The translations under genes were made by a program, and so were the position numbers. This document shows, piece by piece, positions 1 to 64,000 of a DNA stretch of 64,000 nt. Source of the stretch: Lachnospiraceae bacterium (GTDB lineage: Bacteria; Bacillota; Clostridia; Lachnospirales; Lachnospiraceae); the NCBI GenBank assembly GCA_017620255.1, contig JAFZQU010000001.1:124001-188000 (forward strand), written 5' to 3'. The notes beneath the pieces were generated by a model. That model made no database searches. It had not been told where the DNA came from and saw only the letters and a list, made by a program, of their open reading frames with translations. Each line of letters starts with the position of its first letter. Within the stretch, counting starts at the first letter, position 1.

Positions 1-562
1 TGATGAGACCCTGGATAAAATCATTGATGGCCGTTGCCATGTAGCCGCCGGCGATCACGTAGATCGCGGTCAGGATCGCCATCAGGACGATGCAGACGCT
101 GTAATCGATATTGAAGGCCATACCGAAAAGTCTCGATAAGCCGTTATAAAGCGATGCCGTGTAAGGGATCATAAAGATAAAGATGATGATCGAGGCGCCG
201 ATCTTGAGGGCTTTGGAATCAAAACGCTTCTCAAAGAACTGCGGCATGGTCGCGGAATTCAGATGCTGTGTCATGATACGTGTCCTTCTGCCGAGGATGA
301 TCCAGGCCAAAAGGGAGCCGATCGCAGCATTTCCAAGACCGATCCAGGTCGATGCGATACCGAATTTCCATCCGAACTGTCCGGCATAGCCGACAAAGAT
401 AACTGCGGAGAAATAGGACGTACCGTATGCGAAAGCGGTCAGCCAGGGGCCTACGTTACGGCCGCCGAGGACAAATCCGTTGACGTCTGTTGCTGTTTTT
501 CTGCAGTAGATGCCGATCGCGACCAGGACTGCAAAATACAGGATCAAAATCACTACTTTCAT
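1..562 (-). CDS. Sodium:solute symporter (SSS family), N-terminal part; cut by the window start
   Basis: The minus strand is open from an ATG at 562-560 to the window edge, about 187 codons. The product begins MKVVILILYFAVLVAIG and continues with hydrophobic segments near residues 1-20, 40-60, 70-90, 120-140 and 150-175. The motif TDVNGFVLGGRNVGPWLTA and the later YVIAGGYMA are typical of sodium/solute symporters (PutP/PanF/SglT superfamily), which take up a solute with sodium across the cytoplasmic membrane. The substrate cannot be told from this fragment. It has its own promoter with palindromic operators just upstream, so expression is probably controlled by a repressor that senses the transported substrate (inference). 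Family call is fairly sure; substrate unknown. Confidence 0.85.
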   Translation of the reverse strand, partial: MKVVILILYFAVLVAIGIYCRKTATDVNGFVLGGRNVGPWLTAFAYGTSYFSAVIFVGYAGQFGWKFGIASTWIGLGNAAIGSLLAWIILGRRTRIMTQHLNSATMPQFFEKRFDSKALKIGASIIIFIFMIPYTASLYNGLSRLFGMAFNIDYSVCIVLMAILTAIYVIAGGYMATAINDFIQGLI

Positions 563-599
563 GTTCTTACCTCACTTTGGTTCACTGTTCTGATTTGCT

Positions 600-655
600 T
601 TAAAGCGTAACGCTTTAACGCGTTAAACTATAACACAAATAAAAAAGAATTGCAA
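600..655 (-). promoter_or_regulatory. Promoter of the symporter gene with two overlapping palindromic operators
   Basis: On the minus strand there is a -35 TTGCAA (655-650), a 17-base spacer and a -10 TATAGT (632-627). Two dyads overlap the -10 and start region: TTTAACGCGTTAAA (614-627, perfect) and TTAAAGCGTAACGCTTTAA (600-618, odd-centred). CG-centred A/T-flanked dyads of this size are typical of LacI/GalR-family operators. Their place over the -10 and transcription start fits repression. No LacI-type regulator gene lies in the window. Confidence 0.7.
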
Positions 656-704
656 GCATAAATTGCAGGCAATTTGAACGGGGTCAAAGACCGGATCAAA
701 TGGT

Positions 705-1007
705 TTACATAATTCGGAATTTCAGAGGAGATAAAAAGAGAATGATCAGGATCGCAACGACCTGAATGACCAAAATCGCCGGCATTCCGTACTGGAATGC
801 CGGTTTCATGGTCTTATGCCGGAACAGGTACATGCCGGCGATGCAGCCCGGCGCGCCGCCAAAGAGCGCGACCGTAAACATGGCTGCTTCCGAGATCCGC
901 CATTTTCTGCGGCTTCTCGAACGCCGTTTGTCAATGCCCATGGCCAGGAATCCGGCCGCATTGATGATGATCACATACAGGATCAGTACCTGAATCACTT
1001 CTTGCAT
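705..1007 (-). CDS. DUF1294 family small membrane protein
   Basis: A 100-residue protein with hydrophobic segments near 5-24, 42-62 and 72-94. It carries the DUF1294 signature: GIDKRRSRSRRKWRISE followed by LFGGAPGCIAGMYLFRHKT. Function is unknown; the family is membrane-embedded and sometimes fused to cold-shock domains. Its ATG lies 4 bases past the argG stop and an AAGGAA ribosome site lies within the end of argG, so it is very likely co-transcribed and translationally coupled with argG. The stop codon overlaps one copy of the recurrent TTATGTAAACC motif. Family call is good; role in arginine metabolism is not implied. Confidence 0.8.
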   Translation of the reverse strand: MQEVIQVLILYVIIINAAGFLAMGIDKRRSRSRRKWRISEAAMFTVALFGGAPGCIAGMYLFRHKTMKPAFQYGMPAILVIQVVAILIILFLSPLKFRIM

Positions 1008-1011
1008 GGTG

Positions 1012-2232
1012 TTATTTTTCCTTATTCACGGAAGCCATCTTCATCGCACGCACCTTGGTGGACAGCCCGAACAGGTTGATGAAGCCCGAAGCATCCTTAT
1101 GATCGTAGAGATCGCCGGTGGTAAAGCTTGCGATGTCTTCATTATACAATGAATACGGGGAAGTTGTACCTGCTTTGATGATATTTCCTTTATAAAGTTT
1201 GAATTTCACTTCACCGGTCACATACTGCTGCGTGCTGTCGATGAAAGCGCAGACCGCTTCGCGCAGCGGGGAGAACCATTTGCCTTCGTATACGATCTGT
1301 GCAAGCTTGTTGCCCAAATCCTTTTTGACTGCGTAGGTATCGCGGTCGAGGATCAGTTCCTCGAGCTGCTGGTGTGCTTCCATTAAGATCGTGCCGCCCG
1401 GTGTCTCGTAAACGCCGCGGGATTTCATGCCGACAACGCGGTTTTCCACGATATCCACGATACCGATGCCGTGCTTGCCGCCGAGCTTGTTCAGCGTGCG
1501 GATGATATCGGATACCTTCATTTCCTTACCGTTCACGGACTTCGGAACGCCCGCTTCAAACGTCATGGTCACATATTCGCCCTCATCGGGAGCTTTTTCG
1601 GGGGATACGCCGAGTACCAGAAGGTGATCGTAGTTGGGTTCGCTCGCAGGATCCTCGAGTTCGAGACCTTCATGGCTGATGTGCCATAAGTTCCTGTCGC
1701 GGCTGTAGCTGTTGTCGGCAGAAAACGGAAGATGAATGCCGTGTGCCTCACAGTATGCGATCTCGGACTCACGCGAATCCATCGTCCACTTTTCATCACG
1801 CCAGGCGGCGATGATCTTCAGATCCGGCGCCAAAGCCTTGATCCCCAGCTCGAAACGGATCTGGTCGTTACCCTTACCGGTCGCACCGTGGCAGATCGCA
1901 GCAGCACCTTCCTTACGTGCGATCTCAACAAGCCTTTTCGCGATCACGGGCCTTGCCATGGAAGTACCGAGCAGGTATTTGTTCTCGTATACCGCATAGC
2001 CCTTGACGCAGGGCATGATGTATTCGTCGCAGAATTCGTCGGTCACGTCCTCTATATATAATTTGGAAGCGCCGCTCAGCTTCGCGCGTTCCTCAAGGCC
2101 GTCCAGTTCGCTTTCCTGCCCGCAGTCGATGCAGCAGCAGATGACTTCGTAATCGTAGTTTTCCTTCAGCCAGGGGATGATCGCTGTGGTATCCAGTCCG
2201 CCTGAATATGCAAGGATGACTTTTTCTTTCAT
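1012..2232 (-). CDS. argG: Argininosuccinate synthase
   Basis: A 406-residue full-length enzyme joining citrulline and aspartate with ATP to give argininosuccinate, the seventh step of arginine biosynthesis in the cytoplasm. The N-terminal pyrophosphatase-type loop AYSGGLDTT lies at residues 8-16, and HGATGKGNDQIRFE is the family's conserved core. It is transcribed away from argC with an ArgR-like control region between them. argH and argF are not in the window, so the pathway is completed elsewhere. ATG with a GGAGG-type site (reads as cctcc on +) just upstream. Confidence 0.97.
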   Translation of the reverse strand: MKEKVILAYSGGLDTTAIIPWLKENYDYEVICCCIDCGQESELDGLEERAKLSGASKLYIEDVTDEFCDEYIMPCVKGYAVYENKYLLGTSMARPVIAKRLVEIARKEGAAAICHGATGKGNDQIRFELGIKALAPDLKIIAAWRDEKWTMDSRESEIAYCEAHGIHLPFSADNSYSRDRNLWHISHEGLELEDPASEPNYDHLLVLGVSPEKAPDEGEYVTMTFEAGVPKSVNGKEMKVSDIIRTLNKLGGKHGIGIVDIVENRVVGMKSRGVYETPGGTILMEAHQQLEELILDRDTYAVKKDLGNKLAQIVYEGKWFSPLREAVCAFIDSTQQYVTGEVKFKLYKGNIIKAGTTSPYSLYNEDIASFTTGDLYDHKDASGFINLFGLSTKVRAMKMASVNKEK

Positions 2233-2315
2233 GATGGTTTCCTCCGTGTTTCTTTCCTATACTATATATTCTCTCTTACCGCCGTAAAATACGGAGCGGT
2301 TTCATGTCACGGACT

Positions 2316-2344
2316 ATCTTACAATAAAATCATGCAGGATGCAA
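2316..2344 (-). promoter_or_regulatory. argG promoter
   Basis: On the minus strand: -35 TTGCAT (2344-2339), 17-base spacer, -10 TAAGAT (2321-2316). The start would lie about 75 bases before the argG ATG. The ArgR-like boxes at 2354-2396 sit immediately upstream of the -35. Confidence 0.55.
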
Positions 2345-2353
2345 GCATATTTT

Positions 2354-2419
2354 TGCATAAAAATCGCATAAATTAGAATTTTTATGCATAAATATCAAAA
2401 AATGGTTGATTTTTATGCA
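2354..2419. promoter_or_regulatory. Cluster of ArgR/AhrC-like operator boxes between argG and argC
   Basis: Three AT-rich, partly palindromic elements share the core TTTTTATGCA or its complement: TGCATAAAAATCGCATAAAT (2354-2373), TTTTTATGCATAAATATC (2379-2396) and TTTTTATGCA (2410-2419). They resemble ARG boxes bound by the arginine repressor hexamer (consensus around TGAATAAAAATTCA). The last box lies in the spacer of the argC promoter and the first two lie upstream of the argG promoter, so one array could repress both directions when arginine is plentiful. The assignment rests on site shape and gene context. Confidence 0.65.
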
Positions 2420-2434
2420 GGGATAGTGTATATT
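2406..2434 (+). promoter_or_regulatory. Promoter of the argC operon
   Basis: -35 TTGATT (2406-2411), 17-base spacer, -10 TATATT (2429-2434). An ArgR-like box occupies part of the spacer. A leader of about 60 bases follows before the argC ATG. Confidence 0.65.
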
Positions 2435-2501
2435 TAATCAAAATCAACCGCAGATTGTGTTTTTTTGCGGATGAGAGTACAATACATCAGCGGGGTATTA
2501 T

Positions 2502-3455
2502 ATGAAAACTAAGGTATTTATAGACGGAAGCGCGGGAACGACAGGTCTTCGGATCCATGAGCGCTTCGCACAAAGAGATGATATAGAACTGATCACGATC
2601 GATCCGGATAAGCGGAAGGATCCTGCAGAGAAGGAAAAGCTGATCAATGCGGCAGACGTCGTGTTTTTATGCCTGCCGGACAGCGCAGCCATCGAGTCGG
2701 TATCGCTCATAAAGAATGAGCATGTCTGCGTGATCGATACATCCACGGCGCACCGGACCAATGATGCCTGGGCGTACGGTTTCCCGGAACTCACAAAGGG
2801 ACAGCGCGAAAAGATCCGTGATTCGAAGCGGATCGCGGTTCCCGGCTGCTATGCGACGGGATTTATCTCCATTGCGGGACCGATGGTGGAACATAAGATC
2901 CTGCCTCCCGACTATCCTGTCAGCGCATTTGCCCTGTCCGGGTATTCAGGGGCCGGAAAGAGTGCGATCGCTGTATACGAAGGGGATGAAAAGCCTTATG
3001 AATTTGAATCCCCCAGGGAATATGCTCTTTCGCAGCAGCATAAACACATTCCCGAGATGCAGAAGATGGCGCATCTTGCAAAAGCGCCGCTGTTTTCGCC
3101 CATCGTGGATGACTACTACGCCGGTATGTTCGTATCGCTTCCTTTTTATACGGATCTTTTAAACGGCGTAAACGGACCGGAAGAGGTGCAGGCGATGTTT
3201 GCGGAACACTATGCAAACGAGCCGTTTATCCGTGTGATGCCGATCGGTGCGGAAGATACGAGCAACGGTTTCATCGGCGCAAACGCGATGGCCGGATACG
3301 ACGGGCTGCAGATCTTTGTAACGGGCAATGCAGAGCGGATCGTTGTGACGGCACGGTTTGACAATTTAGGCAAAGGCGCATCCGGCGCCGCGATCCAGTG
3401 CATGAACATCGTGGTCGGATGCAGTGAAGATAAAGGGTTAAAATTATGGCAATGA
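2502..3455 (+). CDS. argC: N-acetyl-gamma-glutamyl-phosphate reductase, short (type 2) form
   Basis: A 317-residue NADPH-dependent reductase converting N-acetylglutamyl phosphate to the semialdehyde. The Rossmann start FIDGSAGTTGLRI (residues 6-18) and the catalytic cysteine in VPGCYATGF (Cys116) are clear. The length and the FIDGSAGTTG start match the shorter type 2 AGPR family rather than the ~345-residue Bacillus type. First gene of argC-GNAT-argJ-argB-argD, and it overlaps the next gene by 10 bases. ATG preceded by a weak GCGGGG-type site. Confidence 0.95.
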   Translation: MKTKVFIDGSAGTTGLRIHERFAQRDDIELITIDPDKRKDPAEKEKLINAADVVFLCLPDSAAIESVSLIKNEHVCVIDTSTAHRTNDAWAYGFPELTKGQREKIRDSKRIAVPGCYATGFISIAGPMVEHKILPPDYPVSAFALSGYSGAGKSAIAVYEGDEKPYEFESPREYALSQQHKHIPEMQKMAHLAKAPLFSPIVDDYYAGMFVSLPFYTDLLNGVNGPEEVQAMFAEHYANEPFIRVMPIGAEDTSNGFIGANAMAGYDGLQIFVTGNAERIVVTARFDNLGKGASGAAIQCMNIVVGCSEDKGLKLWQ

Positions 3456-3901
3456 TCAGGAAAATGACAATAGAAGATTATGAGGAAGTATATGCGCTCT
3501 GGAAGTCGATCCGCGGGTTTGTGATGCGTTCGCTCGACGATTCCAGGGAAGGCGTGGAACGGTTTTTAAACCGGAATCCCGGAACCAGCGTGGTCGCTGT
3601 AGAAGAAGGCAGGATCATCGGCGCCATTCTGTGCGGCCATGACGGAAGAAGAGGCTGTCTTTACCATGTCTGCGTGCATGAAGATTTCAGAAGGCACGGG
3701 ATCGGCAAGGAAATGGTCGTTCACTGTATGAAGGAACTGCAGAAGCAGCAGATCAACAAGGTCTCGCTGATCGCCTTTACCAGAAATGACCTTGGCAACG
3801 CGTTCTGGAACACGATCGGCTGGACGAAGAGAGACGACCTGAATTATTATGATTTTACGCTGAATGAGGAAAATATTACCACATTTAACAGCGCCACCTG
3901 A
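3446..3901 (+). CDS. GNAT-family N-acetyltransferase in the arginine operon
   Basis: A 151-residue single-domain acetyltransferase. The acetyl-CoA loop is visible as HEDFRRHGIGKEMV, after the beta-4 strand LYHVCVH, and the C-terminal NAFWNTIGWTKRDDLNYY matches the usual NxxAxxFYxxxGF region. Overall it resembles the small YpeA-like acetyltransferases. It overlaps argC by 10 bases and precedes argJ, so it is co-expressed with arginine synthesis. It could be a stand-alone glutamate acetyltransferase that primes the pathway, or it could act on another amine. The sequence alone does not decide this, since ArgJ itself may make N-acetylglutamate. Confidence 0.85.
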   Translation: MAMIRKMTIEDYEEVYALWKSIRGFVMRSLDDSREGVERFLNRNPGTSVVAVEEGRIIGAILCGHDGRRGCLYHVCVHEDFRRHGIGKEMVVHCMKELQKQQINKVSLIAFTRNDLGNAFWNTIGWTKRDDLNYYDFTLNEENITTFNSAT

Positions 3902-3916
3902 CGGAAATATTTCCGT
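3901..3916. repeat. Perfect 16-base palindrome between the GNAT gene and argJ
   Basis: ACGGAAATATTTCCGT begins on the last base of the GNAT stop codon. It lacks a following T-run, so it is not a standard terminator. It could be an RNA hairpin that affects message stability or argJ translation, or a protein site. Confidence 0.5.
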
Positions 3917-3940
3917 AACAGATGTGAAAAGGGGTATGAA

Positions 3941-5197
3941 ATGAAACAGATCGAAGGCGGGATCACCGCACCCAAAGGCTTTTTGGCCGCCGGCGTGGAA
4001 GCCGGTATCAAATATGAAAACCGGAAAGATATGGCAATGATCTATTCCGAGGCTCCCTGCGTGGTCGCCGGGACATTCACTTCGAACAAGGTGAAGGCGG
4101 CGCCCGTCAAATGGGATATGGAACTTGTGGAAAAATCGCCCTTTGTACAGGCTGTGATCGTCAATACGGGGATCGCAAACGCCGGTACCGGCGAAGAGGG
4201 CATGCAGATCTGCAGGGAGAGTGCAAAAGAAGCCGGAAGGCTCTTAAACCTGCCTGAAACCGCCGTGCTGGTCGGTTCCACCGGCGTGATCGGCGCCCAG
4301 CTTCCGATGGATAAGATCAAGGCCGGGATCGCAAAACTGGCAGAAAAAAAGGCCGCCGGCAAAGAGGCCGGTACAGACGCCTCCATCGCGATCATGACGA
4401 CCGATACGGTCAACAAAGAGATCGCGGTCACGGTTGAAATAGCAGGTGTTACTGTAACGATAGGCGGCATGAGTAAGGGCTCCGGCATGATCCATCCCAA
4501 TATGTGCACCATGCTCGGATATGTGACCACAGATGCGGTCATCGACAAGGAAACACTGACCGGACTGGTTAAGAATGACGTACTTTCCACCTATAATATG
4601 ATCTCCGTAGACGGGGATACCTCGACGAACGATACCCTGCTTGTGATGGCAAACGGGCTTGCCGGAAACGCACCGATCAAACAGGGGACACCGGAGTACG
4701 AAGCGTTTAAGGAAGCGTTGCATTTTGTCAATGAGACGCAGGCGAAACGTCTGGCAGCGGACGGGGAGGGGGCGATGGCCCTGATCGAGACGACCGTTTT
4801 CCATGCAAAAGACATTGAGACGGCCAGAACGCTTGCCAAGTCCGTGATCTCATCGAGCCTGACCAAGGCAGCGATCTTCGGACATGACAGCAACTGGGGC
4901 AGGATCCTCTGCGCGCTCGGCTATGCCGGTGTGGACTTTGATCCGGATCACTGTGCGATCTACTACGGGAACGAAGCAGGAAAGGGCGCTGCCCTGCAGG
5001 GTGACTTTTCCGCAGGGATGCTGATCTATGAAGACGGGATCGGCAGTGCCTACAGTGAAGAGGAAGCAACGAAGCTGCTTTCCGAAGAAACAGTATACAT
5101 TTGGGTTGACATAAAGTCAGGGAAAGAAACGGCAACAGCCTGGGGTTGCGACCTGACTTACGACTATGTCAAGATCAACGCGGATTACAGATCATAA
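3941..5197 (+). CDS. argJ: Glutamate N-acetyltransferase/ornithine acetyltransferase ArgJ
   Basis: A 418-residue self-cleaving enzyme that transfers the acetyl group from N-acetylornithine to glutamate; bifunctional forms also use acetyl-CoA. The cleavage site is in HPNMCTMLGYVTTDA, with the nucleophile Thr190. Most relatives have Ala before this Thr; here it is Cys. The substrate-site GGMSKGSGMIHPN and the C-terminal GHDSNWGRILCALGYAG are intact. Ribosome site AAAGGGG ends 5 bases before ATG. Whether it is mono- or bifunctional cannot be read from the sequence. Confidence 0.95.
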   Translation: MKQIEGGITAPKGFLAAGVEAGIKYENRKDMAMIYSEAPCVVAGTFTSNKVKAAPVKWDMELVEKSPFVQAVIVNTGIANAGTGEEGMQICRESAKEAGRLLNLPETAVLVGSTGVIGAQLPMDKIKAGIAKLAEKKAAGKEAGTDASIAIMTTDTVNKEIAVTVEIAGVTVTIGGMSKGSGMIHPNMCTMLGYVTTDAVIDKETLTGLVKNDVLSTYNMISVDGDTSTNDTLLVMANGLAGNAPIKQGTPEYEAFKEALHFVNETQAKRLAADGEGAMALIETTVFHAKDIETARTLAKSVISSSLTKAAIFGHDSNWGRILCALGYAGVDFDPDHCAIYYGNEAGKGAALQGDFSAGMLIYEDGIGSAYSEEEATKLLSEETVYIWVDIKSGKETATAWGCDLTYDYVKINADYRS

Positions 5198-5302
5198 GCG
5201 GGTTTGCCGGATATTACGGCAATAAAATAACAGTATACGTTAAATGATTTTGACCACAACGGTCTATTGTTAACATAACAACAAAACGAAAAGGGAGAGA
5301 CT

Positions 5303-6217
5303 ATGAGCGAAACCGGCGTTACAAATGAGATCTACAAGGAGAAATATCTGCATAAAGCGGAGGTACTGATCGAGGCACTTCCTTATATCCAGAAGTTCAA
5401 CCGGAAGGTGATCGTCGTCAAATACGGCGGATCCGCCATGACGGATGAAGAACTGAAGCACAACGTGATCAAGGACGTCACACTCTTAAAACTGGTCGGT
5501 TTCAAACCGATCGTGGTACACGGCGGCGGAAAAGAGATCAGCCGCTGGGTCAACAAGGTGGGTAAGGAGGCGCAGTTTGTGAACGGCCTGCGTGTCACGG
5601 ACGATGAGACGATGGAGATCGCGGAAATGGTGCTTTCCAAAGTCAACAAATCCCTGGTCACCATGGTGGAAGAGCTGGGCGTGAAGGCCATCGGGATCTG
5701 CGGCAAGGACGGCGGATTGCTGAAAGTGGACAAGAAGTACGCGGACGGGGAGGACATCGGCTTTGTCGGTGAGATCAAAGCGGTCGACACCAAGATCATC
5801 GAAGACCTGCTGGATCGTGATTTTCTCCCGATCGTGGCACCCATCGGGCTGGACGACAATTTCGATACCTACAATATCAATGCCGATGATGCGGCCTGCG
5901 CCATTGCAAAAGCCATGCATGCCGATAAATTGGCGTTTTTGACGGATATCGAAGGCGTCTATGTCAATCCGGAAGACAAGGAGACCTTCATTTCGAGACT
6001 GACGGTTTCGGAAGCGGAGAAGATGATCGAGGAAGGCCACATCGGCGGCGGCATGCTGCCGAAGCTCAAAAACTGTACGGATGCGATCGAAGCCGGCGTA
6101 AACCGCGTGCATATCTTAGACGGGCGCAAACCGCACAGTCTGTTGCTGGAAGTCTTTACGAACAAAGGAATCGGGACCATGTTTTTCCCGGATGCAGATA
6201 AGGAGAATTTGGAATGA
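5303..6217 (+). CDS. argB: Acetylglutamate kinase
   Basis: A 304-residue amino-acid kinase phosphorylating N-acetylglutamate. Motifs VVKYGGSAM (residues 38-46), VVHGGGKEI (72-80) and the ATP-side FLTDIEGVY are in place. The N-terminal helix before the fold (about 30 residues) is the type found in hexameric, arginine-inhibited NAGKs, so feedback inhibition is plausible (inference). AAGGGAGAG ribosome site; ATGA overlap with argD. The 105-base gap after argJ contains only a short GCCG/CGGC stem near 5208-5219. Confidence 0.96.
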
Positions 6218-7410
6218 ATATGCAGCAAGTGATCGAAGAGGGCGAACAGGTCCTGCTTCATACCTATAACCGCTACCCCGTTGTTCTGGACCGGGGCGAT
6301 GGCATGTACCTGTATGATATCGAAGGAAAGAAGTACCTGGATTTCTGTGCCGGTATCGCCGTTTTTGCGCTCGGCTACAACAACGAACGCTACAACAGCG
6401 CCGTCAAGGCCCAGGTGGACAAGCTCCTGCATACCTCGAACTATTATTATTCGCAGCCGACCGTGGAAGCGGCGAAAAAACTGACGAAAGTCACGGGGAT
6501 GGACCGGGTGTTCTTCACGAACAGCGGTGCGGAGGCCATTGAAGGCGCCATCAAGACCGCAAGAAAGTACGCATATCTTAGGGACAAGAGCACGGATCAT
6601 GAGATCATCGCCATGAACCACTCGTTCCACGGCAGGACGATGGGCGCGCTTTCCGTAACGGGAAATGAACCCTACAGGCAGCCGTTCCTGCCGATGATCG
6701 GAAACATCCGCTTTGCTGATTTTAACGACTTAAAGAGCGTCAAGGCGCTCGTGAACGATAAAACCTGCGCGATCCTGATGGAAACCGTGCAGGGCGAGGG
6801 TGGCATCCATCCCGCGGATCCTTATTTCATGAAGGGGATCCGGCAGCTTTGCGATGACAACGATATCCTGCTGATCCTGGATGAGATCCAGTGCGGCATG
6901 GGCCGCAGCGGCAAGATGTTTGCTTTCGAGCATTACGGGATCACGCCGGATATCCTGACGGTTGCCAAAGCCGTCGGCTGCGGCGTTCCGGTCGGCGCGT
7001 TCCTGATGACGGAGCGTGTCGCCAAAGCATCCCTGGTGCCGGGCGATCACGGAACCACGTACGGCGGCAATCCGCTGGCAGGCTGTGCGGTATCCACGGT
7101 GCTCGACCTGTTTGAGGAATACGATATCCTTGAGAACGTGACGCGTGTCGGCAGGTATCTGTCCGCCAAACTCGAAGACCTCGTGATGGAATATGACTGC
7201 CTGCTCGGGCAGAGAGGCCTCGGGCTCATGCAGGGCCTCGTGTTTGACACGTCCAAGGCAACCCCGGGGGAGATCGTGAAAAAGGCGCTTGAAAAGGGCC
7301 TGATCCTGATCACGGCGGGTCCGGACGTGATCCGTTTCCTGCCGCCGCTCATCGTGAAGGAAGAGCACGTGGACGAAATGCTTGCTATTTTCAGGGAGTG
7401 CCTTCTGTAG
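6214..7410 (+). CDS. argD: Acetylornithine aminotransferase
   Basis: A 398-residue class III PLP aminotransferase converting N-acetylglutamate semialdehyde to N-acetylornithine. The PLP lysine is Lys252 in [15 protein letters not shown]; the ring-contact Asp223 is in [25 protein letters not shown] binds the cofactor phosphate. It starts within the argB stop (ATGA), showing tight coupling. The downstream gene starts only 12 bases later without an intervening terminator. Confidence 0.95.
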
Positions 7411-7422
7411 TAAGATAGATAT

Positions 7423-9111
7423 ATGGGTAAAAGATTGTTTTCGGCCTTTCTTGTACTGGCGCTTGGCGCCTCCATGGCGTTCTTTGCTTACAGGAGCGGC
7501 CTTACGGAAGAGAATACGGTTTCATCGTCAGAAGCTTCGCCGGCTGCAGGGGAGGCTTCTTTCTCTGTCGCAAAGGATAACGGGCAGACGCTGACGGTGT
7601 GGTATGCGGATGATGCTCTGTCTGAGTTCTTATCGACCGAAGCACTCGCCTATCAGGCACAGACCGGCACCCATATCGATCTGAAACAGGTATCCGGCGT
7701 GGATTATCTCGAACAGATCAATACCGCATCCGTCTATGACGGGGAAACGGCACAGGACGGCAGTGTTTACGAGGCGCCGGACCTGTACCTGACCACGCAC
7801 GATACGCTGCTTAGAGCCTATCTGGCGGGCCTTGCGGATCCTGTCAGGGACCCGCACCAGATCATGATCGCGGAAAACTTCCCGGAGACCTCCCTGCATG
7901 CAGTCAGCTGCGACGGCAAATACGTGGCCTATCCGCTCTATTACGAGACCAACTTCTTCCTCTATAACAAAACCTACATGCGCGATATCGCTTCCGCCAA
8001 AGTCGAAGCCGATACAGACCGTGCGCAGGGCGTTGCCGCACAGGAAGCCATTGATGCGGAAGGCGGCAAGCCTGCGGAAGATAACAAAGACGCCGACGGC
8101 AAGTCAGGGGATGACAAGGCGGAAGAGGATAAGAAACAGGATGAGGGGGACGAAAAGAAAGAAGAGGATGAAAGCGCCGCAGAAGACGGGGAAGATGCGG
8201 AAGAAGTTCCCGCAGATGAAGAAGAGGGCGATCCGATGGGCGAAGAGGATGCGCAGGCCAGTCCCGAAGTCTTAAAGCAGCTTTCCACGATGATCCCGTC
8301 CACAATGGACGATATCCGCAATTTCGCGAACAACTACGATGCGCCGGAAGCCGTCGAGGCGGTCTTCAAGTGGGACGTGTCGGATATTTTCTATAATTAC
8401 TTCTTTGTCGGCAATTATATGAACGTCGGCGGGGAAGACGGCGACAACAACGCCATTTTCAATATTTACAACAAGCAGGCCGTGGAATGCCTGTCGGTCT
8501 ACTACGACTTAAACAGTTTCTTCTCGATCGAAGACGAGGAAAACACCTATGACAGCATCCTGCAGGAATTCCTGGACGGCAAGACCGTATTTACGGTGGC
8601 CACGACGGATGCGGTCTCAAAGATCGAACAGGCCAAACTGGACGGCAATTTTGATTTTGAATACGGGATCAGCGTACTACCGGACTTAAGTTCGACGCTG
8701 AAGGTGCGCGGACTCTCCGTTACCACCTGTATGGCCGTGAACGGCTATTCGGACAATAAGGACGCGGCGAATGATTTTGCCTCCTATCTGTCCTTTGAAA
8801 AGGGACAGGAACTGTACCGCAAAGCCGGAAAGATCTCCTGTAAGCGCGGTTGTGTCTACGAGAACAACGAGATCTACAATATCATGAATGAGTACGAGAA
8901 ATCCGTTTCCCTTCCCAAAATGGTCGAGACGGCCGATTTCTGGGTGCAGCTGGAGATCGCATTTTCCAAGATCCTAAACGGCGCGGACCCGGATGAAACG
9001 CTGAAAGCCCTGTCAGATAAGGTCGGCGGCTCGATCGAATCCATCGATTATCACATCCCCGTGCAGGAAACCATCGGTGCGGGAGCCGGCACCCTGCTCT
9101 TACCGGAATAA
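7423..9111 (+). CDS. Membrane-anchored ABC-type solute-binding protein with a long acidic insert
   Basis: A 562-residue protein of the type 1 (maltose-binding-like) family: TLTVWYADDALSEFL, then APDLYLTTHD, YVAYPLYYETNFFLYNK and a C-terminal ANDFASYLSFEKGQELY region. The N-terminus is a signal/anchor (LFSAFLVLALGASMAFFAY) without a lipobox cysteine. Residues about 194-282 form a highly acidic, low-complexity stretch rich in E, D, K and A inserted into the fold. No permease or ATPase genes are near, so it may be a solitary sensor or chaperone-like binding protein. It follows argD by 12 bases with no obvious ribosome site. Function unknown beyond fold. Confidence 0.75.
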   Translation: MGKRLFSAFLVLALGASMAFFAYRSGLTEENTVSSSEASPAAGEASFSVAKDNGQTLTVWYADDALSEFLSTEALAYQAQTGTHIDLKQVSGVDYLEQINTASVYDGETAQDGSVYEAPDLYLTTHDTLLRAYLAGLADPVRDPHQIMIAENFPETSLHAVSCDGKYVAYPLYYETNFFLYNKTYMRDIASAKVEADTDRAQGVAAQEAIDAEGGKPAEDNKDADGKSGDDKAEEDKKQDEGDEKKEEDESAAEDGEDAEEVPADEEEGDPMGEEDAQASPEVLKQLSTMIPSTMDDIRNFANNYDAPEAVEAVFKWDVSDIFYNYFFVGNYMNVGGEDGDNNAIFNIYNKQAVECLSVYYDLNSFFSIEDEENTYDSILQEFLDGKTVFTVATTDAVSKIEQAKLDGNFDFEYGISVLPDLSSTLKVRGLSVTTCMAVNGYSDNKDAANDFASYLSFEKGQELYRKAGKISCKRGCVYENNEIYNIMNEYEKSVSLPKMVETADFWVQLEIAFSKILNGADPDETLKALSDKVGGSIESIDYHIPVQETIGAGAGTLLLPE

Positions 9112-9218
9112 GGTGTCAAAATCACAGAATCTTCACAATTTTAACACTTTTCAAACATAATTGTGTCCTATCATGATCATCAACAGCGAGAGAATGAACA
9201 AGCAGGAGGTGGCTGATC

Positions 9219-10607
9219 ATGTATGAATATTATAATTACGAAGACCGTGCCGAGAAGGCAAGGCAGGAAGAACTGAAGAGACGCGAAGAAGCCGAGAAGA
9301 AGGCCGCAAAGAAAGCAAGACATAAGAAGTGGGGCGCGACCATTGCCATGGCGGTTGTGTTCGGACTGATCGCAGGCGGTGTATTTGTCAGTGTCAACTA
9401 TGTGAACGACCTGCTGTTCGGCGGACGTTCCGAGAGCGAAAAGATCGCACAGGTACAGCCGTTCGAAGACAGGACCACTGAGAGACCGCAGATGGAGGAA
9501 GCCAAAGAGGCGAAGGAAAAGGAAGAAGAAACGCAGGAGATCTCCAAGACACCGGCACAGATCAACAAGTCGGAAGGCGTTTACTCCGAACAGATGAACC
9601 AGAGCGGACAGACTTTGAACTCCGTGACCGCGGTAGCCAAAGAGGCAATGCCTTCCATCGTTTCCATCACGAATAAGAGCCTGCAGGAAGTGCAGATGAT
9701 GTTCTCCTATGAGACAAGGCTGTTTGAGAGCGAGAGTGAAGGCAGCGGGATCATCGTTTCACAGGACGATGACGAGCTTCTGATCTTAACCAATAACCAC
9801 GTTGTAGACGGCGCACAGACGCTGACGGTCAAGTTTATCGATGACGAAGCCTGCGAGGCGCAGGTCAAGGGAACCGATTCCACCATGGATGTGGCTGTGA
9901 TCTCCGTTCCGCTCGATGAACTGAAGAGCAGCACCAGAAATGCGATCAAGATCGCCCTGATCGGGGATTCGGACAAGCTGGAGATCGGTGAGCAGGTCGT
10001 TGCGATCGGTAATGCGCTCGGATACGGGCAGTCCGTTACGACCGGTATCATTTCCGCACTGGACCGCGACATTGACATGGCGCATCTCGATGACGGCCTG
10101 ATCCAGACGGATGCGGCGATCAACCCGGGTAACAGCGGCGGCGCTCTGCTGAACATGCGCGGTGAAGTGATCGGTATCAATTCCGCGAAACTTTCCGATA
10201 CGACGGTTGAGGGTATGTGCTATGCGATCCCGATCTCTACGGCCATTCCGGTAGCGGAAGAGCTGATGAACCGCGAGAACAGGGATAAAGTGGATGACGA
10301 AGACGTCGGATACATGGGCATCGTAGGTGTTGTGATCTCTGAATCCGATGCGGAAAAATACAGCATGCCGGAAGGCATTTATCTCCAGCAGATTGTGGAT
10401 GGTTCACCCGCAGCGGACGCAGGTCTGCAGGTCGGCGATATCATCGAGAAATTCGACGGGATCCGGATCGGTTCCTATGCGGAACTGCAGGAGCAGATGA
10501 AATACTACCGTGCCGGTGAAACGGTTGAGCTTGTGATCTACAGGCAGCAGGATGGTCATTACGATGAACAGACTGTTTCGATCACACTCGGAAAACGCAT
10601 GGATTAA
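9219..10607 (+). CDS. HtrA/DegP-type serine protease with PDZ domain
   Basis: A 462-residue membrane-anchored protease. A charged cytoplasmic helix (residues 8-37, rich in K, R, E) precedes one membrane span (about 39-61). The trypsin-like domain has His194 (LTNNHVVDGA), Asp224 (STMDVAVISV) and Ser306 (INPGNSGGALLN). A PDZ domain covers about 365-455. Such proteases degrade or refold damaged exported proteins. Strong AGGAGGTG ribosome site 7 bases before ATG. It starts a new unit after the binding-protein gene. The gap before it has direct-repeat-like TTCACAATTTTAACAC near 9127-9142, of unclear meaning. Confidence 0.93.
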   Translation: MYEYYNYEDRAEKARQEELKRREEAEKKAAKKARHKKWGATIAMAVVFGLIAGGVFVSVNYVNDLLFGGRSESEKIAQVQPFEDRTTERPQMEEAKEAKEKEEETQEISKTPAQINKSEGVYSEQMNQSGQTLNSVTAVAKEAMPSIVSITNKSLQEVQMMFSYETRLFESESEGSGIIVSQDDDELLILTNNHVVDGAQTLTVKFIDDEACEAQVKGTDSTMDVAVISVPLDELKSSTRNAIKIALIGDSDKLEIGEQVVAIGNALGYGQSVTTGIISALDRDIDMAHLDDGLIQTDAAINPGNSGGALLNMRGEVIGINSAKLSDTTVEGMCYAIPISTAIPVAEELMNRENRDKVDDEDVGYMGIVGVVISESDAEKYSMPEGIYLQQIVDGSPAADAGLQVGDIIEKFDGIRIGSYAELQEQMKYYRAGETVELVIYRQQDGHYDEQTVSITLGKRMD

Positions 10608-10673
10608 TCGCGATTTTTGTGATAAAATAATTCTGTTACAGTTGCATAGTGGGGTCTGAGACAGGAGCTATGC

Positions 10674-11339
10674 ATGAAAATCAAATACAGATTGTATGTT
10701 ACGGTGGGCCTGATCGCCCTCATCTCCCTCGGGGGATGCGGGCGAGAGGACGCACCTGTTGTGTTAGAATCCCTTACGGAGGATGCGGCGGAACATGCCG
10801 CGGGCCCTGATGGAGCAGCGGAAACCGCCAAGGCAGGTTCCCTGCAGGATGAAACGGCCGGGGATAAGCAGGTGGCGGAGGAGACAGGAACCGTCAAGGT
10901 CCATGTCTGCGGAGCCGTGGCAGACCCGGGAGTCTATGAACTGCCGGCAGATGCGAGGATCGCAGACGCATTGCTTGCTGCGGGTGATTTTCTCCCCGAT
11001 GCGGACATTGATCACTTAAACCAGGCGGCGCTGCTTACAGACGGACAGCAGATCTATGTGCCGACCGAGGAAGAGACGGCAGCAGGGATCGTACCTGCAG
11101 GAGAAAGTGCAGCAACCGGGTTGCAAAATGGTGCGGGAAATGACGGCCTTTTGGATATCAATACGGCGACCGTCACGCAGCTGAAGACTCTGCCGGGCAT
11201 CGGCGATGTAAAAGCCAATGCGATCGTCTCTTACAGGGAAAGGAACGGGAAGTTTTCTTCGATCGAGGAGATACAGCAGGTGGAGGGCATCAAAGCCGGC
11301 CTGTACAGTCAGATCTGTGATAAAATCTGTGTCAGATAA
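10674..11339 (+). CDS. comEA: ComEA-like competence DNA-binding lipoprotein
   Basis: A 221-residue protein. Lipobox LGGC gives a lipidated Cys22, an unusual anchor since Bacillus ComEA is held by a transmembrane helix. An SLBB domain (residues about 72-130, VKVHVCGAVADPGVYEL) is followed by a helix-hairpin-helix domain (about 159-218, LLDINTATVTQLKTLPGIG). Family members bind incoming double-stranded DNA at the cell surface for transformation. AGGAG ribosome site, spacing 6. A possible -10 TAAAAT lies at 10623-10628. comEC lies 3.1 kb downstream in the same direction. Confidence 0.9.
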   Translation: MKIKYRLYVTVGLIALISLGGCGREDAPVVLESLTEDAAEHAAGPDGAAETAKAGSLQDETAGDKQVAEETGTVKVHVCGAVADPGVYELPADARIADALLAAGDFLPDADIDHLNQAALLTDGQQIYVPTEEETAAGIVPAGESAATGLQNGAGNDGLLDINTATVTQLKTLPGIGDVKANAIVSYRERNGKFSSIEEIQQVEGIKAGLYSQICDKICVR

Positions 11340-11357
11340 AAGAATGGAGAACATGTT

Positions 11358-12059
11358 ATGAGGGTGTTGGTTGTCGATGATGAGAAGTTGATCGTAAAAG
11401 GGATCCGTTTCAGTCTGGAGCAGGACGGCATGGAAGTGGCCTGCGCATATGACGGAGAGGAAGCGCTTGAACTGATCCGCAACGAGCAGTTTGACATTGT
11501 GCTTTTGGATCTGATGCTCCCGAAACTGTCGGGCATGGAAGTGTGCCAGCAGGTCAGGGAATTCTCAAAGGTTCCGATCATCATGATCACGGCCAAAGGA
11601 GAGGACATGGACAAGATCATGGGCCTCGAATACGGCGCGGACGACTATATCACGAAGCCCTTTAATATCCTTGAGGTAAAAGCAAGGATCAAAGCCATCA
11701 TCCGCAGGCTGAACACGGACAAATCCGCGGATGAGGAGAAAGAATCCGTTCTGGAGATCAGCGACATGCGTCTGGAAACGGAAGACCGCAGATTATATAT
11801 CGCAGGCAAAGAGATCAATCTGACTTCCAAGGAGTTTGATGTGCTTGAACTGCTGGTGCGCAACCCGAACAAGGTCTATTCCAGGGAAAAACTGCTTGAA
11901 CTCGTTTGGGACAGCGATTATCCCGGAGACGGACGTACCGTGGATGTGCATATCAGACGGCTGAGGGAAAAGATCGAGCCCAATCCCAGTGAACCCAAAT
12001 ATGTCCATACAAAGTGGGGTGTAGGTTATTATTTCAAAGGTACTGACGCGAATAACTAA
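11358..12059 (+). CDS. OmpR/PhoB-family response regulator
   Basis: A 233-residue regulator with receiver domain (phospho-acceptor Asp51 in LLDLMLPKLSG, Lys100 in DDYITKP) and a C-terminal winged-helix DNA-binding domain (EINLTSKEFDVLELLV ... GDGRTVDVHIRRLREKIE). It lies 18 bases after comEA and overlaps or abuts the kinase gene, so it is paired with that kinase. Closest in layout to WalR/PhoP-type regulators. Targets are unknown; the setting suggests control of competence or envelope genes (inference). Confidence 0.94.
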   Translation: MRVLVVDDEKLIVKGIRFSLEQDGMEVACAYDGEEALELIRNEQFDIVLLDLMLPKLSGMEVCQQVREFSKVPIIMITAKGEDMDKIMGLEYGADDYITKPFNILEVKARIKAIIRRLNTDKSADEEKESVLEISDMRLETEDRRLYIAGKEINLTSKEFDVLELLVRNPNKVYSREKLLELVWDSDYPGDGRTVDVHIRRLREKIEPNPSEPKYVHTKWGVGYYFKGTDANN

Positions 12060-12108
12060 ATGGAGGATCCTGCGAAGCCTCAGATTTCGCGTTTTCCTCG
12101 TAATATGC

Positions 12109-13476
12109 TTGGTGGGGATCCTGCCAAGCATTATTTTGCGTTACACCTTTCTTCGAAATTATGAGGACCGTGCAGTGGCTGTCAGGATCTCGGATGTGCA
12201 GAGCCAGTGCCAGATCATCGCCAATCACTTAAGTGCCTATCAGTACCTGGACGATCCGGAGTCGGACGTGGTCAATGCGGAACTGGAGCAGCTTTCAAAC
12301 CTCTACGACGGCCGCGTGATCGTGGTCAATACCGATCTGAAGATCGTAAAAGATACCTATTCGATCTCCCAGGGCAAGACCATGATCTCAGAGGAAGTGA
12401 TCCGGTGTTTCCGCAAGGAAACGACGGCCCGGTATGATGAAGTCAATCATTTTATCGAGATCACGACGCCGATCTCCATGCCCGGTTCGGAAGACATAGA
12501 CGGTGTTATGTTAACCAGTATCAGCGCCAATACGATCATGGACACGAAGGAGAAACTGGGTATCCGTGCCTTTCTGATCATTGCGATCACATCCACGCTG
12601 ATCATTGTCATGGCTTATTTCGGATCCCTCTTGATCGTACGTCCGTTCCGCAAGGTCGTACAGGAAATGGACGATATCAAGGAAGGATTTGAAAAGGACT
12701 CCGTCTATGTGCCTGATTTTATCGAGACAGAAGCCCTTTCCCTGTCCGTGACGCAGATGATCAGCCGAATGGAGACACTGAACGCGTCCAGGCAGGAATT
12801 CGTTGCCAACGTATCCCATGAATTGAAAACGCCGATCACGAGTATCAAGGTTCTCGCGGATTCTCTGGTATCGCAGGGAGAGGATGTGCCTGCGGAGCTC
12901 TACCGGGAATTCATGGAAGACATCGTACAGGAGATCGACCGTGAAACGGGTATCATCAACGATCTGCTGACGCTTGTGAAGATGGATAAGGGCAGTACGG
13001 ACGAGCTGCAGGTAACTTCCGTGGATATCGGCAGCTTTGTGGAGACGATCTTAGAGAGACTGACGCCGATCGCGCAGGAGGCGCAGGTGGAACTGGTCCT
13101 TGAGATCATTCATCCGGTGAGTGCCGAGATCGATGAGACCAAATTCACGCTGGCAATCTCCAATCTCGTGGAGAACGGCATCAAATACAACAATGAGGGC
13201 GGCTGGGTCAAAGCCAAGATCGACGGCGACTATCAGTTCTGCACCATTGAGATCAGCGATACGGGGATCGGTATCCCCGAAGAAGCGCTGCCGCATATTT
13301 TCGAACGTTTTTACAGAGTGGACAAATCGCATTCGCGCGAGATCGGCGGGACCGGCCTGGGACTTGCCATTACCAGAAGCGTCGTACTGATGCATCGCGG
13401 TGCGATCAAAGCGGAGTCTACGGAAGGCGAAGGGACCACCTTCACCGTGAAGATACCAAGAACATACCTGCCGTGA
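12109..13476 (+). CDS. Membrane sensor histidine kinase (PhoR/WalK-like)
   Basis: About 455 residues from a TTG start: first membrane span at the extreme N-terminus, an extracellular sensor region (about 20-150), second span (about 153-177), then HisKA with His237 in FVANVSHELKTPITS and HATPase with NLVENGIKYN and GTGLGLAITRS. The start is uncertain. The TTG has no ribosome site and cuts the first membrane helix, while the frame is open back to 12025 with no ATG, GTG or TTG in that extension; translated, it supplies a basic stretch (WRILRSLRFR) that fits a membrane-helix lead-in. CTG at 12043 would restore the helix. Partner of the regulator just upstream. Confidence 0.9.
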   Translation: MVGILPSIILRYTFLRNYEDRAVAVRISDVQSQCQIIANHLSAYQYLDDPESDVVNAELEQLSNLYDGRVIVVNTDLKIVKDTYSISQGKTMISEEVIRCFRKETTARYDEVNHFIEITTPISMPGSEDIDGVMLTSISANTIMDTKEKLGIRAFLIIAITSTLIIVMAYFGSLLIVRPFRKVVQEMDDIKEGFEKDSVYVPDFIETEALSLSVTQMISRMETLNASRQEFVANVSHELKTPITSIKVLADSLVSQGEDVPAELYREFMEDIVQEIDRETGIINDLLTLVKMDKGSTDELQVTSVDIGSFVETILERLTPIAQEAQVELVLEIIHPVSAEIDETKFTLAISNLVENGIKYNNEGGWVKAKIDGDYQFCTIEISDTGIGIPEEALPHIFERFYRVDKSHSREIGGTGLGLAITRSVVLMHRGAIKAESTEGEGTTFTVKIPRTYLP

Positions 13477-13491
13477 TCATAGAGGTATATC

Positions 13492-14466
13492 ATGCGTTAT
13501 TTTATCAAGAAAAGCCTGATAAACAGAATATGGATCCTCGTACTCTCAGCACTGCTGCTTACGGGGTGCAGTACTGACCGGCGCCCCCTTCTGTCGTCTG
13601 ACAGTGAAACGTATCTGTACTACGTGACGACGGATGACAGTGCGGTCGTACCCGTGCCGTTTGAGGTGCCGGAACTGGATTTTGACGATGATGACGAGGA
13701 ATACTATTACGGGCAGGTCATCCGTACATGGATCGATGCGCTCTCCGGAACCCCGGAAAACCTTGACTACAAGAGTCCGATCGACAACGGTCTGAGCGTG
13801 AACAGCATCACCTATCTGTCCGGACAGGTGACGCTTGATTTTAACAGCGTATATTTACAGGCACCGGGGCAGACCGAGGTACTGCGGCGTGCGGCGATCG
13901 TGAAGACGCTTTCCCAGATCGAAGGCGTAGAGAGCATTGCCTTTACCGTGGACGGGATGCCGATCACGGATTCCAAGCAGGTTCCGATCGGCGCGATGAC
14001 GGCCGATACGTTTGTCAGCAATCCCGGGGCCGAGATCAACGCCTATGAGACGACCAAGGTTCTGGTGTATTTTGCGGACGAAGAGGGCAATATGCTGATC
14101 GGCCGTACGGAAAACGTCGGTTATATCAGTAATATCTCGATGGAACGTCTGGTCGTGGACCGTGTGATCGCGGGTCCGCTGAACGATAAAGCTTACCCGA
14201 CGGTATCCCCGACCCTGAAGGTACTGAATGTTACCACCAAGGACGGTATATGTTATGTAAACCTTGACAATTCGTTCCTGACCAAGACCCTGAAGGTCAG
14301 CGATGAGGTTGTCATCTATTCTTTTGTGAATTCCCTGACAGAGCTTCCCAATGTGGGAAAAGTACAGTTCATGATCGATTCGGAGACAGAGGTTTCGTTT
14401 GGCGATCATATCTATCTTTCCGAACCGTTTGAAAGAAACCTGGAGATCATATCCACAACGGAGTAA
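13492..14466 (+). CDS. GerMN-domain lipoprotein
   Basis: A 324-residue exported lipoprotein: signal peptide with lipobox LLTGC (Cys at about 26), then an acidic linker and two GerMN-type domains (about 70-165 and 195-305), seen as NSITYLSGQVTLDFNS and LNVTTKDGICYVNLDNSFL. GerM relatives take part in sporulation and germination in Bacillus, and GerMN modules are common in envelope lipoproteins next to two-component systems. It starts 15 bases after the kinase and is followed 6 bases later by comEC. Exact role unknown. Confidence 0.85.
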   Translation: MRYFIKKSLINRIWILVLSALLLTGCSTDRRPLLSSDSETYLYYVTTDDSAVVPVPFEVPELDFDDDDEEYYYGQVIRTWIDALSGTPENLDYKSPIDNGLSVNSITYLSGQVTLDFNSVYLQAPGQTEVLRRAAIVKTLSQIEGVESIAFTVDGMPITDSKQVPIGAMTADTFVSNPGAEINAYETTKVLVYFADEEGNMLIGRTENVGYISNISMERLVVDRVIAGPLNDKAYPTVSPTLKVLNVTTKDGICYVNLDNSFLTKTLKVSDEVVIYSFVNSLTELPNVGKVQFMIDSETEVSFGDHIYLSEPFERNLEIISTTE

Positions 14467-14472
14467 GAGCCT

Positions 14473-16956
14473 ATGCGCAGACCGATGTGCCTTCCGGCCG
14501 CATCGTTTCTGCTGTGTCTGATGCTTCTGATTCCCGTCTTTTACAAGATTCCGCAGGATTATGACAGAATACCCGAGATCGCCGAGCGTGAACAGGTATA
14601 TGTGACCGGCACGTTTACCGGCCTCTCTGAAAAAGAAGATAAGATTGTCGTAAAGCTGAAGGACGTTTCTTTTACGGATGCGCCGGTATTTTCCTATTTT
14701 GCCGGTGAGCAGGCCGCAGGGGAGACATACGGACTTTTGCTGTATCTTCCCAAGGATAAGGACACGTCTTTCCTGAAGATATCCTGCAGGATCAGTGCCG
14801 GCGGAACATTCCGCAAGTTTCAGGCCGCAGAGAACGAAGGACAGTTTCATACACGGAAATACTATTTCAGAAAGGGTGTGGACGGCTATCTGACAGACCC
14901 TGTGATCTATGCTGTCTCTACAGACTCTGCGCCTCTCAGGCAGCGCCTGTATGAGGTAAGAAGGGATCTGCGGGAGATTATCTTCTCATATCTTGATCCG
15001 GAAGATGCGGGGATCCTATCGGCCCTGCTCCTGGGAGACAGGGATACACTCGATGAAGAGGTCAGGGATCTTTATCAAAACGCCGGGATCGCGCATATCT
15101 TAAGCCTTTCCGGCCTGCATGTGGCGGCCTTCGGGCTGGGATTGCTGAAACTGATCTTATCAATGATCCGCAAACTGTTTGTAAAAACCGCACTCTGCGA
15201 TGACCTTGGAAGCGGCGGCGGCAAGTCTCTGGCTGTTTCAGCCGTCATATCCGGCCTTCTTTTATTCCTCTGGTGCATGATGACAGGATTTGGCGTATCA
15301 ACGGTCCGCGCTTTTGTCATGTTTGCGCTCGGGATCGTGGCAAATCTCAAACACCGCACCTACGATCTGCTGAGTGCAGCGGCATTTTCATCGATCGTTG
15401 CAGCGATCCTTGATCCGTTGTCCATCTACGAAGCCGGCTTTCAGTTATCGTTTATGGCAGTATGCTCCATAGGCGTCCTGATGCCGCTTGCAGAAGAGAT
15501 CCTCGGCAACCTTGCCTCCCGTAAGATCGTGGCAGGGATCCTCGTCAGCCTGAGCATCCAGGCCGGTACGCTTCCCGTTGTTTCCTGGCATTATTATCAG
15601 GTCCCGTTTTGCGGCATATTGCTGAATCTCCTGGTCGTCCCGCTTTTATCCCTCGTTCTGCTGCTTGGTGTTATGCTGACCCTGTGCGGGCTCCTATGTG
15701 CGGCAGGACCGGTATCTGCAGGCTTTATGCATCTGCAGACACTGCCGGATCTTGCCTGCAGACTTTTCGCATATATCATACATCTGATCTTTTCGCTCTA
15801 TAAAACCCTCTGTGCATGGACAGAGAAGCTGCCCTATGGCGGGATCCTTGTGACAGGCAGACCTTCTGTATGGCAGATCGTGGTCTATTATGTGCTTTTG
15901 GGGATAGCGGTGATCGTGACGGAGCAGATTTTGCGGCGCCGTAAGAGCCGCGCCGGCGAGAAAAAACGGATTTTGGTGAATGACCGAATTGGTCGACATA
16001 ATATCGTACTACAAAATGCGATGTGCAAAGTCCGGGAATGCCTGATTTTATGCGGAATTTTAATAATAGCGACAGTTATTATTACTTACAGGCCGCGCGA
16101 AGATCTGGAGGTCCGGAATCTGTCCGTCGGACAGGGTGACTGTACCCTGGTATTTAGCAAAACGCATGTTATTGTTGTAGATTGCGGTTCATCGTCCCAA
16201 ACAGAGGTGGGGGAACGCAGACTCGTCCCCTGCCTGAAGGCGAACGGGGTCCGGAAGGTGAACGGGATCTACATCTCTCATTTTGATTCCGACCATGTGA
16301 ACGGGATATTGGAACTCTTAAACGATCCCGTCTACGCCGGGCGGATCGAAAAGCTGGTAATTTCCGCACTTTCACCCGTGTTTGACGGGGAAACAGATAA
16401 TTACAAACAACTGTTATTATATGCGAACGAGAGAGGGATACCTGTGTATCTGATGCGGGAAAAGGATGAAGTCATAGAGGGAACGATAGTCCTGCAGGCA
16501 CTTTCACCTTGCAACGATGCTTCTCTATATGAAGATACCAACGCTGCTTCGCTCGTCCTGCTCCTTGTTGAGGAGAAGACCGGATACAGGGTGCTTCTTA
16601 CCGGGGATATCGGCAGTGAGACGGAAGAACTGATCCTCCGGCGCTTTCATTTTTCCTGTGATTACCTGAAGGTAGCCCATCACGGGTCCGGTTATTCGTC
16701 AAAGGAAGCTTTTCTGCGGGAAGCGTTTGATCAGAAGGCGGAAGACCGGTCACGGAGCACATATAATAACAACCGATATCGTTTAAAATACGCTGTCATT
16801 TCTGTCGGCGCGCATAACCGCTACGGACATCCGCATGCGGAAACATTAGAACGCCTGGAAGACGTGGATGATCTTATGATCTGCCGCACGGATCAGAGTG
16901 GGGAGACGATCCTGAAAGTGCACAAAAATGCGGTGTTTATGGGCTTCTTTCAATGA
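14473..16956 (+). CDS. comEC: ComEC/Rec2 DNA-uptake channel
   Basis: An 827-residue polytopic protein forming the channel that takes single-stranded DNA into the cell. Order: two N-terminal spans flanking an OB-like soluble domain (about 40-150), the competence domain with many spans (HILSLSGLHVAAFGLGLLKLI signature around 212-232), and a C-terminal metallo-beta-lactamase-like domain (VRNLSVGQGDCTLV, ISHFDSDHVNGI, KVAHHGSGYSS). The HFDSDH motif keeps metal-binding residues, so nuclease activity is possible. GerMN-comEC spacing is 6 bases. Confidence 0.95.
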   Translation: MRRPMCLPAASFLLCLMLLIPVFYKIPQDYDRIPEIAEREQVYVTGTFTGLSEKEDKIVVKLKDVSFTDAPVFSYFAGEQAAGETYGLLLYLPKDKDTSFLKISCRISAGGTFRKFQAAENEGQFHTRKYYFRKGVDGYLTDPVIYAVSTDSAPLRQRLYEVRRDLREIIFSYLDPEDAGILSALLLGDRDTLDEEVRDLYQNAGIAHILSLSGLHVAAFGLGLLKLILSMIRKLFVKTALCDDLGSGGGKSLAVSAVISGLLLFLWCMMTGFGVSTVRAFVMFALGIVANLKHRTYDLLSAAAFSSIVAAILDPLSIYEAGFQLSFMAVCSIGVLMPLAEEILGNLASRKIVAGILVSLSIQAGTLPVVSWHYYQVPFCGILLNLLVVPLLSLVLLLGVMLTLCGLLCAAGPVSAGFMHLQTLPDLACRLFAYIIHLIFSLYKTLCAWTEKLPYGGILVTGRPSVWQIVVYYVLLGIAVIVTEQILRRRKSRAGEKKRILVNDRIGRHNIVLQNAMCKVRECLILCGILIIATVIITYRPREDLEVRNLSVGQGDCTLVFSKTHVIVVDCGSSSQTEVGERRLVPCLKANGVRKVNGIYISHFDSDHVNGILELLNDPVYAGRIEKLVISALSPVFDGETDNYKQLLLYANERGIPVYLMREKDEVIEGTIVLQALSPCNDASLYEDTNAASLVLLLVEEKTGYRVLLTGDIGSETEELILRRFHFSCDYLKVAHHGSGYSSKEAFLREAFDQKAEDRSRSTYNNNRYRLKYAVISVGAHNRYGHPHAETLERLEDVDDLMICRTDQSGETILKVHKNAVFMGFFQ

Positions 16957-16978
16957 TCTGTTTTTATAAAGAATTGTG

Positions 16979-17008
16979 TTGGCTTTTTTGTACTGAATGT
17001 GATACAAT
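16979..17008 (+). promoter_or_regulatory. Promoter of the HD-GYP receptor gene
   Basis: -35 TTGGCT (16979-16984), 18-base spacer, -10 TACAAT (17003-17008), 48 bases before the start codon. No terminator hairpin is evident between comEC and this promoter. Confidence 0.45.
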
Positions 17009-17055
17009 GCAATTCAATACTTAAGAGACTTATTTTAAATAGGAAATAACAGATC

Positions 17056-19209
17056 ATGAACGCGAAAACAAAAGAGTATTTGAAAAAAGTGATCGTCTAC
17101 GTACTGGCGATCCTGATCAATATAGGAGGAAACCGCCTGGCAGGGCTTCTGCACCTGCCGCTCTATGTTGATAATATCGGGACGTTACTTTCCGCAATTC
17201 TGGGCGGCTACCTTCCGGGGATGGTTGTCGGATATCTGACGAACGTCTTCAACATGTCGGGGAATCCGGAAAATGTCTACTATGCGAGTCTGAGTGTCCT
17301 GATCGCAGTTGCTGCCGCGTTCTTTGCAAAGAGGGGATTCTTTAAAAAATTCCATAAAGCGCTGCTCACGGTACCGGTGTTTGCCCTGATCGGCGGCGGG
17401 ATCGGCTCGGTGCTGACATATTTTCTCTACGGGTTCGGCCTCGGAGAGGGCATATCTGCTCCCTTTGCCAAAACACTTCTGGAAAAGGGGACCCTGAATG
17501 TTTTCTGTGCGCAGATGGTCTCGGATGTGACCATTGATCTTATTGATAAATTAATAACTGTCGTTATCGTATTTTTACTTCTGAAACTGATCCCGGAAAA
17601 AGTCCGGGAGAACCTGCGATTAACCGGCTGGGTACAGAAACCGCTGTCCGATGAAGAAAAGCGGGCGGCCCAGAGCAGTCCGACAAAGGGGTTCTCCCTG
17701 CGGACCAAGATCATTCTGATCATCACGCTGATTATGGTCTTTGTAGCTTCCGTGACCACGACGATCAGTTATATTCTCTATCATCAGTTTTCCATCCAGC
17801 AGTATACCTATATAGGAAAGCAGGTGGCACAGCTGGCTGCTGCTTCCGTGGACGGAAACCGTGTCAATGCCTATCTGGCGGACGGGGAAGACGTTCCGGG
17901 CTACCAGTTTACGGCCGACCGTCTGGAGAGCCTGATGCACAGCGCGCCGGATGTCGCTTATGTCTATGTTTATCAGATCCGGGAAGACGGATGCCATGTG
18001 GTATTTGATGTGGATACGGAAGAGGTCGAGGGAGCCGAGGTCGGTACGGTGGTCCCGTTTGACGAATCCTTCATTGATCAGGTGCCGACACTGCTTGCCG
18101 GCGGATCGATCGAACCGATCATCACGGATGATACCTACGGATGGCTTTTGACAGACTATGAGCCTGTCTTTGACTCGATGGGAAACTGTGTCTGCTATGC
18201 GGCGGCTGATATCTCCATGACGGATATCCGCTCAAACGGCGTCAGTTTCCTGGCAAAAGTCGCATCCCTGTTCATCGGTTTCTTCATCCTGATCCTGGCT
18301 TTCTGTATCTGGCTGGCCAACTATCATCTGATCTATCCCGTGAACGCGATGACGCTTGCGGCGAGTGATTTTGCCTTCAATACGGAAAAAGACAGGGGCC
18401 AGAGCGTTGAGAGGCTCGAAAGTCTTATGATCGATACGGGCGATGAGCTGGAAAACCTCTATGATGCACTCTCAACGACCATTGCGGAAACGGTACAACA
18501 CCTCGAGGATGTCAGGCAGAAAGGTGAAGAGATCGCAAAGATCCAGAACGGTCTGATCTATGTACTGGCGGATATTGTGGAGAGCAGGGATCAGAATACG
18601 GGCGATCATGTCAGAAAAACCGCTGCCTATGTGGAATTGATCATGAAGCAGATGAAGAAGGAGGGCATCTGTGCGGATATGCTTACGGATGCCTATGTGG
18701 ATGACATCGTCAATTCCGCTCCTTTGCATGATATCGGTAAGATCAAGGTGCCGGATGCGATCCTGAACAAGCCCGGGCGCCTGACGGATGATGAATTTAC
18801 CGTTATGAAGACGCATACCAGCGCCGGTAGTGAGATCATTTCCGGTGCCATGGCGCTTGTTTCCGATTCCAGATACTTAAAGGAAGCCAAGAACCTGGCG
18901 GCTTACCATCATGAAAAATGGGACGGCACCGGCTATCCTACCGGGTTAAAAGGCGAGGAGATCCCTCTGTCCGCACGCGTGATGGCTGTTGCGGATGTGT
19001 TTGACGCATTGCTCAGCAAGCGCAGTTACAAAGATCCGTTCACGTTTGAACAGGCCATGGATATCATCAAAGAGGGAAGCGGCAAGCACTTTGATCCGCA
19101 GATCGTGCAGGCTTTTGTCGATGTTTCCGAGGAAGTCCGTCAGGTGGCGGAGAGACTGGCCCACATGCATGAGACGGACGATGCAAACACGCCGGAAGAA
19201 AAAAACTGA
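17056..19209 (+). CDS. Membrane HD-GYP phosphodiesterase with multi-span N-terminus and extracellular sensor
   Basis: A 717-residue receptor. Residues 1-185 hold about six hydrophobic segments (NIGTLLSAILGGYLPGMVVG and others) resembling substrate-binding membrane subunits of ECF type. A further span (about 218-240) leads to an extracellular Cache-like domain (240-395), another span (about 400-420), a linker helix, then the HD-GYP domain (about 490-700) with HDIGKIKVPD and GYPTGLKGEEIP. HD-GYP enzymes hydrolyse cyclic di-GMP. Both the HD pair and the GYP motif are intact, so activity is likely. Ligand unknown. Confidence 0.88.
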   Translation: MNAKTKEYLKKVIVYVLAILINIGGNRLAGLLHLPLYVDNIGTLLSAILGGYLPGMVVGYLTNVFNMSGNPENVYYASLSVLIAVAAAFFAKRGFFKKFHKALLTVPVFALIGGGIGSVLTYFLYGFGLGEGISAPFAKTLLEKGTLNVFCAQMVSDVTIDLIDKLITVVIVFLLLKLIPEKVRENLRLTGWVQKPLSDEEKRAAQSSPTKGFSLRTKIILIITLIMVFVASVTTTISYILYHQFSIQQYTYIGKQVAQLAAASVDGNRVNAYLADGEDVPGYQFTADRLESLMHSAPDVAYVYVYQIREDGCHVVFDVDTEEVEGAEVGTVVPFDESFIDQVPTLLAGGSIEPIITDDTYGWLLTDYEPVFDSMGNCVCYAAADISMTDIRSNGVSFLAKVASLFIGFFILILAFCIWLANYHLIYPVNAMTLAASDFAFNTEKDRGQSVERLESLMIDTGDELENLYDALSTTIAETVQHLEDVRQKGEEIAKIQNGLIYVLADIVESRDQNTGDHVRKTAAYVELIMKQMKKEGICADMLTDAYVDDIVNSAPLHDIGKIKVPDAILNKPGRLTDDEFTVMKTHTSAGSEIISGAMALVSDSRYLKEAKNLAAYHHEKWDGTGYPTGLKGEEIPLSARVMAVADVFDALLSKRSYKDPFTFEQAMDIIKEGSGKHFDPQIVQAFVDVSEEVRQVAERLAHMHETDDANTPEEKN

Positions 19210-19318
19210 AAAAAGTTATGAAAACCGATTGAATATTCTATTTATTTGTGTTTTAATAAAAGTTGTCACTATACTATGTAAACCGATTTGACAATTTTTA
19301 TATGCAAGGAGATACATT

Positions 19319-19969
19319 ATGAGAAGATTGGGGAGAACAGTGATCGCTTTTGCACTGGCGGCCGGGATCGCGGCCGGGGCTGCTTTGCCTGTATCTGCGG
19401 CAACACAGAGCAACGGTACGCCGATGGTGGCAACCACACTGCAGGCCGTACAGTTCGGGTATGACCCCGGAAAGATCATCCTTCCGTATGGTGCGATGCT
19501 TGCACCGGACGGAAAGGGAAACTGGGTGCTGGCCTTTTTGGATACCAGTTTTGCCGTACTGAACGGAAAAAGCGGTGCCGTGACACTTGCGAACGGCTTC
19601 ACGGTTGCGATGAACAAGGAAGGCATCGTGTATTCGAAGAATATTGAAGGCATGCCGATCAAGGTCACCTACAATCTGTCAAACTGCGTGTCGAGAGTGG
19701 AAGCGGGTAACAAGATCGTTCTCTATAAGAACGGATCCCTGTTAAACCGCATCATCACAAACTACGGTCCCGTCTACACGATCGAGACCTATAACGACAG
19801 CGGTGCGATCCTGTCGAATGAGATGAGATATACGGGTTCAAACGTGCTGATCAGCCTGGATGACTATGTAAGGACGCCCGGCATGATCATACGGACCGTT
19901 TATGACGCATACGGAACGCCGGTTTCCACGCTGCCTTACTACGGCGACACGAAGCCTGCGTACTATTGA
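19319..19969 (+). CDS. Small secreted protein of unknown function
   Basis: A 216-residue protein with a clear signal peptide (RTVIAFALAAGIAAGAALPVSAATQ, cleavage after VSA near residue 28). The mature part is rich in beta-forming residues, with N, G, T and Y abundant and no lipobox or catalytic motif seen. No family was recognised. It has an AAGGAG ribosome site, a possible promoter upstream (TTGTGT near 19246, TATACT at 19270-19275) and a strong terminator after it, so it is a single-gene unit. The C-terminus is tyrosine-rich. Confidence 0.7.
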   Translation: MRRLGRTVIAFALAAGIAAGAALPVSAATQSNGTPMVATTLQAVQFGYDPGKIILPYGAMLAPDGKGNWVLAFLDTSFAVLNGKSGAVTLANGFTVAMNKEGIVYSKNIEGMPIKVTYNLSNCVSRVEAGNKIVLYKNGSLLNRIITNYGPVYTIETYNDSGAILSNEMRYTGSNVLISLDDYVRTPGMIIRTVYDAYGTPVSTLPYYGDTKPAYY

Positions 19970-19990
19970 TCCACACGTTCGGAAATGAGG

Positions 19991-20026
19991 AACGGATTGT
20001 CTTTTGGTTGAGGCAATCCGTTTTTT
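19991..20026 (+). terminator. Rho-independent terminator of the small secreted protein gene
   Basis: Nine-base stem AACGGATTG (19991-19999) with CAATCCGTT (20014-20022), 14-base loop, followed by a T-run (20021-20026). Confidence 0.85.
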
Positions 20027-20036
20027 GTGATAAAAT
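20008..20036 (+). promoter_or_regulatory. holA promoter embedded in the preceding terminator
   Basis: -35 TTGAGG (20008-20013) lies in the terminator loop, the 17-base spacer is the hairpin's right arm plus T-run, and the -10 TAAAAT is at 20031-20036. The predicted start lies only a few bases before the holA ATG at 20048, and there is no ribosome site, suggesting a very short or absent leader. Confidence 0.6.
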
Positions 20037-20047
20037 ATAAGTTAACC

Positions 20048-21037
20048 ATGAAATCCATCGACCAGGACATCCAAAACGGAACATTCAAACGGTTTTACCT
20101 GCTGTACGGCGAGGAACGCTATCTGCGGAACCAGTACCGTGACAAACTGATCAGGGCGATCGGCGCAGGTGAGATGAATGAAGCCTTCTATCAGGGCAAG
20201 GATGTCAACATCCGCGAAGTGATCGATCTTGCGGAGACGATGCCTTTCTTAGCCGAACACAGGCTGATCCTGCTTGAAGATACAAACCTCGCAAAGACCG
20301 GCGGGGACGAACTTGCAGGATACATTCCTTCCATTCCGGAGACCACGGTGATCATCCTCTCAGAAGCGGAGGTGGGGGACAAAAGCAAGGTCTTCAAGGC
20401 AGCGCAGAAAGCGGGAGGTGCGGTCGAGTTTAAGAGACTCGATGAGCAGACGCTCACAACCTGGATCTTATCCCGCTGCAAGAAGGAAGGAAAACAGATC
20501 GAGACCGCTGCATTGCGGCGCCTGTATGAACTTTGCGACAAAGATATGGTCTGTCTTTCATCGGAACTGGAAAAACTGTTCTGCTATACCTATGAGCGGG
20601 ATTCCATTCTGGCGGCCGATGTGGAAGCGATCTGTGCAAAGCAGACGGATGCAAAGATCTATGACATGCTGGATGCGATCGCATGGGGAAACCTGCAGAC
20701 GGCGCTTGAGATCTATTATGAGATGTTATCCGCCAAAGAGGATCCGATGCGGATCTTAGCCAAGATCGCAAGACAGTTCAACCAGATCCTGGTTGTGAAA
20801 AAGATGCGGGAAGCGAAGCTCGGATTCAAAGAGATCGCGCAGAAAACGAACATTTTCGAATTTGCGGTCAAAAAGCATGATAAACAGGCAAGAGTCTTTA
20901 CGGAGGAACTGTTAAGAAGCGCCATCGCGGAGTGCGTCGAACTCGAAGAAGCGGTGAAGACAGGGAAACTGATCGACTCGATGAGCGTGGAATTCGTGAT
21001 CATCAGATATGCCGGCAGGAAACGGGAAGCCGGCTGA
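20048..21037 (+). CDS. holA: DNA polymerase III delta subunit (clamp loader)
   Basis: About 329 residues from ATG 20048; a GTG at 20027 in frame is rejected because it overlaps the terminator T-run and the promoter. The delta subunit opens the sliding clamp within the replisome. Family features: N-terminal FKRFYLLYGEERYLRNQY, central TTVIILSEAEVGDKSKVFKAAQK, and C-terminal helical domain with ARQFNQILVVKKMREAKLGFKEIA. No ribosome site, which fits a leaderless message. First gene of a unit with three further genes. Confidence 0.92.
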   Translation: MKSIDQDIQNGTFKRFYLLYGEERYLRNQYRDKLIRAIGAGEMNEAFYQGKDVNIREVIDLAETMPFLAEHRLILLEDTNLAKTGGDELAGYIPSIPETTVIILSEAEVGDKSKVFKAAQKAGGAVEFKRLDEQTLTTWILSRCKKEGKQIETAALRRLYELCDKDMVCLSSELEKLFCYTYERDSILAADVEAICAKQTDAKIYDMLDAIAWGNLQTALEIYYEMLSAKEDPMRILAKIARQFNQILVVKKMREAKLGFKEIAQKTNIFEFAVKKHDKQARVFTEELLRSAIAECVELEEAVKTGKLIDSMSVEFVIIRYAGRKREAG

Positions 21038-21070
21038 TATGTAAAAATCAACAGACAGGAGTGGATCAAA

Positions 21071-21403
21071 ATGGACGAATACTTAAAGGAATTTACGAAA
21101 TTTGTGGAGGCGGCGGTAGACAAAGCAAAGGAACTCGGCGGCACCGCAAAGATACATGCCCTGATCAAGGCGGAAGAAGCCAAGAAACAGGAGCAGTACT
21201 ACCGCCTGGGCAAAAAGTATTACCAGCTGTTCAAAGATACCCCGGAAAAAGACCTTGCCCTCTATGTGGACAAGTTGAAAGCTTCTGACGAAAAGATCGA
21301 GGCTTTACGGGAAGAACTCAAGAGCAGCGGCGAAGGTGACGAGTACAGGGATGTAGAGGAAGAGCAGGAGACTGCTTCCGAAGCGGAAGAAGGAAAGGAG
21401 TGA
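21071..21403 (+). CDS. Small charged coiled-coil protein, unknown function
   Basis: A 110-residue, mostly helical protein rich in K, E and A. Residues about 1-60 and 70-90 look like amphipathic helices; the tail is acidic (EEEQETASEAEEGKE). It carries no signal peptide or membrane span. It lies 33 bases after holA with a CAGGAG ribosome site and runs into the flagellin-like gene, whose ribosome site AAAGGAG is inside its 3' end. No family recognised; a structural or scaffold role is possible but not shown. Confidence 0.65.
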   Translation: MDEYLKEFTKFVEAAVDKAKELGGTAKIHALIKAEEAKKQEQYYRLGKKYYQLFKDTPEKDLALYVDKLKASDEKIEALREELKSSGEGDEYRDVEEEQETASEAEEGKE

Positions 21404-21408
21404 CGCAT

Positions 21409-22176
21409 ATGGCACCGGTATCAGGCATTAACGGATCAGAGGATCTGTACGGAAAGATCGCGAGCGGCAACAGGATCGAGCGCGCGAAAGATGACGCAGC
21501 AGGCCTTACCATCTCCGAGAACATGAAGGAGCAGGAAAACGGGTTAAATGCTGCAACACAGAATGCAAAACACGGCGTGGATGCCTTAAACATCGCTGAC
21601 GGTGCGCTCGCGCAGATCAATGACAACCTGCAGCGCATCTATGAACTGAGCGTAAAGGCTTCCAATAACTTCATGTATTCTCCCGGCGAACTGAATGCGA
21701 TGCAGAAAGAGATCGACGGTCTCATGAAGGGCATTGAGGACATTGCCAAGGGAACGGAATACAATACCATGAAGCTTTTGGACGGCAACATGGCGGATAT
21801 GGATCTTGCCACCAATCCGGACGGCAGCGGCCAGAAGATCCAGATGGCAAATGCGACCCTGGAAGCACTCGGGATCGACGGATACGATGTAACCGGCAAG
21901 TTCGACATCACGCGGATCTCGGATGCGATCGACAAGGTCAATGAGAGCCGTTCCGAGATCGGGGCGAAAACGAATGCCCTGGAATATACGATCAACCGGA
22001 ATGAGCTGACAGCCGAGAATACCATGGCGGCCAGATCGCAGCTCGCGGACCTTGATATCCCGCAGGCGATCAGCGAACAGAAGAAGAATCAGGTTCTGGA
22101 TGATTACCAGATGATGATGCAGCGCCAGAAGATGAAAGATGAAGAAGAGATGGCGCTTGGACTTTTCCGGTTCTAG
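21409..22176 (+). CDS. Flagellin-like protein with reduced N- and C-termini
   Basis: About 255 residues from ATG 21409; AAAGGAG lies 8 bases before it, and GTG 21400 is less likely. The flagellin N-terminal core is clear: SGNRIERAKDDAAGLTISENMKEQ and GVDALNIADGALAQINDNLQRI. The C-terminal helix is seen in NESRSEIGAKTNALEYTINR. However, the first ~35 residues of the usual D0 helix are missing and the extreme C-terminus (KMKDEEEMALGLFRF) is charged, unlike normal flagellins that end in LLQ. No other flagellar gene is in the window. It may be a non-filament flagellin homologue. Confidence 0.8.
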   Translation: MAPVSGINGSEDLYGKIASGNRIERAKDDAAGLTISENMKEQENGLNAATQNAKHGVDALNIADGALAQINDNLQRIYELSVKASNNFMYSPGELNAMQKEIDGLMKGIEDIAKGTEYNTMKLLDGNMADMDLATNPDGSGQKIQMANATLEALGIDGYDVTGKFDITRISDAIDKVNESRSEIGAKTNALEYTINRNELTAENTMAARSQLADLDIPQAISEQKKNQVLDDYQMMMQRQKMKDEEEMALGLFRF

Positions 22177-22190
22177 GCTTAAGGTAACAC

Positions 22191-22832
22191 ATGTTACGCG
22201 ATAAGGATATCCGTGAACCGCTCTTTGCGTTTCTCGAGGAGCGGATCGGCAAAGTCAGATTTCTCGAAGAAAAGCAGATGGGCAGTTCCAGAGCGGACGT
22301 GATCATGATCACGGAAGATAAGATCTGCGGCATTGAGATCAAAAGCGACGCCGATACGTATGCGAGACTGAAGAGCCAGATCCCGGATTACTGTGTATTC
22401 TTCGATGCCAATTATGTGGTCGTCGGTTCCACGCACGGTTCGCACATCGAAGAACATGTGCCCGGGGACTGGGGCATCATTACGGCAGAGGAGGGGCAGG
22501 ATGGCGCGGCGGTTGATTTTTACGTACTGCGCGAAGCAAAGCCCAATCCGCTCTGCGACCCGGCGCGTAAGATCACGATCCTCTGGCGGCCGGAACTGAA
22601 GCATATTCAGGAATTGAACGGGTTACCCGCATATAAGGAAAAAAGCAAAGCCTGCGTACAGAAACTGATCATGGACAGGGTACCGCAGGAAGTCTGGCAG
22701 CGGCAGATGTGTGAGGAACTGCTGCAGAGGGACTACACGACGATCCATGATACAATCAATGCGTTCCGTTTAGAGAAGGGACAAAAGAAAAGGATCAGAA
22801 AAAAGCGCAGAAAAAGGCGCTCTTTACTCTGA
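22191..22832 (+). CDS. PD-(D/E)XK nuclease-like protein (sce7726-type)
   Basis: A 213-residue protein starting LRDKDIREPLFAFLEE. The core SRADVIMITEDKICGIEIKSDADT has the Asp...Glu-x-Lys pattern of the PD-(D/E)XK fold, with the following KSQIPDYCVFFDANYVVVGS typical of sce7726-like proteins. The C-terminus is very basic (KKRIRKKRRKRRSLL), which suits nucleic-acid binding. It starts 14 bases after the flagellin-like gene. A role in DNA processing or repair is inferred from the fold; the substrate is unknown. Confidence 0.7.
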   Translation: MLRDKDIREPLFAFLEERIGKVRFLEEKQMGSSRADVIMITEDKICGIEIKSDADTYARLKSQIPDYCVFFDANYVVVGSTHGSHIEEHVPGDWGIITAEEGQDGAAVDFYVLREAKPNPLCDPARKITILWRPELKHIQELNGLPAYKEKSKACVQKLIMDRVPQEVWQRQMCEELLQRDYTTIHDTINAFRLEKGQKKRIRKKRRKRRSLL

Positions 22833-22862
22833 TAGATCAAGAAACGATTTGGAGGAAATGAG

Positions 22863-23345
22863 ATGTTTTGTAACAATTGTGGAAAAGAGATTCCGGACAA
22901 CACTACATTCTGCCCGTCCTGCGGTGCAAAGCAGGGAGCAGGTGCAGGCGCACAGACACCGCCGCCCGTATATACAGGCACGGTTGAAAACGGAAACATG
23001 AACCGTAGCGGGATCGTGGAGCGTAATATCGCGATCGCGATCATCCTGACAGTCGTAACCTGTGGCATTTACGGCATCTACTGGTTCATCATGCTCACCG
23101 ACGAGGTCAACAGGCTTTCGGGGAACGAAAACGATACATCCGGCGGGATCGCTTTTCTGCTGACACTGGTAACCTGTGGTATTTACGGGTATTACTGGGC
23201 ATATAAGATCGGCGAAAAGGTAGATACCATCAAAGGCAACCCGGCAGGCAGTTCCAATATCCTGTTCCTGATCCTGCAGATCTTCGGACTGGGTATCGTA
23301 AACTATGCCCTGGCACAGGATGCCATTAATGTTGCGGTCAGATAA
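22863..23345 (+). CDS. Zinc-ribbon plus DUF4234 membrane protein
   Basis: A 160-residue protein. An N-terminal zinc ribbon (CNNCGKEIP ... CPSCGAKQ, four cysteines) is followed by a Pro/Gly linker and a DUF4234 domain with repeated hydrophobic segments, VTCGIYGIYWFI and VTCGIYGYYWAY. Function unknown. Good GGAGG ribosome site. The next gene (DUF2752) starts inside its 3' end; these two families are often neighbours. Confidence 0.88.
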   Translation: MFCNNCGKEIPDNTTFCPSCGAKQGAGAGAQTPPPVYTGTVENGNMNRSGIVERNIAIAIILTVVTCGIYGIYWFIMLTDEVNRLSGNENDTSGGIAFLLTLVTCGIYGYYWAYKIGEKVDTIKGNPAGSSNILFLILQIFGLGIVNYALAQDAINVAVR

Positions 23346-23823
23346 AACGGCAAAGGGCCGCAGTTTTCTCGCGCTGCCGATCCTTGCAGGCATCGGATTA
23401 GCGTACCTTCTGTTTGTCAGAATAACGGGGATCACGATCCCCTGTGTTTTTGAACGTATAACAGGGTGGGAATGTCCGGGATGCGGCATTACCACTCTGT
23501 TTTATTGCCTGTCGCGGTTTGATCCGGCAGGCGCTTACAGAGCCAATGCCTTTCTGTTTGTCACGATGCCGTTTCTGCTCTTTGAACTTGCTTATTCCTA
23601 TATCACGCGCACGCGGTCAAAGCGGCAAAAGGATATGCAGGCGGGATCGGATACGGATGATGGCAGCCGAAGTGAAAAAAGCCGGTTTGCGAAGTGGAAC
23701 AATGTACTGCTCTGGATCTACATCGCCCTGCTGCTTGGCTGGGGCGTATACAGAAACGTTGTAAATCATGCGCCCTTTAAGCCTTATCTGTTGCTGCGGG
23801 ACCTGTTTTTGCATGGCAACTGA
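23329..23823 (+). CDS. DUF2752 membrane protein
   Basis: About 164 residues from ATG 23329, chosen because AGGA lies 8 bases before it; a farther in-frame start at 23305 is less supported. The DUF2752 signature ITGWECPGCGITTLFYCL is present, flanked by hydrophobic segments (about residues 12-30, 60-85, 118-135). Function unknown. It overlaps the DUF4234 gene by 17 bases, indicating coupled expression. Confidence 0.83.
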   Translation: MLRSDKTAKGRSFLALPILAGIGLAYLLFVRITGITIPCVFERITGWECPGCGITTLFYCLSRFDPAGAYRANAFLFVTMPFLLFELAYSYITRTRSKRQKDMQAGSDTDDGSRSEKSRFAKWNNVLLWIYIALLLGWGVYRNVVNHAPFKPYLLLRDLFLHGN

Positions 23824-23846
23824 TCCATGGGAAAAGGATTTGACCT

Positions 23847-25316
23847 ATGTATGCAATGCGATTTTATGAAATGATCGGCGTGGATTCCGCCGTCGCCATA
23901 GAGATCCTTTCCGTGTCCGTCATGATGATAGCGGGCTTTTTAATGACGCGGATCACAAAGCGCCTGAAGCTCCCTGTTGTGACGGCTTATATCGTTGCGG
24001 GGATCCTGATCGGTCCGTACGTACTCGATCTGATCCCGCAGGGAATTGTTGCCGGCACCGGTTTTCTCCCGGATATAGCCCTTGCCTTTATCGCGTTTGG
24101 AACGGGAGAGTACTTTAGGATCGAAACCCTGAAAAAGAACGGCGGCAGGGTGGTGATCATCACGCTTGCCGAGGCTTTTTTAGCAACGATCCTTGTCTTT
24201 TTGCTGTGCTTTAATATCCTGCATCTGTCCCTGCCGTTTTCGGTGGTTCTGGCAGCACTTGCCGCGGCAACGGCACCTGCTTCCACCATGATGACGATCC
24301 GCCAGCTCCATGCAAAGGGAGAATTTGTAGACACCCTGCTGCAGGTTGTGGCGTTGGACGATATTGTAGGGCTCTTGGCTTACAGTACGGCTGTATCCAT
24401 TGCGACAGCTTCCCTGCAGGCGGGCGGTGTCGATCTGAAGAACACGCTGCTCCCGATCCTCTTTAATCTGGTGGCGATCATACTTGGCGGCGTATTCGGC
24501 GGCATCACGGCCCTGTTCATGCAGACCCGTCATTCCTCGGATAACCGTCTGATCATCACGATCACGATGCTGTTTTTCTTCTGCGGACTCTGCGCCCTGA
24601 TGGAAACCTCCCCGCTGCTTGGCTGTATGACCATGGGAATGGTTTACATAAATATTACAGATGATGAGAGACTCTTCAGGCAGATCGCCTATTTCAATCC
24701 CCCGATCCTGATGCTGTTCTTTGTACGGTCCGGCGTTTCGTTTGACCTGAAAGCACTGTTTGCAAAGAGCGCGACCATCGGCGGCCATCCGCTGATCGTG
24801 ATCGGTATCGGCTATTTCCTCGTCCGTATCGTCGGTAAATACGGGGGTGCGCTGCTCGGTGCCAGAGTGGTCAGGGCGAGCGCCCCGATCAGACGCTATC
24901 TGGGCCTGGCCCTGATCCCGCAGGCGGGTGTTGCGATCGGTCTTGCGGAACTGGGCGCGCGGACGCTTGGCGGAGAACCGGGGATCGCGTTGCAGACGAT
25001 CATCCTGGCTTCGTCTGTCCTGTATGAACTGATCGGTCCCGTAAGCGCCAAGGCAGCGCTGCATCTGTCCGGCTCCTGTGCGGAAGAGAAGGAAGATGAC
25101 GGTGTATCCGGCTCCACTGCGCAGAGCGGTACCACGGTGGATGCCCTGATCGAACAGATCCGGAAGATCCAGAGCGATCTTGCGGAAGAAGAGGAGAAAA
25201 ACCTTCTGGATGAGAAAGTATTTTCCGAGGAGGCTGAGCAGTACTACGAGGATTCCGCTAAAATGGAAATACGGGAGAAACGCAGTAAAAAGAATAAAAA
25301 GGAGAAAAAAGGATGA
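23847..25316 (+). CDS. Cation:proton antiporter, CPA2 family
   Basis: A 489-residue transporter with about 12 membrane spans (residues 15-400) and a charged cytoplasmic tail (430-489, KKNKKEKKG at the end). The core TAPASTMMTIRQLHAKGEFVDTLLQVVALDDIVGLLAYS carries the unwound segment and the Asp pair (near residue 170) used by sodium/proton and potassium/proton antiporters of this family. No TrkA/KTN domain is present, unlike Kef. It overlaps the MgtC-like gene by 4 bases. Ion choice is not evident. Confidence 0.88.
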   Translation: MYAMRFYEMIGVDSAVAIEILSVSVMMIAGFLMTRITKRLKLPVVTAYIVAGILIGPYVLDLIPQGIVAGTGFLPDIALAFIAFGTGEYFRIETLKKNGGRVVIITLAEAFLATILVFLLCFNILHLSLPFSVVLAALAAATAPASTMMTIRQLHAKGEFVDTLLQVVALDDIVGLLAYSTAVSIATASLQAGGVDLKNTLLPILFNLVAIILGGVFGGITALFMQTRHSSDNRLIITITMLFFFCGLCALMETSPLLGCMTMGMVYINITDDERLFRQIAYFNPPILMLFFVRSGVSFDLKALFAKSATIGGHPLIVIGIGYFLVRIVGKYGGALLGARVVRASAPIRRYLGLALIPQAGVAIGLAELGARTLGGEPGIALQTIILASSVLYELIGPVSAKAALHLSGSCAEEKEDDGVSGSTAQSGTTVDALIEQIRKIQSDLAEEEEKNLLDEKVFSEEAEQYYEDSAKMEIREKRSKKNKKEKKG

Positions 25317-26014
25317 TGGTATGGGAGACACAATGGTGGATCATGCTGATCCGTATCGTACTTTCCGTGGCACTCTGTGCACTGATCGGCTGTGAACGTA
25401 CGAATAAACGTCATTCTGCCGGACTGCGTACGTTTATGCTCATGGGCCTTGCCTCGGCAACGGCCATGATCTTAGACCTTTACCTGATGAACGGAAGTCT
25501 CACGCCGGACCCTGCAAATCCGGGATTTTTCCTGATGTCTTCCGCGATCCTGATCGCATCGGCGACACTCAGCGTGCATTCCCTGTTCCGGACCGCACGT
25601 AACCAGATCCTGGGTCTTACAACGGCTGTGGCACTCTGGGCCTGTTGTATCATCGGCATGGCAGCCGGGGCAGGTAAGTATGCTTTGGCGATCTTTTCGG
25701 CACTGATGCTGCTGTTTGTGCTAACAATGATGTCCAGTCTGGAAGAGTTTTTGAAAAACCGCTCCCTGCATGTGGAGATCCATCTGGAACTGACGGAGAG
25801 CAAGTACCTGAAATCCTTTATTACGACCGTCCGCAGACTCGGGCTTTCGATCACGGATATCGAGCTGAACCGTTCCTACCGCGAGACCGAGCTCAGCGTC
25901 TATTCGATCTCCATGATGATCGAGAACGAACAGCTGAAGAAAAACAAGACACACCGCGAGATCATCGAGGCACTGTCCTCGCTGGAATATGTATCACACA
26001 TAGAAGAAATGTAG
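25313..26014 (+). CDS. MgtC/SapB-family membrane protein
   Basis: A 233-residue protein with an N-terminal membrane domain of about four or five spans (LALCALIGCERTNKRHSAGLRT-type motif, then LMGLASATAMI) and a C-terminal soluble ACT-like region (about 150-233, HVEIHLELTESKYLKSFITTV). MgtC-type proteins modulate magnesium or ATP homeostasis. Overlaps the antiporter by 4 bases, so the two probably act on ion balance together (inference). Confidence 0.85.
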   Translation: MMVWETQWWIMLIRIVLSVALCALIGCERTNKRHSAGLRTFMLMGLASATAMILDLYLMNGSLTPDPANPGFFLMSSAILIASATLSVHSLFRTARNQILGLTTAVALWACCIIGMAAGAGKYALAIFSALMLLFVLTMMSSLEEFLKNRSLHVEIHLELTESKYLKSFITTVRRLGLSITDIELNRSYRETELSVYSISMMIENEQLKKNKTHREIIEALSSLEYVSHIEEM

Positions 26015-26023
26015 GAGGGAAGT

Positions 26024-26242
26024 ATGGATCCGGAATTAGAGAAACTGTTGGATGCGAAACTATACAGGGATAAAGTGGAGATCCTCTATAATATGCGGCA
26101 CCGCCTGACGGAAGACATGATCCGCACGATATGTATAACGCATGATATTGAATTAAACGCACAGGATGTGGAAGCGCAGTATATCGAACTGCGCGACTAC
26201 ATGAACACGATGAAACGTTATGAAGGCGACAGATTACGCTGA
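26024..26242 (+). CDS. Short conserved-looking helical protein, unknown
   Basis: A 72-residue soluble protein (MDPELEKLLDAKLYRDKVEILYNM...) predicted mostly helical. It has a good GGAGGG ribosome site and ends inside the mutY start region (23-base overlap), which supports it as real. No family recognised. Confidence 0.6.
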   Translation: MDPELEKLLDAKLYRDKVEILYNMRHRLTEDMIRTICITHDIELNAQDVEAQYIELRDYMNTMKRYEGDRLR

Positions 26243-27281
26243 TATCGTATCCCCGCTGCTTACCTGGTATGCTGCAAACGGGCGCGACCTTCCGTGGCGT
26301 AACACCCGTGATCCATACAGGATCTGGCTGTCGGAGATCATGCTGCAGCAGACACGTGTGGAAGCAGTCAAAGGATACTACGCGCGTTTCCTGAAGGCAC
26401 TGCCGTCGCTTGCCGATCTGGCGGCCGCAGAGGAAGAGCAGCTGCTGAAACTCTGGGAGGGACTTGGGTATTACAGCCGTGTCCGGAACATGCAAAAAGC
26501 TGCCCGCGTCGTAATGGAAGAGTACGGCGGCGCTTTGCCGGCCGACCATGACGCACTGCTCGGCTTATGCGGGATCGGTCCCTATACAGCCGCAGCGATC
26601 GCTTCCATTGCATTTTCGATCCCAAAGGCAGTCGTGGACGGCAATGTGCTGCGCGTCTTTACCAGAGTCTGCGCGGATGCAACGGATATAGGCGATGCGC
26701 AGTTTAAAAAAGCGGTGGCGCAAAAACTCGATGCCATCATACCAACAGAGGAGCCCGGTACTTTCAATCAGGCCATGATGGATCTGGGCGCCATGGTCTG
26801 CGCACCCGGACAGATCCCGCGCTGTGACATCTGCCCGCTTTCTTCTTTCTGCAGAGCGCATCTGGCACATGAAGAAACGGCATATCCTGTCAGATCCAAA
26901 GCAAAACCCCGCAAGATCGAAAAAATGACTGTCTTCCTGATCCGTGACGGAGAAAACTATGCGATCCGTAAGCGGCAGGAGAGAGGACTGCTGGCCGGCA
27001 TGTATGAGCCGGTACATACCTCCGGGTGGCTTGATGAAGAAGAGGCTTTGACTTTCATAAAAGGACTGCATCTGGATCCGCTGCATATTGAGCGGATCGA
27101 AGACGCCGTACATATCTTCACGCACAAAGAGTGGCACATGAGGGCCTATGAGATCAGGGTGGGATCTTTGCCCGGTAAAGAGCCGCAGGGTCTGGTCTTT
27201 GCAGACCCGACGCAGATGCGGCAGACCTATCCGCTGCCGTCTGCTTTTGCCGTTTACAAGAAACACATGGGTGTCCTGTGA
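26220..27281 (+). CDS. mutY: A/G-specific adenine glycosylase
   Basis: A 353-residue repair enzyme removing adenine mispaired with 8-oxoguanine. Helix-hairpin-helix LLGLCGIGPYTAAAIASIAF with catalytic Asp in KAVVDGNVLRV; iron-sulfur cluster cysteines in CAPGQIPRCDICPLSSFC; C-terminal NUDIX-like recognition domain (about 225-350). The catalytic Glu region LSEIMLQQTRVEAV is intact. Overlaps the preceding 72-residue gene. Confidence 0.95.
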   Translation: MKATDYADIVSPLLTWYAANGRDLPWRNTRDPYRIWLSEIMLQQTRVEAVKGYYARFLKALPSLADLAAAEEEQLLKLWEGLGYYSRVRNMQKAARVVMEEYGGALPADHDALLGLCGIGPYTAAAIASIAFSIPKAVVDGNVLRVFTRVCADATDIGDAQFKKAVAQKLDAIIPTEEPGTFNQAMMDLGAMVCAPGQIPRCDICPLSSFCRAHLAHEETAYPVRSKAKPRKIEKMTVFLIRDGENYAIRKRQERGLLAGMYEPVHTSGWLDEEEALTFIKGLHLDPLHIERIEDAVHIFTHKEWHMRAYEIRVGSLPGKEPQGLVFADPTQMRQTYPLPSAFAVYKKHMGVL

Positions 27282-27329
27282 GGGCAAAGAATTGTTTGCC
27301 CAAACCAAGAATAATTTGGCGTATCTTCC

Positions 27330-27358
27330 TTGATTTCAGCCATGGAAATAGGTATGAT
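27330..27358 (+). promoter_or_regulatory. glyA promoter
   Basis: -35 TTGATT (27330-27335), 17-base spacer, -10 TATGAT (27353-27358), 32 bases before the start codon with AAAGGA in between. No glycine riboswitch-like sequence is seen in this short leader. Confidence 0.6.
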
Positions 27359-27390
27359 GTTATAAGCAAATTACGAAAGGAATTACCGAT

Positions 27391-28629
27391 ATGTATTCTT
27401 TTGATGAGATCAAAAACTTTGACCCGGAGATCGCGAACGCGATCACAGCTGAAATGGAGCGTCAGAACAGCCATATTGAGCTGATCGCCTCCGAAAACTG
27501 GGTAAGTAAAGCGGTCATGGCGGCCATGGGCTCGCCGCTGACCAATAAATATGCGGAAGGCTATCCCGGAAAGCGTTATTACGGCGGTTGCGAATGTGTG
27601 GACGTCGTCGAGGAGCTTGCCAGGGAGCGTGCGAAGGAACTGTTCCACTGCGACTACGTGAACGTGCAGCCCCATTCCGGCGCACAGGCCAACTTGGCGG
27701 TCTTCTTTGCCGTCATGGAGCCGGGTGACACCTTCATGGGCATGAACTTAGATCACGGCGGACATCTTTCCCATGGTTCACCGGTCAATCTTTCCGGTAA
27801 ATATTTTCACTGCGTACCCTACGGCGTCAATGACGACGGCGTGATCGATTACGACGAAGTGGAACGAATTGCCATGGAATGCAAGCCGAAGCTGATCGTT
27901 GCGGGCGCTTCCGCTTATGCCAGAAAGATAGACTTCAAGCGCTTCCGTGAGATCTGTGATAAGGTCGGTGCGGTCCTGATGGTGGATATCGCACACATTG
28001 CCGGCCTTGTTGTTACCGGCTATCACGAGAGCCCGATCCCTTACGCGGATGTGGTAACGACAACGACACACAAGACCTTAAGAGGACCCAGAGGCGGCAT
28101 GATCATGTGCAATCAGGCAGCCGCTGACAAATACAATTTCAACAAGGCGATCTTCCCGGGAACGCAGGGCGGTCCGCTGATGCATGTCATCGCAGCCAAG
28201 GCGGTCTGCTTCAAAGAAGCTCTTTCTCCGGAATTCAAGACCTATGCCGGCAACATCGTGGCCAATGCGCAGGCACTCTGTAAGGGACTTCTTGACCGCG
28301 GCATGGATATCGTGAGCGGCGGTACGGACAACCACCTGATGCTGCTTGACCTTCGCAGGAACGGTCTGACCGGCAAGGAAGTTGAAAAGCTCCTTGATAA
28401 GGCGCATATCACGGCGAACAAGAACACAGTGCCCAATGATCCGCAGAGCCCGTTCGTGACTTCCGGTGTCAGACTCGGAACACCGGCAGCAACCTCCAGA
28501 GGCCTGAATACGGCTGACATGGATCAGGTTGCGCAGGCGATCGCACATGTTGTAAAGGAAGGAGAAGGCGGTGTGGAAGCGGCGCGTGCGATCGTTGCGG
28601 CGCTTACGGCAAAATACCCCCTGATCTGA
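27391..28629 (+). CDS. glyA: Serine hydroxymethyltransferase
   Basis: A 412-residue PLP enzyme converting serine and tetrahydrofolate to glycine and methylene-tetrahydrofolate. The PLP lysine is Lys228 in [30 protein letters not shown] is the family's N-terminal signature. It supplies one-carbon units that thymidylate synthase, 13 kb downstream, also needs. AAAGGA ribosome site. Confidence 0.97.
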
Positions 28630-28645
28630 TCATTAAGAAGGTACT

Positions 28646-30013
28646 ATGATTTTCAGCAGTCTACTGTTTCTTTTCTGGTTCCTGCCGATCTTTTTCACGC
28701 TGTACTATGTTTGCCCGGCAAAATACCGCAATATCGTGCTTTTCGCCGGCAGCATCGTATTCTACGGTTGGGGAGAACCGAAATTTCTGATCCTGCTCCT
28801 GCTGTCCATTATCGTGAATTATGCGGCAGGACGGCTGATCGGGCATTTTACGGGGCCTGCGCGAAAGATCTCTCTGATCTTTGCGCTGGTCTTTGATTTT
28901 GGTATGCTGCTTTTCTTCAAATACATCAATTTCTTCATCGGCAACCTGAACCATCTGACAGGTCTGCATCTCACGGATGTTGCCGTGACCCTTCCCCTCG
29001 GGATCAGTTTCTATACCTTCCAGATCGCTTCCTATGTGATCGATGTTTACCGCGGCAAAGTCAGGGCCGAGCGTTCCATCTTAACCCTTGGGACCTATCT
29101 TTGCATGTTCCCGCAGCTCATTGCGGGACCGATCGTTGTCTACGCCGATGTGGCGGAAAAACTGCATGAACGCAGGGTCACGCTGTCAGAGATCACGGAC
29201 GGTGTTTCGATCTTTATCCTGGGCCTCGGATCCAAGGTGCTGATCGCCAACAATGTGGGCGCGCTTTGGACGGAAGCAGGAAAGATCGGGTATGAAAATC
29301 TCTCGACGCCGCTTGCCTGGCTTGCGATGCTCAGTTTCTCCCTGCAGATCTATTTTGATTTTAACGGCTATTCCCTGATGGCGATCGGCCTGGGGAAGAT
29401 GCTTGGCTTTACGTTTCCCAAGAACTTCAACCATCCTTATATGGCAAGATCGATCACGGATTTCTGGCGCAGATGGCATATGACACTGTCCGGCTGGTTC
29501 CGTGAGTATGTATATATCCCGCTTGGCGGCAACCGGAAGGGAACTGCAAGAACTTATGTAAACCTTTTGATCGTATGGGCACTGACCGGTTTCTGGCACG
29601 GGGCTGACTGGAACTTTATCCTCTGGGGACTGTTTTTCTTCGTGGTCTTGGCCGTAGAGAAACTGTTTTTGACGGATTTTCTGGAAAAACATCCCGTGTT
29701 TTCCCATGTGTATGCGAAACTGCTGATCGCATTCAGCTGGATGCTCTTTGCGATCACGGATTTTTCGCAGATCGGCGTGTTCTTTACACGGCTGTTCGGA
29801 CTGAAGGGCGGCACGGACTGGCTGTATTACGGCAGAAACTACGGCGTGATCCTGCTGATCGGCTGCATTCTCTCGACCCCGGTCTTATCAGGCCTGTTCG
29901 AGCGTTACGGGAAGCGGATCCCCGGCATAGCGGTCTGCATGCTGATCTTTCTGGCTTCCGTTGCATACCTTGCAGATGCGGGGTATAACCCGTTCCTGTA
30001 TTTCCGGTTCTGA
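28646..30013 (+). CDS. MBOAT-family membrane O-acyltransferase (AlgI/DltB-like)
   Basis: A 455-residue polytopic enzyme (about 10-12 spans). It carries the family's conserved FWRRWHMTLSGWFREYVYIPLGG and the active-site histidine in LTGFWHGADWNF (near residue 317). Relatives transfer acyl groups, commonly acetyl, to extracellular polysaccharide or to D-alanyl carriers. It is followed by DHHW and SGNH proteins, the usual extracellular partners, so polysaccharide acetylation is the likely process (inference). Starts 16 bases after glyA with AAGGT. Confidence 0.9.
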   Translation: MIFSSLLFLFWFLPIFFTLYYVCPAKYRNIVLFAGSIVFYGWGEPKFLILLLLSIIVNYAAGRLIGHFTGPARKISLIFALVFDFGMLLFFKYINFFIGNLNHLTGLHLTDVAVTLPLGISFYTFQIASYVIDVYRGKVRAERSILTLGTYLCMFPQLIAGPIVVYADVAEKLHERRVTLSEITDGVSIFILGLGSKVLIANNVGALWTEAGKIGYENLSTPLAWLAMLSFSLQIYFDFNGYSLMAIGLGKMLGFTFPKNFNHPYMARSITDFWRRWHMTLSGWFREYVYIPLGGNRKGTARTYVNLLIVWALTGFWHGADWNFILWGLFFFVVLAVEKLFLTDFLEKHPVFSHVYAKLLIAFSWMLFAITDFSQIGVFFTRLFGLKGGTDWLYYGRNYGVILLIGCILSTPVLSGLFERYGKRIPGIAVCMLIFLASVAYLADAGYNPFLYFRF

Positions 30014-30031
30014 TGCTGAAAGGAAGAAGTA

Positions 30032-31165
30032 ATGGCTTCGGATGAAAAAAGAAATACAACCGAATATCTGCTTTTGATCCTGTTCGGCGGGTGCGTTATG
30101 TTAACCTTCCTGCTGTATCTTATTCTGCCGCAGAATGATTTTTCCCAGAAGGAGAACAGATACTTACAGACAAGACCTGCCATTACGCTTTCAGGACTGA
30201 AGGACGGCTCATTCATGGACAAGTTCGATACCTATACGACGGAGCAACTGCCTTTTCGCGAGTGTCTCGTGGATGTGAAGGCGATGCTGAACGCGCTGAC
30301 GCTGAACCGCGAAAACAACGATATCGTGCTGGGTGCTGACGGATATCTGTTTGAGAAGTGCTACGGAAAGAGTACACAGCTTTCCAAAAACGAGACGGCG
30401 ATCCTTACGTTTATCGAAAACGCCGGACGGCCTGTAACGGTTGCGATCGCACCGACCGCTTCGGAGATCCTGAAGGACAAGGTGCCGGCAGGGTGCCCGC
30501 AGGCTGACCAGAGCGCGGAACTGAAGGATCTTTATGACCGGATCGATGCGCTGCCAAACGGGAACAGCGTTGACCTTGCTGCCGTTCTTGCTGCGGAAAA
30601 TGCAGGCAGCGGGGTGCAGCTTTATTACCGGACGGACCACCACTGGACCACGGATGCGGCTTATCTTGCCTACGGTGAGATCGTCGGGGCAGAAAATGCG
30701 GTGGATCAGGCGTCCCTGACAAGGCACAGCGTGGATGATTTTTACGGAACGATGGCAGCAAAATATAAGGGCACAGACCTTAGCTCCGATACGCTTGTCT
30801 GGTATGATGTGCCAATTGAGACATTCAGGCGCTCGGACGGTGATTTTGACACGCTCTACGACCTTGATAAACTTGAGATCTATGATAAATATGCGATGTT
30901 CCTGCGCGGAAATGACGAGATCTGTACGATCGGGGCGGAAAATGCGAAGACGGGACGGCACCTGATCGTGTGCAAGGATTCCTACGCGAACTGCCTGATC
31001 CCGTTTCTGACATACAACTATGACAGGATCACGGTCGTGGACTTAAGGTACTATGCGGAGAGCCTCGCCGGTCTGCTCGCGGAGGACCCGGATGCGGACA
31101 TTCTTCTTCTGTATAACTTTTCGTTTTTAAACGAGGATAATCACTTTTACAGGTTGACATCGTGA
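30032..31165 (+). CDS. DHHW-family extracellular protein (AlgJ/AlgX-like)
   Basis: A 377-residue protein with one N-terminal membrane span (about 12-32) and an extracellular SGNH-like domain. The hallmark YYRTDHHWTTDAAYLAY lies near residues 198-214. Such proteins act with MBOAT acyltransferases to acetylate secreted glycans; the DHHW motif is the proposed catalytic site. 18 bases after the MBOAT gene, GGAAG ribosome site. Confidence 0.88.
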   Translation: MASDEKRNTTEYLLLILFGGCVMLTFLLYLILPQNDFSQKENRYLQTRPAITLSGLKDGSFMDKFDTYTTEQLPFRECLVDVKAMLNALTLNRENNDIVLGADGYLFEKCYGKSTQLSKNETAILTFIENAGRPVTVAIAPTASEILKDKVPAGCPQADQSAELKDLYDRIDALPNGNSVDLAAVLAAENAGSGVQLYYRTDHHWTTDAAYLAYGEIVGAENAVDQASLTRHSVDDFYGTMAAKYKGTDLSSDTLVWYDVPIETFRRSDGDFDTLYDLDKLEIYDKYAMFLRGNDEICTIGAENAKTGRHLIVCKDSYANCLIPFLTYNYDRITVVDLRYYAESLAGLLAEDPDADILLLYNFSFLNEDNHFYRLTS

Positions 31166-31204
31166 TGAAAATAACAGAAGATAGAAATAGCGGGTATTTT
31201 TTAT

Positions 31205-32374
31205 ATGAGTAAGAGAAACAGAAAGAAAAATCAGAATCAGGAAGTGTTTGAAGACGCCCGGATGCAGAACGTGCTGGAACCGATCGAACAGGACCCCGTC
31301 TGGCGGGATATAGAGGACCGCGAGGCAAGACAGGGGCTGCGCGTATTTGCGGTTGTGATGGCTTTGATCGTCACGCTGCTCATTGCGATCGTATCCGGGA
31401 TCGGACTCGCACTCATCGATCTGGAGAAAAAGCCGCATGATCTGATCCAGGCGATCAACGGCAAAGACATTGATGAGGCCGTTACGGCTGCCAAAGAGGA
31501 ATACGAAGCGATCTATGCGGCGGCAGAAAGTAAAATAACGGTCGATATACAATATGACGAGACGGAAAACAACGGTTCTGCGGATGCAAATGCAGAGGAC
31601 ACACCGGACGGGGACGATCCTGCAGGGCAGGAGGGAATGGTCGCCAACGCATCGGAAGAGATCGCCGGGATCGGCGAAGTGATCAATGCGGGGACCAATG
31701 ATATCATTGTCTACAAGCCGTCGGACGATACAGGTACGCGTCCGACAACGACTGTTATTAATGATCCGGATGCGAATTATCCGCTTCCGTTTTCCACTGT
31801 GGACTTAAGCTATTTTGACGATGCGCTCTTTATCGGCGATTCGCGTATGCTCGGATTCGGCATGTATTCGGGGCTTACGAACGCGACCTTCTATGCGGTG
31901 ACTTCGTTTACGATCTTCCGTTATGAGACCATGCCTGTCGTGCAGACGCCGACCGGCAAGGTTCCGATCTTTGATGCGCTTCCCTATGACCAGTTCACAA
32001 AGATCTATATCAAAGTGGGCCTGAATGAACTTGGCGGCAGCGACAGTTCCTTCATCAAGGTGTACGATGAGTTTGTCACGAGACTCCGTCAGATGGAGCC
32101 GCGCGCGATCATCTATACGCATGCGATCCTGCCGGTCACGGCGGCCAAGTCCGAAACCGATCATACCCACAGCAACGAAAACATCAATGCGCGTAACGAA
32201 GCGCTCAGACAGTATGCGGAAGAACACAAGTGCTACTATATTGATATCAAGCCTGTCGTATCCCTGCCGGATGGCAGCCTGATGCCTGAGATGGCAGGCG
32301 ACGGGATCCACTTAAAGGCCGGTTATATGGAACTCTGGAAGGAATACCTGCGAACGCATGCGGTGATATTCTGA
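31205..32374 (+). CDS. Membrane-anchored SGNH/GDSL hydrolase
   Basis: A 389-residue protein: short cytoplasmic tail, one span (about 45-72), a Pro/Asp/Thr-rich linker (about 105-195) and a C-terminal SGNH domain. Motif blocks are LFIGDSRMLGFG (Ser about 213), KVGLNELGG and DGIHLKAGY (Asp/His). This is an acyl-esterase or acyl-transferase fold. Position after MBOAT and DHHW genes points to modification of the same surface polymer. The ribosome site is weak. Confidence 0.87.
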   Translation: MSKRNRKKNQNQEVFEDARMQNVLEPIEQDPVWRDIEDREARQGLRVFAVVMALIVTLLIAIVSGIGLALIDLEKKPHDLIQAINGKDIDEAVTAAKEEYEAIYAAAESKITVDIQYDETENNGSADANAEDTPDGDDPAGQEGMVANASEEIAGIGEVINAGTNDIIVYKPSDDTGTRPTTTVINDPDANYPLPFSTVDLSYFDDALFIGDSRMLGFGMYSGLTNATFYAVTSFTIFRYETMPVVQTPTGKVPIFDALPYDQFTKIYIKVGLNELGGSDSSFIKVYDEFVTRLRQMEPRAIIYTHAILPVTAAKSETDHTHSNENINARNEALRQYAEEHKCYYIDIKPVVSLPDGSLMPEMAGDGIHLKAGYMELWKEYLRTHAVIF

Positions 32375-32403
32375 GAAAGATCATAAATGAGAGGAGTAAC
32401 AGG

Positions 32404-32898
32404 ATGAAAAAAGGGGAAATGAATAAGGGAAACGGTATGAAACGGGCAGTAAGCCTCGGGCTTAGCCTGGTAATTGCGGCAGGACTTCTGCTTGCAGGCT
32501 GCGGTTCCAAGAAGGCGATGAATGTGGACGAGGTTTCCGGCAGGCTTCTGAAGGAGATCACGTACCAGGACGAACTGAATGCAATGAGCCTGGAACAGGC
32601 GGCAATGTTTTTAAATCTTTCTGACATTTCTGTTAAGAGCGGTGCCATATATGAGACCAGCGGCTGGACAGCTGAGGAGATCGTTGTGCTTGAGTGCGAG
32701 ACGGCAGCCGATGCGGACAAAGCCAAAGCCATGCTGGAAACGCGTGTGGCAGAGCAGATCACCAATTATACGGACTATGTACCGGAAGAACTGGACAAGC
32801 TGCATGCAGCTGTGATCGTGGAATCCGGTAATTTTGCCGTTCTGTCCGTATCCAACGACCCCGATCAAGCAAGATCGATCCTGTCGGAATACCAATAG
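32404..32898 (+). CDS. DUF4358 lipoprotein
   Basis: A 164-residue lipoprotein with lipobox LLAGC (Cys near 36) and the DUF4358 domain (DVSGRLLKEITYQDELNAMS, then FLNLSDISVKSGAIYETSG). This family is often adjacent to MBOAT/DHHW clusters in Clostridia; function unknown. AGGAG ribosome site. Last gene of the surface-modification operon. Confidence 0.85.
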   Translation: MKKGEMNKGNGMKRAVSLGLSLVIAAGLLLAGCGSKKAMNVDEVSGRLLKEITYQDELNAMSLEQAAMFLNLSDISVKSGAIYETSGWTAEEIVVLECETAADADKAKAMLETRVAEQITNYTDYVPEELDKLHAAVIVESGNFAVLSVSNDPDQARSILSEYQ

Positions 32899-33046
32899 AC
32901 CTGTAGAATCCGGCATCATAGACAGAGCATTTGTACAAAAGCGCCATAATTGTGTGAATAATTCAAACAAATCAGACATTATTGGCAAATAATACAATTA
33001 AAACAATAAAAAAATAAGAAAATAAGAAAAAATTTGAAAAAAAGTA

Positions 33047-33075
33047 TTGACAATTCAATACTGACCCTTTATAAT
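33047..33075 (+). promoter_or_regulatory. Perfect-consensus promoter of a probable ncRNA
   Basis: -35 TTGACA (33047-33052), exactly 17 bases, -10 TATAAT (33070-33075). A-tracts just upstream (33000-33046) resemble an UP element. Such a full match to the sigma-A consensus is the strongest promoter in the window. Confidence 0.85.
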
Positions 33076-33081
33076 CCAAGT

Positions 33082-33392
33082 ATAGCAAGAGAGAAGAGAA
33101 CATTGAAAAAGGTTTGAAGAGCAAACCAACAACGTGTCATACTAAGTAAAGGAGGTACAGTCCACCGGAAATTTAGTTTTTGACAGAATAGACGTAACAA
33201 GTGATGAGCCAATGCGATGAGAAGCAGGTACTGTATGAGATGAGATAGTACGAAAAGGACGTCCGATGTTGCGGAGAACAATTGAATACGGAACTACATT
33301 AATTTTGTAAAGAGAGGTACAGTCCATTGGATGTAGAAAATGTAGTGTAAAGAGCGGATGCAGGTCGTTGAAGTTGCATCCGCTCACTTTTT
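33082..33392 (+). ncRNA. Probable structured non-coding RNA of about 310 nt
   Basis: The stretch between the consensus promoter and a strong terminator contains no convincing coding frame. Visible structure: hairpin GGTTTG/CAAACC (33111-33127); a 13-base direct repeat GAGGTACAGTCCA at 33152-33164 and 33314-33326; a hairpin GTACT/AGTAC (33228-33251); a helix ACTACATT/AATGTAGT (33293-33346) enclosing the second repeat; then the terminator stem. It is not recognisable as tmRNA, RNase P or SRP RNA. A 6S-like RNA or a Clostridia RNA such as raiA remain possible. The rest of this gap, 32899-33046, is AT-rich with no gene seen. Confidence 0.65.
33352..33392 (+). terminator. Strong terminator of the ncRNA
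   Basis: Perfect 11-base stem GAGCGGATGCA (33352-33362) with TGCATCCGCTC (33375-33385), 12-base loop, then T-run 33388-33392. Confidence 0.9.
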
Positions 33393-33395
33393 GTT

Positions 33396-33456
33396 CCGGT
33401 CTGTCAGGACTGGAAATATCAGACCGGTTGAGGAAAGCATGTGAATCTGCTAAAAT
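33396..33456 (+). promoter_or_regulatory. Hairpin and promoter before the ABC exporter gene
   Basis: A stem CCGGTCTG/CAGACCGG (33396-33427) is followed directly by -35 TTGAGG (33428-33433), 17 bases, -10 TAAAAT (33451-33456). The hexamers are identical to those of the holA promoter. The hairpin lacks a long T-run. Confidence 0.5.
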
Positions 33457-33504
33457 GTATGGAACCTGCATTTTTCAGATGTGTGCGTTAGGAGTGACAG
33501 GGTC

Positions 33505-35277
33505 ATGCAGAGTGTAAAAAAAGAAAAAGAATATACGGGCAAAGAGCTGTTCGCCAGATTTGCGCCATACCTTTGGAAGTATAAGCTGACGCTGTTTTCG
33601 GATCTTTTCTGTGCAGCCATGACAACAGGCTGCGATCTGGCGCTTCCGCTCATCATGCGCTATATCACCAATGTCGCGATCACGGGTACGCAGGGACTGT
33701 CCATGGCGATCATCTTAAAACTGGGCGGCCTGTATCTGCTGCTTAGGATCATCGACTGTGCTGCAGGCTATTACATGACCAACATGGGGCATGTCATGGG
33801 AACCCGTATCGAAACAGACATGCGTAAGGACGCGTATGCGCATCTGCAGAAACTCTCCGACAGCTACTATAACAACACGAAGATCGGACAGATCATGGGC
33901 CGGATCACAAACGACCTGTTTGATGTTACGGAATTTGCGCATCACTGTCCGGAAGAATTCTTTATCGCATTTATCAAGATCACACTTTCGTTTGTGATCC
34001 TGATGACGATCAATATCCCGCTGACGTTAGTCATCTTCCTGTTTGTTCCGGCCATGCTCATTGTCTGCATTAAGGTCAACGGAAAGCTCAGGCAGGTGCA
34101 GAGAGGACAGCGCGTACAGATCGGTGAACTGAACGCATCCATCGAGGACTCGCTGCTCGGTCACCGTGTGGTCAAGGCTTTTACGAATGAGGAACTGGAA
34201 GAAGAGAAGTTCGCGGTCAACAACGTTAGGTTCTTTGACCTCAAAAAAGAATTCTACGCCCTGATGGCGATGTTCCATACGACCATGAAGATCTTTGACG
34301 CCGCGATGTATGTGACGGTGCTGCTGCTTGGCAGTATCTTCCTGTTGCGCGGCATGATCGAACCCGGCGATCTGGTCGCTTATCTGCTTTACATCACGAC
34401 GCTGATCGCAACGATCCGCAGGATCATTGAGTTTGCCGAGCAGTTCCAGCGCGGCATGACAGGGATCGACAGGTTCCTGCAGATCATGGATGCGGATATC
34501 GAGATCTTCGATGAAGACGATGCCGTGGAACTGAAGGATCCGAAGGGTGAGATCACATTCCATGATGTCAGTTTCGAGTATCCGGACGACCATAACCAGG
34601 TGTTCAAGCACCTGAATCTGACGATCCATGCGGGCGAAAAAGTCGCGTTTGTCGGTCCTTCCGGCGGCGGAAAGACAACGCTTTGCAACCTGATCCCGCG
34701 CTTTTACGATATCTCATCAGGCAAGATCACACTCGACGGGCAGGATATCAAGCATTATACGCTAAAGAGCCTTAGGCAGAACATCGGGATGGTACAGCAG
34801 GATGTTTATCTCTTTTCCGGAACCGTTTATGAAAACATCGTATACGGATGTCCCGGTGCTTCAAGGGAAGACGTGATCGAGGCTGCAAAGAAAGCGGGTG
34901 CGGATGCGTTTGTCCGGGAATTGCGTGACGGATATGACACTTACATCGGCGAGCGCGGCGTGAAACTGTCCGGCGGACAGAAGCAGCGTCTGAGCATTGC
35001 CAGGGTTTTCCTGAAGAATCCGCCGATCCTGATCCTGGACGAAGCGACATCAGCCCTGGATAACGAGAGCGAGTTTCTTGTGGCCGAATCCCTGGCCAGA
35101 CTTTCCGAGGGACGTACGACACTGACGGTCGCACACAGACTGTCCACTATCCGCAACGCCGACCGGATCATGGTATTGACCGAAGACGGCATTGCAGAGA
35201 GCGGTACGCATGCGGAACTGCTTGAACTGGACGGTATTTACGCCAATCTCTACAATATGGCCAACAGGCTTGGCTAA
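33505..35277 (+). CDS. ABC exporter, fused membrane and ATPase domains
   Basis: About 590 residues from ATG 33505 (GGAG upstream); a GTG at 33481 is less likely. Six membrane spans (about 20-310) precede the ATPase: Walker A GPSGGGKTT (near 386), signature LSGGQKQRLS (near 488), Walker B ILILDEATSALD, H-loop VAHRLST. This layout is the half-transporter type of MsbA/multidrug exporters; it would act as a homodimer or with a partner elsewhere. Substrate not evident. Its stop overlaps that of the convergent aquaporin gene. Confidence 0.92.
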   Translation: MQSVKKEKEYTGKELFARFAPYLWKYKLTLFSDLFCAAMTTGCDLALPLIMRYITNVAITGTQGLSMAIILKLGGLYLLLRIIDCAAGYYMTNMGHVMGTRIETDMRKDAYAHLQKLSDSYYNNTKIGQIMGRITNDLFDVTEFAHHCPEEFFIAFIKITLSFVILMTINIPLTLVIFLFVPAMLIVCIKVNGKLRQVQRGQRVQIGELNASIEDSLLGHRVVKAFTNEELEEEKFAVNNVRFFDLKKEFYALMAMFHTTMKIFDAAMYVTVLLLGSIFLLRGMIEPGDLVAYLLYITTLIATIRRIIEFAEQFQRGMTGIDRFLQIMDADIEIFDEDDAVELKDPKGEITFHDVSFEYPDDHNQVFKHLNLTIHAGEKVAFVGPSGGGKTTLCNLIPRFYDISSGKITLDGQDIKHYTLKSLRQNIGMVQQDVYLFSGTVYENIVYGCPGASREDVIEAAKKAGADAFVRELRDGYDTYIGERGVKLSGGQKQRLSIARVFLKNPPILILDEATSALDNESEFLVAESLARLSEGRTTLTVAHRLSTIRNADRIMVLTEDGIAESGTHAELLELDGIYANLYNMANRLG

Positions 35278-35960
35278 GCCTCCAGCTTCTTGTAGGTCAG
35301 TGCCGCAAGAACTGCGCCGACAAGCGGAGCTACGATGAAGATCCACAGGGAAACGACCGGATCTGTGTAGCCGCTGATCGCAGAGAAAACAGCCGGTGCG
35401 ATACTCCTTGCGGGATTGACGCTGGTGCCTGTCAGCGCGATGCCAAAGATATGTACGAAGGTTAAAGTCAGACCGATGATGAGTCCGCCAAAGGAGCCGT
35501 GGTTTGCTTTCTTTGAAGTAACTCCTAAGATCGTCAGTACAAAGATGTAGGTCAGAACAACTTCCACGAGCAGGCCGGCAACCATACTCCCAAAGACGCC
35601 GGATAAGCCGTTGGCGCCATAGCAGCCTGTCATATCGGGGATATCGCCCGTATAGAAGATCGCGGCAAGAATACCTGTGCCGGCAAATCCGCCGAGGATC
35701 TGTGCGATCACATAACCCGCAAAATCTTTCTTTTCCATGCCGCCGGTCATGAGTACCGCAAGCGATACAGCCGGATTGATGTGGCAGCCGCTGATGTTAC
35801 CGATGCAGTATGCCATGGCAACGATCGAAAGACCAAAAGCAAGCGCAGTCAACAGGTAGCCGGAACCCGATTCATAATCACATCCGACAAGCATTGCCGT
35901 TCCGCAGCCCATCAGGACAAGTACCGCTGTTCCGATAAATTCCGCAACATATTTTTTCAT
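35274..35960 (-). CDS. Aquaporin (MIP family, AqpZ-like)
   Basis: About 228 residues starting MKKYVAEFIGTAVLVLMGCG. The minus-strand ATG at 35960 has a GGAGGG site 5 bases upstream; in-frame starts farther out are not used. Six spans with the two pore motifs INPAVS and VNPARS. The His in LTFVHIFGI and the Arg after NPA form the narrow filter of water-selective channels, which favours AqpZ-like water transport over glycerol transport (inference). Convergent with the ABC exporter; the stop codons overlap. Confidence 0.9.
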   Translation of the reverse strand: MKKYVAEFIGTAVLVLMGCGTAMLVGCDYESGSGYLLTALAFGLSIVAMAYCIGNISGCHINPAVSLAVLMTGGMEKKDFAGYVIAQILGGFAGTGILAAIFYTGDIPDMTGCYGANGLSGVFGSMVAGLLVEVVLTYIFVLTILGVTSKKANHGSFGGLIIGLTLTFVHIFGIALTGTSVNPARSIAPAVFSAISGYTDPVVSLWIFIVAPLVGAVLAALTYKKLEA

Positions 35961-36062
35961 TCTGATCCCTCCGTTTCTGTAGGGCTCCTGCTCTTTCGCA
36001 GGGCCTTTTTCATTATAAAAATCTTTCATACGGCTGTCAAACAGACACAGATTGATAAGCAA

Positions 36063-36091
36063 TTTTCATTTTGTCAAAATCATGATAAAAT
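36063..36091 (+). promoter_or_regulatory. Amidase promoter, very short leader
   Basis: -35 TTTTCA (36063-36068), 17 bases, -10 TAAAAT (36086-36091). Only six bases separate the -10 from the ATG at 36098, so the message would start at or near the start codon. No ribosome site is present. Confidence 0.45.
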
Positions 36092-36097
36092 AGAAAC

Positions 36098-37471
36098 ATG
36101 AAACGGATCAGAATCATACGGCTCATACTGGCGGCCGTTTTCCTCTTCATTCTTTGGCCCCCAAAAGTCAATGCCTATGAAAATATCGTTGTCGTGATCG
36201 ACCCGGGACACGGGGGCCCGGGGACAGAGGGCGAGACGGACAGCGGTGCGAAATATAACGGTGTGGAAGAGAAGGATGTGGACCTGATCACCGCGCAGGC
36301 GCTTTATGACGAATTGTCGCAGTACGGCAACCTGACAGTCTATATGACGCGTACCGAGGATGCGCATATGGACCTGCAGGAGCGAGTTGATTTTGCAAAA
36401 TCAGTCGGTGCGAATGTCCTGATTTCCGTGCACTATAATGCAAGCGCGCATCACCGGTTTTACGGTTCCGAGATATTCACGTCAGCATTCGATGAACACT
36501 ATGCAAAAGGCTATTCCCTGGCACAGACGATCATGAGCTGGTGGGTCGAGGACGGCCGCGTCAGCAAGGGCATTAAGACACGGATCGGAAGGAACGGGGA
36601 TTATTACGGCCTGATCCGCATGGGAAGAGAGGCCGGCATTCCGACGATCATTTTGGAGCACGGCTATCTTGACAATGATGTTGATTTTTCCAAACTGAAT
36701 ACACGCGCTGCCTGGGAACACATGGGACAGCTGGACGCCACGGCCATTGCGGATTATTACGGCGCAAAGAAGGGCGTGGTGGGTGCAGATGTTGCCGGAG
36801 AACTGACGGTGGCGGTACCGTCGGATCGGATGGATGATGATACGACGCCGCCGACGGACGTGAAAGTCACAGTGGATTCCTATGATCCGGAATCGGGACT
36901 GCTTACCTATACGGTCAGCGCAAAAGAGCCGGAACCGCGCAGCATGCTGATGTACTATGACATCGATACGCAGGAGAGCGCCGCAGACGAAGAAAAGGGC
37001 TTCATGCATCTGAACGTCTGGGAAAGCGGTGCGGATTCCGTGCAGGGTGCCTATACGGTGCCACAGGGATACCGGGGCAGATTCGTGGTCCGCGTTTATA
37101 ATAACTACGAAAAATTCACGGATACACTGCCGTTTGAGATCCCGGCGGAAATGCTGGGGGACCCGGACAAGACATCGGAGGGCGCGGGGGCTACTGAAAA
37201 CGGCGTTAGCCTGCAGGCACCCGGGCAAAAGGGAACCGGCACGGAAATGCCGAATGTGACCCTGCAGGATGAGAACGGAGCCACCTGGACGCTGGAAGGG
37301 GCGCTGAAAGACGCAAAAGGCTTTGGCTTTGTGACCGGCAGGGAAGGAAAAGAAAACAACAGATACTACATCGGGTTTATCGCCGCGATCGTAGTTGCGG
37401 GGCTGATGCTGATCGCCGCGATCGTCATGGCCATCGTGACGGGAAGACGCGGGAAGCGCAGAAGAAGATAG
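36098..37471 (+). CDS. N-acetylmuramoyl-L-alanine amidase (Amidase_3) with C-terminal membrane anchor
   Basis: A 457-residue cell-wall hydrolase. Signal/anchor at the N-terminus (residues 5-27), then the zinc amidase domain: DPGHGGPG (first zinc His), GVEEKDVDL (Glu), SVHYNAS (second His) and ILEHGYLDN (catalytic Glu). A beta-rich middle region (about 240-350) follows, then a C-terminal hydrophobic span (about 424-450) and basic tail RRGKRRRR. Terminal anchoring on the C side is unusual for this family. It cleaves the amide linking peptide to muramic acid. Confidence 0.9.
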   Translation: MKRIRIIRLILAAVFLFILWPPKVNAYENIVVVIDPGHGGPGTEGETDSGAKYNGVEEKDVDLITAQALYDELSQYGNLTVYMTRTEDAHMDLQERVDFAKSVGANVLISVHYNASAHHRFYGSEIFTSAFDEHYAKGYSLAQTIMSWWVEDGRVSKGIKTRIGRNGDYYGLIRMGREAGIPTIILEHGYLDNDVDFSKLNTRAAWEHMGQLDATAIADYYGAKKGVVGADVAGELTVAVPSDRMDDDTTPPTDVKVTVDSYDPESGLLTYTVSAKEPEPRSMLMYYDIDTQESAADEEKGFMHLNVWESGADSVQGAYTVPQGYRGRFVVRVYNNYEKFTDTLPFEIPAEMLGDPDKTSEGAGATENGVSLQAPGQKGTGTEMPNVTLQDENGATWTLEGALKDAKGFGFVTGREGKENNRYYIGFIAAIVVAGLMLIAAIVMAIVTGRRGKRRRR

Positions 37472-37590
37472 ACCTTAGTGATCTTACAGAATATGGGAAA
37501 ATCATGAGCCGTCCAGGCAACATATATTATGTAAACCAATACGGCTTTTGAACATAGAGAATAAACAGAATATGAGGAGACCGGAGAGAT

Positions 37591-38589
37591 ATGAGTACTG
37601 AAGAACTGAAAGAAACACAGGCAGCGGAAACGGCTGCTGAAACCGAAGCAGTTGAAGAGACTGCCGAAACGGAAGCTGTCAAAGAAAAGACAGAATCCAT
37701 GGATGATTACAAGGATGCACTTGAGCGCTCCTTCCGCAGGGTCGAGGTCGGTGACATCATCACCGGCACGGTGATCGACGTGACGGAAGAAGCGATCTTT
37801 GTGGACCTTAAGTATTATGCACAGGGCATCATCCCGCTTACGGAGATCACGGAAGACCCTACGTTTATCGCGGAAGAGCATTATCATGCGGGAGATACGG
37901 TCGAAGGATCTGTCGTTAAGACGGATGACGGACAGGGCAACATCGTGCTGTCCATGAAGCAGGCTTTCCAGACGCTGTCCTGGGAGAAACTGCAGAATTA
38001 CAAAGCAGAAGAAAAGATATTGCACGTGCATGTCAGTGCAGAGGTAAAAGGCGGCGTGATCGCGTTTGCGGAAGGGATCCGCGGATTCATTCCGGCATCG
38101 CAGCTGTCCCTGACTTTTGTGGAGGATCTGGGAACCTTTGTCGGTAAAGACCTGGATGTCGTCGTGATCACCGTCGATCAGGAGAAGAACAAACTGGTCC
38201 TTTCCGCGAAACAGGTGGAGTTAAAACGTAAAGAAGAGGAACTGAATTCCCGCAAGGCGAATCTGGTGCCGGGAACGATCTTTGAAGGCAAGGTGGAATC
38301 GATCATGCCTTACGGAGCTTTCATCGATCTCGGTGACGGCCTGTCGGGACTTCTGCATATTTCCAGGATCAGCCAGAAGCGCCTGAACAACCCTTCCGAA
38401 GTATTGAAGGAAGGACAGGATGTCAAAGTCAAACTGATCAACGTAAAGGACGGCAAGCTTTCCCTTTCCATGAAGGAATTCGAGGAAGTGACCAACGTGG
38501 AGGCTGACAGCAAGGAAACCTTTGAATATCACGATGACGGCAAGGCGACCACGAGCCTGGCGGATCTTCTGAAGAATATCAAATTATGA
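37591..38589 (+). CDS. S1 RNA-binding domain protein (30S ribosomal protein S1 homologue)
   Basis: A 332-residue protein. An acidic N-terminal extension (1-45) is followed by three S1 domains at about 50-120, 128-205 and 225-295; the second is degenerate, and the third, KVESIMPYGAFIDLGDGLSGLLHISRIS, is the most typical. This is shorter than the 6-domain S1 of E. coli and like the short S1 homologues of Gram-positives. Probably binds mRNA in translation. Stop codon overlaps the HAD gene start (ATGA). Confidence 0.87.
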   Translation: MSTEELKETQAAETAAETEAVEETAETEAVKEKTESMDDYKDALERSFRRVEVGDIITGTVIDVTEEAIFVDLKYYAQGIIPLTEITEDPTFIAEEHYHAGDTVEGSVVKTDDGQGNIVLSMKQAFQTLSWEKLQNYKAEEKILHVHVSAEVKGGVIAFAEGIRGFIPASQLSLTFVEDLGTFVGKDLDVVVITVDQEKNKLVLSAKQVELKRKEEELNSRKANLVPGTIFEGKVESIMPYGAFIDLGDGLSGLLHISRISQKRLNNPSEVLKEGQDVKVKLINVKDGKLSLSMKEFEEVTNVEADSKETFEYHDDGKATTSLADLLKNIKL

Positions 38590-39209
38590 CGGACGGACTG
38601 ATCTTTGATGTAGACGGCACGCTGTGGGATTCGACGCCGGTCGTGGAAGAGGCATGGAATCAGGCCCTGCTTGATTTTGGCATCCATGGCGTTACGATCA
38701 CGGCTGACCGGTTAAAAGGCCTCTTCGGCCTGCCCATGATGGAGATCATCGACGATATCCTGCCGGATGAGCCGGTAGAAAAGAAGGAAAAACTGGCGCC
38801 GTTCTGCTTCCGGTACGAGCATGAATATCTGGCGAAAACGCCCGGCGTTGTCTATCCGGAACTTGAAGAAACGCTGCAGAGATTAAGCGAGAAATATCCG
38901 CTCTTTATCGTCAGCAACTGTCAGGCCGGCTACATCGAACTCTTTCTTGAAAAAACGGGGTTTGCACCCTACTTTAAGGACCATGTGTGTCCGGGGGATA
39001 CGGACCTTTTGAAGGCGGACAACATCCGGCTGATCGCAAAGCGGCACGCCCTGAAGACGCCCGTTTATATCGGCGATACGCAGATGGATGCGAATGCCTG
39101 CAGGGACGCGGGCGTTCCGATCGTCTTTGCGGCGTACGGGTTCGGAACAGTTGAAAAACCGGACTATGTGATCGAAAAGCCCAAGGACCTTTGCGGATTG
39201 TTTTTGTGA
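38586..39209 (+). CDS. HAD-family phosphatase (phosphoglycolate phosphatase-like)
   Basis: A 207-residue hydrolase. Motif I DVDGTLWDST (nucleophile Asp in FDVDGT), motif II IVSNCQ, motif III Lys in DLLKADN and motif IV YIGDTQMDANACRDAG. A helical cap (about 15-90) places it with beta-phosphoglucomutase/PGP-type HADs. The substrate is unknown. It is translationally coupled to the S1-domain gene. Confidence 0.88.
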   Translation: MTDGLIFDVDGTLWDSTPVVEEAWNQALLDFGIHGVTITADRLKGLFGLPMMEIIDDILPDEPVEKKEKLAPFCFRYEHEYLAKTPGVVYPELEETLQRLSEKYPLFIVSNCQAGYIELFLEKTGFAPYFKDHVCPGDTDLLKADNIRLIAKRHALKTPVYIGDTQMDANACRDAGVPIVFAAYGFGTVEKPDYVIEKPKDLCGLFL

Positions 39210-39272
39210 TCTTTATACCGGGTTTTGCATGATCTTGCCTGAAATAAAACAAACGGGGGGAGGAAGAAAACC

Positions 39273-40874
39273 ATGAAACTGACTTTTATCGGCGCAGCGC
39301 ATGAAGTGACCGGCAGCTGTCACTATCTGGAAGCCTGCGGCAAACACATCCTGATCGACTGCGGTATGGAACAGGGCGTCGACATTTACGAAAATGTGGA
39401 CCTGCCGATCGAGGAATCCATGATCGACTATGTGTTCCTAACACACGCGCACATCGACCATTCCGGCAAACTGCCCTACATCTATTCCAAAGGATTCCGC
39501 GGCGGGATCTATGCGACGGACGCAACCGTGGACCTGTGTTCGATCATGCTGCGTGACAGTGCGCATATCCAGATGCAGGAAGCTGAGTGGCGTAACCGTA
39601 AGGCAAAACGTTCCGCCAATGTCGAGGAATTCGTTCCGCTCTATACCATGGAAGATGCGGACGGTACGATCAGACGCCTGATCCCCTGCCATTACAATTC
39701 CGTCGTGGATGTCTGCGAGGGTATTCAGATCCGGTTTACGGACGTGGGACATCTGCTCGGATCCGCGGCGATCGAGATCTGGATCGATGAGGACGGCGAG
39801 AAGCGCAAGATCGTTTTCTCGGGTGATATCGGCAACCAGAACCAGCCGCTCATCAAGAACCCTGCTTATGTGGAAGAGACCGACTATCTGGTGATCGAAT
39901 CCACTTACGGCAACCGGATGCACGACGGCAAGCGCCTCGATTACGTGACGGAACTGGCGGCGATCTTAAATGAGACGTTTGCAAAAGGCGGCAACGTGGT
40001 CATTCCTTCGTTTGCGGTCGGCCGCACGCAGGAAATGCTCTATTTCCTGCGGCAGATCAAAACGGATCAGCTGGTTACGGTCTGCCCTGATTTTGAAGTC
40101 TATGTGGACAGCCCCTTAGCGGTGGAAGCGACCACGATCTTTAATAAGAACATTTACGAGTGCTTTGGCGAGAAGGCCATGGAACTTGTCAAACAGGGGA
40201 TCAACCCCATCACGTTCCCGGGACTGAATCTTTCGATCACCAGTGAAGAAAGTAAAGCGATCAACTTCAACAATACACCGAAGGTGATCTTATCGGCTTC
40301 CGGTATGTGTGAGGCGGGCCGTATCAGACACCACCTGAAACACAATCTGTGGCGGGAAGAGTGTACGATCCTGTTCGTAGGTTACCAGGCGGTGGGAACG
40401 CTCGGACGTTCCATCGTGGAAGGCGCAAAGGAAGTCAAACTGTTTGGTGAGACCATTGAGGTGCGCGCAAGGATCATGACGCTGCGCGGACTGAGCGGCC
40501 ACGCGGACAAAGCCGGCCTGACCGACTGGGTACGCGGCTTCAAGAGCGATATGACACGCGTCTTCATCGTGCACGGCGACGATGCGGTCACCGATGAATT
40601 CGCGGAATACCTGCATGAGGAATACGGGCTGGATACATATGCACCCTATTCCGGCACGAAGTTCGACCTGATCACGGATACGTTCGATGTGGAGACCACG
40701 GGCGTGCCGATCACCGTCAAGAAGAAACGCACGATCTCGACCGTATTCGAACGCCTGCTGGCAGCAGGGCAGCGTTTGCTTACCGTTATCCAGCATAACG
40801 AGGGCGGTGCCAATAAGGATCTGGCGAAGTTTGCCGACCAGATCAATGCCCTGTGTGATAAGTGGGATCGGTAA
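39273..40874 (+). CDS. Beta-CASP metallo-beta-lactamase nuclease
   Basis: A 533-residue protein with the metallo-beta-lactamase core (LTHAHIDHSGKLP metal site), the beta-CASP motifs (SFAVGRTQEML, SASGMCEAGRIRHHL) and RNA-specificity block LRGLSGHADKAGLTDW. These enzymes cut or trim RNA; YSH1/RNase J-like relatives act in RNA turnover. GGGGGGAGG ribosome site. Exact target unknown. Confidence 0.9.
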   Translation: MKLTFIGAAHEVTGSCHYLEACGKHILIDCGMEQGVDIYENVDLPIEESMIDYVFLTHAHIDHSGKLPYIYSKGFRGGIYATDATVDLCSIMLRDSAHIQMQEAEWRNRKAKRSANVEEFVPLYTMEDADGTIRRLIPCHYNSVVDVCEGIQIRFTDVGHLLGSAAIEIWIDEDGEKRKIVFSGDIGNQNQPLIKNPAYVEETDYLVIESTYGNRMHDGKRLDYVTELAAILNETFAKGGNVVIPSFAVGRTQEMLYFLRQIKTDQLVTVCPDFEVYVDSPLAVEATTIFNKNIYECFGEKAMELVKQGINPITFPGLNLSITSEESKAINFNNTPKVILSASGMCEAGRIRHHLKHNLWREECTILFVGYQAVGTLGRSIVEGAKEVKLFGETIEVRARIMTLRGLSGHADKAGLTDWVRGFKSDMTRVFIVHGDDAVTDEFAEYLHEEYGLDTYAPYSGTKFDLITDTFDVETTGVPITVKKKRTISTVFERLLAAGQRLLTVIQHNEGGANKDLAKFADQINALCDKWDR

Positions 40875-40949
40875 TTGCCGGGATCTCTGATCGCGGCAGC
40901 CCGAGCGGCGTCTGAGCGGAGTAAAGGTTGAGATAAATTTGGAGGAAAC

Positions 40950-41798
40950 ATGAGCTACGCAGATAAAGTTTTTATTGATATGTGCAACGACATCCTGGAG
41001 AACGGCTGTTCCACGGAGGGAGAGAAGGTACGCCCGAAGTGGGAGGACGGCAGCAGTGCCTATACGATCAAGAAATTCGGCGTGGTCAACCGTTATGACC
41101 TGCGAAGCGAATTTCCGATCCTGACACTCAGGCGCACGGCCCTTAAATCCGCGACCGATGAACTGCTTTGGATCTGGCAGAAAAAATCAAACAACATCCA
41201 CGATCTTTCCAGCCATATCTGGGATGAGTGGGCGGATGAGGACGGCTCGATCGGAAAAGCCTACGGTTACCAGATGGGCGTGAAGCATAAGTATAAAGAA
41301 GGCATGATGGACCAGGTGGACCGTGTGCTCTACGATCTGAAGAACAATCCGTTCTCCAGACGCATCATGACCAATATCTACGTACATCATGACCTGCATG
41401 AAATGAACCTCTATCCCTGCGCTTACAGCATGACCTTTAATGTGACGCAGCGGCCGGGCGAGGACAGACTGACCCTGAATACGCTCTTAAACCAGCGCTC
41501 GCAGGATGTGCTCGCGGCCAACAACTGGAACGTGGTGCAGTACGCCGTACTCACGCATATGTTCGCACAGGTCTGCAACATGAACGTCGGTGAATTCGTG
41601 CACGTGATCGCGGATGCGCATATCTATGACCGGCATGTGCCGATCATCCGGGAACTGATCAAACGGGAGCCCTATCCGGCTCCGGTCTTTCATCTGAATC
41701 CGGACGTGACTGACTTTTACGCCTTCACACCTGATGATGTGAGCGTAGAGGATTACCGGCACGGGGAGCAGATCAAGAACATACCGATCGCAGTGTGA
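40950..41798 (+). CDS. thyA: Thymidylate synthase
   Basis: A 282-residue enzyme methylating dUMP with methylene-tetrahydrofolate. Catalytic Cys157 is in NLYPCAYSMTFNVT; QRSQD and RRIMTN provide phosphate-binding arginines. The residue after PC is Ala instead of the common His, and the following strand is atypical, so this belongs to a divergent branch. It is followed by folA, which regenerates tetrahydrofolate, so the two are a functional pair. GGAGG ribosome site. Confidence 0.93.
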   Translation: MSYADKVFIDMCNDILENGCSTEGEKVRPKWEDGSSAYTIKKFGVVNRYDLRSEFPILTLRRTALKSATDELLWIWQKKSNNIHDLSSHIWDEWADEDGSIGKAYGYQMGVKHKYKEGMMDQVDRVLYDLKNNPFSRRIMTNIYVHHDLHEMNLYPCAYSMTFNVTQRPGEDRLTLNTLLNQRSQDVLAANNWNVVQYAVLTHMFAQVCNMNVGEFVHVIADAHIYDRHVPIIRELIKREPYPAPVFHLNPDVTDFYAFTPDDVSVEDYRHGEQIKNIPIAV

Positions 41799-41830
41799 TC
41801 TGTACAGGACATAAACAGGGAGAAACAGCC

Positions 41831-42325
41831 ATGAAATGTATCGTTGGTGTAGATAAAAACTGGGCGATCGGAAACAAAGGCAAGCTGCTCGTCAGTATTC
41901 CGAACGATATGAAGATGTTCCGGGCAGAGACGAGCGGCAAAGTCGTGGTGCTCGGACGCAAGACGCTTGCGACTTTCCCGAACGGCGCGCCGCTTAAGAA
42001 CCGGACTAATATCATTCTGACAAGGGATGAAAACTTTACGGCGCAGGATGCGATCATCGTACATTCGGTGGAAGAACTGCTCGAAGAAGTAAAGAAATAC
42101 CCGCCGGAGGATGTGTATGTGATCGGCGGGGACAGTATCTATAAACAGCTGTTACCGTACTGCGATACGGCGATCGTGACAAAGTCCGATCAGGCCTTTG
42201 AAGCGGATGCGTATTTTCCGAATCTTGAAAAAGATCCCGCCTGGAAGATGACGGGGGAGAGTGAAGAACAGACCTATTTCAGCCTGGAATATACTTTTCA
42301 GAGATGGGAGCGGGTCGCGCAGTAA
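41831..42325 (+). CDS. folA: Dihydrofolate reductase
   Basis: About 164 residues from ATG 41831; GGGAG lies 9 bases before it. Family core: DKNWAIGNKGKLLVSIPNDMKMF (substrate Asp in the IPNDM segment), VVLGRKTLATFP, then VYVIGGDSIYKQLLPYCD for NADPH binding. It lies 32 bases after thyA, the enzyme whose dihydrofolate product it recycles. Confidence 0.96.
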   Translation: MKCIVGVDKNWAIGNKGKLLVSIPNDMKMFRAETSGKVVVLGRKTLATFPNGAPLKNRTNIILTRDENFTAQDAIIVHSVEELLEEVKKYPPEDVYVIGGDSIYKQLLPYCDTAIVTKSDQAFEADAYFPNLEKDPAWKMTGESEEQTYFSLEYTFQRWERVAQ

Positions 42326-42347
42326 GAAACGGAGGGCGGAAGGTGTA

Positions 42348-43439
42348 TCAGTAGATGACACAGTTTCTGCCCTGATTTTTACCCTGATACAGTTTTTCGT
42401 CCGCATGGGCAATCGTGTCCTGGATGCCTGCGTAGAAGTCGTATTCCTCCAGGCCGAACGTCATGGTGATGCAGATCGTATTGCTCTTATAGTGGAACTC
42501 GGTCTTCTCGATCTGGCCGCGCAGCCTTGACAGTTCCATAAAAGCGTCGTCCCCGTTCAATTTGTCAAACACAAGCAGGAATTCCTCGCCGCCCCATCTG
42601 GCGGCTTTTCCTTTGCCGGACATGAAACTCTTAAAGATCTCCGCAAGCTGCGTGAGAATGTAATCTCCGGCGTCGTGGCCGTAGGTATCGTTTACGATCT
42701 TGAAAAAATCAATATCGCAGATCGCGATCGAGAATGCCTGGTTTAATGTCGGATATTTCTCCGCCATCATGTTCAGGTGATCTTCAATGCTGCGCCTGTT
42801 GCTAAGGCCTGTCAGGGCGTCGGCGCCGGCCAGCTGTTCGAGCTTCTTGGAATAGGCGACGATCTTCGATTCACCGGCTGCGAATTTCCGGTAGTAATAG
42901 ACGGAAATGATGATGAGCTTCAGTGTGATCGATACGGAGTTGAAAAGCGTCGCACAGAGCATGACAGGACGCGTCAGCGTGATCTCCACGCCGTTCCAGA
43001 TGGTCGCCATGCTGAGGAAACACGAGAGCGCGCAGCATAGCAGCGCGATCAGGACTTTCAGGCTCCGTTTAAAATCAACACGGTAAAATACGAGCGGGAT
43101 CAGCGTAAAGATCGCATATTCGTGACCGAGCCTGCTGTCAAACCACAGACAGAAGACTGTCGTAAAACAGGCAAGGACCAGGCAGTGCATGGTGGTTGTC
43201 ACATAGGAAGACAGGTGATAGGTTGCGATCAGGACGCCGATGTTGATGAGCACGATGACCGGAAAGAAAACGAGCACATAGACACTGTGGTGCGGAAAGA
43301 TCACTGCATACAGCAGAGCTGTGATCGCATCGATGACAGACAGTATACGGACTAACACCGTCATTTCCTTGGATTCGTTTTCGGCGGTGATATCCTGGTT
43401 TAACAGGTTGTGCACATCCTCAAAAAAAGACATGGTCAT
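42348..43439 (-). CDS. Membrane diguanylate cyclase (GGDEF)
   Basis: A 363-residue protein with about six membrane segments (25-185) and a C-terminal GGDEF domain. Active site is intact as ARWGGEEFLLVFD, with the upstream DALTGLSNRRS and DIDFFKIVNDTYGHDAGD. The product inhibition motif RxxD expected a few residues before GGEEF is replaced by SGKG, so feedback control by cyclic di-GMP is probably missing. Opposes HD-GYP phosphodiesterases such as the one at 17.1 kb. Convergent with folA. Confidence 0.92.
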   Translation of the reverse strand: MTMSFFEDVHNLLNQDITAENESKEMTVLVRILSVIDAITALLYAVIFPHHSVYVLVFFPVIVLINIGVLIATYHLSSYVTTTMHCLVLACFTTVFCLWFDSRLGHEYAIFTLIPLVFYRVDFKRSLKVLIALLCCALSCFLSMATIWNGVEITLTRPVMLCATLFNSVSITLKLIIISVYYYRKFAAGESKIVAYSKKLEQLAGADALTGLSNRRSIEDHLNMMAEKYPTLNQAFSIAICDIDFFKIVNDTYGHDAGDYILTQLAEIFKSFMSGKGKAARWGGEEFLLVFDKLNGDDAFMELSRLRGQIEKTEFHYKSNTICITMTFGLEEYDFYAGIQDTIAHADEKLYQGKNQGRNCVIY

Positions 43440-43472
43440 ATGTCCCCGGAAAACTAGATTTACAACAGTTTC

Positions 43473-43517
43473 AGTATAGCACAGCGTCTTGACATTGTAA
43501 AATAATTAGCCGATAAT
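43473..43517. promoter_or_regulatory. Face-to-face promoters of the GGDEF and aminotransferase genes
   Basis: On +: TTGACA (43489-43494), 17 bases, GATAAT (43512-43517). On -: TTACAA (43500-43495), 16 bases, TATACT (43478-43473) with an extended TGC before it. The two -35 elements touch, so the promoters may compete. A GCCGTT/AACGGC hairpin (43543-43558) lies in the + leader. Confidence 0.5.
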
Positions 43518-43588
43518 AAACGACAGTATAATGAATATGAAGGCCGTTGGAAAACGGCAAATAATCAGCTGACAGGGAGGCAAGAGAA

Positions 43589-44656
43589 GTGTTAAACATC
43601 AGAGTTGAAAAGACAACGACTCCGAAGCCGTTGCCGGGTGCGGATAATCCGCTGAAATTTGGTACGATCTTTACGGATCACATGTTCGTTATGAACTATG
43701 AAACAGGCAAAGGCTGGCACGATGCACGCATCGTTCCCTATCAGCCGCTGACACTGGACCCTTCCGCAATGGTCTTCCATTACGGACAGGAAATGTTTGA
43801 AGGCCTGAAAGCATATAAGGCGGAAGACGGCAGAACGCTCCTGTTCAGACCGGACAAAAACATCGAGCGTGCCAACAACACAAATCGCAGGATCTGTATC
43901 CCCGAGATCGATCCCGCCGATTTTCTGGATGCGATCAAAGCCATCGTGAAAATGGATGAAGCCTGGATCCCGACAAAACCGGGCACGTCCTTATATATCA
44001 GACCGTTTATCATCGCGACGGATCCGTTCCTCGGCGTCCGTCCTTCCGATACCTATCTTTTCATTATCATCTTATCGCCTGTAGGCGCCTACTATCCGGA
44101 AGGGCTGGATCCGGTCAAGATCTGGATCGAGGATGACTATGTCAGGGCTGTCCGCGGCGGTGTCGGTGAGGCAAAGACAGGTGCGAACTATGTTGCCAGC
44201 CTGAAAGCACAGGTAAAAGCACATGATGAAGGCTATTCACAGGTGCTGTGGCTGGACGGTGTGGAGCGCAAATACATCGAAGAAGTCGGGGCGATGAATA
44301 TCTTCTTCAAGATCGACGGTACGGTCGTTACGCCGAAACTGAACGGCTCGATCCTGCCGGGCGTTACCAGGGATTCCTGCATTCAGCTCTGCAAGTCCTG
44401 GGGCCTGCCCGTGGAAGAACGCAGGGTTTCCGCAGAGGAACTGTTTGAGGCAGCCGAAAACGGAAAACTGGAAGAATGCTGGGGAAGCGGCACGGCAGCC
44501 GTGATCTCTCCCGTCGGCCACCTGCGCTGCGGCGAAAAAGTATTCCAGATCGCAGACGGCGGCATCGGTGAACTCTCCCAGAAACTTTATGATACCGTTA
44601 CCGGCATCCAGCTTGGCAAGATCGAAGGCCCGGAAGGCTGGGTAGTGACCGTCTGA
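43589..44656 (+). CDS. ilvE: Branched-chain-type amino acid aminotransferase
   Basis: A 355-residue fold-type IV PLP enzyme interconverting branched-chain (or aromatic) amino acids and 2-oxo acids. PLP Lys196 in VGEAKTGANYVASL; EVGAMNIFF and GSGTAAVISPVG bind cofactor and substrate. GTG start with GGGAGG 8 bases before it. It lies just upstream of iorA, so it may feed 2-oxo acids to the oxidoreductase (inference). Confidence 0.93.
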   Translation: MLNIRVEKTTTPKPLPGADNPLKFGTIFTDHMFVMNYETGKGWHDARIVPYQPLTLDPSAMVFHYGQEMFEGLKAYKAEDGRTLLFRPDKNIERANNTNRRICIPEIDPADFLDAIKAIVKMDEAWIPTKPGTSLYIRPFIIATDPFLGVRPSDTYLFIIILSPVGAYYPEGLDPVKIWIEDDYVRAVRGGVGEAKTGANYVASLKAQVKAHDEGYSQVLWLDGVERKYIEEVGAMNIFFKIDGTVVTPKLNGSILPGVTRDSCIQLCKSWGLPVEERRVSAEELFEAAENGKLEECWGSGTAAVISPVGHLRCGEKVFQIADGGIGELSQKLYDTVTGIQLGKIEGPEGWVVTV

Positions 44657-44690
44657 GAAAATAAAAATCAAACCGGAAAGAGAATGATCA

Positions 44691-46439
44691 ATGGAAAATA
44701 AAAAAGTCATGATGCTTGGAAATGAGGCGATCGCGCGGGGCGCGTATGAGGCGGGTGTAAAGGTTTCCGCCGCGTACCCGGGAACGCCGAGCACGGAGAT
44801 CAGTGAGAATCTCGTGCAGTATAAGGACAGTCTCTACTGTGAATGGTCGCCGAACGAAAAGGTGGCCATGGAGGTTGCGATCGGCGCATCCATCAGCGGT
44901 GTCAGGGCGATGGCGTCCATGAAACACGTCGGCGTGAATGTGGCGGCAGACCCGCTGTACACAGTCTCCTATATCGGCGTGACCGGCGGACTGGTACTCG
45001 TTGCGGCCGATGATCCGGGTTTATATTCTTCACAGAATGAACAGGATTCGCGCATGGTCGCAAGAGCTGCGCAGGTGCCGGTGCTTGAACCGTCCGATTC
45101 CCAGGAAGCAAAAGACTTTATGAAGTTCGCGTTTGACTTAAGCGAACAGTATGATACGCCCGTGATCCTGCGTACCACCACCAGACTTGCGCATTCGCAG
45201 GGACCGGTGGAACTGTGCGACCGCATAGAGGTGGCTGATAAACCTTATGAGCGCAACGTGGTAAAAAACGTCATGATGCCGGGCAACGCCAAGATCAGAC
45301 ACTTGGCGGTCGAAGAAAGAGAGAAGAAACTGATAGAGGATGCGTGTGATTTTGCCGTTAACCGCGTTGAGATGAGCGACACGAAGATCGGTGTGATCAC
45401 GAGCGGGATCCCTTATCAGTATGTGAAGGAAGCGCTGCCTTCCGCATCCGTACTGAAGTTAGGCCTCGTCAATCCGCTGCCGCGGAAACTGATCGAGGAT
45501 TTTGCAGCCAAAGTCGAGAAACTTTACATTGTCGAGGAACTCGATCCGCTGATCGAACTGCAGGTGAAGTCCTGGGGCATTCAGGCGACCGGCAAAGAGA
45601 TCTTTACGGTGCAGGGCGAATACAGCGCGAACATGTTAAGGAAAGCCATCCTCAAAGAGGAACTTGCCATAAACGAGCCGGCAAAAGTGCCGATGCGTCC
45701 GCCGATCCTCTGTCCCGGCTGCCCGCACAGAAGTGTGTATTCGGTACTGAACAAACTGAAGATCCATGCGGCAGGCGATATCGGCTGCTATACGCTTGGT
45801 GCGGTGGCACCGTTGTCCGTGATCGATACGACGGTCTGCATGGGCGCGTCCATTTCCACGCTGCACGGCATGGAAAAGGCAAAAGGCAGGGATTACATCA
45901 AAAACTGGGTTGCCGTGATCGGCGATTCCACGTTTATGCATACAGGCGTCAATTCGCTGATCAACATGGTCTATAACCAGGGAACGGGGACCGTCATGAT
46001 CCTCGACAATTCCACGACCGGCATGACCGGCCACCAGGATCATGCGGCGACCGGCAAGACCCTGCAGGGAGACATCGTGCCTGCGATCGATATCGTGGCT
46101 CTTTGCAAGTCTCTCGGTATTAAGAACGTGGAAGTGGTGGATGCATTTGATACGCAGAAACTGGAGGAAACGGTGAAGCGTGAGGTCGCAAAGGATGAGA
46201 TCTCCGTGATCATCACCAAATCCCCCTGCGTTCTGTTGAGTAAAGCACCCGTAACTAAGAGATGCGTGGTAGACCCTGAAAAATGCAAAAAGTGCGGCGC
46301 CTGCTTAAGACCCGGATGCCCTGCGATCACAAAGGGGGCAGACGGCGTGAGCGTGATCAATGATACGATGTGTAACGGCTGCGGACTGTGCAGACAGCTC
46401 TGCAAATTTGATGCGATCGCAGATGTGGCGGTAAGGTGA
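44691..46439 (+). CDS. iorA: Indolepyruvate:ferredoxin oxidoreductase, alpha subunit
   Basis: A 582-residue thiamine-diphosphate enzyme oxidising aryl 2-oxo acids to aryl-acetyl-CoA. Order: pyrimidine-binding domain (VSAAYPGTPSTEISE), core, TPP domain (GDIGCYTLGAVAPLSV, VIGDSTFMHTGVNSLINMVYN) and two 4Fe-4S clusters at the C-terminus (CKKCGACLRPGCP and CNGCGLCRQLC). The beta partner normally follows directly; here it lies 4.8 kb downstream beyond three signalling genes. Confidence 0.95.
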   Translation: MENKKVMMLGNEAIARGAYEAGVKVSAAYPGTPSTEISENLVQYKDSLYCEWSPNEKVAMEVAIGASISGVRAMASMKHVGVNVAADPLYTVSYIGVTGGLVLVAADDPGLYSSQNEQDSRMVARAAQVPVLEPSDSQEAKDFMKFAFDLSEQYDTPVILRTTTRLAHSQGPVELCDRIEVADKPYERNVVKNVMMPGNAKIRHLAVEEREKKLIEDACDFAVNRVEMSDTKIGVITSGIPYQYVKEALPSASVLKLGLVNPLPRKLIEDFAAKVEKLYIVEELDPLIELQVKSWGIQATGKEIFTVQGEYSANMLRKAILKEELAINEPAKVPMRPPILCPGCPHRSVYSVLNKLKIHAAGDIGCYTLGAVAPLSVIDTTVCMGASISTLHGMEKAKGRDYIKNWVAVIGDSTFMHTGVNSLINMVYNQGTGTVMILDNSTTGMTGHQDHAATGKTLQGDIVPAIDIVALCKSLGIKNVEVVDAFDTQKLEETVKREVAKDEISVIITKSPCVLLSKAPVTKRCVVDPEKCKKCGACLRPGCPAITKGADGVSVINDTMCNGCGLCRQLCKFDAIADVAVR

Positions 46440-46449
46440 GATAAGACCT

Positions 46450-47226
46450 ATGGATATGCGGATCCTGATGATCTCAGAAAGAAAATCGATGTTAGTCAAT
46501 GCACTGGTGGAAGGCCTTCAGAAAGAGGGCTTTAAGATCGTGGTCTCACCGATGGATCTGAAGAAACTTCCGACCGTCAAAGAGCCGCCGGCGACTCTGC
46601 TGTTTTATCTGCAGAACGGATACCAGGATGCACCCATGGAAGTCAGGATGAAACTCATACAGGACTACATGGATGAGCGCAAGCTTGGCAATGAGCAGAT
46701 CTCCCTGTTTTTGCTTGGCGAAGCGGATGAACTGGCAAGGGCGAAGAGTGCGATCCCACAGGGTTATATCAGCGGGATGTTCATACGTCCCTTCCGTGCG
46801 GATGACGTGGCCCGCGCGATCCGGGAGAAAGATACGGAAAATGAAGAGACCTATAAGACGTTAAAGAACGTCCTGATCGTCGATGATGACCCCGTCATGC
46901 TCCGCACGATGCAGGAGACGCTGGCCGGGCACTACCGTGTGTTTACGGCAGGTTCCGGCATGAACGCGATCCAGCTGCTGACCACGACGGCAATGGACCT
47001 GATCCTGCTTGACTATGAAATGCCCGTGGTCAAAGGACCGCAGGTCCTTGAGATGCTGCGCCAGGAACCGAAAACAAAAGATATTCCCGTCATGTTTCTG
47101 ACCGCGAAAAGCGACCGGCATTCCATTTCACAGATCCTGAAGCTGAAGCCGGAAGGATATCTGCTGAAGAGCCAGCCGCAATCGGCGATCGAACAGGCGA
47201 TCGCGAATTTTTTCGCGGAGAAATAA
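46450..47226 (+). CDS. Response regulator with tandem receiver domains (first one degenerate)
   Basis: A 258-residue protein. Residues 1-125 look like a receiver-fold domain without the acceptor Asp (RILMISERKSMLVNAL); residues 137-258 are a normal receiver with Asp in LILLDYEMPVVKG and the conserved Lys in GYLLKS. No output domain exists, so it may relay phosphate or act by binding a partner. It lies 11 bases after iorA and 4 before the BMP protein. Confidence 0.85.
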   Translation: MDMRILMISERKSMLVNALVEGLQKEGFKIVVSPMDLKKLPTVKEPPATLLFYLQNGYQDAPMEVRMKLIQDYMDERKLGNEQISLFLLGEADELARAKSAIPQGYISGMFIRPFRADDVARAIREKDTENEETYKTLKNVLIVDDDPVMLRTMQETLAGHYRVFTAGSGMNAIQLLTTTAMDLILLDYEMPVVKGPQVLEMLRQEPKTKDIPVMFLTAKSDRHSISQILKLKPEGYLLKSQPQSAIEQAIANFFAEK

Positions 47227-47229
47227 CAT

Positions 47230-48321
47230 ATGAAAAAGACGTATTTCATCATTTTGGGGATCCTTGTAATCTTTGTGGTCGGCTTCGTGATCATTTCACA
47301 GAGCATGAAGAATGAGGAGCCGGAGAGTGCAAACCGCAAGATCGCGCTGCTGATGAATGGCAGCAGGGAAGACCACAGTTATTGTCAGGCCCAATATGAA
47401 GGAATGCGTGCCTATGAACTGTCATCCGGAGATATCGTTTCTTACTTTGACAATGTGCAGCCGGATGAACGTTTCGAAAATCTGGTGCATGAACTGATCT
47501 TAACAGGCTATGGGATCATCGTCTGTGATTCCTATGTATACGAGCCGAAGATCACGGAACTCGCACATGAAAACCCCGATGTCTATTTTCTGAATGCGTC
47601 CGGCACGGAAACGGCCGGCAATTATTCTTCCTATCTGGGACGCGTCTATCAGGCCCGTTATCTGACCGGTATCGTGGCCGGCATGCAGACAAAGACAGAT
47701 CGGATCGGCTATATCGTGGCTACGCCGACACCGGAAACGATCCGGCAGGTCAACGCGTTCACGATCGGCGTCAGGAAGGTTAATCCCGATGCGACCGTCT
47801 ATGTCCGTCACACCAATCACTGGAACAACGATAAGATCGCGGAAACCGTTACGGAGAAACTGCTCAAGGAGCAGGATATCGATGTGCTGACCCTGCATAC
47901 CAATACGATAATGCCCCTTAAGATCGCAAATGAGAGAGGGATCTATACGATCGGGAACAACCGCGACAACAGGGACCTTTTCCCGAACACCTATCTGATC
48001 GCCTGCGTGTTTGACTGGGCACCGTTTTTTACGGAGCGTATCGGTGAATGCAACCGCAACAAGTTTGTCGGACAGCATTACTGGGAAGGCATGCGTACGG
48101 GGATCGTCGCGATCTCGGAACCGACCGCTCTGGTAAGTCCCGAGACAAAGCGGATCGTGGAAGCGGAACAGAACAGGATCATGACGGGGCGTTATGATGT
48201 ATTTTTCGGACCGGTTACGGATACGGATGGATTCGTGCGTGTCAGAAAAGGAGAGAACCTGCCGGATACCGAACTGTTAGAGCATATGGACTGGTATGTT
48301 GAAGGAGTGGATGTGGAATGA
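47230..48321 (+). CDS. BMP-family (PnrA-like) substrate-binding protein, membrane anchored
   Basis: A 363-residue protein with an N-terminal span (7-24) but no lipobox. The periplasmic-binding fold is recognised from RKIALLMNGSREDHSYCQAQYEG, DVYFLNASGTETAGNYSSYLGRVYQARYLTGIVAGM (family signature) and WAPFFTERIGECN. BMP proteins usually bind nucleosides for uptake; no permease is near. Its stop overlaps the kinase start by 4 bases (ATGA), so it likely works as the kinase's ligand-sensing partner (inference). Confidence 0.85.
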   Translation: MKKTYFIILGILVIFVVGFVIISQSMKNEEPESANRKIALLMNGSREDHSYCQAQYEGMRAYELSSGDIVSYFDNVQPDERFENLVHELILTGYGIIVCDSYVYEPKITELAHENPDVYFLNASGTETAGNYSSYLGRVYQARYLTGIVAGMQTKTDRIGYIVATPTPETIRQVNAFTIGVRKVNPDATVYVRHTNHWNNDKIAETVTEKLLKEQDIDVLTLHTNTIMPLKIANERGIYTIGNNRDNRDLFPNTYLIACVFDWAPFFTERIGECNRNKFVGQHYWEGMRTGIVAISEPTALVSPETKRIVEAEQNRIMTGRYDVFFGPVTDTDGFVRVRKGENLPDTELLEHMDWYVEGVDVE

Positions 48322-51173
48322 AGGAGGGACGCAAAGGGATCATCATGAGCCGCGGCATGATCCGCCTGATGGCCACGCTCGCCGTCATGCTGCTCCTGCT
48401 GCTTGCGATCGGGCTGTTCCTGTATTTGCGCGTCAACCGGCTCCTGAACGTATACATGGAAGAACAGGGGAAAAAGCAGGCGGAGACGCTTTCGGAGGTG
48501 ACATCCAGACAGCTGGAGGGGGAACTGAAAGCGCTTTCGACTGTTGCCAGTGAGTTCACCAAGGTGGAGGAAGTCAGCGTGGATGCCCTGCGTGCCATGC
48601 AGGATTCCGATCACGAAAGCCGGATCGGTGTGCAGCGCGTGGATGGCAATCCGTATTACGGTATTCCCTACAGTGCGGAAACATTTGGCTGTATCGAGAA
48701 TGCGATCCACGGCGAAACAGCCATGTCATATGTGCAGGGAAAAGGACTGATGTTCTGCGTTCCTGCTTTTCGCGACAAAAACGTAGCCTATGTCATCTAC
48801 CGGATCTATCCGGAATCCCAGCTTTATGAGCACTTTGGCGTAGAGAGCTACAGCGGGATGGGACGTGTCTGCATCAAGGACAGAAACGGTCATGTGGTCA
48901 TCCCCGCCAAAACGCAGGAACCTTCGGAAAAACTGCTCTTTACGGATCAGAACGTGGAAGACGGTATGCAGGAACTGATGCGCGACCTGTTCACGACGGG
49001 AAGCGCGGCGACTTTCAGAACCACCTCTTATGGCGAACAGATGCTGTTTGCGGCAGAGATTGACGGCAGTGATTTTTATCTCGAAGGATATGTGCCGCAG
49101 GCAGTGGTCGAGGAAGGCGTCAAGTACGTGAAAATGCTCGTGATCCTCGTCTTCCTGGTCCTGGCCGCGCTGGTGTTCCTTGGCGGCTTTTTGCTGACGA
49201 GGCTCGAGAGCAGGGCGCAGGAGAGTGAGAAACTCAGGGCAGCTTCACTGGTTGCGGCAAAATCAAACGCGGCGAAAAGTGATTTTCTCGCGAACATGTC
49301 TCACGAGATCCGGACGCCGATCAACGCGATGCTCGGCATGAATGAGATGATCATCCGTGAGAGCAGCGATGAACAGATAAAGAATTATGCCGGTAATATC
49401 GAGAGCGCGGGCAAGAACCTGTTGTCCATCATCAATGATATTCTGGATTTTTCCAAGATCGAGGCGGGAAAGATGGAACTCTCAAACGCACCGTATCAGC
49501 TTTCATCGCTGCTAAACGATGTCAGCAACATGATCATATTCCGGGCACGCACAAAGAACCTGCAATACTTTGTGGATGTGGACGAGACCACGCCGGACGG
49601 CCTTTACGGCGATGAGGTGCGGATCCGTCAGGTGCTCGTGAATGTGCTGACAAACGCGGTGAAATATACCAACGAAGGCAGTGTGACCCTGCATGTGGGA
49701 TATGAGAGGGAAGAAGACCGGGAAGACGGAAAATACCTGAAACTTATCATCACGGTCAAGGACACGGGGATCGGGATCCGCGAAGAGGATATCAAGAAGC
49801 TGTTCGTGAAGTTTGAGCGTGTAGACCTTTCCCAGAACAAAACCGTTGAGGGAACGGGACTCGGGCTTGCGATCACTTATAACATCCTGCAGCTGATGGG
49901 CGGGGATATCCGGGTAAAGAGTGAGTACGGAAAAGGTTCCGTCTTTACCGTGGTTCTTCCGCAGAAGATCGTCGCGGATGAAGCGATCGGGCGTTTCAGA
50001 GACCGCTTCGGGAACGCCGCGAGCGAAAAGAAGACATACCGCCAGTCCTTTATCGCAAAGAACGCCAATATCCTTGTTGTTGACGATACAAAGGTCAATC
50101 TGATCGTGATCGAAGGCCTGCTGAAAAAGACGCAGCTTGTGATCGATACGGCATTGAGCGGCGAGGAGGCTTTGAGGCTTACGAAGAACACGCCGTATGA
50201 CCTGATCCTGATGGACCAGCGCATGCCGCAGATGGACGGGAGTGAGGCGATGGAGCGGATCCGTGCGCAGGAAGACGGCATGAACCGGGAAACACCCGTG
50301 ATCGCACTGACGGCGGATGCGGTGCAGGGCGCAAGAGCACGTTATCTGAAGGCCGGCTTTACCGATTATCTTTCAAAACCCGTGGATGCGGTCGTGCTGG
50401 AAACGACGCTGGTCAAATACCTGCCGCCTGAAAAGGTCGTACTTTTACCGGCAGAAGAAGAGGCTGAGACTGCCGCGACCGAAACGGCTAAAGAGTGCGT
50501 AAGGGAACCGGAACCGGCTCCTGCAGAGACGGAACGCAGTCCTGAGCCGGCAGCAGGAGAGGATCTGCCGGATCTAGAGAGCATATATGAGAGTACGGAT
50601 GAACTCTCTTATGAGGACGCCCTGCAGCAGGTGGGAACCAAAGAACTGCTCGCGGCCACGGTCAGACAGTTCTATGAAGATATCGTGGAAAATGCGGATG
50701 CGATCCTGCAGTATTTACTGCAGGGAGATTACGGGAATTACACGATCCGGGTACATGCACTCAAAAGCAGTGCGCGCCTGATCGGTGCTACATTCCTTTC
50801 TGCGGAAGCCAGATCACTGGAGGAAGCGGGAAACCGCGTGATGGACGGAACGCTGTCCGATAAGGTGTTAAAGGAACGCACGCCTTGCATGCTGCAGGAT
50901 TACCGGGCACTTCTGGATATTCTGAAACCGTTTGCAGGGAGCACGGGGGCGGACGCATCGGAGGATGCGCCGCTGATCAGTGATGACGAACTGGCAGAAG
51001 CCTATGAAGCGATCCATGAGTTTGCACAGATGTATGACATCAACAGTGTGGACAGCATTGTGGCGCAGCTGAAAGAGTACCGGATCCCTGAGAACGAAGA
51101 AGAACGCGTGAAAAAGATAGCGCAGGCTGCGCGCGGATCCGACTGGGAAACACTCGGAAAACTGACGGAATAG
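48318..51173 (+). CDS. Hybrid sensor histidine kinase with receiver and HPt domains
   Basis: A 951-residue phosphorelay protein. One span (14-36), an extracellular Cache-like region (about 40-265), a second span (272-295), HisKA with His in FLANMSHEIRTPINAM, HATPase (NVLTNAVKYTNEG, GTGLGLAITYN), receiver with Asp in LILMDQRMPQMDG, a Pro/Glu/Ala-rich linker and a C-terminal HPt with His in RVHALKSSARLIGA. It overlaps the BMP gene by 4 bases. The internal relay could pass phosphate to the tandem receiver protein. Confidence 0.93.
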   Translation: MKEGRKGIIMSRGMIRLMATLAVMLLLLLAIGLFLYLRVNRLLNVYMEEQGKKQAETLSEVTSRQLEGELKALSTVASEFTKVEEVSVDALRAMQDSDHESRIGVQRVDGNPYYGIPYSAETFGCIENAIHGETAMSYVQGKGLMFCVPAFRDKNVAYVIYRIYPESQLYEHFGVESYSGMGRVCIKDRNGHVVIPAKTQEPSEKLLFTDQNVEDGMQELMRDLFTTGSAATFRTTSYGEQMLFAAEIDGSDFYLEGYVPQAVVEEGVKYVKMLVILVFLVLAALVFLGGFLLTRLESRAQESEKLRAASLVAAKSNAAKSDFLANMSHEIRTPINAMLGMNEMIIRESSDEQIKNYAGNIESAGKNLLSIINDILDFSKIEAGKMELSNAPYQLSSLLNDVSNMIIFRARTKNLQYFVDVDETTPDGLYGDEVRIRQVLVNVLTNAVKYTNEGSVTLHVGYEREEDREDGKYLKLIITVKDTGIGIREEDIKKLFVKFERVDLSQNKTVEGTGLGLAITYNILQLMGGDIRVKSEYGKGSVFTVVLPQKIVADEAIGRFRDRFGNAASEKKTYRQSFIAKNANILVVDDTKVNLIVIEGLLKKTQLVIDTALSGEEALRLTKNTPYDLILMDQRMPQMDGSEAMERIRAQEDGMNRETPVIALTADAVQGARARYLKAGFTDYLSKPVDAVVLETTLVKYLPPEKVVLLPAEEEAETAATETAKECVREPEPAPAETERSPEPAAGEDLPDLESIYESTDELSYEDALQQVGTKELLAATVRQFYEDIVENADAILQYLLQGDYGNYTIRVHALKSSARLIGATFLSAEARSLEEAGNRVMDGTLSDKVLKERTPCMLQDYRALLDILKPFAGSTGADASEDAPLISDDELAEAYEAIHEFAQMYDINSVDSIVAQLKEYRIPENEEERVKKIAQAARGSDWETLGKLTE

Positions 51174-51204
51174 CAGAAAGTTGTGTGATTTTTCCAAAAT
51201 CCGA

Positions 51205-51233
51205 TTGATTAGAGCGGGTATACGCTTTATAAT
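51205..51233 (+). promoter_or_regulatory. Internal promoter of iorB
   Basis: -35 TTGATT (51205-51210), 17-base spacer, -10 TATAAT (51228-51233), 33 bases before the iorB ATG. It gives iorB-paaK-ACT expression that does not depend on transcription through the signalling genes. Confidence 0.65.
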
Positions 51234-51266
51234 TGTCAAAAATACATGCACAGCGGGAGAGAGACC

Positions 51267-51836
51267 ATGGTTACAAAAAACATCATGATCGTCGGTGTCG
51301 GCGGTCAGGGAACGTTGCTTACAAGCAGGATCCTAGGCGGGATCATGCGGCAGGGCGGCTACGAAGTTAAAATGTCGGAGGTACACGGAATGGCCCAGCG
51401 CGGCGGCTCCGTGGTGACATTTGTCAGATACGGCGATACGGTAAGAGAGCCGATCGTCGAAGAAGGATGCGCAGATGTACTGATCGCATTTGAGCGTCTT
51501 GAGGCTTTGCGCTACGCACATTTCCTGAAAAAGGACGGTGTGCTGATCGTCAACGATGAGCGGATCGATCCGATGCCGGTCGTTATGGGTGCGGCCGAAT
51601 ATCCGGAAGGCATCATTGAGGACCTGAAGAGCCGCTATAAAGTGATCGCGATCGATGCGATGAGCGAAGCCAAGAAACTCGGCAATCCCAAGGTGTTTAA
51701 CGTGATCGTGCTCGGCGTTGCAGCCAAGCATATGGATTTTTCTAAAGAAGAATGGATGCGGGTGATCGAACAGACGGTCAAGCCGCAGTTTGTGGATATC
51801 AACAAGCAGGCGTTTTCGATCGGGTATGCATCCTGA
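51267..51836 (+). CDS. iorB: Indolepyruvate:ferredoxin oxidoreductase, beta subunit
   Basis: About 189 residues from ATG 51267 (GGGAGAGAG upstream; an ATG at 51246 is less likely). Contains the gamma-type domain of 2-oxoacid oxidoreductases: VGVGGQGTLLTSRILG and VHGMAQRGGSVVTFVRYG. It is the partner of IorA, completing the enzyme that makes aryl-acetyl-CoA from aryl 2-oxo acids. Confidence 0.94.
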   Translation: MVTKNIMIVGVGGQGTLLTSRILGGIMRQGGYEVKMSEVHGMAQRGGSVVTFVRYGDTVREPIVEEGCADVLIAFERLEALRYAHFLKKDGVLIVNDERIDPMPVVMGAAEYPEGIIEDLKSRYKVIAIDAMSEAKKLGNPKVFNVIVLGVAAKHMDFSKEEWMRVIEQTVKPQFVDINKQAFSIGYAS

Positions 51837-51867
51837 TGGCGCGGCACACTGAAGAGGGAGGATCAAA

Positions 51868-53166
51868 ATGATCTGGAATGAAGCCAAAGAGTGCATGAGC
51901 AGAGATGAGATGACACATCTGCAGAGTGCCAGACTTTGCAAACTGATAGACAGGGTCTATCACAACGTGGAATACTACCGCAAAAAAATGCAGGCAGTGG
52001 GTCTGGAACCCGGAGACATCAACGGGATCGAGGACATTACCAAACTGCCCTATACAACGAAAGATGACCTGAGGGACACCTATCCCTTCGGCCTCTTTGC
52101 CGTACCCAGATCGCAGATCGTGCGTATCCATGCCAGCAGCGGCACGACCGGAAAGGCCACGGTCGTCGGCTACACGAGACGGGACATCGATGTCTGGTCC
52201 GAGTGTGTGGCCCGCTCCATGACGATGGCTGATATCGGAAAAGACGATACGATCCAGATCGCTTACGGCTACGGCCTGTTCACCGGCGGCCTCGGTGCGC
52301 ACTACGGTGCGGAAAACCTGGGTGCGACCGTTGTTCCCATGTCTACCGGCAATACAAAGAAGCTGATCACCATGATGGAGGACTTCGGTGTGACAGCCAT
52401 CGCCTGCACGCCTTCCTATTTGCTGCATGTGGCAGAGACACTGGAAGCGGAAGGCATGCTCGGCCGGATCAAACTGCGCAGGGCTGTCTGCGGCGCGGAA
52501 CCCTGGACCGAAAACATGCGCAAACTCATTGAAGACTGGCTGCATATCAAGGCCCACGATATCTACGGTCTCTCTGAAGTGATGGGACCGGGCGTGGCCT
52601 GTGACTGCTCCTTCCATAACGGACTGCACGTGCACGAGGATCATTTCCTGCCGGAGATCATCTCCCCGGCAACCCTTGAGCCGGTAGCGGATGGAGAGAC
52701 AGGCGAACTGGTATTTACGACCCTGACCAAAGAAGGGATCCCTCTGATCCGTTACAGGACCAAGGACCTGACCAGCATTGACAGATCGGTCTGCGAATGC
52801 GGCCGTACCACGGCCAGGATCTCCCGTTTTAAAGGCAGGAGCGATGATATGCTCATCATCCGCGGTGTCAATGTATTCCCGTCGCAGGTGGAAGCGGCGC
52901 TGCTGGAAGTTGATGAGACGACGCCGAACTACATGATGATCGTGGACCGCGTGGACCATCAGGATACGCTGGAAGTACAGGTGGAAGTGGAAGAGCGGTT
53001 CTTTGACGATGATATGCGCGGACTGGATCAGTTATCCAAGAAGATCCAGCTTGTCTTAAAGCAGGCCCTGGGACTTGCAGTTAAGATCACGCTGGTTGAG
53101 CCGCACACCCTGGAGCGCTTCGAGGGCAAGGCAAAGCATGTGATCGACAAGCGTAAGTACGATTGA
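51868..53166 (+). CDS. paaK: Phenylacetate-CoA ligase
   Basis: A 432-residue AMP-forming ligase. The ATP-loop HASSGTTGKATVVGYT (residues 90-105), YGLSEVMGPGVACDC and C-terminal KGRSDDMLIIRGVNVFPSQVE are diagnostic. It joins or, in reverse, splits aryl-acetates and CoA; next to iorAB it may release arylacetate while making ATP (inference). Confidence 0.95.
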   Translation: MIWNEAKECMSRDEMTHLQSARLCKLIDRVYHNVEYYRKKMQAVGLEPGDINGIEDITKLPYTTKDDLRDTYPFGLFAVPRSQIVRIHASSGTTGKATVVGYTRRDIDVWSECVARSMTMADIGKDDTIQIAYGYGLFTGGLGAHYGAENLGATVVPMSTGNTKKLITMMEDFGVTAIACTPSYLLHVAETLEAEGMLGRIKLRRAVCGAEPWTENMRKLIEDWLHIKAHDIYGLSEVMGPGVACDCSFHNGLHVHEDHFLPEIISPATLEPVADGETGELVFTTLTKEGIPLIRYRTKDLTSIDRSVCECGRTTARISRFKGRSDDMLIIRGVNVFPSQVEAALLEVDETTPNYMMIVDRVDHQDTLEVQVEVEERFFDDDMRGLDQLSKKIQLVLKQALGLAVKITLVEPHTLERFEGKAKHVIDKRKYD

Positions 53167-53195
53167 GACGGCACCCTGAAAAGAGGAGGTATGGT

Positions 53196-53609
53196 ATGGT
53201 AAAACAGGTTACGATCTTTATAGCAAATAAAGAAGGCAGGATCGAAAAGGTTACGGAGGTGCTCAAGCAGAACGGGATCAATATCTCGTCCTTAAGCCTT
53301 GCCGAGTCTGTTGATTTCGGGCTTCTGCGCCTGATCGTTTCGGATCCGGAAAAAGCCCTTTCCTGCCTGAAGGATGCGGGGCTTTCTGCAAAACTTTCCA
53401 ATGTGATCGCTGTGCGTATTTCCAACGATCCGGGATCCCTGCATGACCTTCTGACTGCCATGAAGGAATTCAACATCGAGTATATGTACGTTCTTTCCAC
53501 CCAGGATACGGCTTCCATGATCATGAAGATCCGCGACATCGAAGGCGCGGAGAAGGTGCTTGCAGACGAAGGATTCACGGTCTTAAAGCCGGAAGAGGTG
53601 TATCAGTAA
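53196..53609 (+). CDS. ACT-domain regulatory protein
   Basis: A 137-residue protein with two ACT-like domains (about 1-68 and 70-137): VTIFIANKEGRIEKVTEVLKQ and VIAVRISNDPGSLHDLLTAM. ATG 53196 has AGGAGG 6 bases before it; a TTG farther up in paaK is rejected. ACT proteins sense amino acids; they regularly follow paaK in this cluster, and likely tune it to aromatic amino acid supply (inference). Confidence 0.87.
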   Translation: MVKQVTIFIANKEGRIEKVTEVLKQNGINISSLSLAESVDFGLLRLIVSDPEKALSCLKDAGLSAKLSNVIAVRISNDPGSLHDLLTAMKEFNIEYMYVLSTQDTASMIMKIRDIEGAEKVLADEGFTVLKPEEVYQ

Positions 53610-53766
53610 AAATCAGTCCATAAAATTTCATAATACAGACCTTTGACCGTAACAAAAAACACTTCAGTGTGTTAACATGGTACTCAGATGAAACAGGTTG
53701 GGTAGGACAGACCGGCACTTGTGCCGCGTTCTGACCGGTGAACACGCAGGAGAGGAGACTGGCAAA

Positions 53767-56733
53767 ATGAAGATGAGACGGACGAGGGTATTATCGGTGA
53801 TCCTGGCGTTGAGTATGGTGTTCTCAACGCCTTTTTCCGTTGCCGCGGCAGAGGATGAGATCTTTTCGGAAAACGTGGCAGAGGATGCGGTCACTGTGGA
53901 GGAGGCTGTTGCAGTCGAAGAGAACGGAGAGGATCTTCCTGACGAAGAGACTGTCACGGACACGGTTGCTGAGCCCTGGATACTGACGCTGGAGGTTGCG
54001 GAGTCTGCAGGATATGCGGTGCTGACTGGCCAGACGGAAGACCTTCCCGAAGCAGTGGAGGTGTGCGTTTATGCGGAGGACTCTACACTGTTTGAAGCGC
54101 AGTTGCCCGTTAACGAAAACGGAGAATACAGGTACGAACTGCCGCTTGCGGAACTGCTTCCCGGTGGGTATCAGCTTGCGGCGTATGCGGATGGAGAGAT
54201 GATCGCCGGCGGTGATTTTTACGTAGTGGATGTTCTTGCATCGGAGGATGAAACCTGTGAACTGCGCCTTAATGAGGATACGTTCTATGTACCGTCCGAA
54301 GGCCTTTCCGATGTGGAAGACGCATCGGAAGAACCTCAGACTGAAGAAGCGACGGGCGATGATGAAACCGTCGCTCAGGAGGAAGCAGAAGCCGATGCGG
54401 AGGCACCGGAAGAGGAAAGACTCGGTGTTCCGGGTTCGGTGAAGGTAGGCCTTGGCGAATCTTCTTCCGATCATGATCTCTATATTTATCTTACCGGGGA
54501 GTCTGCTTTTGTCACCATTACGGTCACGCGCCGCGGTCTGAATGAAAAATATGCCATTACCACAGTGGAATGCGAAGTGGGGACAACGAAAGTCAACCTG
54601 GATGACCTCGACCTCAAGCTGCCTGCGGGAACATGGTTTTTAGAGGCGTATGTTTATGAGCATGAAGAGGTGCATACGGGAACGAACCAGCACGTTCTTT
54701 ATCAGGTTCACCAAACCGGGGAGATCGCTGAGATCAATAAGGCAACTCCCGGCCATTCGGACGGTTCGTTCCGGCTGCGGAATGAGGAAAGATATTATCA
54801 CAATTCCGATGACGTGACCGGATCGATCAGCTACAGGAACCTGAATTGGGATAATTATATGACAAGCGCTCGTGCGGATACTCTTATCACCAATCTTCCT
54901 GCAGGAACCTATGAGGTGCGTTTCAACGCGACGACGCAGACGGGAAGCCCGAAGCGATACTGTGCGGCTACAGAGTATAAAACATTTATCATCGGGGAGG
55001 AACCGCGGGAAGTTACGAAGATGGAGTTCACCACGGATGGAGAACATGTTATCAGCAGCCAGGTAAACATGTATAAAGGTGCAACAAGGATATTCCCGAT
55101 CAAATTCAATGACGGTTTATCGGAGCCGGATGATAAGCGGGTAAAATATGAGAGCTCCGATCCGTCCAAAGTTTCCGTGGATGCGAACGGAAACGTGAAA
55201 GCACTGAAGGAGGTGAAACCTCCGGAACTGCCCGTAACCATAAAGGCTACCGCTCTGTCCAACGGTAAAACTGCATCTCTCCAGATAGCGGTTCTCGGGT
55301 CTATCACAATGAAGTTTGCAAAGTCTTCCCTGAACGTGGAAAAGTCTGCTGGGGTTATCTTGGATTTTACAGCGACGAAAAATACACCGAACGAATTTTA
55401 TGTTTCAAGTTCCGACCAAAGCATATGCGAGATCGCATCCCCGTTTGCGCTGACCGGATATGACGCATCAACCGGGAAGGGTTACTTAACGATCAACCCT
55501 TCTGCCGTCAAGAAACCGGGCAAGGTCACGATCACGGCCACATATGAAGCCACAGGACAATTCACCACCTGTGATGTGATCTTCAACGGCGTTTACAAAC
55601 CGGGAACAGCTGATATGTCTGTGATCAGCGGCGGCAAGAAGATGACAGGCTGGATCTACCTGGATGATGTGAAAAGCACCGTCACCACGAAAGCCAAGGC
55701 AAAGCACATTTACTATATCGATCCGGTTACCGGAAAGCCGGTAAACGGACTAGTAAAGATAGGAAAAGATCTTTATTATTTCAAGGATTACGAAGCCTAT
55801 ACGGCGAAGGAAGATCAACCGGCCTATATGGATTACCATGAGATCTATTTCGGAAAAGGCGGCAAACTGCTGACCGGATGGCAGCAACATGGGACGGATC
55901 GGTATTATTACGATCCGGAGACGGGCATTGCCGTTCAGTATGGATTTGTTCCGGTTGGCAGGGGCAGCGGATACGTTGATAATTATGTAAGGTGGGAAGA
56001 AGGAATAACGTTCATCGGAAGTTATTATTATTACTTCGAAAAAGGAGTCATTCAGACCGGCTGGATCTACTTAAACGATGCCGATGAGAAATGCGCAAAA
56101 TCAAAGGCTACCAAATGGTACTATGCGGATCCCGTAACGGCCAGGATCTCCGATACAGAGGGTATCCTCACCATCGGAAAAAAAGACTATTACATAAGCA
56201 ATTCTCCCTCCAACGGTTGTATCCGTCATGAGGCTGGATTTATCGACGCGGATCACTCATCGGATGTGAGTGCCGGTGATCTTTACACCGGTGCGGATGG
56301 GGTGATCGTTGTAAATAAAACAGTTACGTCTGATGGAAAAACATATTATCTGGGGGCGGACGGACATCCGAAAACAGGCATGTTCTTAGACGGTGGCAAA
56401 TTTGTCTGCACGGATTCCAAGGGCTCCGGGCTTAACAATTGTGCCTCCCTTTACATCTGCGGCGATGATAACAGCGGCAGTGCAACGGCTTTCGGGTTCG
56501 TGTCGCAAAAAGGCGAGATGCTGTTTTATGACGATACATATCAAACAACCCAGCTGAAGAATCAATGGCTTCGCACAACCTCAGCTGAGAAAAGCCGGGT
56601 GAAGGATATTATTACCTGGATAAGAGCGGTAAGATCGCAAAAGGGTTTCAGACGATCAACGGGAAGCGGTACTATTTTGATGAGACCACCGGACTTCTTG
56701 AGACCGGCGCGCCATTGTACGATCAGAACATAG
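53767..56733 (+). CDS. Giant secreted cell-surface repeat protein, N-terminal part before a frameshift
   Basis: From ATG 53767 (GGAG upstream): signal peptide (RRTRVLSVILALSMVFSTPFSVAAA), an acidic region (about 30-220), beta domains including a Big_2-like Ig domain (KVSVDANGNVKALKE), then aromatic/glycine-rich wall-binding repeats such as MTGWIYLDD, KIGKDLYYFKD and LLTGWQQHGTDRYYYDPETG. Such repeats bind surface glycans. The last ~47 residues (after 56589) lose the repeat pattern, while the -1 frame resumes it; see the next entry. Confidence 0.8.
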   Translation: MKMRRTRVLSVILALSMVFSTPFSVAAAEDEIFSENVAEDAVTVEEAVAVEENGEDLPDEETVTDTVAEPWILTLEVAESAGYAVLTGQTEDLPEAVEVCVYAEDSTLFEAQLPVNENGEYRYELPLAELLPGGYQLAAYADGEMIAGGDFYVVDVLASEDETCELRLNEDTFYVPSEGLSDVEDASEEPQTEEATGDDETVAQEEAEADAEAPEEERLGVPGSVKVGLGESSSDHDLYIYLTGESAFVTITVTRRGLNEKYAITTVECEVGTTKVNLDDLDLKLPAGTWFLEAYVYEHEEVHTGTNQHVLYQVHQTGEIAEINKATPGHSDGSFRLRNEERYYHNSDDVTGSISYRNLNWDNYMTSARADTLITNLPAGTYEVRFNATTQTGSPKRYCAATEYKTFIIGEEPREVTKMEFTTDGEHVISSQVNMYKGATRIFPIKFNDGLSEPDDKRVKYESSDPSKVSVDANGNVKALKEVKPPELPVTIKATALSNGKTASLQIAVLGSITMKFAKSSLNVEKSAGVILDFTATKNTPNEFYVSSSDQSICEIASPFALTGYDASTGKGYLTINPSAVKKPGKVTITATYEATGQFTTCDVIFNGVYKPGTADMSVISGGKKMTGWIYLDDVKSTVTTKAKAKHIYYIDPVTGKPVNGLVKIGKDLYYFKDYEAYTAKEDQPAYMDYHEIYFGKGGKLLTGWQQHGTDRYYYDPETGIAVQYGFVPVGRGSGYVDNYVRWEEGITFIGSYYYYFEKGVIQTGWIYLNDADEKCAKSKATKWYYADPVTARISDTEGILTIGKKDYYISNSPSNGCIRHEAGFIDADHSSDVSAGDLYTGADGVIVVNKTVTSDGKTYYLGADGHPKTGMFLDGGKFVCTDSKGSGLNNCASLYICGDDNSGSATAFGFVSQKGEMLFYDDTYQTTQLKNQWLRTTSAEKSRVKDIITWIRAVRSQKGFRRSTGSGTILMRPPDFLRPARHCTIRT

Positions 56734-58658
56734 AGAGGAAGCAGCTCGTCACGGCACCGATCAAGGGAAAACTGTACCTGCTCAATAATATTACCGACAC
56801 ATACGCAAATGCTTTCCCCGGCAGGATCTACTATAAGGAGGCCGGTAAGAAGGGCAGCAAACCGAAAGAATATTATGTGGATGCAAACGGCGTCTGTCAG
56901 ACCGGCTGGCAGACGATCAACAAGCAGAAGTTTTATTTTGGCGCAGACGGGAAAAAACTGTTCGACGATTTTGAATTAAACGGAAAATGTTATTTCATAA
57001 ACAGTGACGGATCCTTGTACAGTGACAGTCAGGAAAAGATCATAAAGAGCGGTTCTCATGTGACCGGCGTGGTGAAAAAGGACGGCACCTATATGGCGGG
57101 GTGGATCTATCTTGACAGTTCAAACAGCAATGTCCTGAAAAAACCCTCCAAGGACGGGCATACCTATTATGCGGGTCCGGGTGGAAGTATCATGTCCGTA
57201 TATAACAGGATCTATCTGATCGGCAAAAAGTACTATTCGGTAGGCTCCGACGGCAGTATGATCACGGGCTGGAAATATATGGAACAACCGGAATTCGTAG
57301 ATGCTTCCACAGGGGAGAGGATCATCAGATATTACGGGAAAAACTTCTGCTTCTGTTTTGATCCGGAGGCAGGCAACGGAATGCTTACGGGGTTGCAGAA
57401 GGTCGATCAAAAGCCCTGCACCGCAAACGGACAGATCCTGACCGATCAGGAGGGGAAGGCCGTCATTAACAAAGGGGATGCGACTGTATTCTTCTATCAG
57501 GATATGACGGACGATCATCCCATCGGGGCCCTCGCATTGAACATGCCGGTGGTTGACGGCGGCAATTTATACAGCCTGCGCAAGGACGGCACACTTTGTG
57601 AAAATGAAAGCGGCTGGGTCGATGCGGAAGGTTCCGGATACAGACTGGATGACGGTACGCTGGCCAGGGGAAGGATGGCGGTCAAGGACAACGATGTCGA
57701 ACGCTATTGCTGTTTTGATCTACAGGACGGCTCGCTACAGAAAGACTGCTTAAGAAAGACCGGTAACAAATGGTATTACTATAATGCGAAAGGAATGCAG
57801 GAGAAAAAGAATATTTTTGCCTCGCCGGCAGGCGAACCAAAGGTGAAGGCGGTATACGCTGCCGATGGAAGCATTTCCGGCTTTGTATATGAAGCGGACG
57901 GCAAGAAAGCATCCGATGTGGCGATCTTATTCTCGGAAGAAATGACGATCCTCGGAAAGGATTCCCTTCCCGCAACGGGACTCGTAGCCCACGCAGGTGT
58001 CAGCCGTTATTATCGTGCCGACGGCAGACCGTATTTCACAGGAGGGAAAAACAGTCTGGTCAAGATCGGCAAAAAATATTACCTGTGCCGGGACGGCAAG
58101 ATGCTCTCGGGTGAGAATGAGTTGGAAACCCTCGATGTATCTTTGTCGGAAGACGAACAGAAGAACCTGACAGCATATTTCAGCGTTGCCGATTCCGCCT
58201 CTGTGGCACCTTACTACTGTTATACGGGCGCGGATGGCGCCGTCCTGCAAAACGCCCTGATTTCGGGTAATCCTTACGGAACTCACACGAACGCATACGG
58301 TCTTCTGATAGATGATACAGATCTTGCATGGTTCTATAAGTATGGCGGAAAGTGGCATGTTCCCGACAAAACCGGTCCGGGGGAAGATGCGGATTCTTTG
58401 TATGAATACAGCACAAGTTTTCTGGTGAATGTCCGGATCCGCTGGAGGGCGGACGGCGTCCTTCAGGGGATATACGGAATGGACGGAAAGGCGGTCAGCG
58501 GGCTGTATTACTATGATGTCTCCGGTGACTCCTATGCGATCCTTCTGAAAAACGGACTTCCGGTTACCGGCAAACAGACGGTTACCCTTCCCGGCGGTAT
58601 CAAGTCAACGATGTTTTTTGACGCCGATTGCGGTATCAGGTATGACAGACTGCTGTGA
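56592..58658 (+). CDS. Giant secreted repeat protein, C-terminal part in the -1 frame
   Basis: The same protein continues in another frame: KPGEGYYYLDKSGKIAKGF, then many wall-binding repeats (TINKQKFYFGADGKKL, AGWIYLDSSNS, TGWKYMEQ) to a clean stop at 58658. An independent start would be TTG 56715, without a ribosome site. The frames join at AAAA 56590-56593: adding one A restores a single ORF of about 1630 residues. Either a natural mutation or a sequence error. Confidence 0.75.
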   Translation, partial: KPGEGYYYLDKSGKIAKGFQTINGKRYYFDETTGLLETGAPLYDQNIERKQLVTAPIKGKLYLLNNITDTYANAFPGRIYYKEAGKKGSKPKEYYVDANGVCQTGWQTINKQKFYFGADGKKLFDDFELNGKCYFINSDGSLYSDSQEKIIKSGSHVTGVVKKDGTYMAGWIYLDSSNSNVLKKPSKDGHTYYAGPGGSIMSVYNRIYLIGKKYYSVGSDGSMITGWKYMEQPEFVDASTGERIIRYYGKNFCFCFDPEAGNGMLTGLQKVDQKPCTANGQILTDQEGKAVINKGDATVFFYQDMTDDHPIGALALNMPVVDGGNLYSLRKDGTLCENESGWVDAEGSGYRLDDGTLARGRMAVKDNDVERYCCFDLQDGSLQKDCLRKTGNKWYYYNAKGMQEKKNIFASPAGEPKVKAVYAADGSISGFVYEADGKKASDVAILFSEEMTILGKDSLPATGLVAHAGVSRYYRADGRPYFTGGKNSLVKIGKKYYLCRDGKMLSGENELETLDVSLSEDEQKNLTAYFSVADSASVAPYYCYTGADGAVLQNALISGNPYGTHTNAYGLLIDDTDLAWFYKYGGKWHVPDKTGPGEDADSLYEYSTSFLVNVRIRWRADGVLQGIYGMDGKAVSGLYYYDVSGDSYAILLKNGLPVTGKQTVTLPGGIKSTMFFDADCGIRYDRLL

Positions 58659-58686
58659 TCAACCGGACCGATCAAAACGCATGAGA

Positions 58687-58713
58687 AAGGGGCGGATCTT
58701 CCGCCTCTTTTTT
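58687..58713 (+). terminator. Terminator of the giant secreted protein gene
   Basis: Stem AGGGGCGGA (58688-58696) with TCCGCCTCT (58700-58708), three-base loop, one G-T pair, T-run to 58713. Confidence 0.88.
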
Positions 58714-58793
58714 CCTGCATCCGGCTACCCGGAAAAGTTTTTTTACACAGATTAAAAATTCGCAAAGGTTCCATGTTCATGCATTGGAATCTA

Positions 58794-58802
58794 TGCTATA
58801 CT
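58794..58802 (+). promoter_or_regulatory. Extended -10 promoter of the DUF5717 operon
   Basis: TGCTATACT (58794-58802) is an extended -10 with a poor -35. AGGGGAG (58811-58817) could be a ribosome site but lies 18 bases from GTG 58836. Confidence 0.4.
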
Positions 58803-58835
58803 GTATGTTAAGGGGAGTATACTCGACAGCATTGT

Positions 58836-61800
58836 GTGGTGAGTAGCTTGCGCGAAATTGTAGACAAACTGATCAATGGGTTTTTTGAGTATGACTGCGG
58901 GAAACTCACTTTTAGTGTACCTAAAATTGACGTGTCCGTACCCCCGGGGGAACTCTATGAGGGGACCTTCACTCTGAAAAGTGTCACGGATACGCTCGTC
59001 ACAGGACATGTTTACACATCCGGCATGCGTCTCGTATGCAGAACCGACTATTTTGAAGATGTAGAAAAAGAGATCCGATATGTGTTTGATCCCACGGGTT
59101 TGGAAGCGGGGGATGTAGTCAAAGGCGACATCCAGATCGTTTCTTCCGCCGGTGAGTATTATATTCCTTTTGTTTTCTCGATCATCAATACCACGATCGA
59201 ATCGTCGCTCGGAAGCGTACGGAATCTGTTCCACTTTACAAATCAGGCCCAGCTGAACTGGGACGAAGCGGTCCATATGTTCTATTCGCCGCGCTTTATC
59301 CAGATCTTTGATGGAAATGACAGGATCCATCTGGATAAGTACCTGGGATTCCTGAACGCGCCGCACTCTGAACAGAGCGTGGATGCATTTCTGGTTGCCA
59401 TCAATAAAAAACAGCCCATGCAGTTTTCACTGGACCGCTCGGTGTATGAGTTCAGGGATGTGCTTGAAAACATGCGCTGCGAGGTTACGGTGCATAAATC
59501 CACATGGGGTTATGTGCATCTGGAACTGAGCACGGACGGTGATTTTGTCCGTCTGGAAAAAGAAACCGTAACGGACCTTGATTTTCTCGGAAATGATTAC
59601 CGGCTGGTATTCTATCTGGACGATACCAAACTGCACGAAGGTAACAACTACGGGCGGATCCTGCTGCACGGCGGCACGAAGGACCAGACGCTCACGATCG
59701 TTGCGAGCAAACGCAAACAGACTTCCCCGGGAAGGGCAAAGAAGCGCGAATGGAACCAGCTGATCAACCGCCTGATGCGCAAATATCTGTCGTTCCGCCT
59801 GAAACTGATCAATGTCAACGCATGGACCAGAGAATCCATGAAAATCGTGGAACGCCTGAATGCCGTTGACGACAAGAATCCGCTGTCGCGGTTGTTCCAG
59901 GCACAGCTGCTTCTGGTCGAAGAGCGGTACAACGAAGCCAACTGGATCTTAGAGCATGTGGTCAATGACATGAACATCCACAATACGGATCCGGAAGTGT
60001 ACTGTTACTATCTGTACCTGACCACACTGTACCGGCGGGAAGAAGATTATGTAAACCAAATTAGCGCGCAGGTCAATTCCATTTATGAGCAGAAGCCGAA
60101 GGCGTTCCAGATCCTCTGGACCCTGCTGTATCTGGATGAACATCTGGCAGGAAGCGATTCCGCAAAACTCGCTGCGATCGAGAAACAGTTCCATATGAAC
60201 TGCTTCAGCCCGATCCTGTACATGGAAGCCTATATATGTTATGTAAACAATCCGGCATTGCTTGCCAAGCTGACGGATTTTGAGTTACAGGTACTGTGGC
60301 TGCCTGTCAGGAACGGAAGACTGGACCGCGAGGTCATGAGCCAGCTCACTTATCTTGCCGCCAAGCAAAAATCGATCACGCCGCAGCTGATGAAAGTCCT
60401 GTTTGGCGCCTATTCGATCCTGCCGGATCCGGAGCTTGCCACCGTGATCTGCACGCTGCTGATCAAGGAAGATAAACGGGACAGCGTTTACTTCCCCTGG
60501 TATGTGAGAGGCGTTGAAGCGGATGCCAGGATCACGAAACTGTACGAATATTTTATCTATTCATTGCCGGAAGGCTATGCGCAGGCCCTGCCAAAGCAGG
60601 TGTTCATGTATTTCGGATACCAGAACGATCTTTCACCGCTGCACAGGGCGCGCCTGTATGCAAACCTGATCGCGCATAAGCAGGAATTGCCGGAGCTCTA
60701 TGAATCCTATACGGAACAGATGATGGTATTTGCACGCGAGCAGATCGAGCAGGAAAAGATCAGCCGCGAACTGGCCGCGCTTTACAAGGATGTCCTGTTT
60801 GCGCAGAATATGCGTCCGGATCTGGCCAATCACCTGTCAAAAGTGATCTTTGCGCAGGAGCTGTCCGTACCGGAGCCGGATATGAAGAAGGTTGTGATCC
60901 TGCAGGAACAGTTTGTGGAAGAGCAGACCTATCCCGTGGAAGACCACATGGCCTATCCGCTCATCTATAACGATGAGTGCACGCTCTTTTTGGAGAATGA
61001 GCTTGGCGAGCGGAAACTGGTGGATAAGAGTCGGCTGCAGAAGCTGATGAACGAGACCCTGTACATCCCGCTCATTAAAGATTATGTAAACCAAAATCTG
61101 CTGTTCACTTCCTATCTCGTGGAAGGAAAGCGGCATTACGTGACCGTGGATGAGAGCAATGTGGAGCGCTGCAGGGAACTGGTGGATTCTTCCGCCGTGA
61201 AGGAATCCTATAAACGCGACATCCGTTCCGGGCTGATGCATTACTATTACGACAACGACGAGGGATCCACGCTGGATTCGTTCCTCGAAGAGATGGATGC
61301 TAAGGTGCTCGACGCCAAAGACCGTGCGGAACTCATTCATTTCTATGTGCTGCGGAGCATGTACGAAGAAGCCTACGAGCTGATGTGCATCTACGGCACG
61401 GATGAGATCAACGCAAAGACCTGCGTGAAGATCTGCGCACGCATGGTGGAACAGAAAGACAGACTGCCGGATCCGATGCTCGTGAAGATGTGCTATTTTG
61501 CCTTCAGGCAGGGGAAATATGATTCGGAGACACTGCAGTATCTGGTCGACAACTTTGACGGCCTGACAAAGGAACTCAGGGATCTCTGGAAGGCGGCGGG
61601 ACAGTTTGATCTTGACTGCTATATGCTGACGGAGAAACTGATCATCCAGATGCTCTACACCAGGACAACGGTCGGTGAGAAGGAGCAGATCTTTGAACAT
61701 TATTTAAGCATCGGTGCGTCCACAAGGGTGGAACTTGCGTACCTGTCCTATTCGGCGTTTGACTATTTTGCGAAAGAACGCCTGACGGATGATTCGATCT

Positions 61801-62405
61801 TCGAGCATCTGGTGGACAATTACAGACTCGGCGAAGAACTGAATGACGCCTGCAAACTTGCACTGCTCAAATACTACGCGGAGGAAAAGCACGATCATTC
61901 CGAGCGCATCAAGGATATGCTGCGTGCGTTCTTAAAAGAGTATATGCACCGGAACATGTATTTCAGGTTTTTCAGCGCGTACATCACGCTCCTGCCGGAG
62001 CTTGGCGCGTTTGAAGATAAAGCGATCATCGAATACAGGACGAATCCCGGCAACCGCGTGATGATCCATTACATTCTGGAGGAGCCGGATTCCGAGGAGG
62101 ACACTTACCGCACGGAAGAGATGCGCAACATGTACGGCGGCGTCTTCTCCAAGGATTTTGTACTGTTCTTTGGTGAGAACCTGCAATATTACATCACGGA
62201 GGAAAAGGGCGGCAGAGAGCAGCTGACGGTCAGCGATTCGGTCAGCATTTCGGAATCGTCCGCACTCGAGAGCGAGTCACGCTACAGCCTGCTAAACGAT
62301 ATGGTCGTGAGCAAGACGCTGCAGGATGATGAAACACTGTTGAAACTGATGGAGGAATATGTGGAAGCCGACTGCTTCACCACACAGATTTTTAATATCC
62401 TATGA
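58836..62405 (+). CDS. Large DUF5717-type protein of unknown function
   Basis: About 1189 residues from GTG 58836; GTG 58839 and TTG 58848 are alternatives. No signal peptide or membrane span, so cytoplasmic. Residues 20-130 and 205-300 look like Ig-like beta-sandwich domains (DVSVPPGELYEGTFTLKS; STWGYVHLELSTDGDF). From about 310 to the C-terminus it is almost wholly helical with repeated paired helices, like a TPR/solenoid (RLFQAQLLLVEERYNEANWILEHV). It resembles Lachnospiraceae DUF5717. Overlaps the next gene by 4 bases. Confidence 0.75.
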   Translation: MVSSLREIVDKLINGFFEYDCGKLTFSVPKIDVSVPPGELYEGTFTLKSVTDTLVTGHVYTSGMRLVCRTDYFEDVEKEIRYVFDPTGLEAGDVVKGDIQIVSSAGEYYIPFVFSIINTTIESSLGSVRNLFHFTNQAQLNWDEAVHMFYSPRFIQIFDGNDRIHLDKYLGFLNAPHSEQSVDAFLVAINKKQPMQFSLDRSVYEFRDVLENMRCEVTVHKSTWGYVHLELSTDGDFVRLEKETVTDLDFLGNDYRLVFYLDDTKLHEGNNYGRILLHGGTKDQTLTIVASKRKQTSPGRAKKREWNQLINRLMRKYLSFRLKLINVNAWTRESMKIVERLNAVDDKNPLSRLFQAQLLLVEERYNEANWILEHVVNDMNIHNTDPEVYCYYLYLTTLYRREEDYVNQISAQVNSIYEQKPKAFQILWTLLYLDEHLAGSDSAKLAAIEKQFHMNCFSPILYMEAYICYVNNPALLAKLTDFELQVLWLPVRNGRLDREVMSQLTYLAAKQKSITPQLMKVLFGAYSILPDPELATVICTLLIKEDKRDSVYFPWYVRGVEADARITKLYEYFIYSLPEGYAQALPKQVFMYFGYQNDLSPLHRARLYANLIAHKQELPELYESYTEQMMVFAREQIEQEKISRELAALYKDVLFAQNMRPDLANHLSKVIFAQELSVPEPDMKKVVILQEQFVEEQTYPVEDHMAYPLIYNDECTLFLENELGERKLVDKSRLQKLMNETLYIPLIKDYVNQNLLFTSYLVEGKRHYVTVDESNVERCRELVDSSAVKESYKRDIRSGLMHYYYDNDEGSTLDSFLEEMDAKVLDAKDRAELIHFYVLRSMYEEAYELMCIYGTDEINAKTCVKICARMVEQKDRLPDPMLVKMCYFAFRQGKYDSETLQYLVDNFDGLTKELRDLWKAAGQFDLDCYMLTEKLIIQMLYTRTTVGEKEQIFEHYLSIGASTRVELAYLSYSAFDYFAKERLTDDSIFEHLVDNYRLGEELNDACKLALLKYYAEEKHDHSERIKDMLRAFLKEYMHRNMYFRFFSAYITLLPELGAFEDKAIIEYRTNPGNRVMIHYILEEPDSEEDTYRTEEMRNMYGGVFSKDFVLFFGENLQYYITEEKGGREQLTVSDSVSISESSALESESRYSLLNDMVVSKTLQDDETLLKLMEEYVEADCFTTQIFNIL

Positions 62406-63700
62406 TAACACTGAAGGATGATCGCAAACCCGCGTTCGTGATCGGATACGATCTGAACGACCAGGTTTCGCAGATCAGTTACTACGAACTGAATAAGGAC
62501 GTGCCGGAGACGCTCATGGATGAGGAAGAGGAAGAGCGCCTCGGGATCCCGACGGTTCTTTGCAAACGCAAGAACGTCAGTCAGTGGTATTGCGGGAGAG
62601 AGGCACAGAAAGTGGTCGAGCGCGGCGAAGGAACGCTGGTCGGAAAACTGTTAAGTTTTGCAAGGTCCGGTGCCAAGATCGAACTCGAAGGAGAGGCGTA
62701 TGACTGCGTGGATCTGCTGGTGCTGTTTGTGCGCAGAACACTCAACCAGTTATCCATGATCACGGGACCCGACCAGGTGGAAGCGATGATCTTTACGGTC
62801 GATTCGCTTGAAGGACGGACGATCGATGTGTTAAACAGCGTCGCATCTGCACTGCCCATAGCAAGAGAGCGGATCTTCTTCCAGACATATGAGGAGAGCA
62901 GTTATTACTATGTGCTCCATCAGCCTTCGGAACTGTGGGAACACGAAGTGGTGATCTTTGATTATTCGAACCAGTTCATGCGTGCTTATGATCTGTGGAT
63001 GAACCACCGCACGACGCCGATCGTCTGCTTTGTGGAACGCAGTGATTATACGGAACTCAAGACCCCGTCGCTGATGCTTGGAGAAACACCGACGGAAGAA
63101 TCCAGAGATTATCTGGATGAGTATGTACTGCATACGATCCACGGCCTGCTGAATCCGAAAACGGTCAGTTCCGTTTTCCTGATCGGTGACGGTTTTGACG
63201 AATCCTGGTGCAACAAGACGCTGAAATACCTGTGTATGGGAAGGCGTGTGTTCCAGGGTAAAAATCTCTATTCGAAGGGCGCCTGCTACTGTGCGAAAGA
63301 CAAGATCACGCCCTGCGAACTCAATAAACAGTATGTATTCCTCGGTGCAGACAAACTGAAATGCAATGTCGGCGTACAGATGCGGCGAGGACAGAGCGAG
63401 GAATACTTTGCACTGGCGGATGCCGGTGAAAACTGGTATGACGCCAAAAAACAGTTTGAGTGCATCCTGGAAGAAGGATGTTATGTAAACTTCACGATCA
63501 CGCCGCTTGACGGAAAAGACAAACAGATGCTGTCAGTGGAACTGAACGGTCTTCCGCAGCGGCCAAAGCGGGCTACCAGGCTTCGCATCATGACGGAAAT
63601 GCAGTCGGAAACTCATATCAAGATCAAGATACACGACCTCGGATTCGGAGAGATGTTTCCATCCTCCGGCAAGGTCTGGACATTGGAAGCGGAAGTGTAA
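62402..63700 (+). CDS. DUF5716-type protein with degenerate Hsp70/actin-like fold
   Basis: A 432-residue protein. FVIGYDLNDQVSQISYYEL matches the first phosphate loop of the Hsp70/actin fold; AMIFTVDSLEGRTIDVLNSVASAL, RIFFQTYEESSYYYVL and VVIFDYSNQFMRAYDL match the centre; SVFLIGDGFDESWCNKTL is the adenosine loop. The usual DLGGGT second phosphate loop has become DYSNQF, so ATP hydrolysis may be lost. A C-terminal beta domain follows (about 345-432). Coupled to the DUF5717 gene. Confidence 0.72.
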   Translation: MITLKDDRKPAFVIGYDLNDQVSQISYYELNKDVPETLMDEEEEERLGIPTVLCKRKNVSQWYCGREAQKVVERGEGTLVGKLLSFARSGAKIELEGEAYDCVDLLVLFVRRTLNQLSMITGPDQVEAMIFTVDSLEGRTIDVLNSVASALPIARERIFFQTYEESSYYYVLHQPSELWEHEVVIFDYSNQFMRAYDLWMNHRTTPIVCFVERSDYTELKTPSLMLGETPTEESRDYLDEYVLHTIHGLLNPKTVSSVFLIGDGFDESWCNKTLKYLCMGRRVFQGKNLYSKGACYCAKDKITPCELNKQYVFLGADKLKCNVGVQMRRGQSEEYFALADAGENWYDAKKQFECILEEGCYVNFTITPLDGKDKQMLSVELNGLPQRPKRATRLRIMTEMQSETHIKIKIHDLGFGEMFPSSGKVWTLEAEV

Positions 63701-63703
63701 AAA

Positions 63704-64000
63704 ATGGCTGAACTGACACTGTGCATGGGCACTCTGGCAAAAACTCCATATTACATCACGGGACTCGGTGTGAACGTATATTCCATCGAGGAGCTTTGCT
63801 ATTGTCTTGCGGGGAACGCGTATATCCTCGATGAGGACCTGATGGATCCGAAACTCTGCACGTTCATCGAAAAGCAGCTGCAGTTAAAGGAACTGGCCAC
63901 GGACCTTCGTGAACTCATCGATGAGAACAAGAGTATCGGCGAGTTCGTGACAACGATCTTAACCAAGACCGGCTACTTAAGTGAAGAAGAGATCTACGAG
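63704..64000 (+). CDS. Third gene of the DUF5717/DUF5716 operon, cut by the window end
   Basis: Open from ATG 63704 (3 bases after the DUF5716 stop) to the edge, 99 codons. The start MAELTLCMGTLAKTPYYITGLG is followed by helical segments (SIEELCYCLAGNAYILDEDLM, KQLQLKELATDLRELIDENK). No signal peptide. Family not recognised. The tight spacing shows that it belongs to the same transcript. Confidence 0.7.
   Translation, partial: MAELTLCMGTLAKTPYYITGLGVNVYSIEELCYCLAGNAYILDEDLMDPKLCTFIEKQLQLKELATDLRELIDENKSIGEFVTTILTKTGYLSEEEIYE

Follow-up and report, generated by a model that had tools for sequence, protein, structure and literature searches.

The gene cluster at the end of the window

The window, that is the whole 64,000-nucleotide stretch of Lachnospiraceae DNA analysed here, ends within a gene cluster whose coordinates are collected in Table 1. 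The first-pass annotation described three tightly coupled genes, and all the elements of this description were recovered: the ORFs are present, all on the plus strand, A overlaps B by 4 bases, and 3 bases separate B from C. A further gene, D, follows C after a gap of 27 bases, which makes the operon a unit of four genes, not three. The annotation also had the operon preceded by a terminator and equipped with its own promoter. The terminator part stands, the region containing two terminator-like sites, both strands together, where 0.5 was expected from shuffles; the promoter part was not confirmed, a consensus scan having revealed no sigma-70 promoter ahead of A. When compared with locus L034, the operon genes displayed dN/dS values of 0.055-0.115 (with dS near saturation): the operon is under purifying selection.

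Table 1. Genes and sequence features of the operon, in window positions (window-equivalent positions beyond 64,000)
Feature	Position	Strand	Description or basis
Terminator-like hairpin, then T run, ahead of the operon	58720..58733	+	terminator scan
Possible extended -10 element, TGCTATACT	58794..58802	+	by eye only; consensus scan negative
AAGGGGAG	58810-58817		by eye
Gene A	58836..62405	+	ORF, 1189 aa, DUF5717, proposed scaffold
Gene B	62402..63700	+	ORF, 432 aa, DUF5716 pseudo-Hsp70: putatively shortened lobe IIB stretch, SBD-beta region, no lid
Gene C	63704..64000, open at window end	+	278 aa, TPR-like; end at window-equivalent 64540 (L002:6704-7540)
Gene D	window-equivalent 64568-65788 (L002:7568-8788), outside window		406 aa, two hydrophobic helices between coiled-coil-like parts

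Protein A has the length announced by the annotation, which also called it cytoplasmic; a sequence scan found no membrane-type hydrophobic stretch in A, B or C. The resemblance of the first two proteins to DUF5717 and DUF5716 turned out to be membership by the curated Pfam scores, in two families without assigned function. A reached 912.8 and 350 bits for DUF5717 (PF18984 and PF18983, cut-off 25 for both), with E-values of 2.5e-274 for DUF5717_N and 1.4e-104 for the C-terminal family; B reached 350.7 bits for DUF5716 (PF18980, cut-off 34.7; E 6.9e-105 for DUF5716_C).

The Ig-like domains attributed to A were not recovered, since its N-terminal region gave no match in a PDB profile search and nothing of note in Pfam besides DUF5717_N. 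With the whole protein, the PDB search returned one 68-residue chain only (E 0.82), and a Chou-Fasman style profile was too weak for use. The helical solenoid proposed for A received a divided answer. In other families, the N-terminal region of A corresponds to a separate protein, A1, and the remainder to another one, A2. The separate A2 resembles the TPR protein C (88.7% in profile-profile comparison), but the fused A of Lachnospiraceae showed no profile likeness to C (4.9% and 0.4%). A would be a scaffold: its N-terminal region may be a beta-sandwich, and the long solenoid that follows may be of the TPR kind. C, for which the PDB profile search retrieved many TPR proteins, may act as a TPR adaptor. 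For D, the same search gave three keratin coiled coils; a SLATT-like pore, prompted by weak 2TM matches, was discarded because no consistent Pfam or PADLOC family emerged.

Conservation in Lachnospiraceae and the larger operon of other families

DUF5717 was found in 196 of 200 Lachnospiraceae genomes, with a single match in most, and the operon in nearly every sampled genus of the family. Fifty loci, mostly on long contigs, were compared (the window's own, four of seven named ones and 45 others). The absence of conserved linkage had been given by the first-pass annotation as a reason to abandon its proposal; the A-B-C order was kept in all 50, each of them picked for having A or B. Some loci needed particular care. 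The B gene of L062, hidden by an antisense ORF during ORF picking, was counted from the genome-level match. The B profile caught an HscC-like Hsp70 in L096 (564 aa; named by eye), an artefact behind two gap outliers. At L079, B and C are fused in a single ORF, which contaminated the C profile and gave rise to 'BC' labels. The B set used for conservation, spacing, profile-profile comparison and residue counts was filtered by length, which drops the L079 fusion and the L096 Hsp70. Operon linkage and this single B-C fusion are the grounds for supposing that A, B, C and D may form a complex. D, which would anchor that complex in the membrane, is absent from 23 of the 50 loci, so that the putative anchor is not universal; 22 of these 23 genomes were searched, and D was not credibly found elsewhere in any of them.

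A valS-like neighbour was present at 16 of the 50 loci (within three genes downstream in 14 of them) and at all four other-family loci having D, and an HSP90 gene at six of the 50 (directly upstream of A in four); these counts are of phmmer matches at E 1e-30, with one representative of each tested against Pfam, and close valS relatives may be counted among them. In the window's own genome, canonical DnaK has one long match, plus two short matches within ORFs of about 340 aa. A sporulation role was rejected: SpoIVA was strong in 12 (plus one marginal) of the 33 f1 (Lachnospiraceae) genomes, against 33 out of 33 for B, and had no match in the window's own genome. Capsule-like genes lying downstream of the operon in the window had suggested a polysaccharide role, which was likewise rejected, as the neighbours vary among loci. 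A literature search under the DUF5716 and DUF5717 names gave nothing relevant; the one paper found to hold a DUF name, PMC8115291, is irrelevant as judged from its listing.

In other families of the order, a related locus carries a larger operon that is not visible from the window alone. Its gene order is fixed: scaffold, Hsp70 (H1), GrpE-like protein (G), B, Hsp70 (H2), Hsp70-vWA (HV), the TPR protein C and sometimes D. No violation of this order was seen among 35 loci, all picked for having B, mostly on long contigs, and drawn from the 84 genomes outside f1 in which DUF5716 was matched. G and B were found in 35 of them, H2 in 34, H1 in 31, HV in 28, A2 in 27, C in 25, A1 in 19 and D in 4, several operon ends being cut by the fetched stretch. 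The G protein of L044 contains a Pfam GrpE domain (7.1e-11); among the operon proteins scanned with Pfam, there was no J-domain match and no GTPase match. Of 246 genomes of the order, 85 had a strong G match; none of the 33 f1 genomes included had one. Lachnospiraceae are without the GrpE-like protein and the linked Hsp70s. The larger operon, together with the Hsp70 origin of DUF5716, is an addition of the present analysis.

Hsp70 ancestry and residue losses of protein B

A Pfam scan of the window B at E 1 gave no match to HSP70, its PDB profile search returned no Hsp70 (one unrelated chain, E 1.4), and the B of L057 had no Pfam HSP70 match at E 0.001; the homology of B to Hsp70 therefore rests on intermediates. 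The B of L044 matches both DUF5716_C (2.2e-33) and HSP70 (1.8e-14), and the 546 aa Hsp70 (H2) adjoining it also matches DUF5716_C (1.3e-12). In profile-profile comparison, the Lachnospiraceae B was related to the intact H2 at 99.7% (E 1.4e-25, 403 columns, positions 17-423 versus 27-533), to H1 at 95.4% (194 columns) and to HV at 84.6% (117 columns); values for A, A1, C, D and G were all below 1%. As judged from these alignments, B is a member of the Hsp70 superfamily by descent, with NBD and SBD-beta regions alignable to those of intact Hsp70s. A cytoskeletal (actin) reading of B found no support: B has an SBD-beta region, which an actin-like filament would not be expected to have, and DnaK-like operon kin. 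In a midpoint-rooted tree of 61 of 169 sequences, drawn at random per group, the branches of B were longer than those of H1, H2 and HV.

The DYSNQF sequence, announced in place of DLGGGT, does occupy that position in B. Nine residues, which we take to be active-site residues of Hsp70, were scored: D8, T11, T12, K70, E171, D194, G197, T199 and D201. For K70, this role is documented (PMC8215388). The counts cover 45 of the 48 Lachnospiraceae B proteins (those above 390 aa), all 35 B proteins of other families, and 29 H1, 32 H2 and 27 HV above the length limit (these genes being found in 31, 34 and 28 loci), cut or split copies being left out. All 88 of these H1, H2 and HV proteins have the complete set, and none of the 80 B proteins does. 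Across these 80, T11 was kept in 7, T12 in 5, K70 in 0, E171 in 7, G197 in 14, T199 in 2 and D201 in 0. D8 and D194, the only two of the nine retained in the window B, were found in 39 and 28 of the 45 Lachnospiraceae proteins (K70 and E171 in none, T199 in two) and in 35 and 34 of the 35 from other families. G341 was retained in 44 of the 45; the phosphate-2 loop shows no conservation within Lachnospiraceae. The part of the earlier interpretation that holds up is an Hsp70-type protein lacking active-site residues, next to a very large protein and in a chaperone-derived system.

GrpE acts on lobe IIB of Hsp70, and this lobe is probably incomplete in Lachnospiraceae B. The spacing between the phosphate-2 and adenosine motifs is 138 residues in DnaK and has a median of 140 in the B of other families, versus 66 in that of Lachnospiraceae (70 in the window B), which suggests that about half of the stretch holding IIB has gone in this family. 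The B of L057 groups with Lachnospiraceae B in the tree and has a spacing of 134; its locus still has H1, G, H2 and HV. The SBD-alpha lid is absent: past the motif that closes SBD-beta, B continues for no more than about 20 residues. That motif, DxGFG, is among the best conserved parts of B (D, G and G at 100%); its invariant D was considered as the counterpart of DnaK D481, which the alignment puts at another position. In the SBD-beta pocket, V436 aligns to a gap in 45 of 45 Lachnospiraceae proteins, and I438 stays hydrophobic. By its residues, its lobe IIB spacing and its missing lid, B does not appear to be an active Hsp70 chaperone.

Possible roles of the operon

The reading that we put forward, and to which we give an even chance, is that the operon codes for an ATP-independent, chaperone-derived scaffold comparable to yeast Ssz1, which would bind clients or partners without ATP and either hold a membrane-associated client or pass clients on to the housekeeping DnaK. 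Normal ATP hydrolysis is not expected of the NBD of B, which is joined to a lidless SBD-beta, through which binding would take place, as for Ssz1 within the eukaryotic ribosome-associated complex (RAC); in genomes that have D, the complex would probably sit on the inner side of the membrane. According to PMC7083937, Ssz1 is a non-canonical Hsp70 with an NBD that does not hydrolyse ATP and a lidless SBD-beta, working in a stable complex beside an active Hsp70. The comparison assumes no closer kinship of B with Ssz1 than that of Hsp70s in general; B is bacterial, is without most ATP-contact residues and apparently part of the IIB stretch, has in A a partner of another family, and belongs to an operon with no J-domain match in the proteins scanned.

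Rather unlikely, in our opinion, is that B has kept an Hsp70-derived shape but lost client binding, and serves as a structural brick stabilising the giant A, with the operon now acting as a structural or signalling platform. B's missing active-site residues and much reduced lobe IIB stretch, and the disappearance of its active operon partners, would suit such a role, as would the gapped pocket position V436 and the long branches of B. The strong conservation of DxGFG at the end of SBD-beta argues against it, however, and the HSP90 genes found at a few loci are a weak hint of proteostasis. We are more doubtful still about the nucleotide-sensing switch of the first-pass annotation, whereby B would bind nucleotide without hydrolysis and alter how A holds its partners. 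The frequent retention of D8, D194 and G341 is in its favour, and Ssz1 binds ATP that it cannot hydrolyse (PMC7083937), but the other seven scored residues are rare or absent among the 80 B proteins and the phosphate-2 loop is not conserved in Lachnospiraceae.

It seems highly improbable that the operon is a conflict or defence system akin to the GTPase/GAP1-N2 systems in which HSP70 and GrpE occur (Kaur et al. 2020). That study (PMC7159879) describes neighbourhoods, mainly in actinobacteria and firmicutes, that combine HSP70 and GrpE with a repeat protein (FNIII-TPR, or TPR/DnaJ-fused) and with an HSP70 devoid of the peptide-binding domain, and PADLOC gave matches of HV to PDC-M61B (2e-07), of the L044 C to a PrimPol model (4.4e-06), of one D member to Csx1 (2e-05), of G to ZorA (0.0014) and of the window D to a 2TM effector (0.0016; 3 of 24 D members). 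These matches are partial, however, and point to no common system, with none for A and B (H2 was outside the scan). In contrast to the systems described there, the present operon has no GTPase match in the proteins scanned with Pfam, its pseudo-Hsp70 and vWA-Hsp70 are central, and it is near-universal in one family: the mostly single DUF5717 match and the purifying selection are unlike a patchy defence system.

Returning to the ATP-independent scaffold, the operon of Lachnospiraceae looks like a stripped-down remnant of a larger chaperone machine. Like DnaK-GrpE, the large operon combines intact-site Hsp70s with a GrpE-domain protein, but it packs three Hsp70s and one pseudo-Hsp70, has its GrpE domain as the tail of a long protein and a vWA as that of one Hsp70, includes a very large DUF5717 protein and has no J-domain match. 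In the other families it probably codes for an ATP-driven machine, with B as a fixed, non-cycling subunit. A more far-reaching reading, to which we give a little less than an even chance, is that this is a new chaperone machine of one order, with three active Hsp70s (one vWA-tailed), a dedicated GrpE-like exchange factor and a permanent pseudo-Hsp70 cycling on a giant scaffold at the membrane, stripped in the Lachnospiraceae ancestor to an ATP-free core kept by almost every genus. This family most likely lost the active Hsp70s and the GrpE-like protein in place from its locus, and B would also have lost about half of its lobe IIB stretch there. Lachnospiraceae rank among the major bacteria of gut and rumen, and almost all of the 200 genomes sampled have the operon, yet both of its large proteins have borne function-less family names; the dead-Hsp70 identity of B and the larger operon, with its intact Hsp70s and GrpE-like protein, provide a first testable role. 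The losses may amount to a natural experiment, in which an ATP-driven chaperone machine loses its motors and keeps its scaffold. L057 would be an intermediate, with a dead B, a full IIB stretch and the partners still in place.

Genes of the operon and its order in Lachnospiraceae

The operon of the window (see the table) belongs to a genome of 2.9 Mb in 48 contigs. The last 4 bases of gene A are also the first 4 of B, and 3 bases separate B from C. Protein A, the giant proposed scaffold, has putative Ig-like and solenoid parts. By itself, the C protein matched TPR models only weakly in Pfam, but of 22 C proteins 17 reached E 0.1 or better with TPR_2. In D, two hydrophobic helices near residues 189-242 are flanked on both sides by coiled-coil-like parts. 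A terminator-like hairpin lies upstream of the operon; a scan found no promoter ahead of it, an extended -10-like sequence being visible by eye only. D is followed by a PilZ-domain gene (named from Pfam). A LysR-like gene, on the other strand, and a cluster of capsule/exopolysaccharide type come next; both names were given by eye. Upstream (53698-58658), a secreted cell-wall-binding-repeat-like protein is divided between an ORF at 53698-56733 and another, in a different frame, at 56715-58658; its repeats apparently continue in the other frame near 56620-56680, and the split reflects either decay or a sequencing error.

Coordinates of the four operon genes
Gene	Position	Strand	Product and remarks
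A	58836-62405	+	1189 aa; Pfam DUF5717 (N and C models), high scores
B	62402-63700	+	432 aa; Pfam DUF5716, high score
C	63704 to window-equivalent 64540	+	TPR-like; end beyond the window
D	window-equivalent 64568-65788		406 aa; after C, beyond the window

Fifty Lachnospiraceae loci were compared (our own, 4 named and 45 unnamed), each picked for having A or B. A was present in all 50, C in 49 plus one fusion, and D in 27; B was found in 48 by ORF screen, and additionally in L062 and, fused to C, in L079. The gap between adjacent genes was between -100 and 150 bases in 47 of 49 loci for A-B, 46 of 48 for B-C and 26 of 27 for C-D. No credible D copy was found elsewhere in 22 searched genomes of the 23 whose locus is without D (three weak partial hits), a search that recovered both of its positive controls. 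The neighbours of the operon vary from locus to locus.

A few side observations were made. An HSP90 gene occurs in six of the 50 loci (L075:4468-6528, the representative checked with Pfam, L036, L039, L063, L087 and L104), in four of them immediately upstream of A. Seven of the 50 loci, including L061:14191-14715, have a DUF4364-like gene (one representative tested) as the first or second upstream neighbour of A, on the opposite strand. In L079, a single ORF of 709 aa (7315-9444, - strand) spans B and C, which suggests that the two act together.

A larger operon in other families of the order

Two weaker DUF5716 matches per genome are common in other families of the order. From 84 genomes with a DUF5716 match outside f1 (the family that we infer to be Lachnospiraceae from the named relatives L033-L039), 35 loci of this kind were fetched. 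The order A1, A2 (separate scaffold proteins), H1 (Hsp70), G (GrpE-like), B, H2 (Hsp70), HV (Hsp70-vWA), C, with D in four loci, was violated in none. G and B were present in all 35, H2 in 34, H1 in 31, HV in 28, A2 in 27, C in 25 and A1 in 19; the fetched stretch leaves out some operon ends, but in some loci genes are missing or replaced. In L045, L051, L056, L114, L117 and L123, HV, H2, H1 or C is absent or other ORFs stand there; thus the large operon varies or decays outside Lachnospiraceae also.

In one such locus, L044, Pfam identified A2 as DUF5717, H1, H2 and HV as HSP70 (6.2e-78, 1.6e-63 and 8.1e-92), G by a GrpE domain at the protein's end (7.1e-11), B by DUF5716_C as well as HSP70, and C as a clear TPR protein. 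H2 can be aligned to solved DnaK structures across NBD and SBD-beta. The C-terminal end of HV is a vWA domain, and at least 90% of 27 sequences retain its DTTGSM motif; HV (L044:5787-7862, with relatives in 27 other loci) carries this domain in place of the lid and evolves slowly.

Among 246 genomes of the order, 85, spread over 14 families, gave strong G matches (E 5e-35 or better); the 33 f1 genomes of that sample gave none. The other 13 matching genomes, like 7 in a sample of 100 f1 genomes, gave only weak matches towards the GrpE end of G; these come from ORFs of about 175-245 aa, the size of ordinary GrpE. All four other-family loci with D (L054, L057, L111 and L116) and 16 of the 50 Lachnospiraceae loci have a valS-like neighbour, an observation that supports a shared origin of the two kinds of locus, small and large. 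The large operon would be the older state, a reading drawn from its occurrence across 14 families and from L057 rather than from a rooted species tree. In L112 (family f24), A1 and A2 are apparently one ORF of 1326 aa; as this is outside Lachnospiraceae, there may have been more than one fusion event.

B as an Hsp70 relative without the full catalytic set

Alone, the B protein of the window matched no HSP70 in Pfam or PDB. In profile-profile comparison, Lachnospiraceae B matched H2 over 403 columns (99.7%, E 1.4e-25), H1 (95.4%) and HV (84.6%) over shorter parts, and B of the other families with E 5.6e-58; the probability was below 1% for each of A, A1, C, D and G. A 100/100 branch of the tree separated the 24 sampled B proteins, without exception, from H1, H2, HV and DnaK, and the B protein of L057 (family f4) clustered with those of Lachnospiraceae, also at 100/100. 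Judged by its sequence, B is a dead Hsp70. Nine residues (E. coli DnaK numbering: D8, T11, T12, K70, E171, D194, G197, T199 and D201) were all present in the H1 (29/29), H2 (32/32) and HV (27/27) counted; the full set was found in no B protein, be it from other families (0/35) or Lachnospiraceae (0/45). Singly, D8 was kept in 74 of the 80, D194 in 62, E171 in 7 (all outside Lachnospiraceae), T199 in 2 and K70 in none. By these counts, B is without the catalytic set even beside intact partner Hsp70s.

Lobe IIB lies in the stretch from the phosphate-2 to the adenosine motif, whose median length is 66 residues in Lachnospiraceae B versus 140 in other families. Since GrpE is described as opening the cleft by moving IIB (PMC8215388, PMC4753570), the shortness of this stretch agrees with the lack of G. 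L057 B has a full stretch of 134 residues, and its locus also holds H1, H2, a GrpE-domain protein (5.4e-12) and an Hsp70-vWA gene that takes up two ORFs.

Against L034 (B 86% identical), dN/dS was 0.115 for A, 0.055 for B, 0.080 for C and 0.055 for D, at dS values of 1.1 to 2.2, i.e. near saturation; B is under constraint. Twelve B positions are kept in at least 95% of 48 sequences; they include the first phosphate loop glycine and the adenosine loop, as well as GA in the second connecting segment and D-G-G where SBD-beta ends.

Proposed working and distribution

Ssz1 of the yeast RAC is described as a non-canonical Hsp70 without lid and without ATP hydrolysis, whose SBD binds nascent chains and which is held by its partner Zuo1 (PMC7083937). 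By analogy, B would stay assembled on scaffold A permanently, as a binding module that needs no ATP, C serving as adaptor and D as anchor. The ATP cycle would be supplied by H1, H2, HV and G in other families, and could be supplied by the housekeeping DnaK in Lachnospiraceae. In the genome of the window, HSP70 is matched once over the full length and twice in part, the latter in ORFs of about 340 aa that by size and partial match are probably MreB-like. Beyond what is cited for Ssz1 and these matches, we infer the roles of A to D, H1, H2, HV, G and DnaK. Literature under the names DUF5716 and DUF5717 yielded no relevant paper. Of the descriptions found, the closest concerns an HSP70/GrpE theme among GAP1-N2 systems (PMC7159879); these are GTPase-centred, whereas the operon proteins scanned with Pfam here gave no GTPase match. 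The loci may partly overlap.

Within the family, DUF5717_N was found in 196 of 200 genomes and 195 of 199 genera; among good-quality genomes the count is 163 of 165. A class-wide sample of 291 genomes gave 11 matches, 10 in f1 and a weak one that stays below cut-off. For DUF5716, matches were obtained in 117 of 246 genomes sampled from the order, 109 of which exceed the cut-off, and phylum-wide in 4 of 299, all four f1. Within these samples the pair is therefore restricted to one order, save for the weak class-wide match. Two f1 genomes, G550 (93% complete) and G611 (98%), are without a DUF5717 match and could show what takes the operon's place. In family f8, genome G167 (locus L029; contamination 5%) has a full-length DUF5716 match of the Lachnospiraceae type (3.9e-94), due either to transfer or to contamination.
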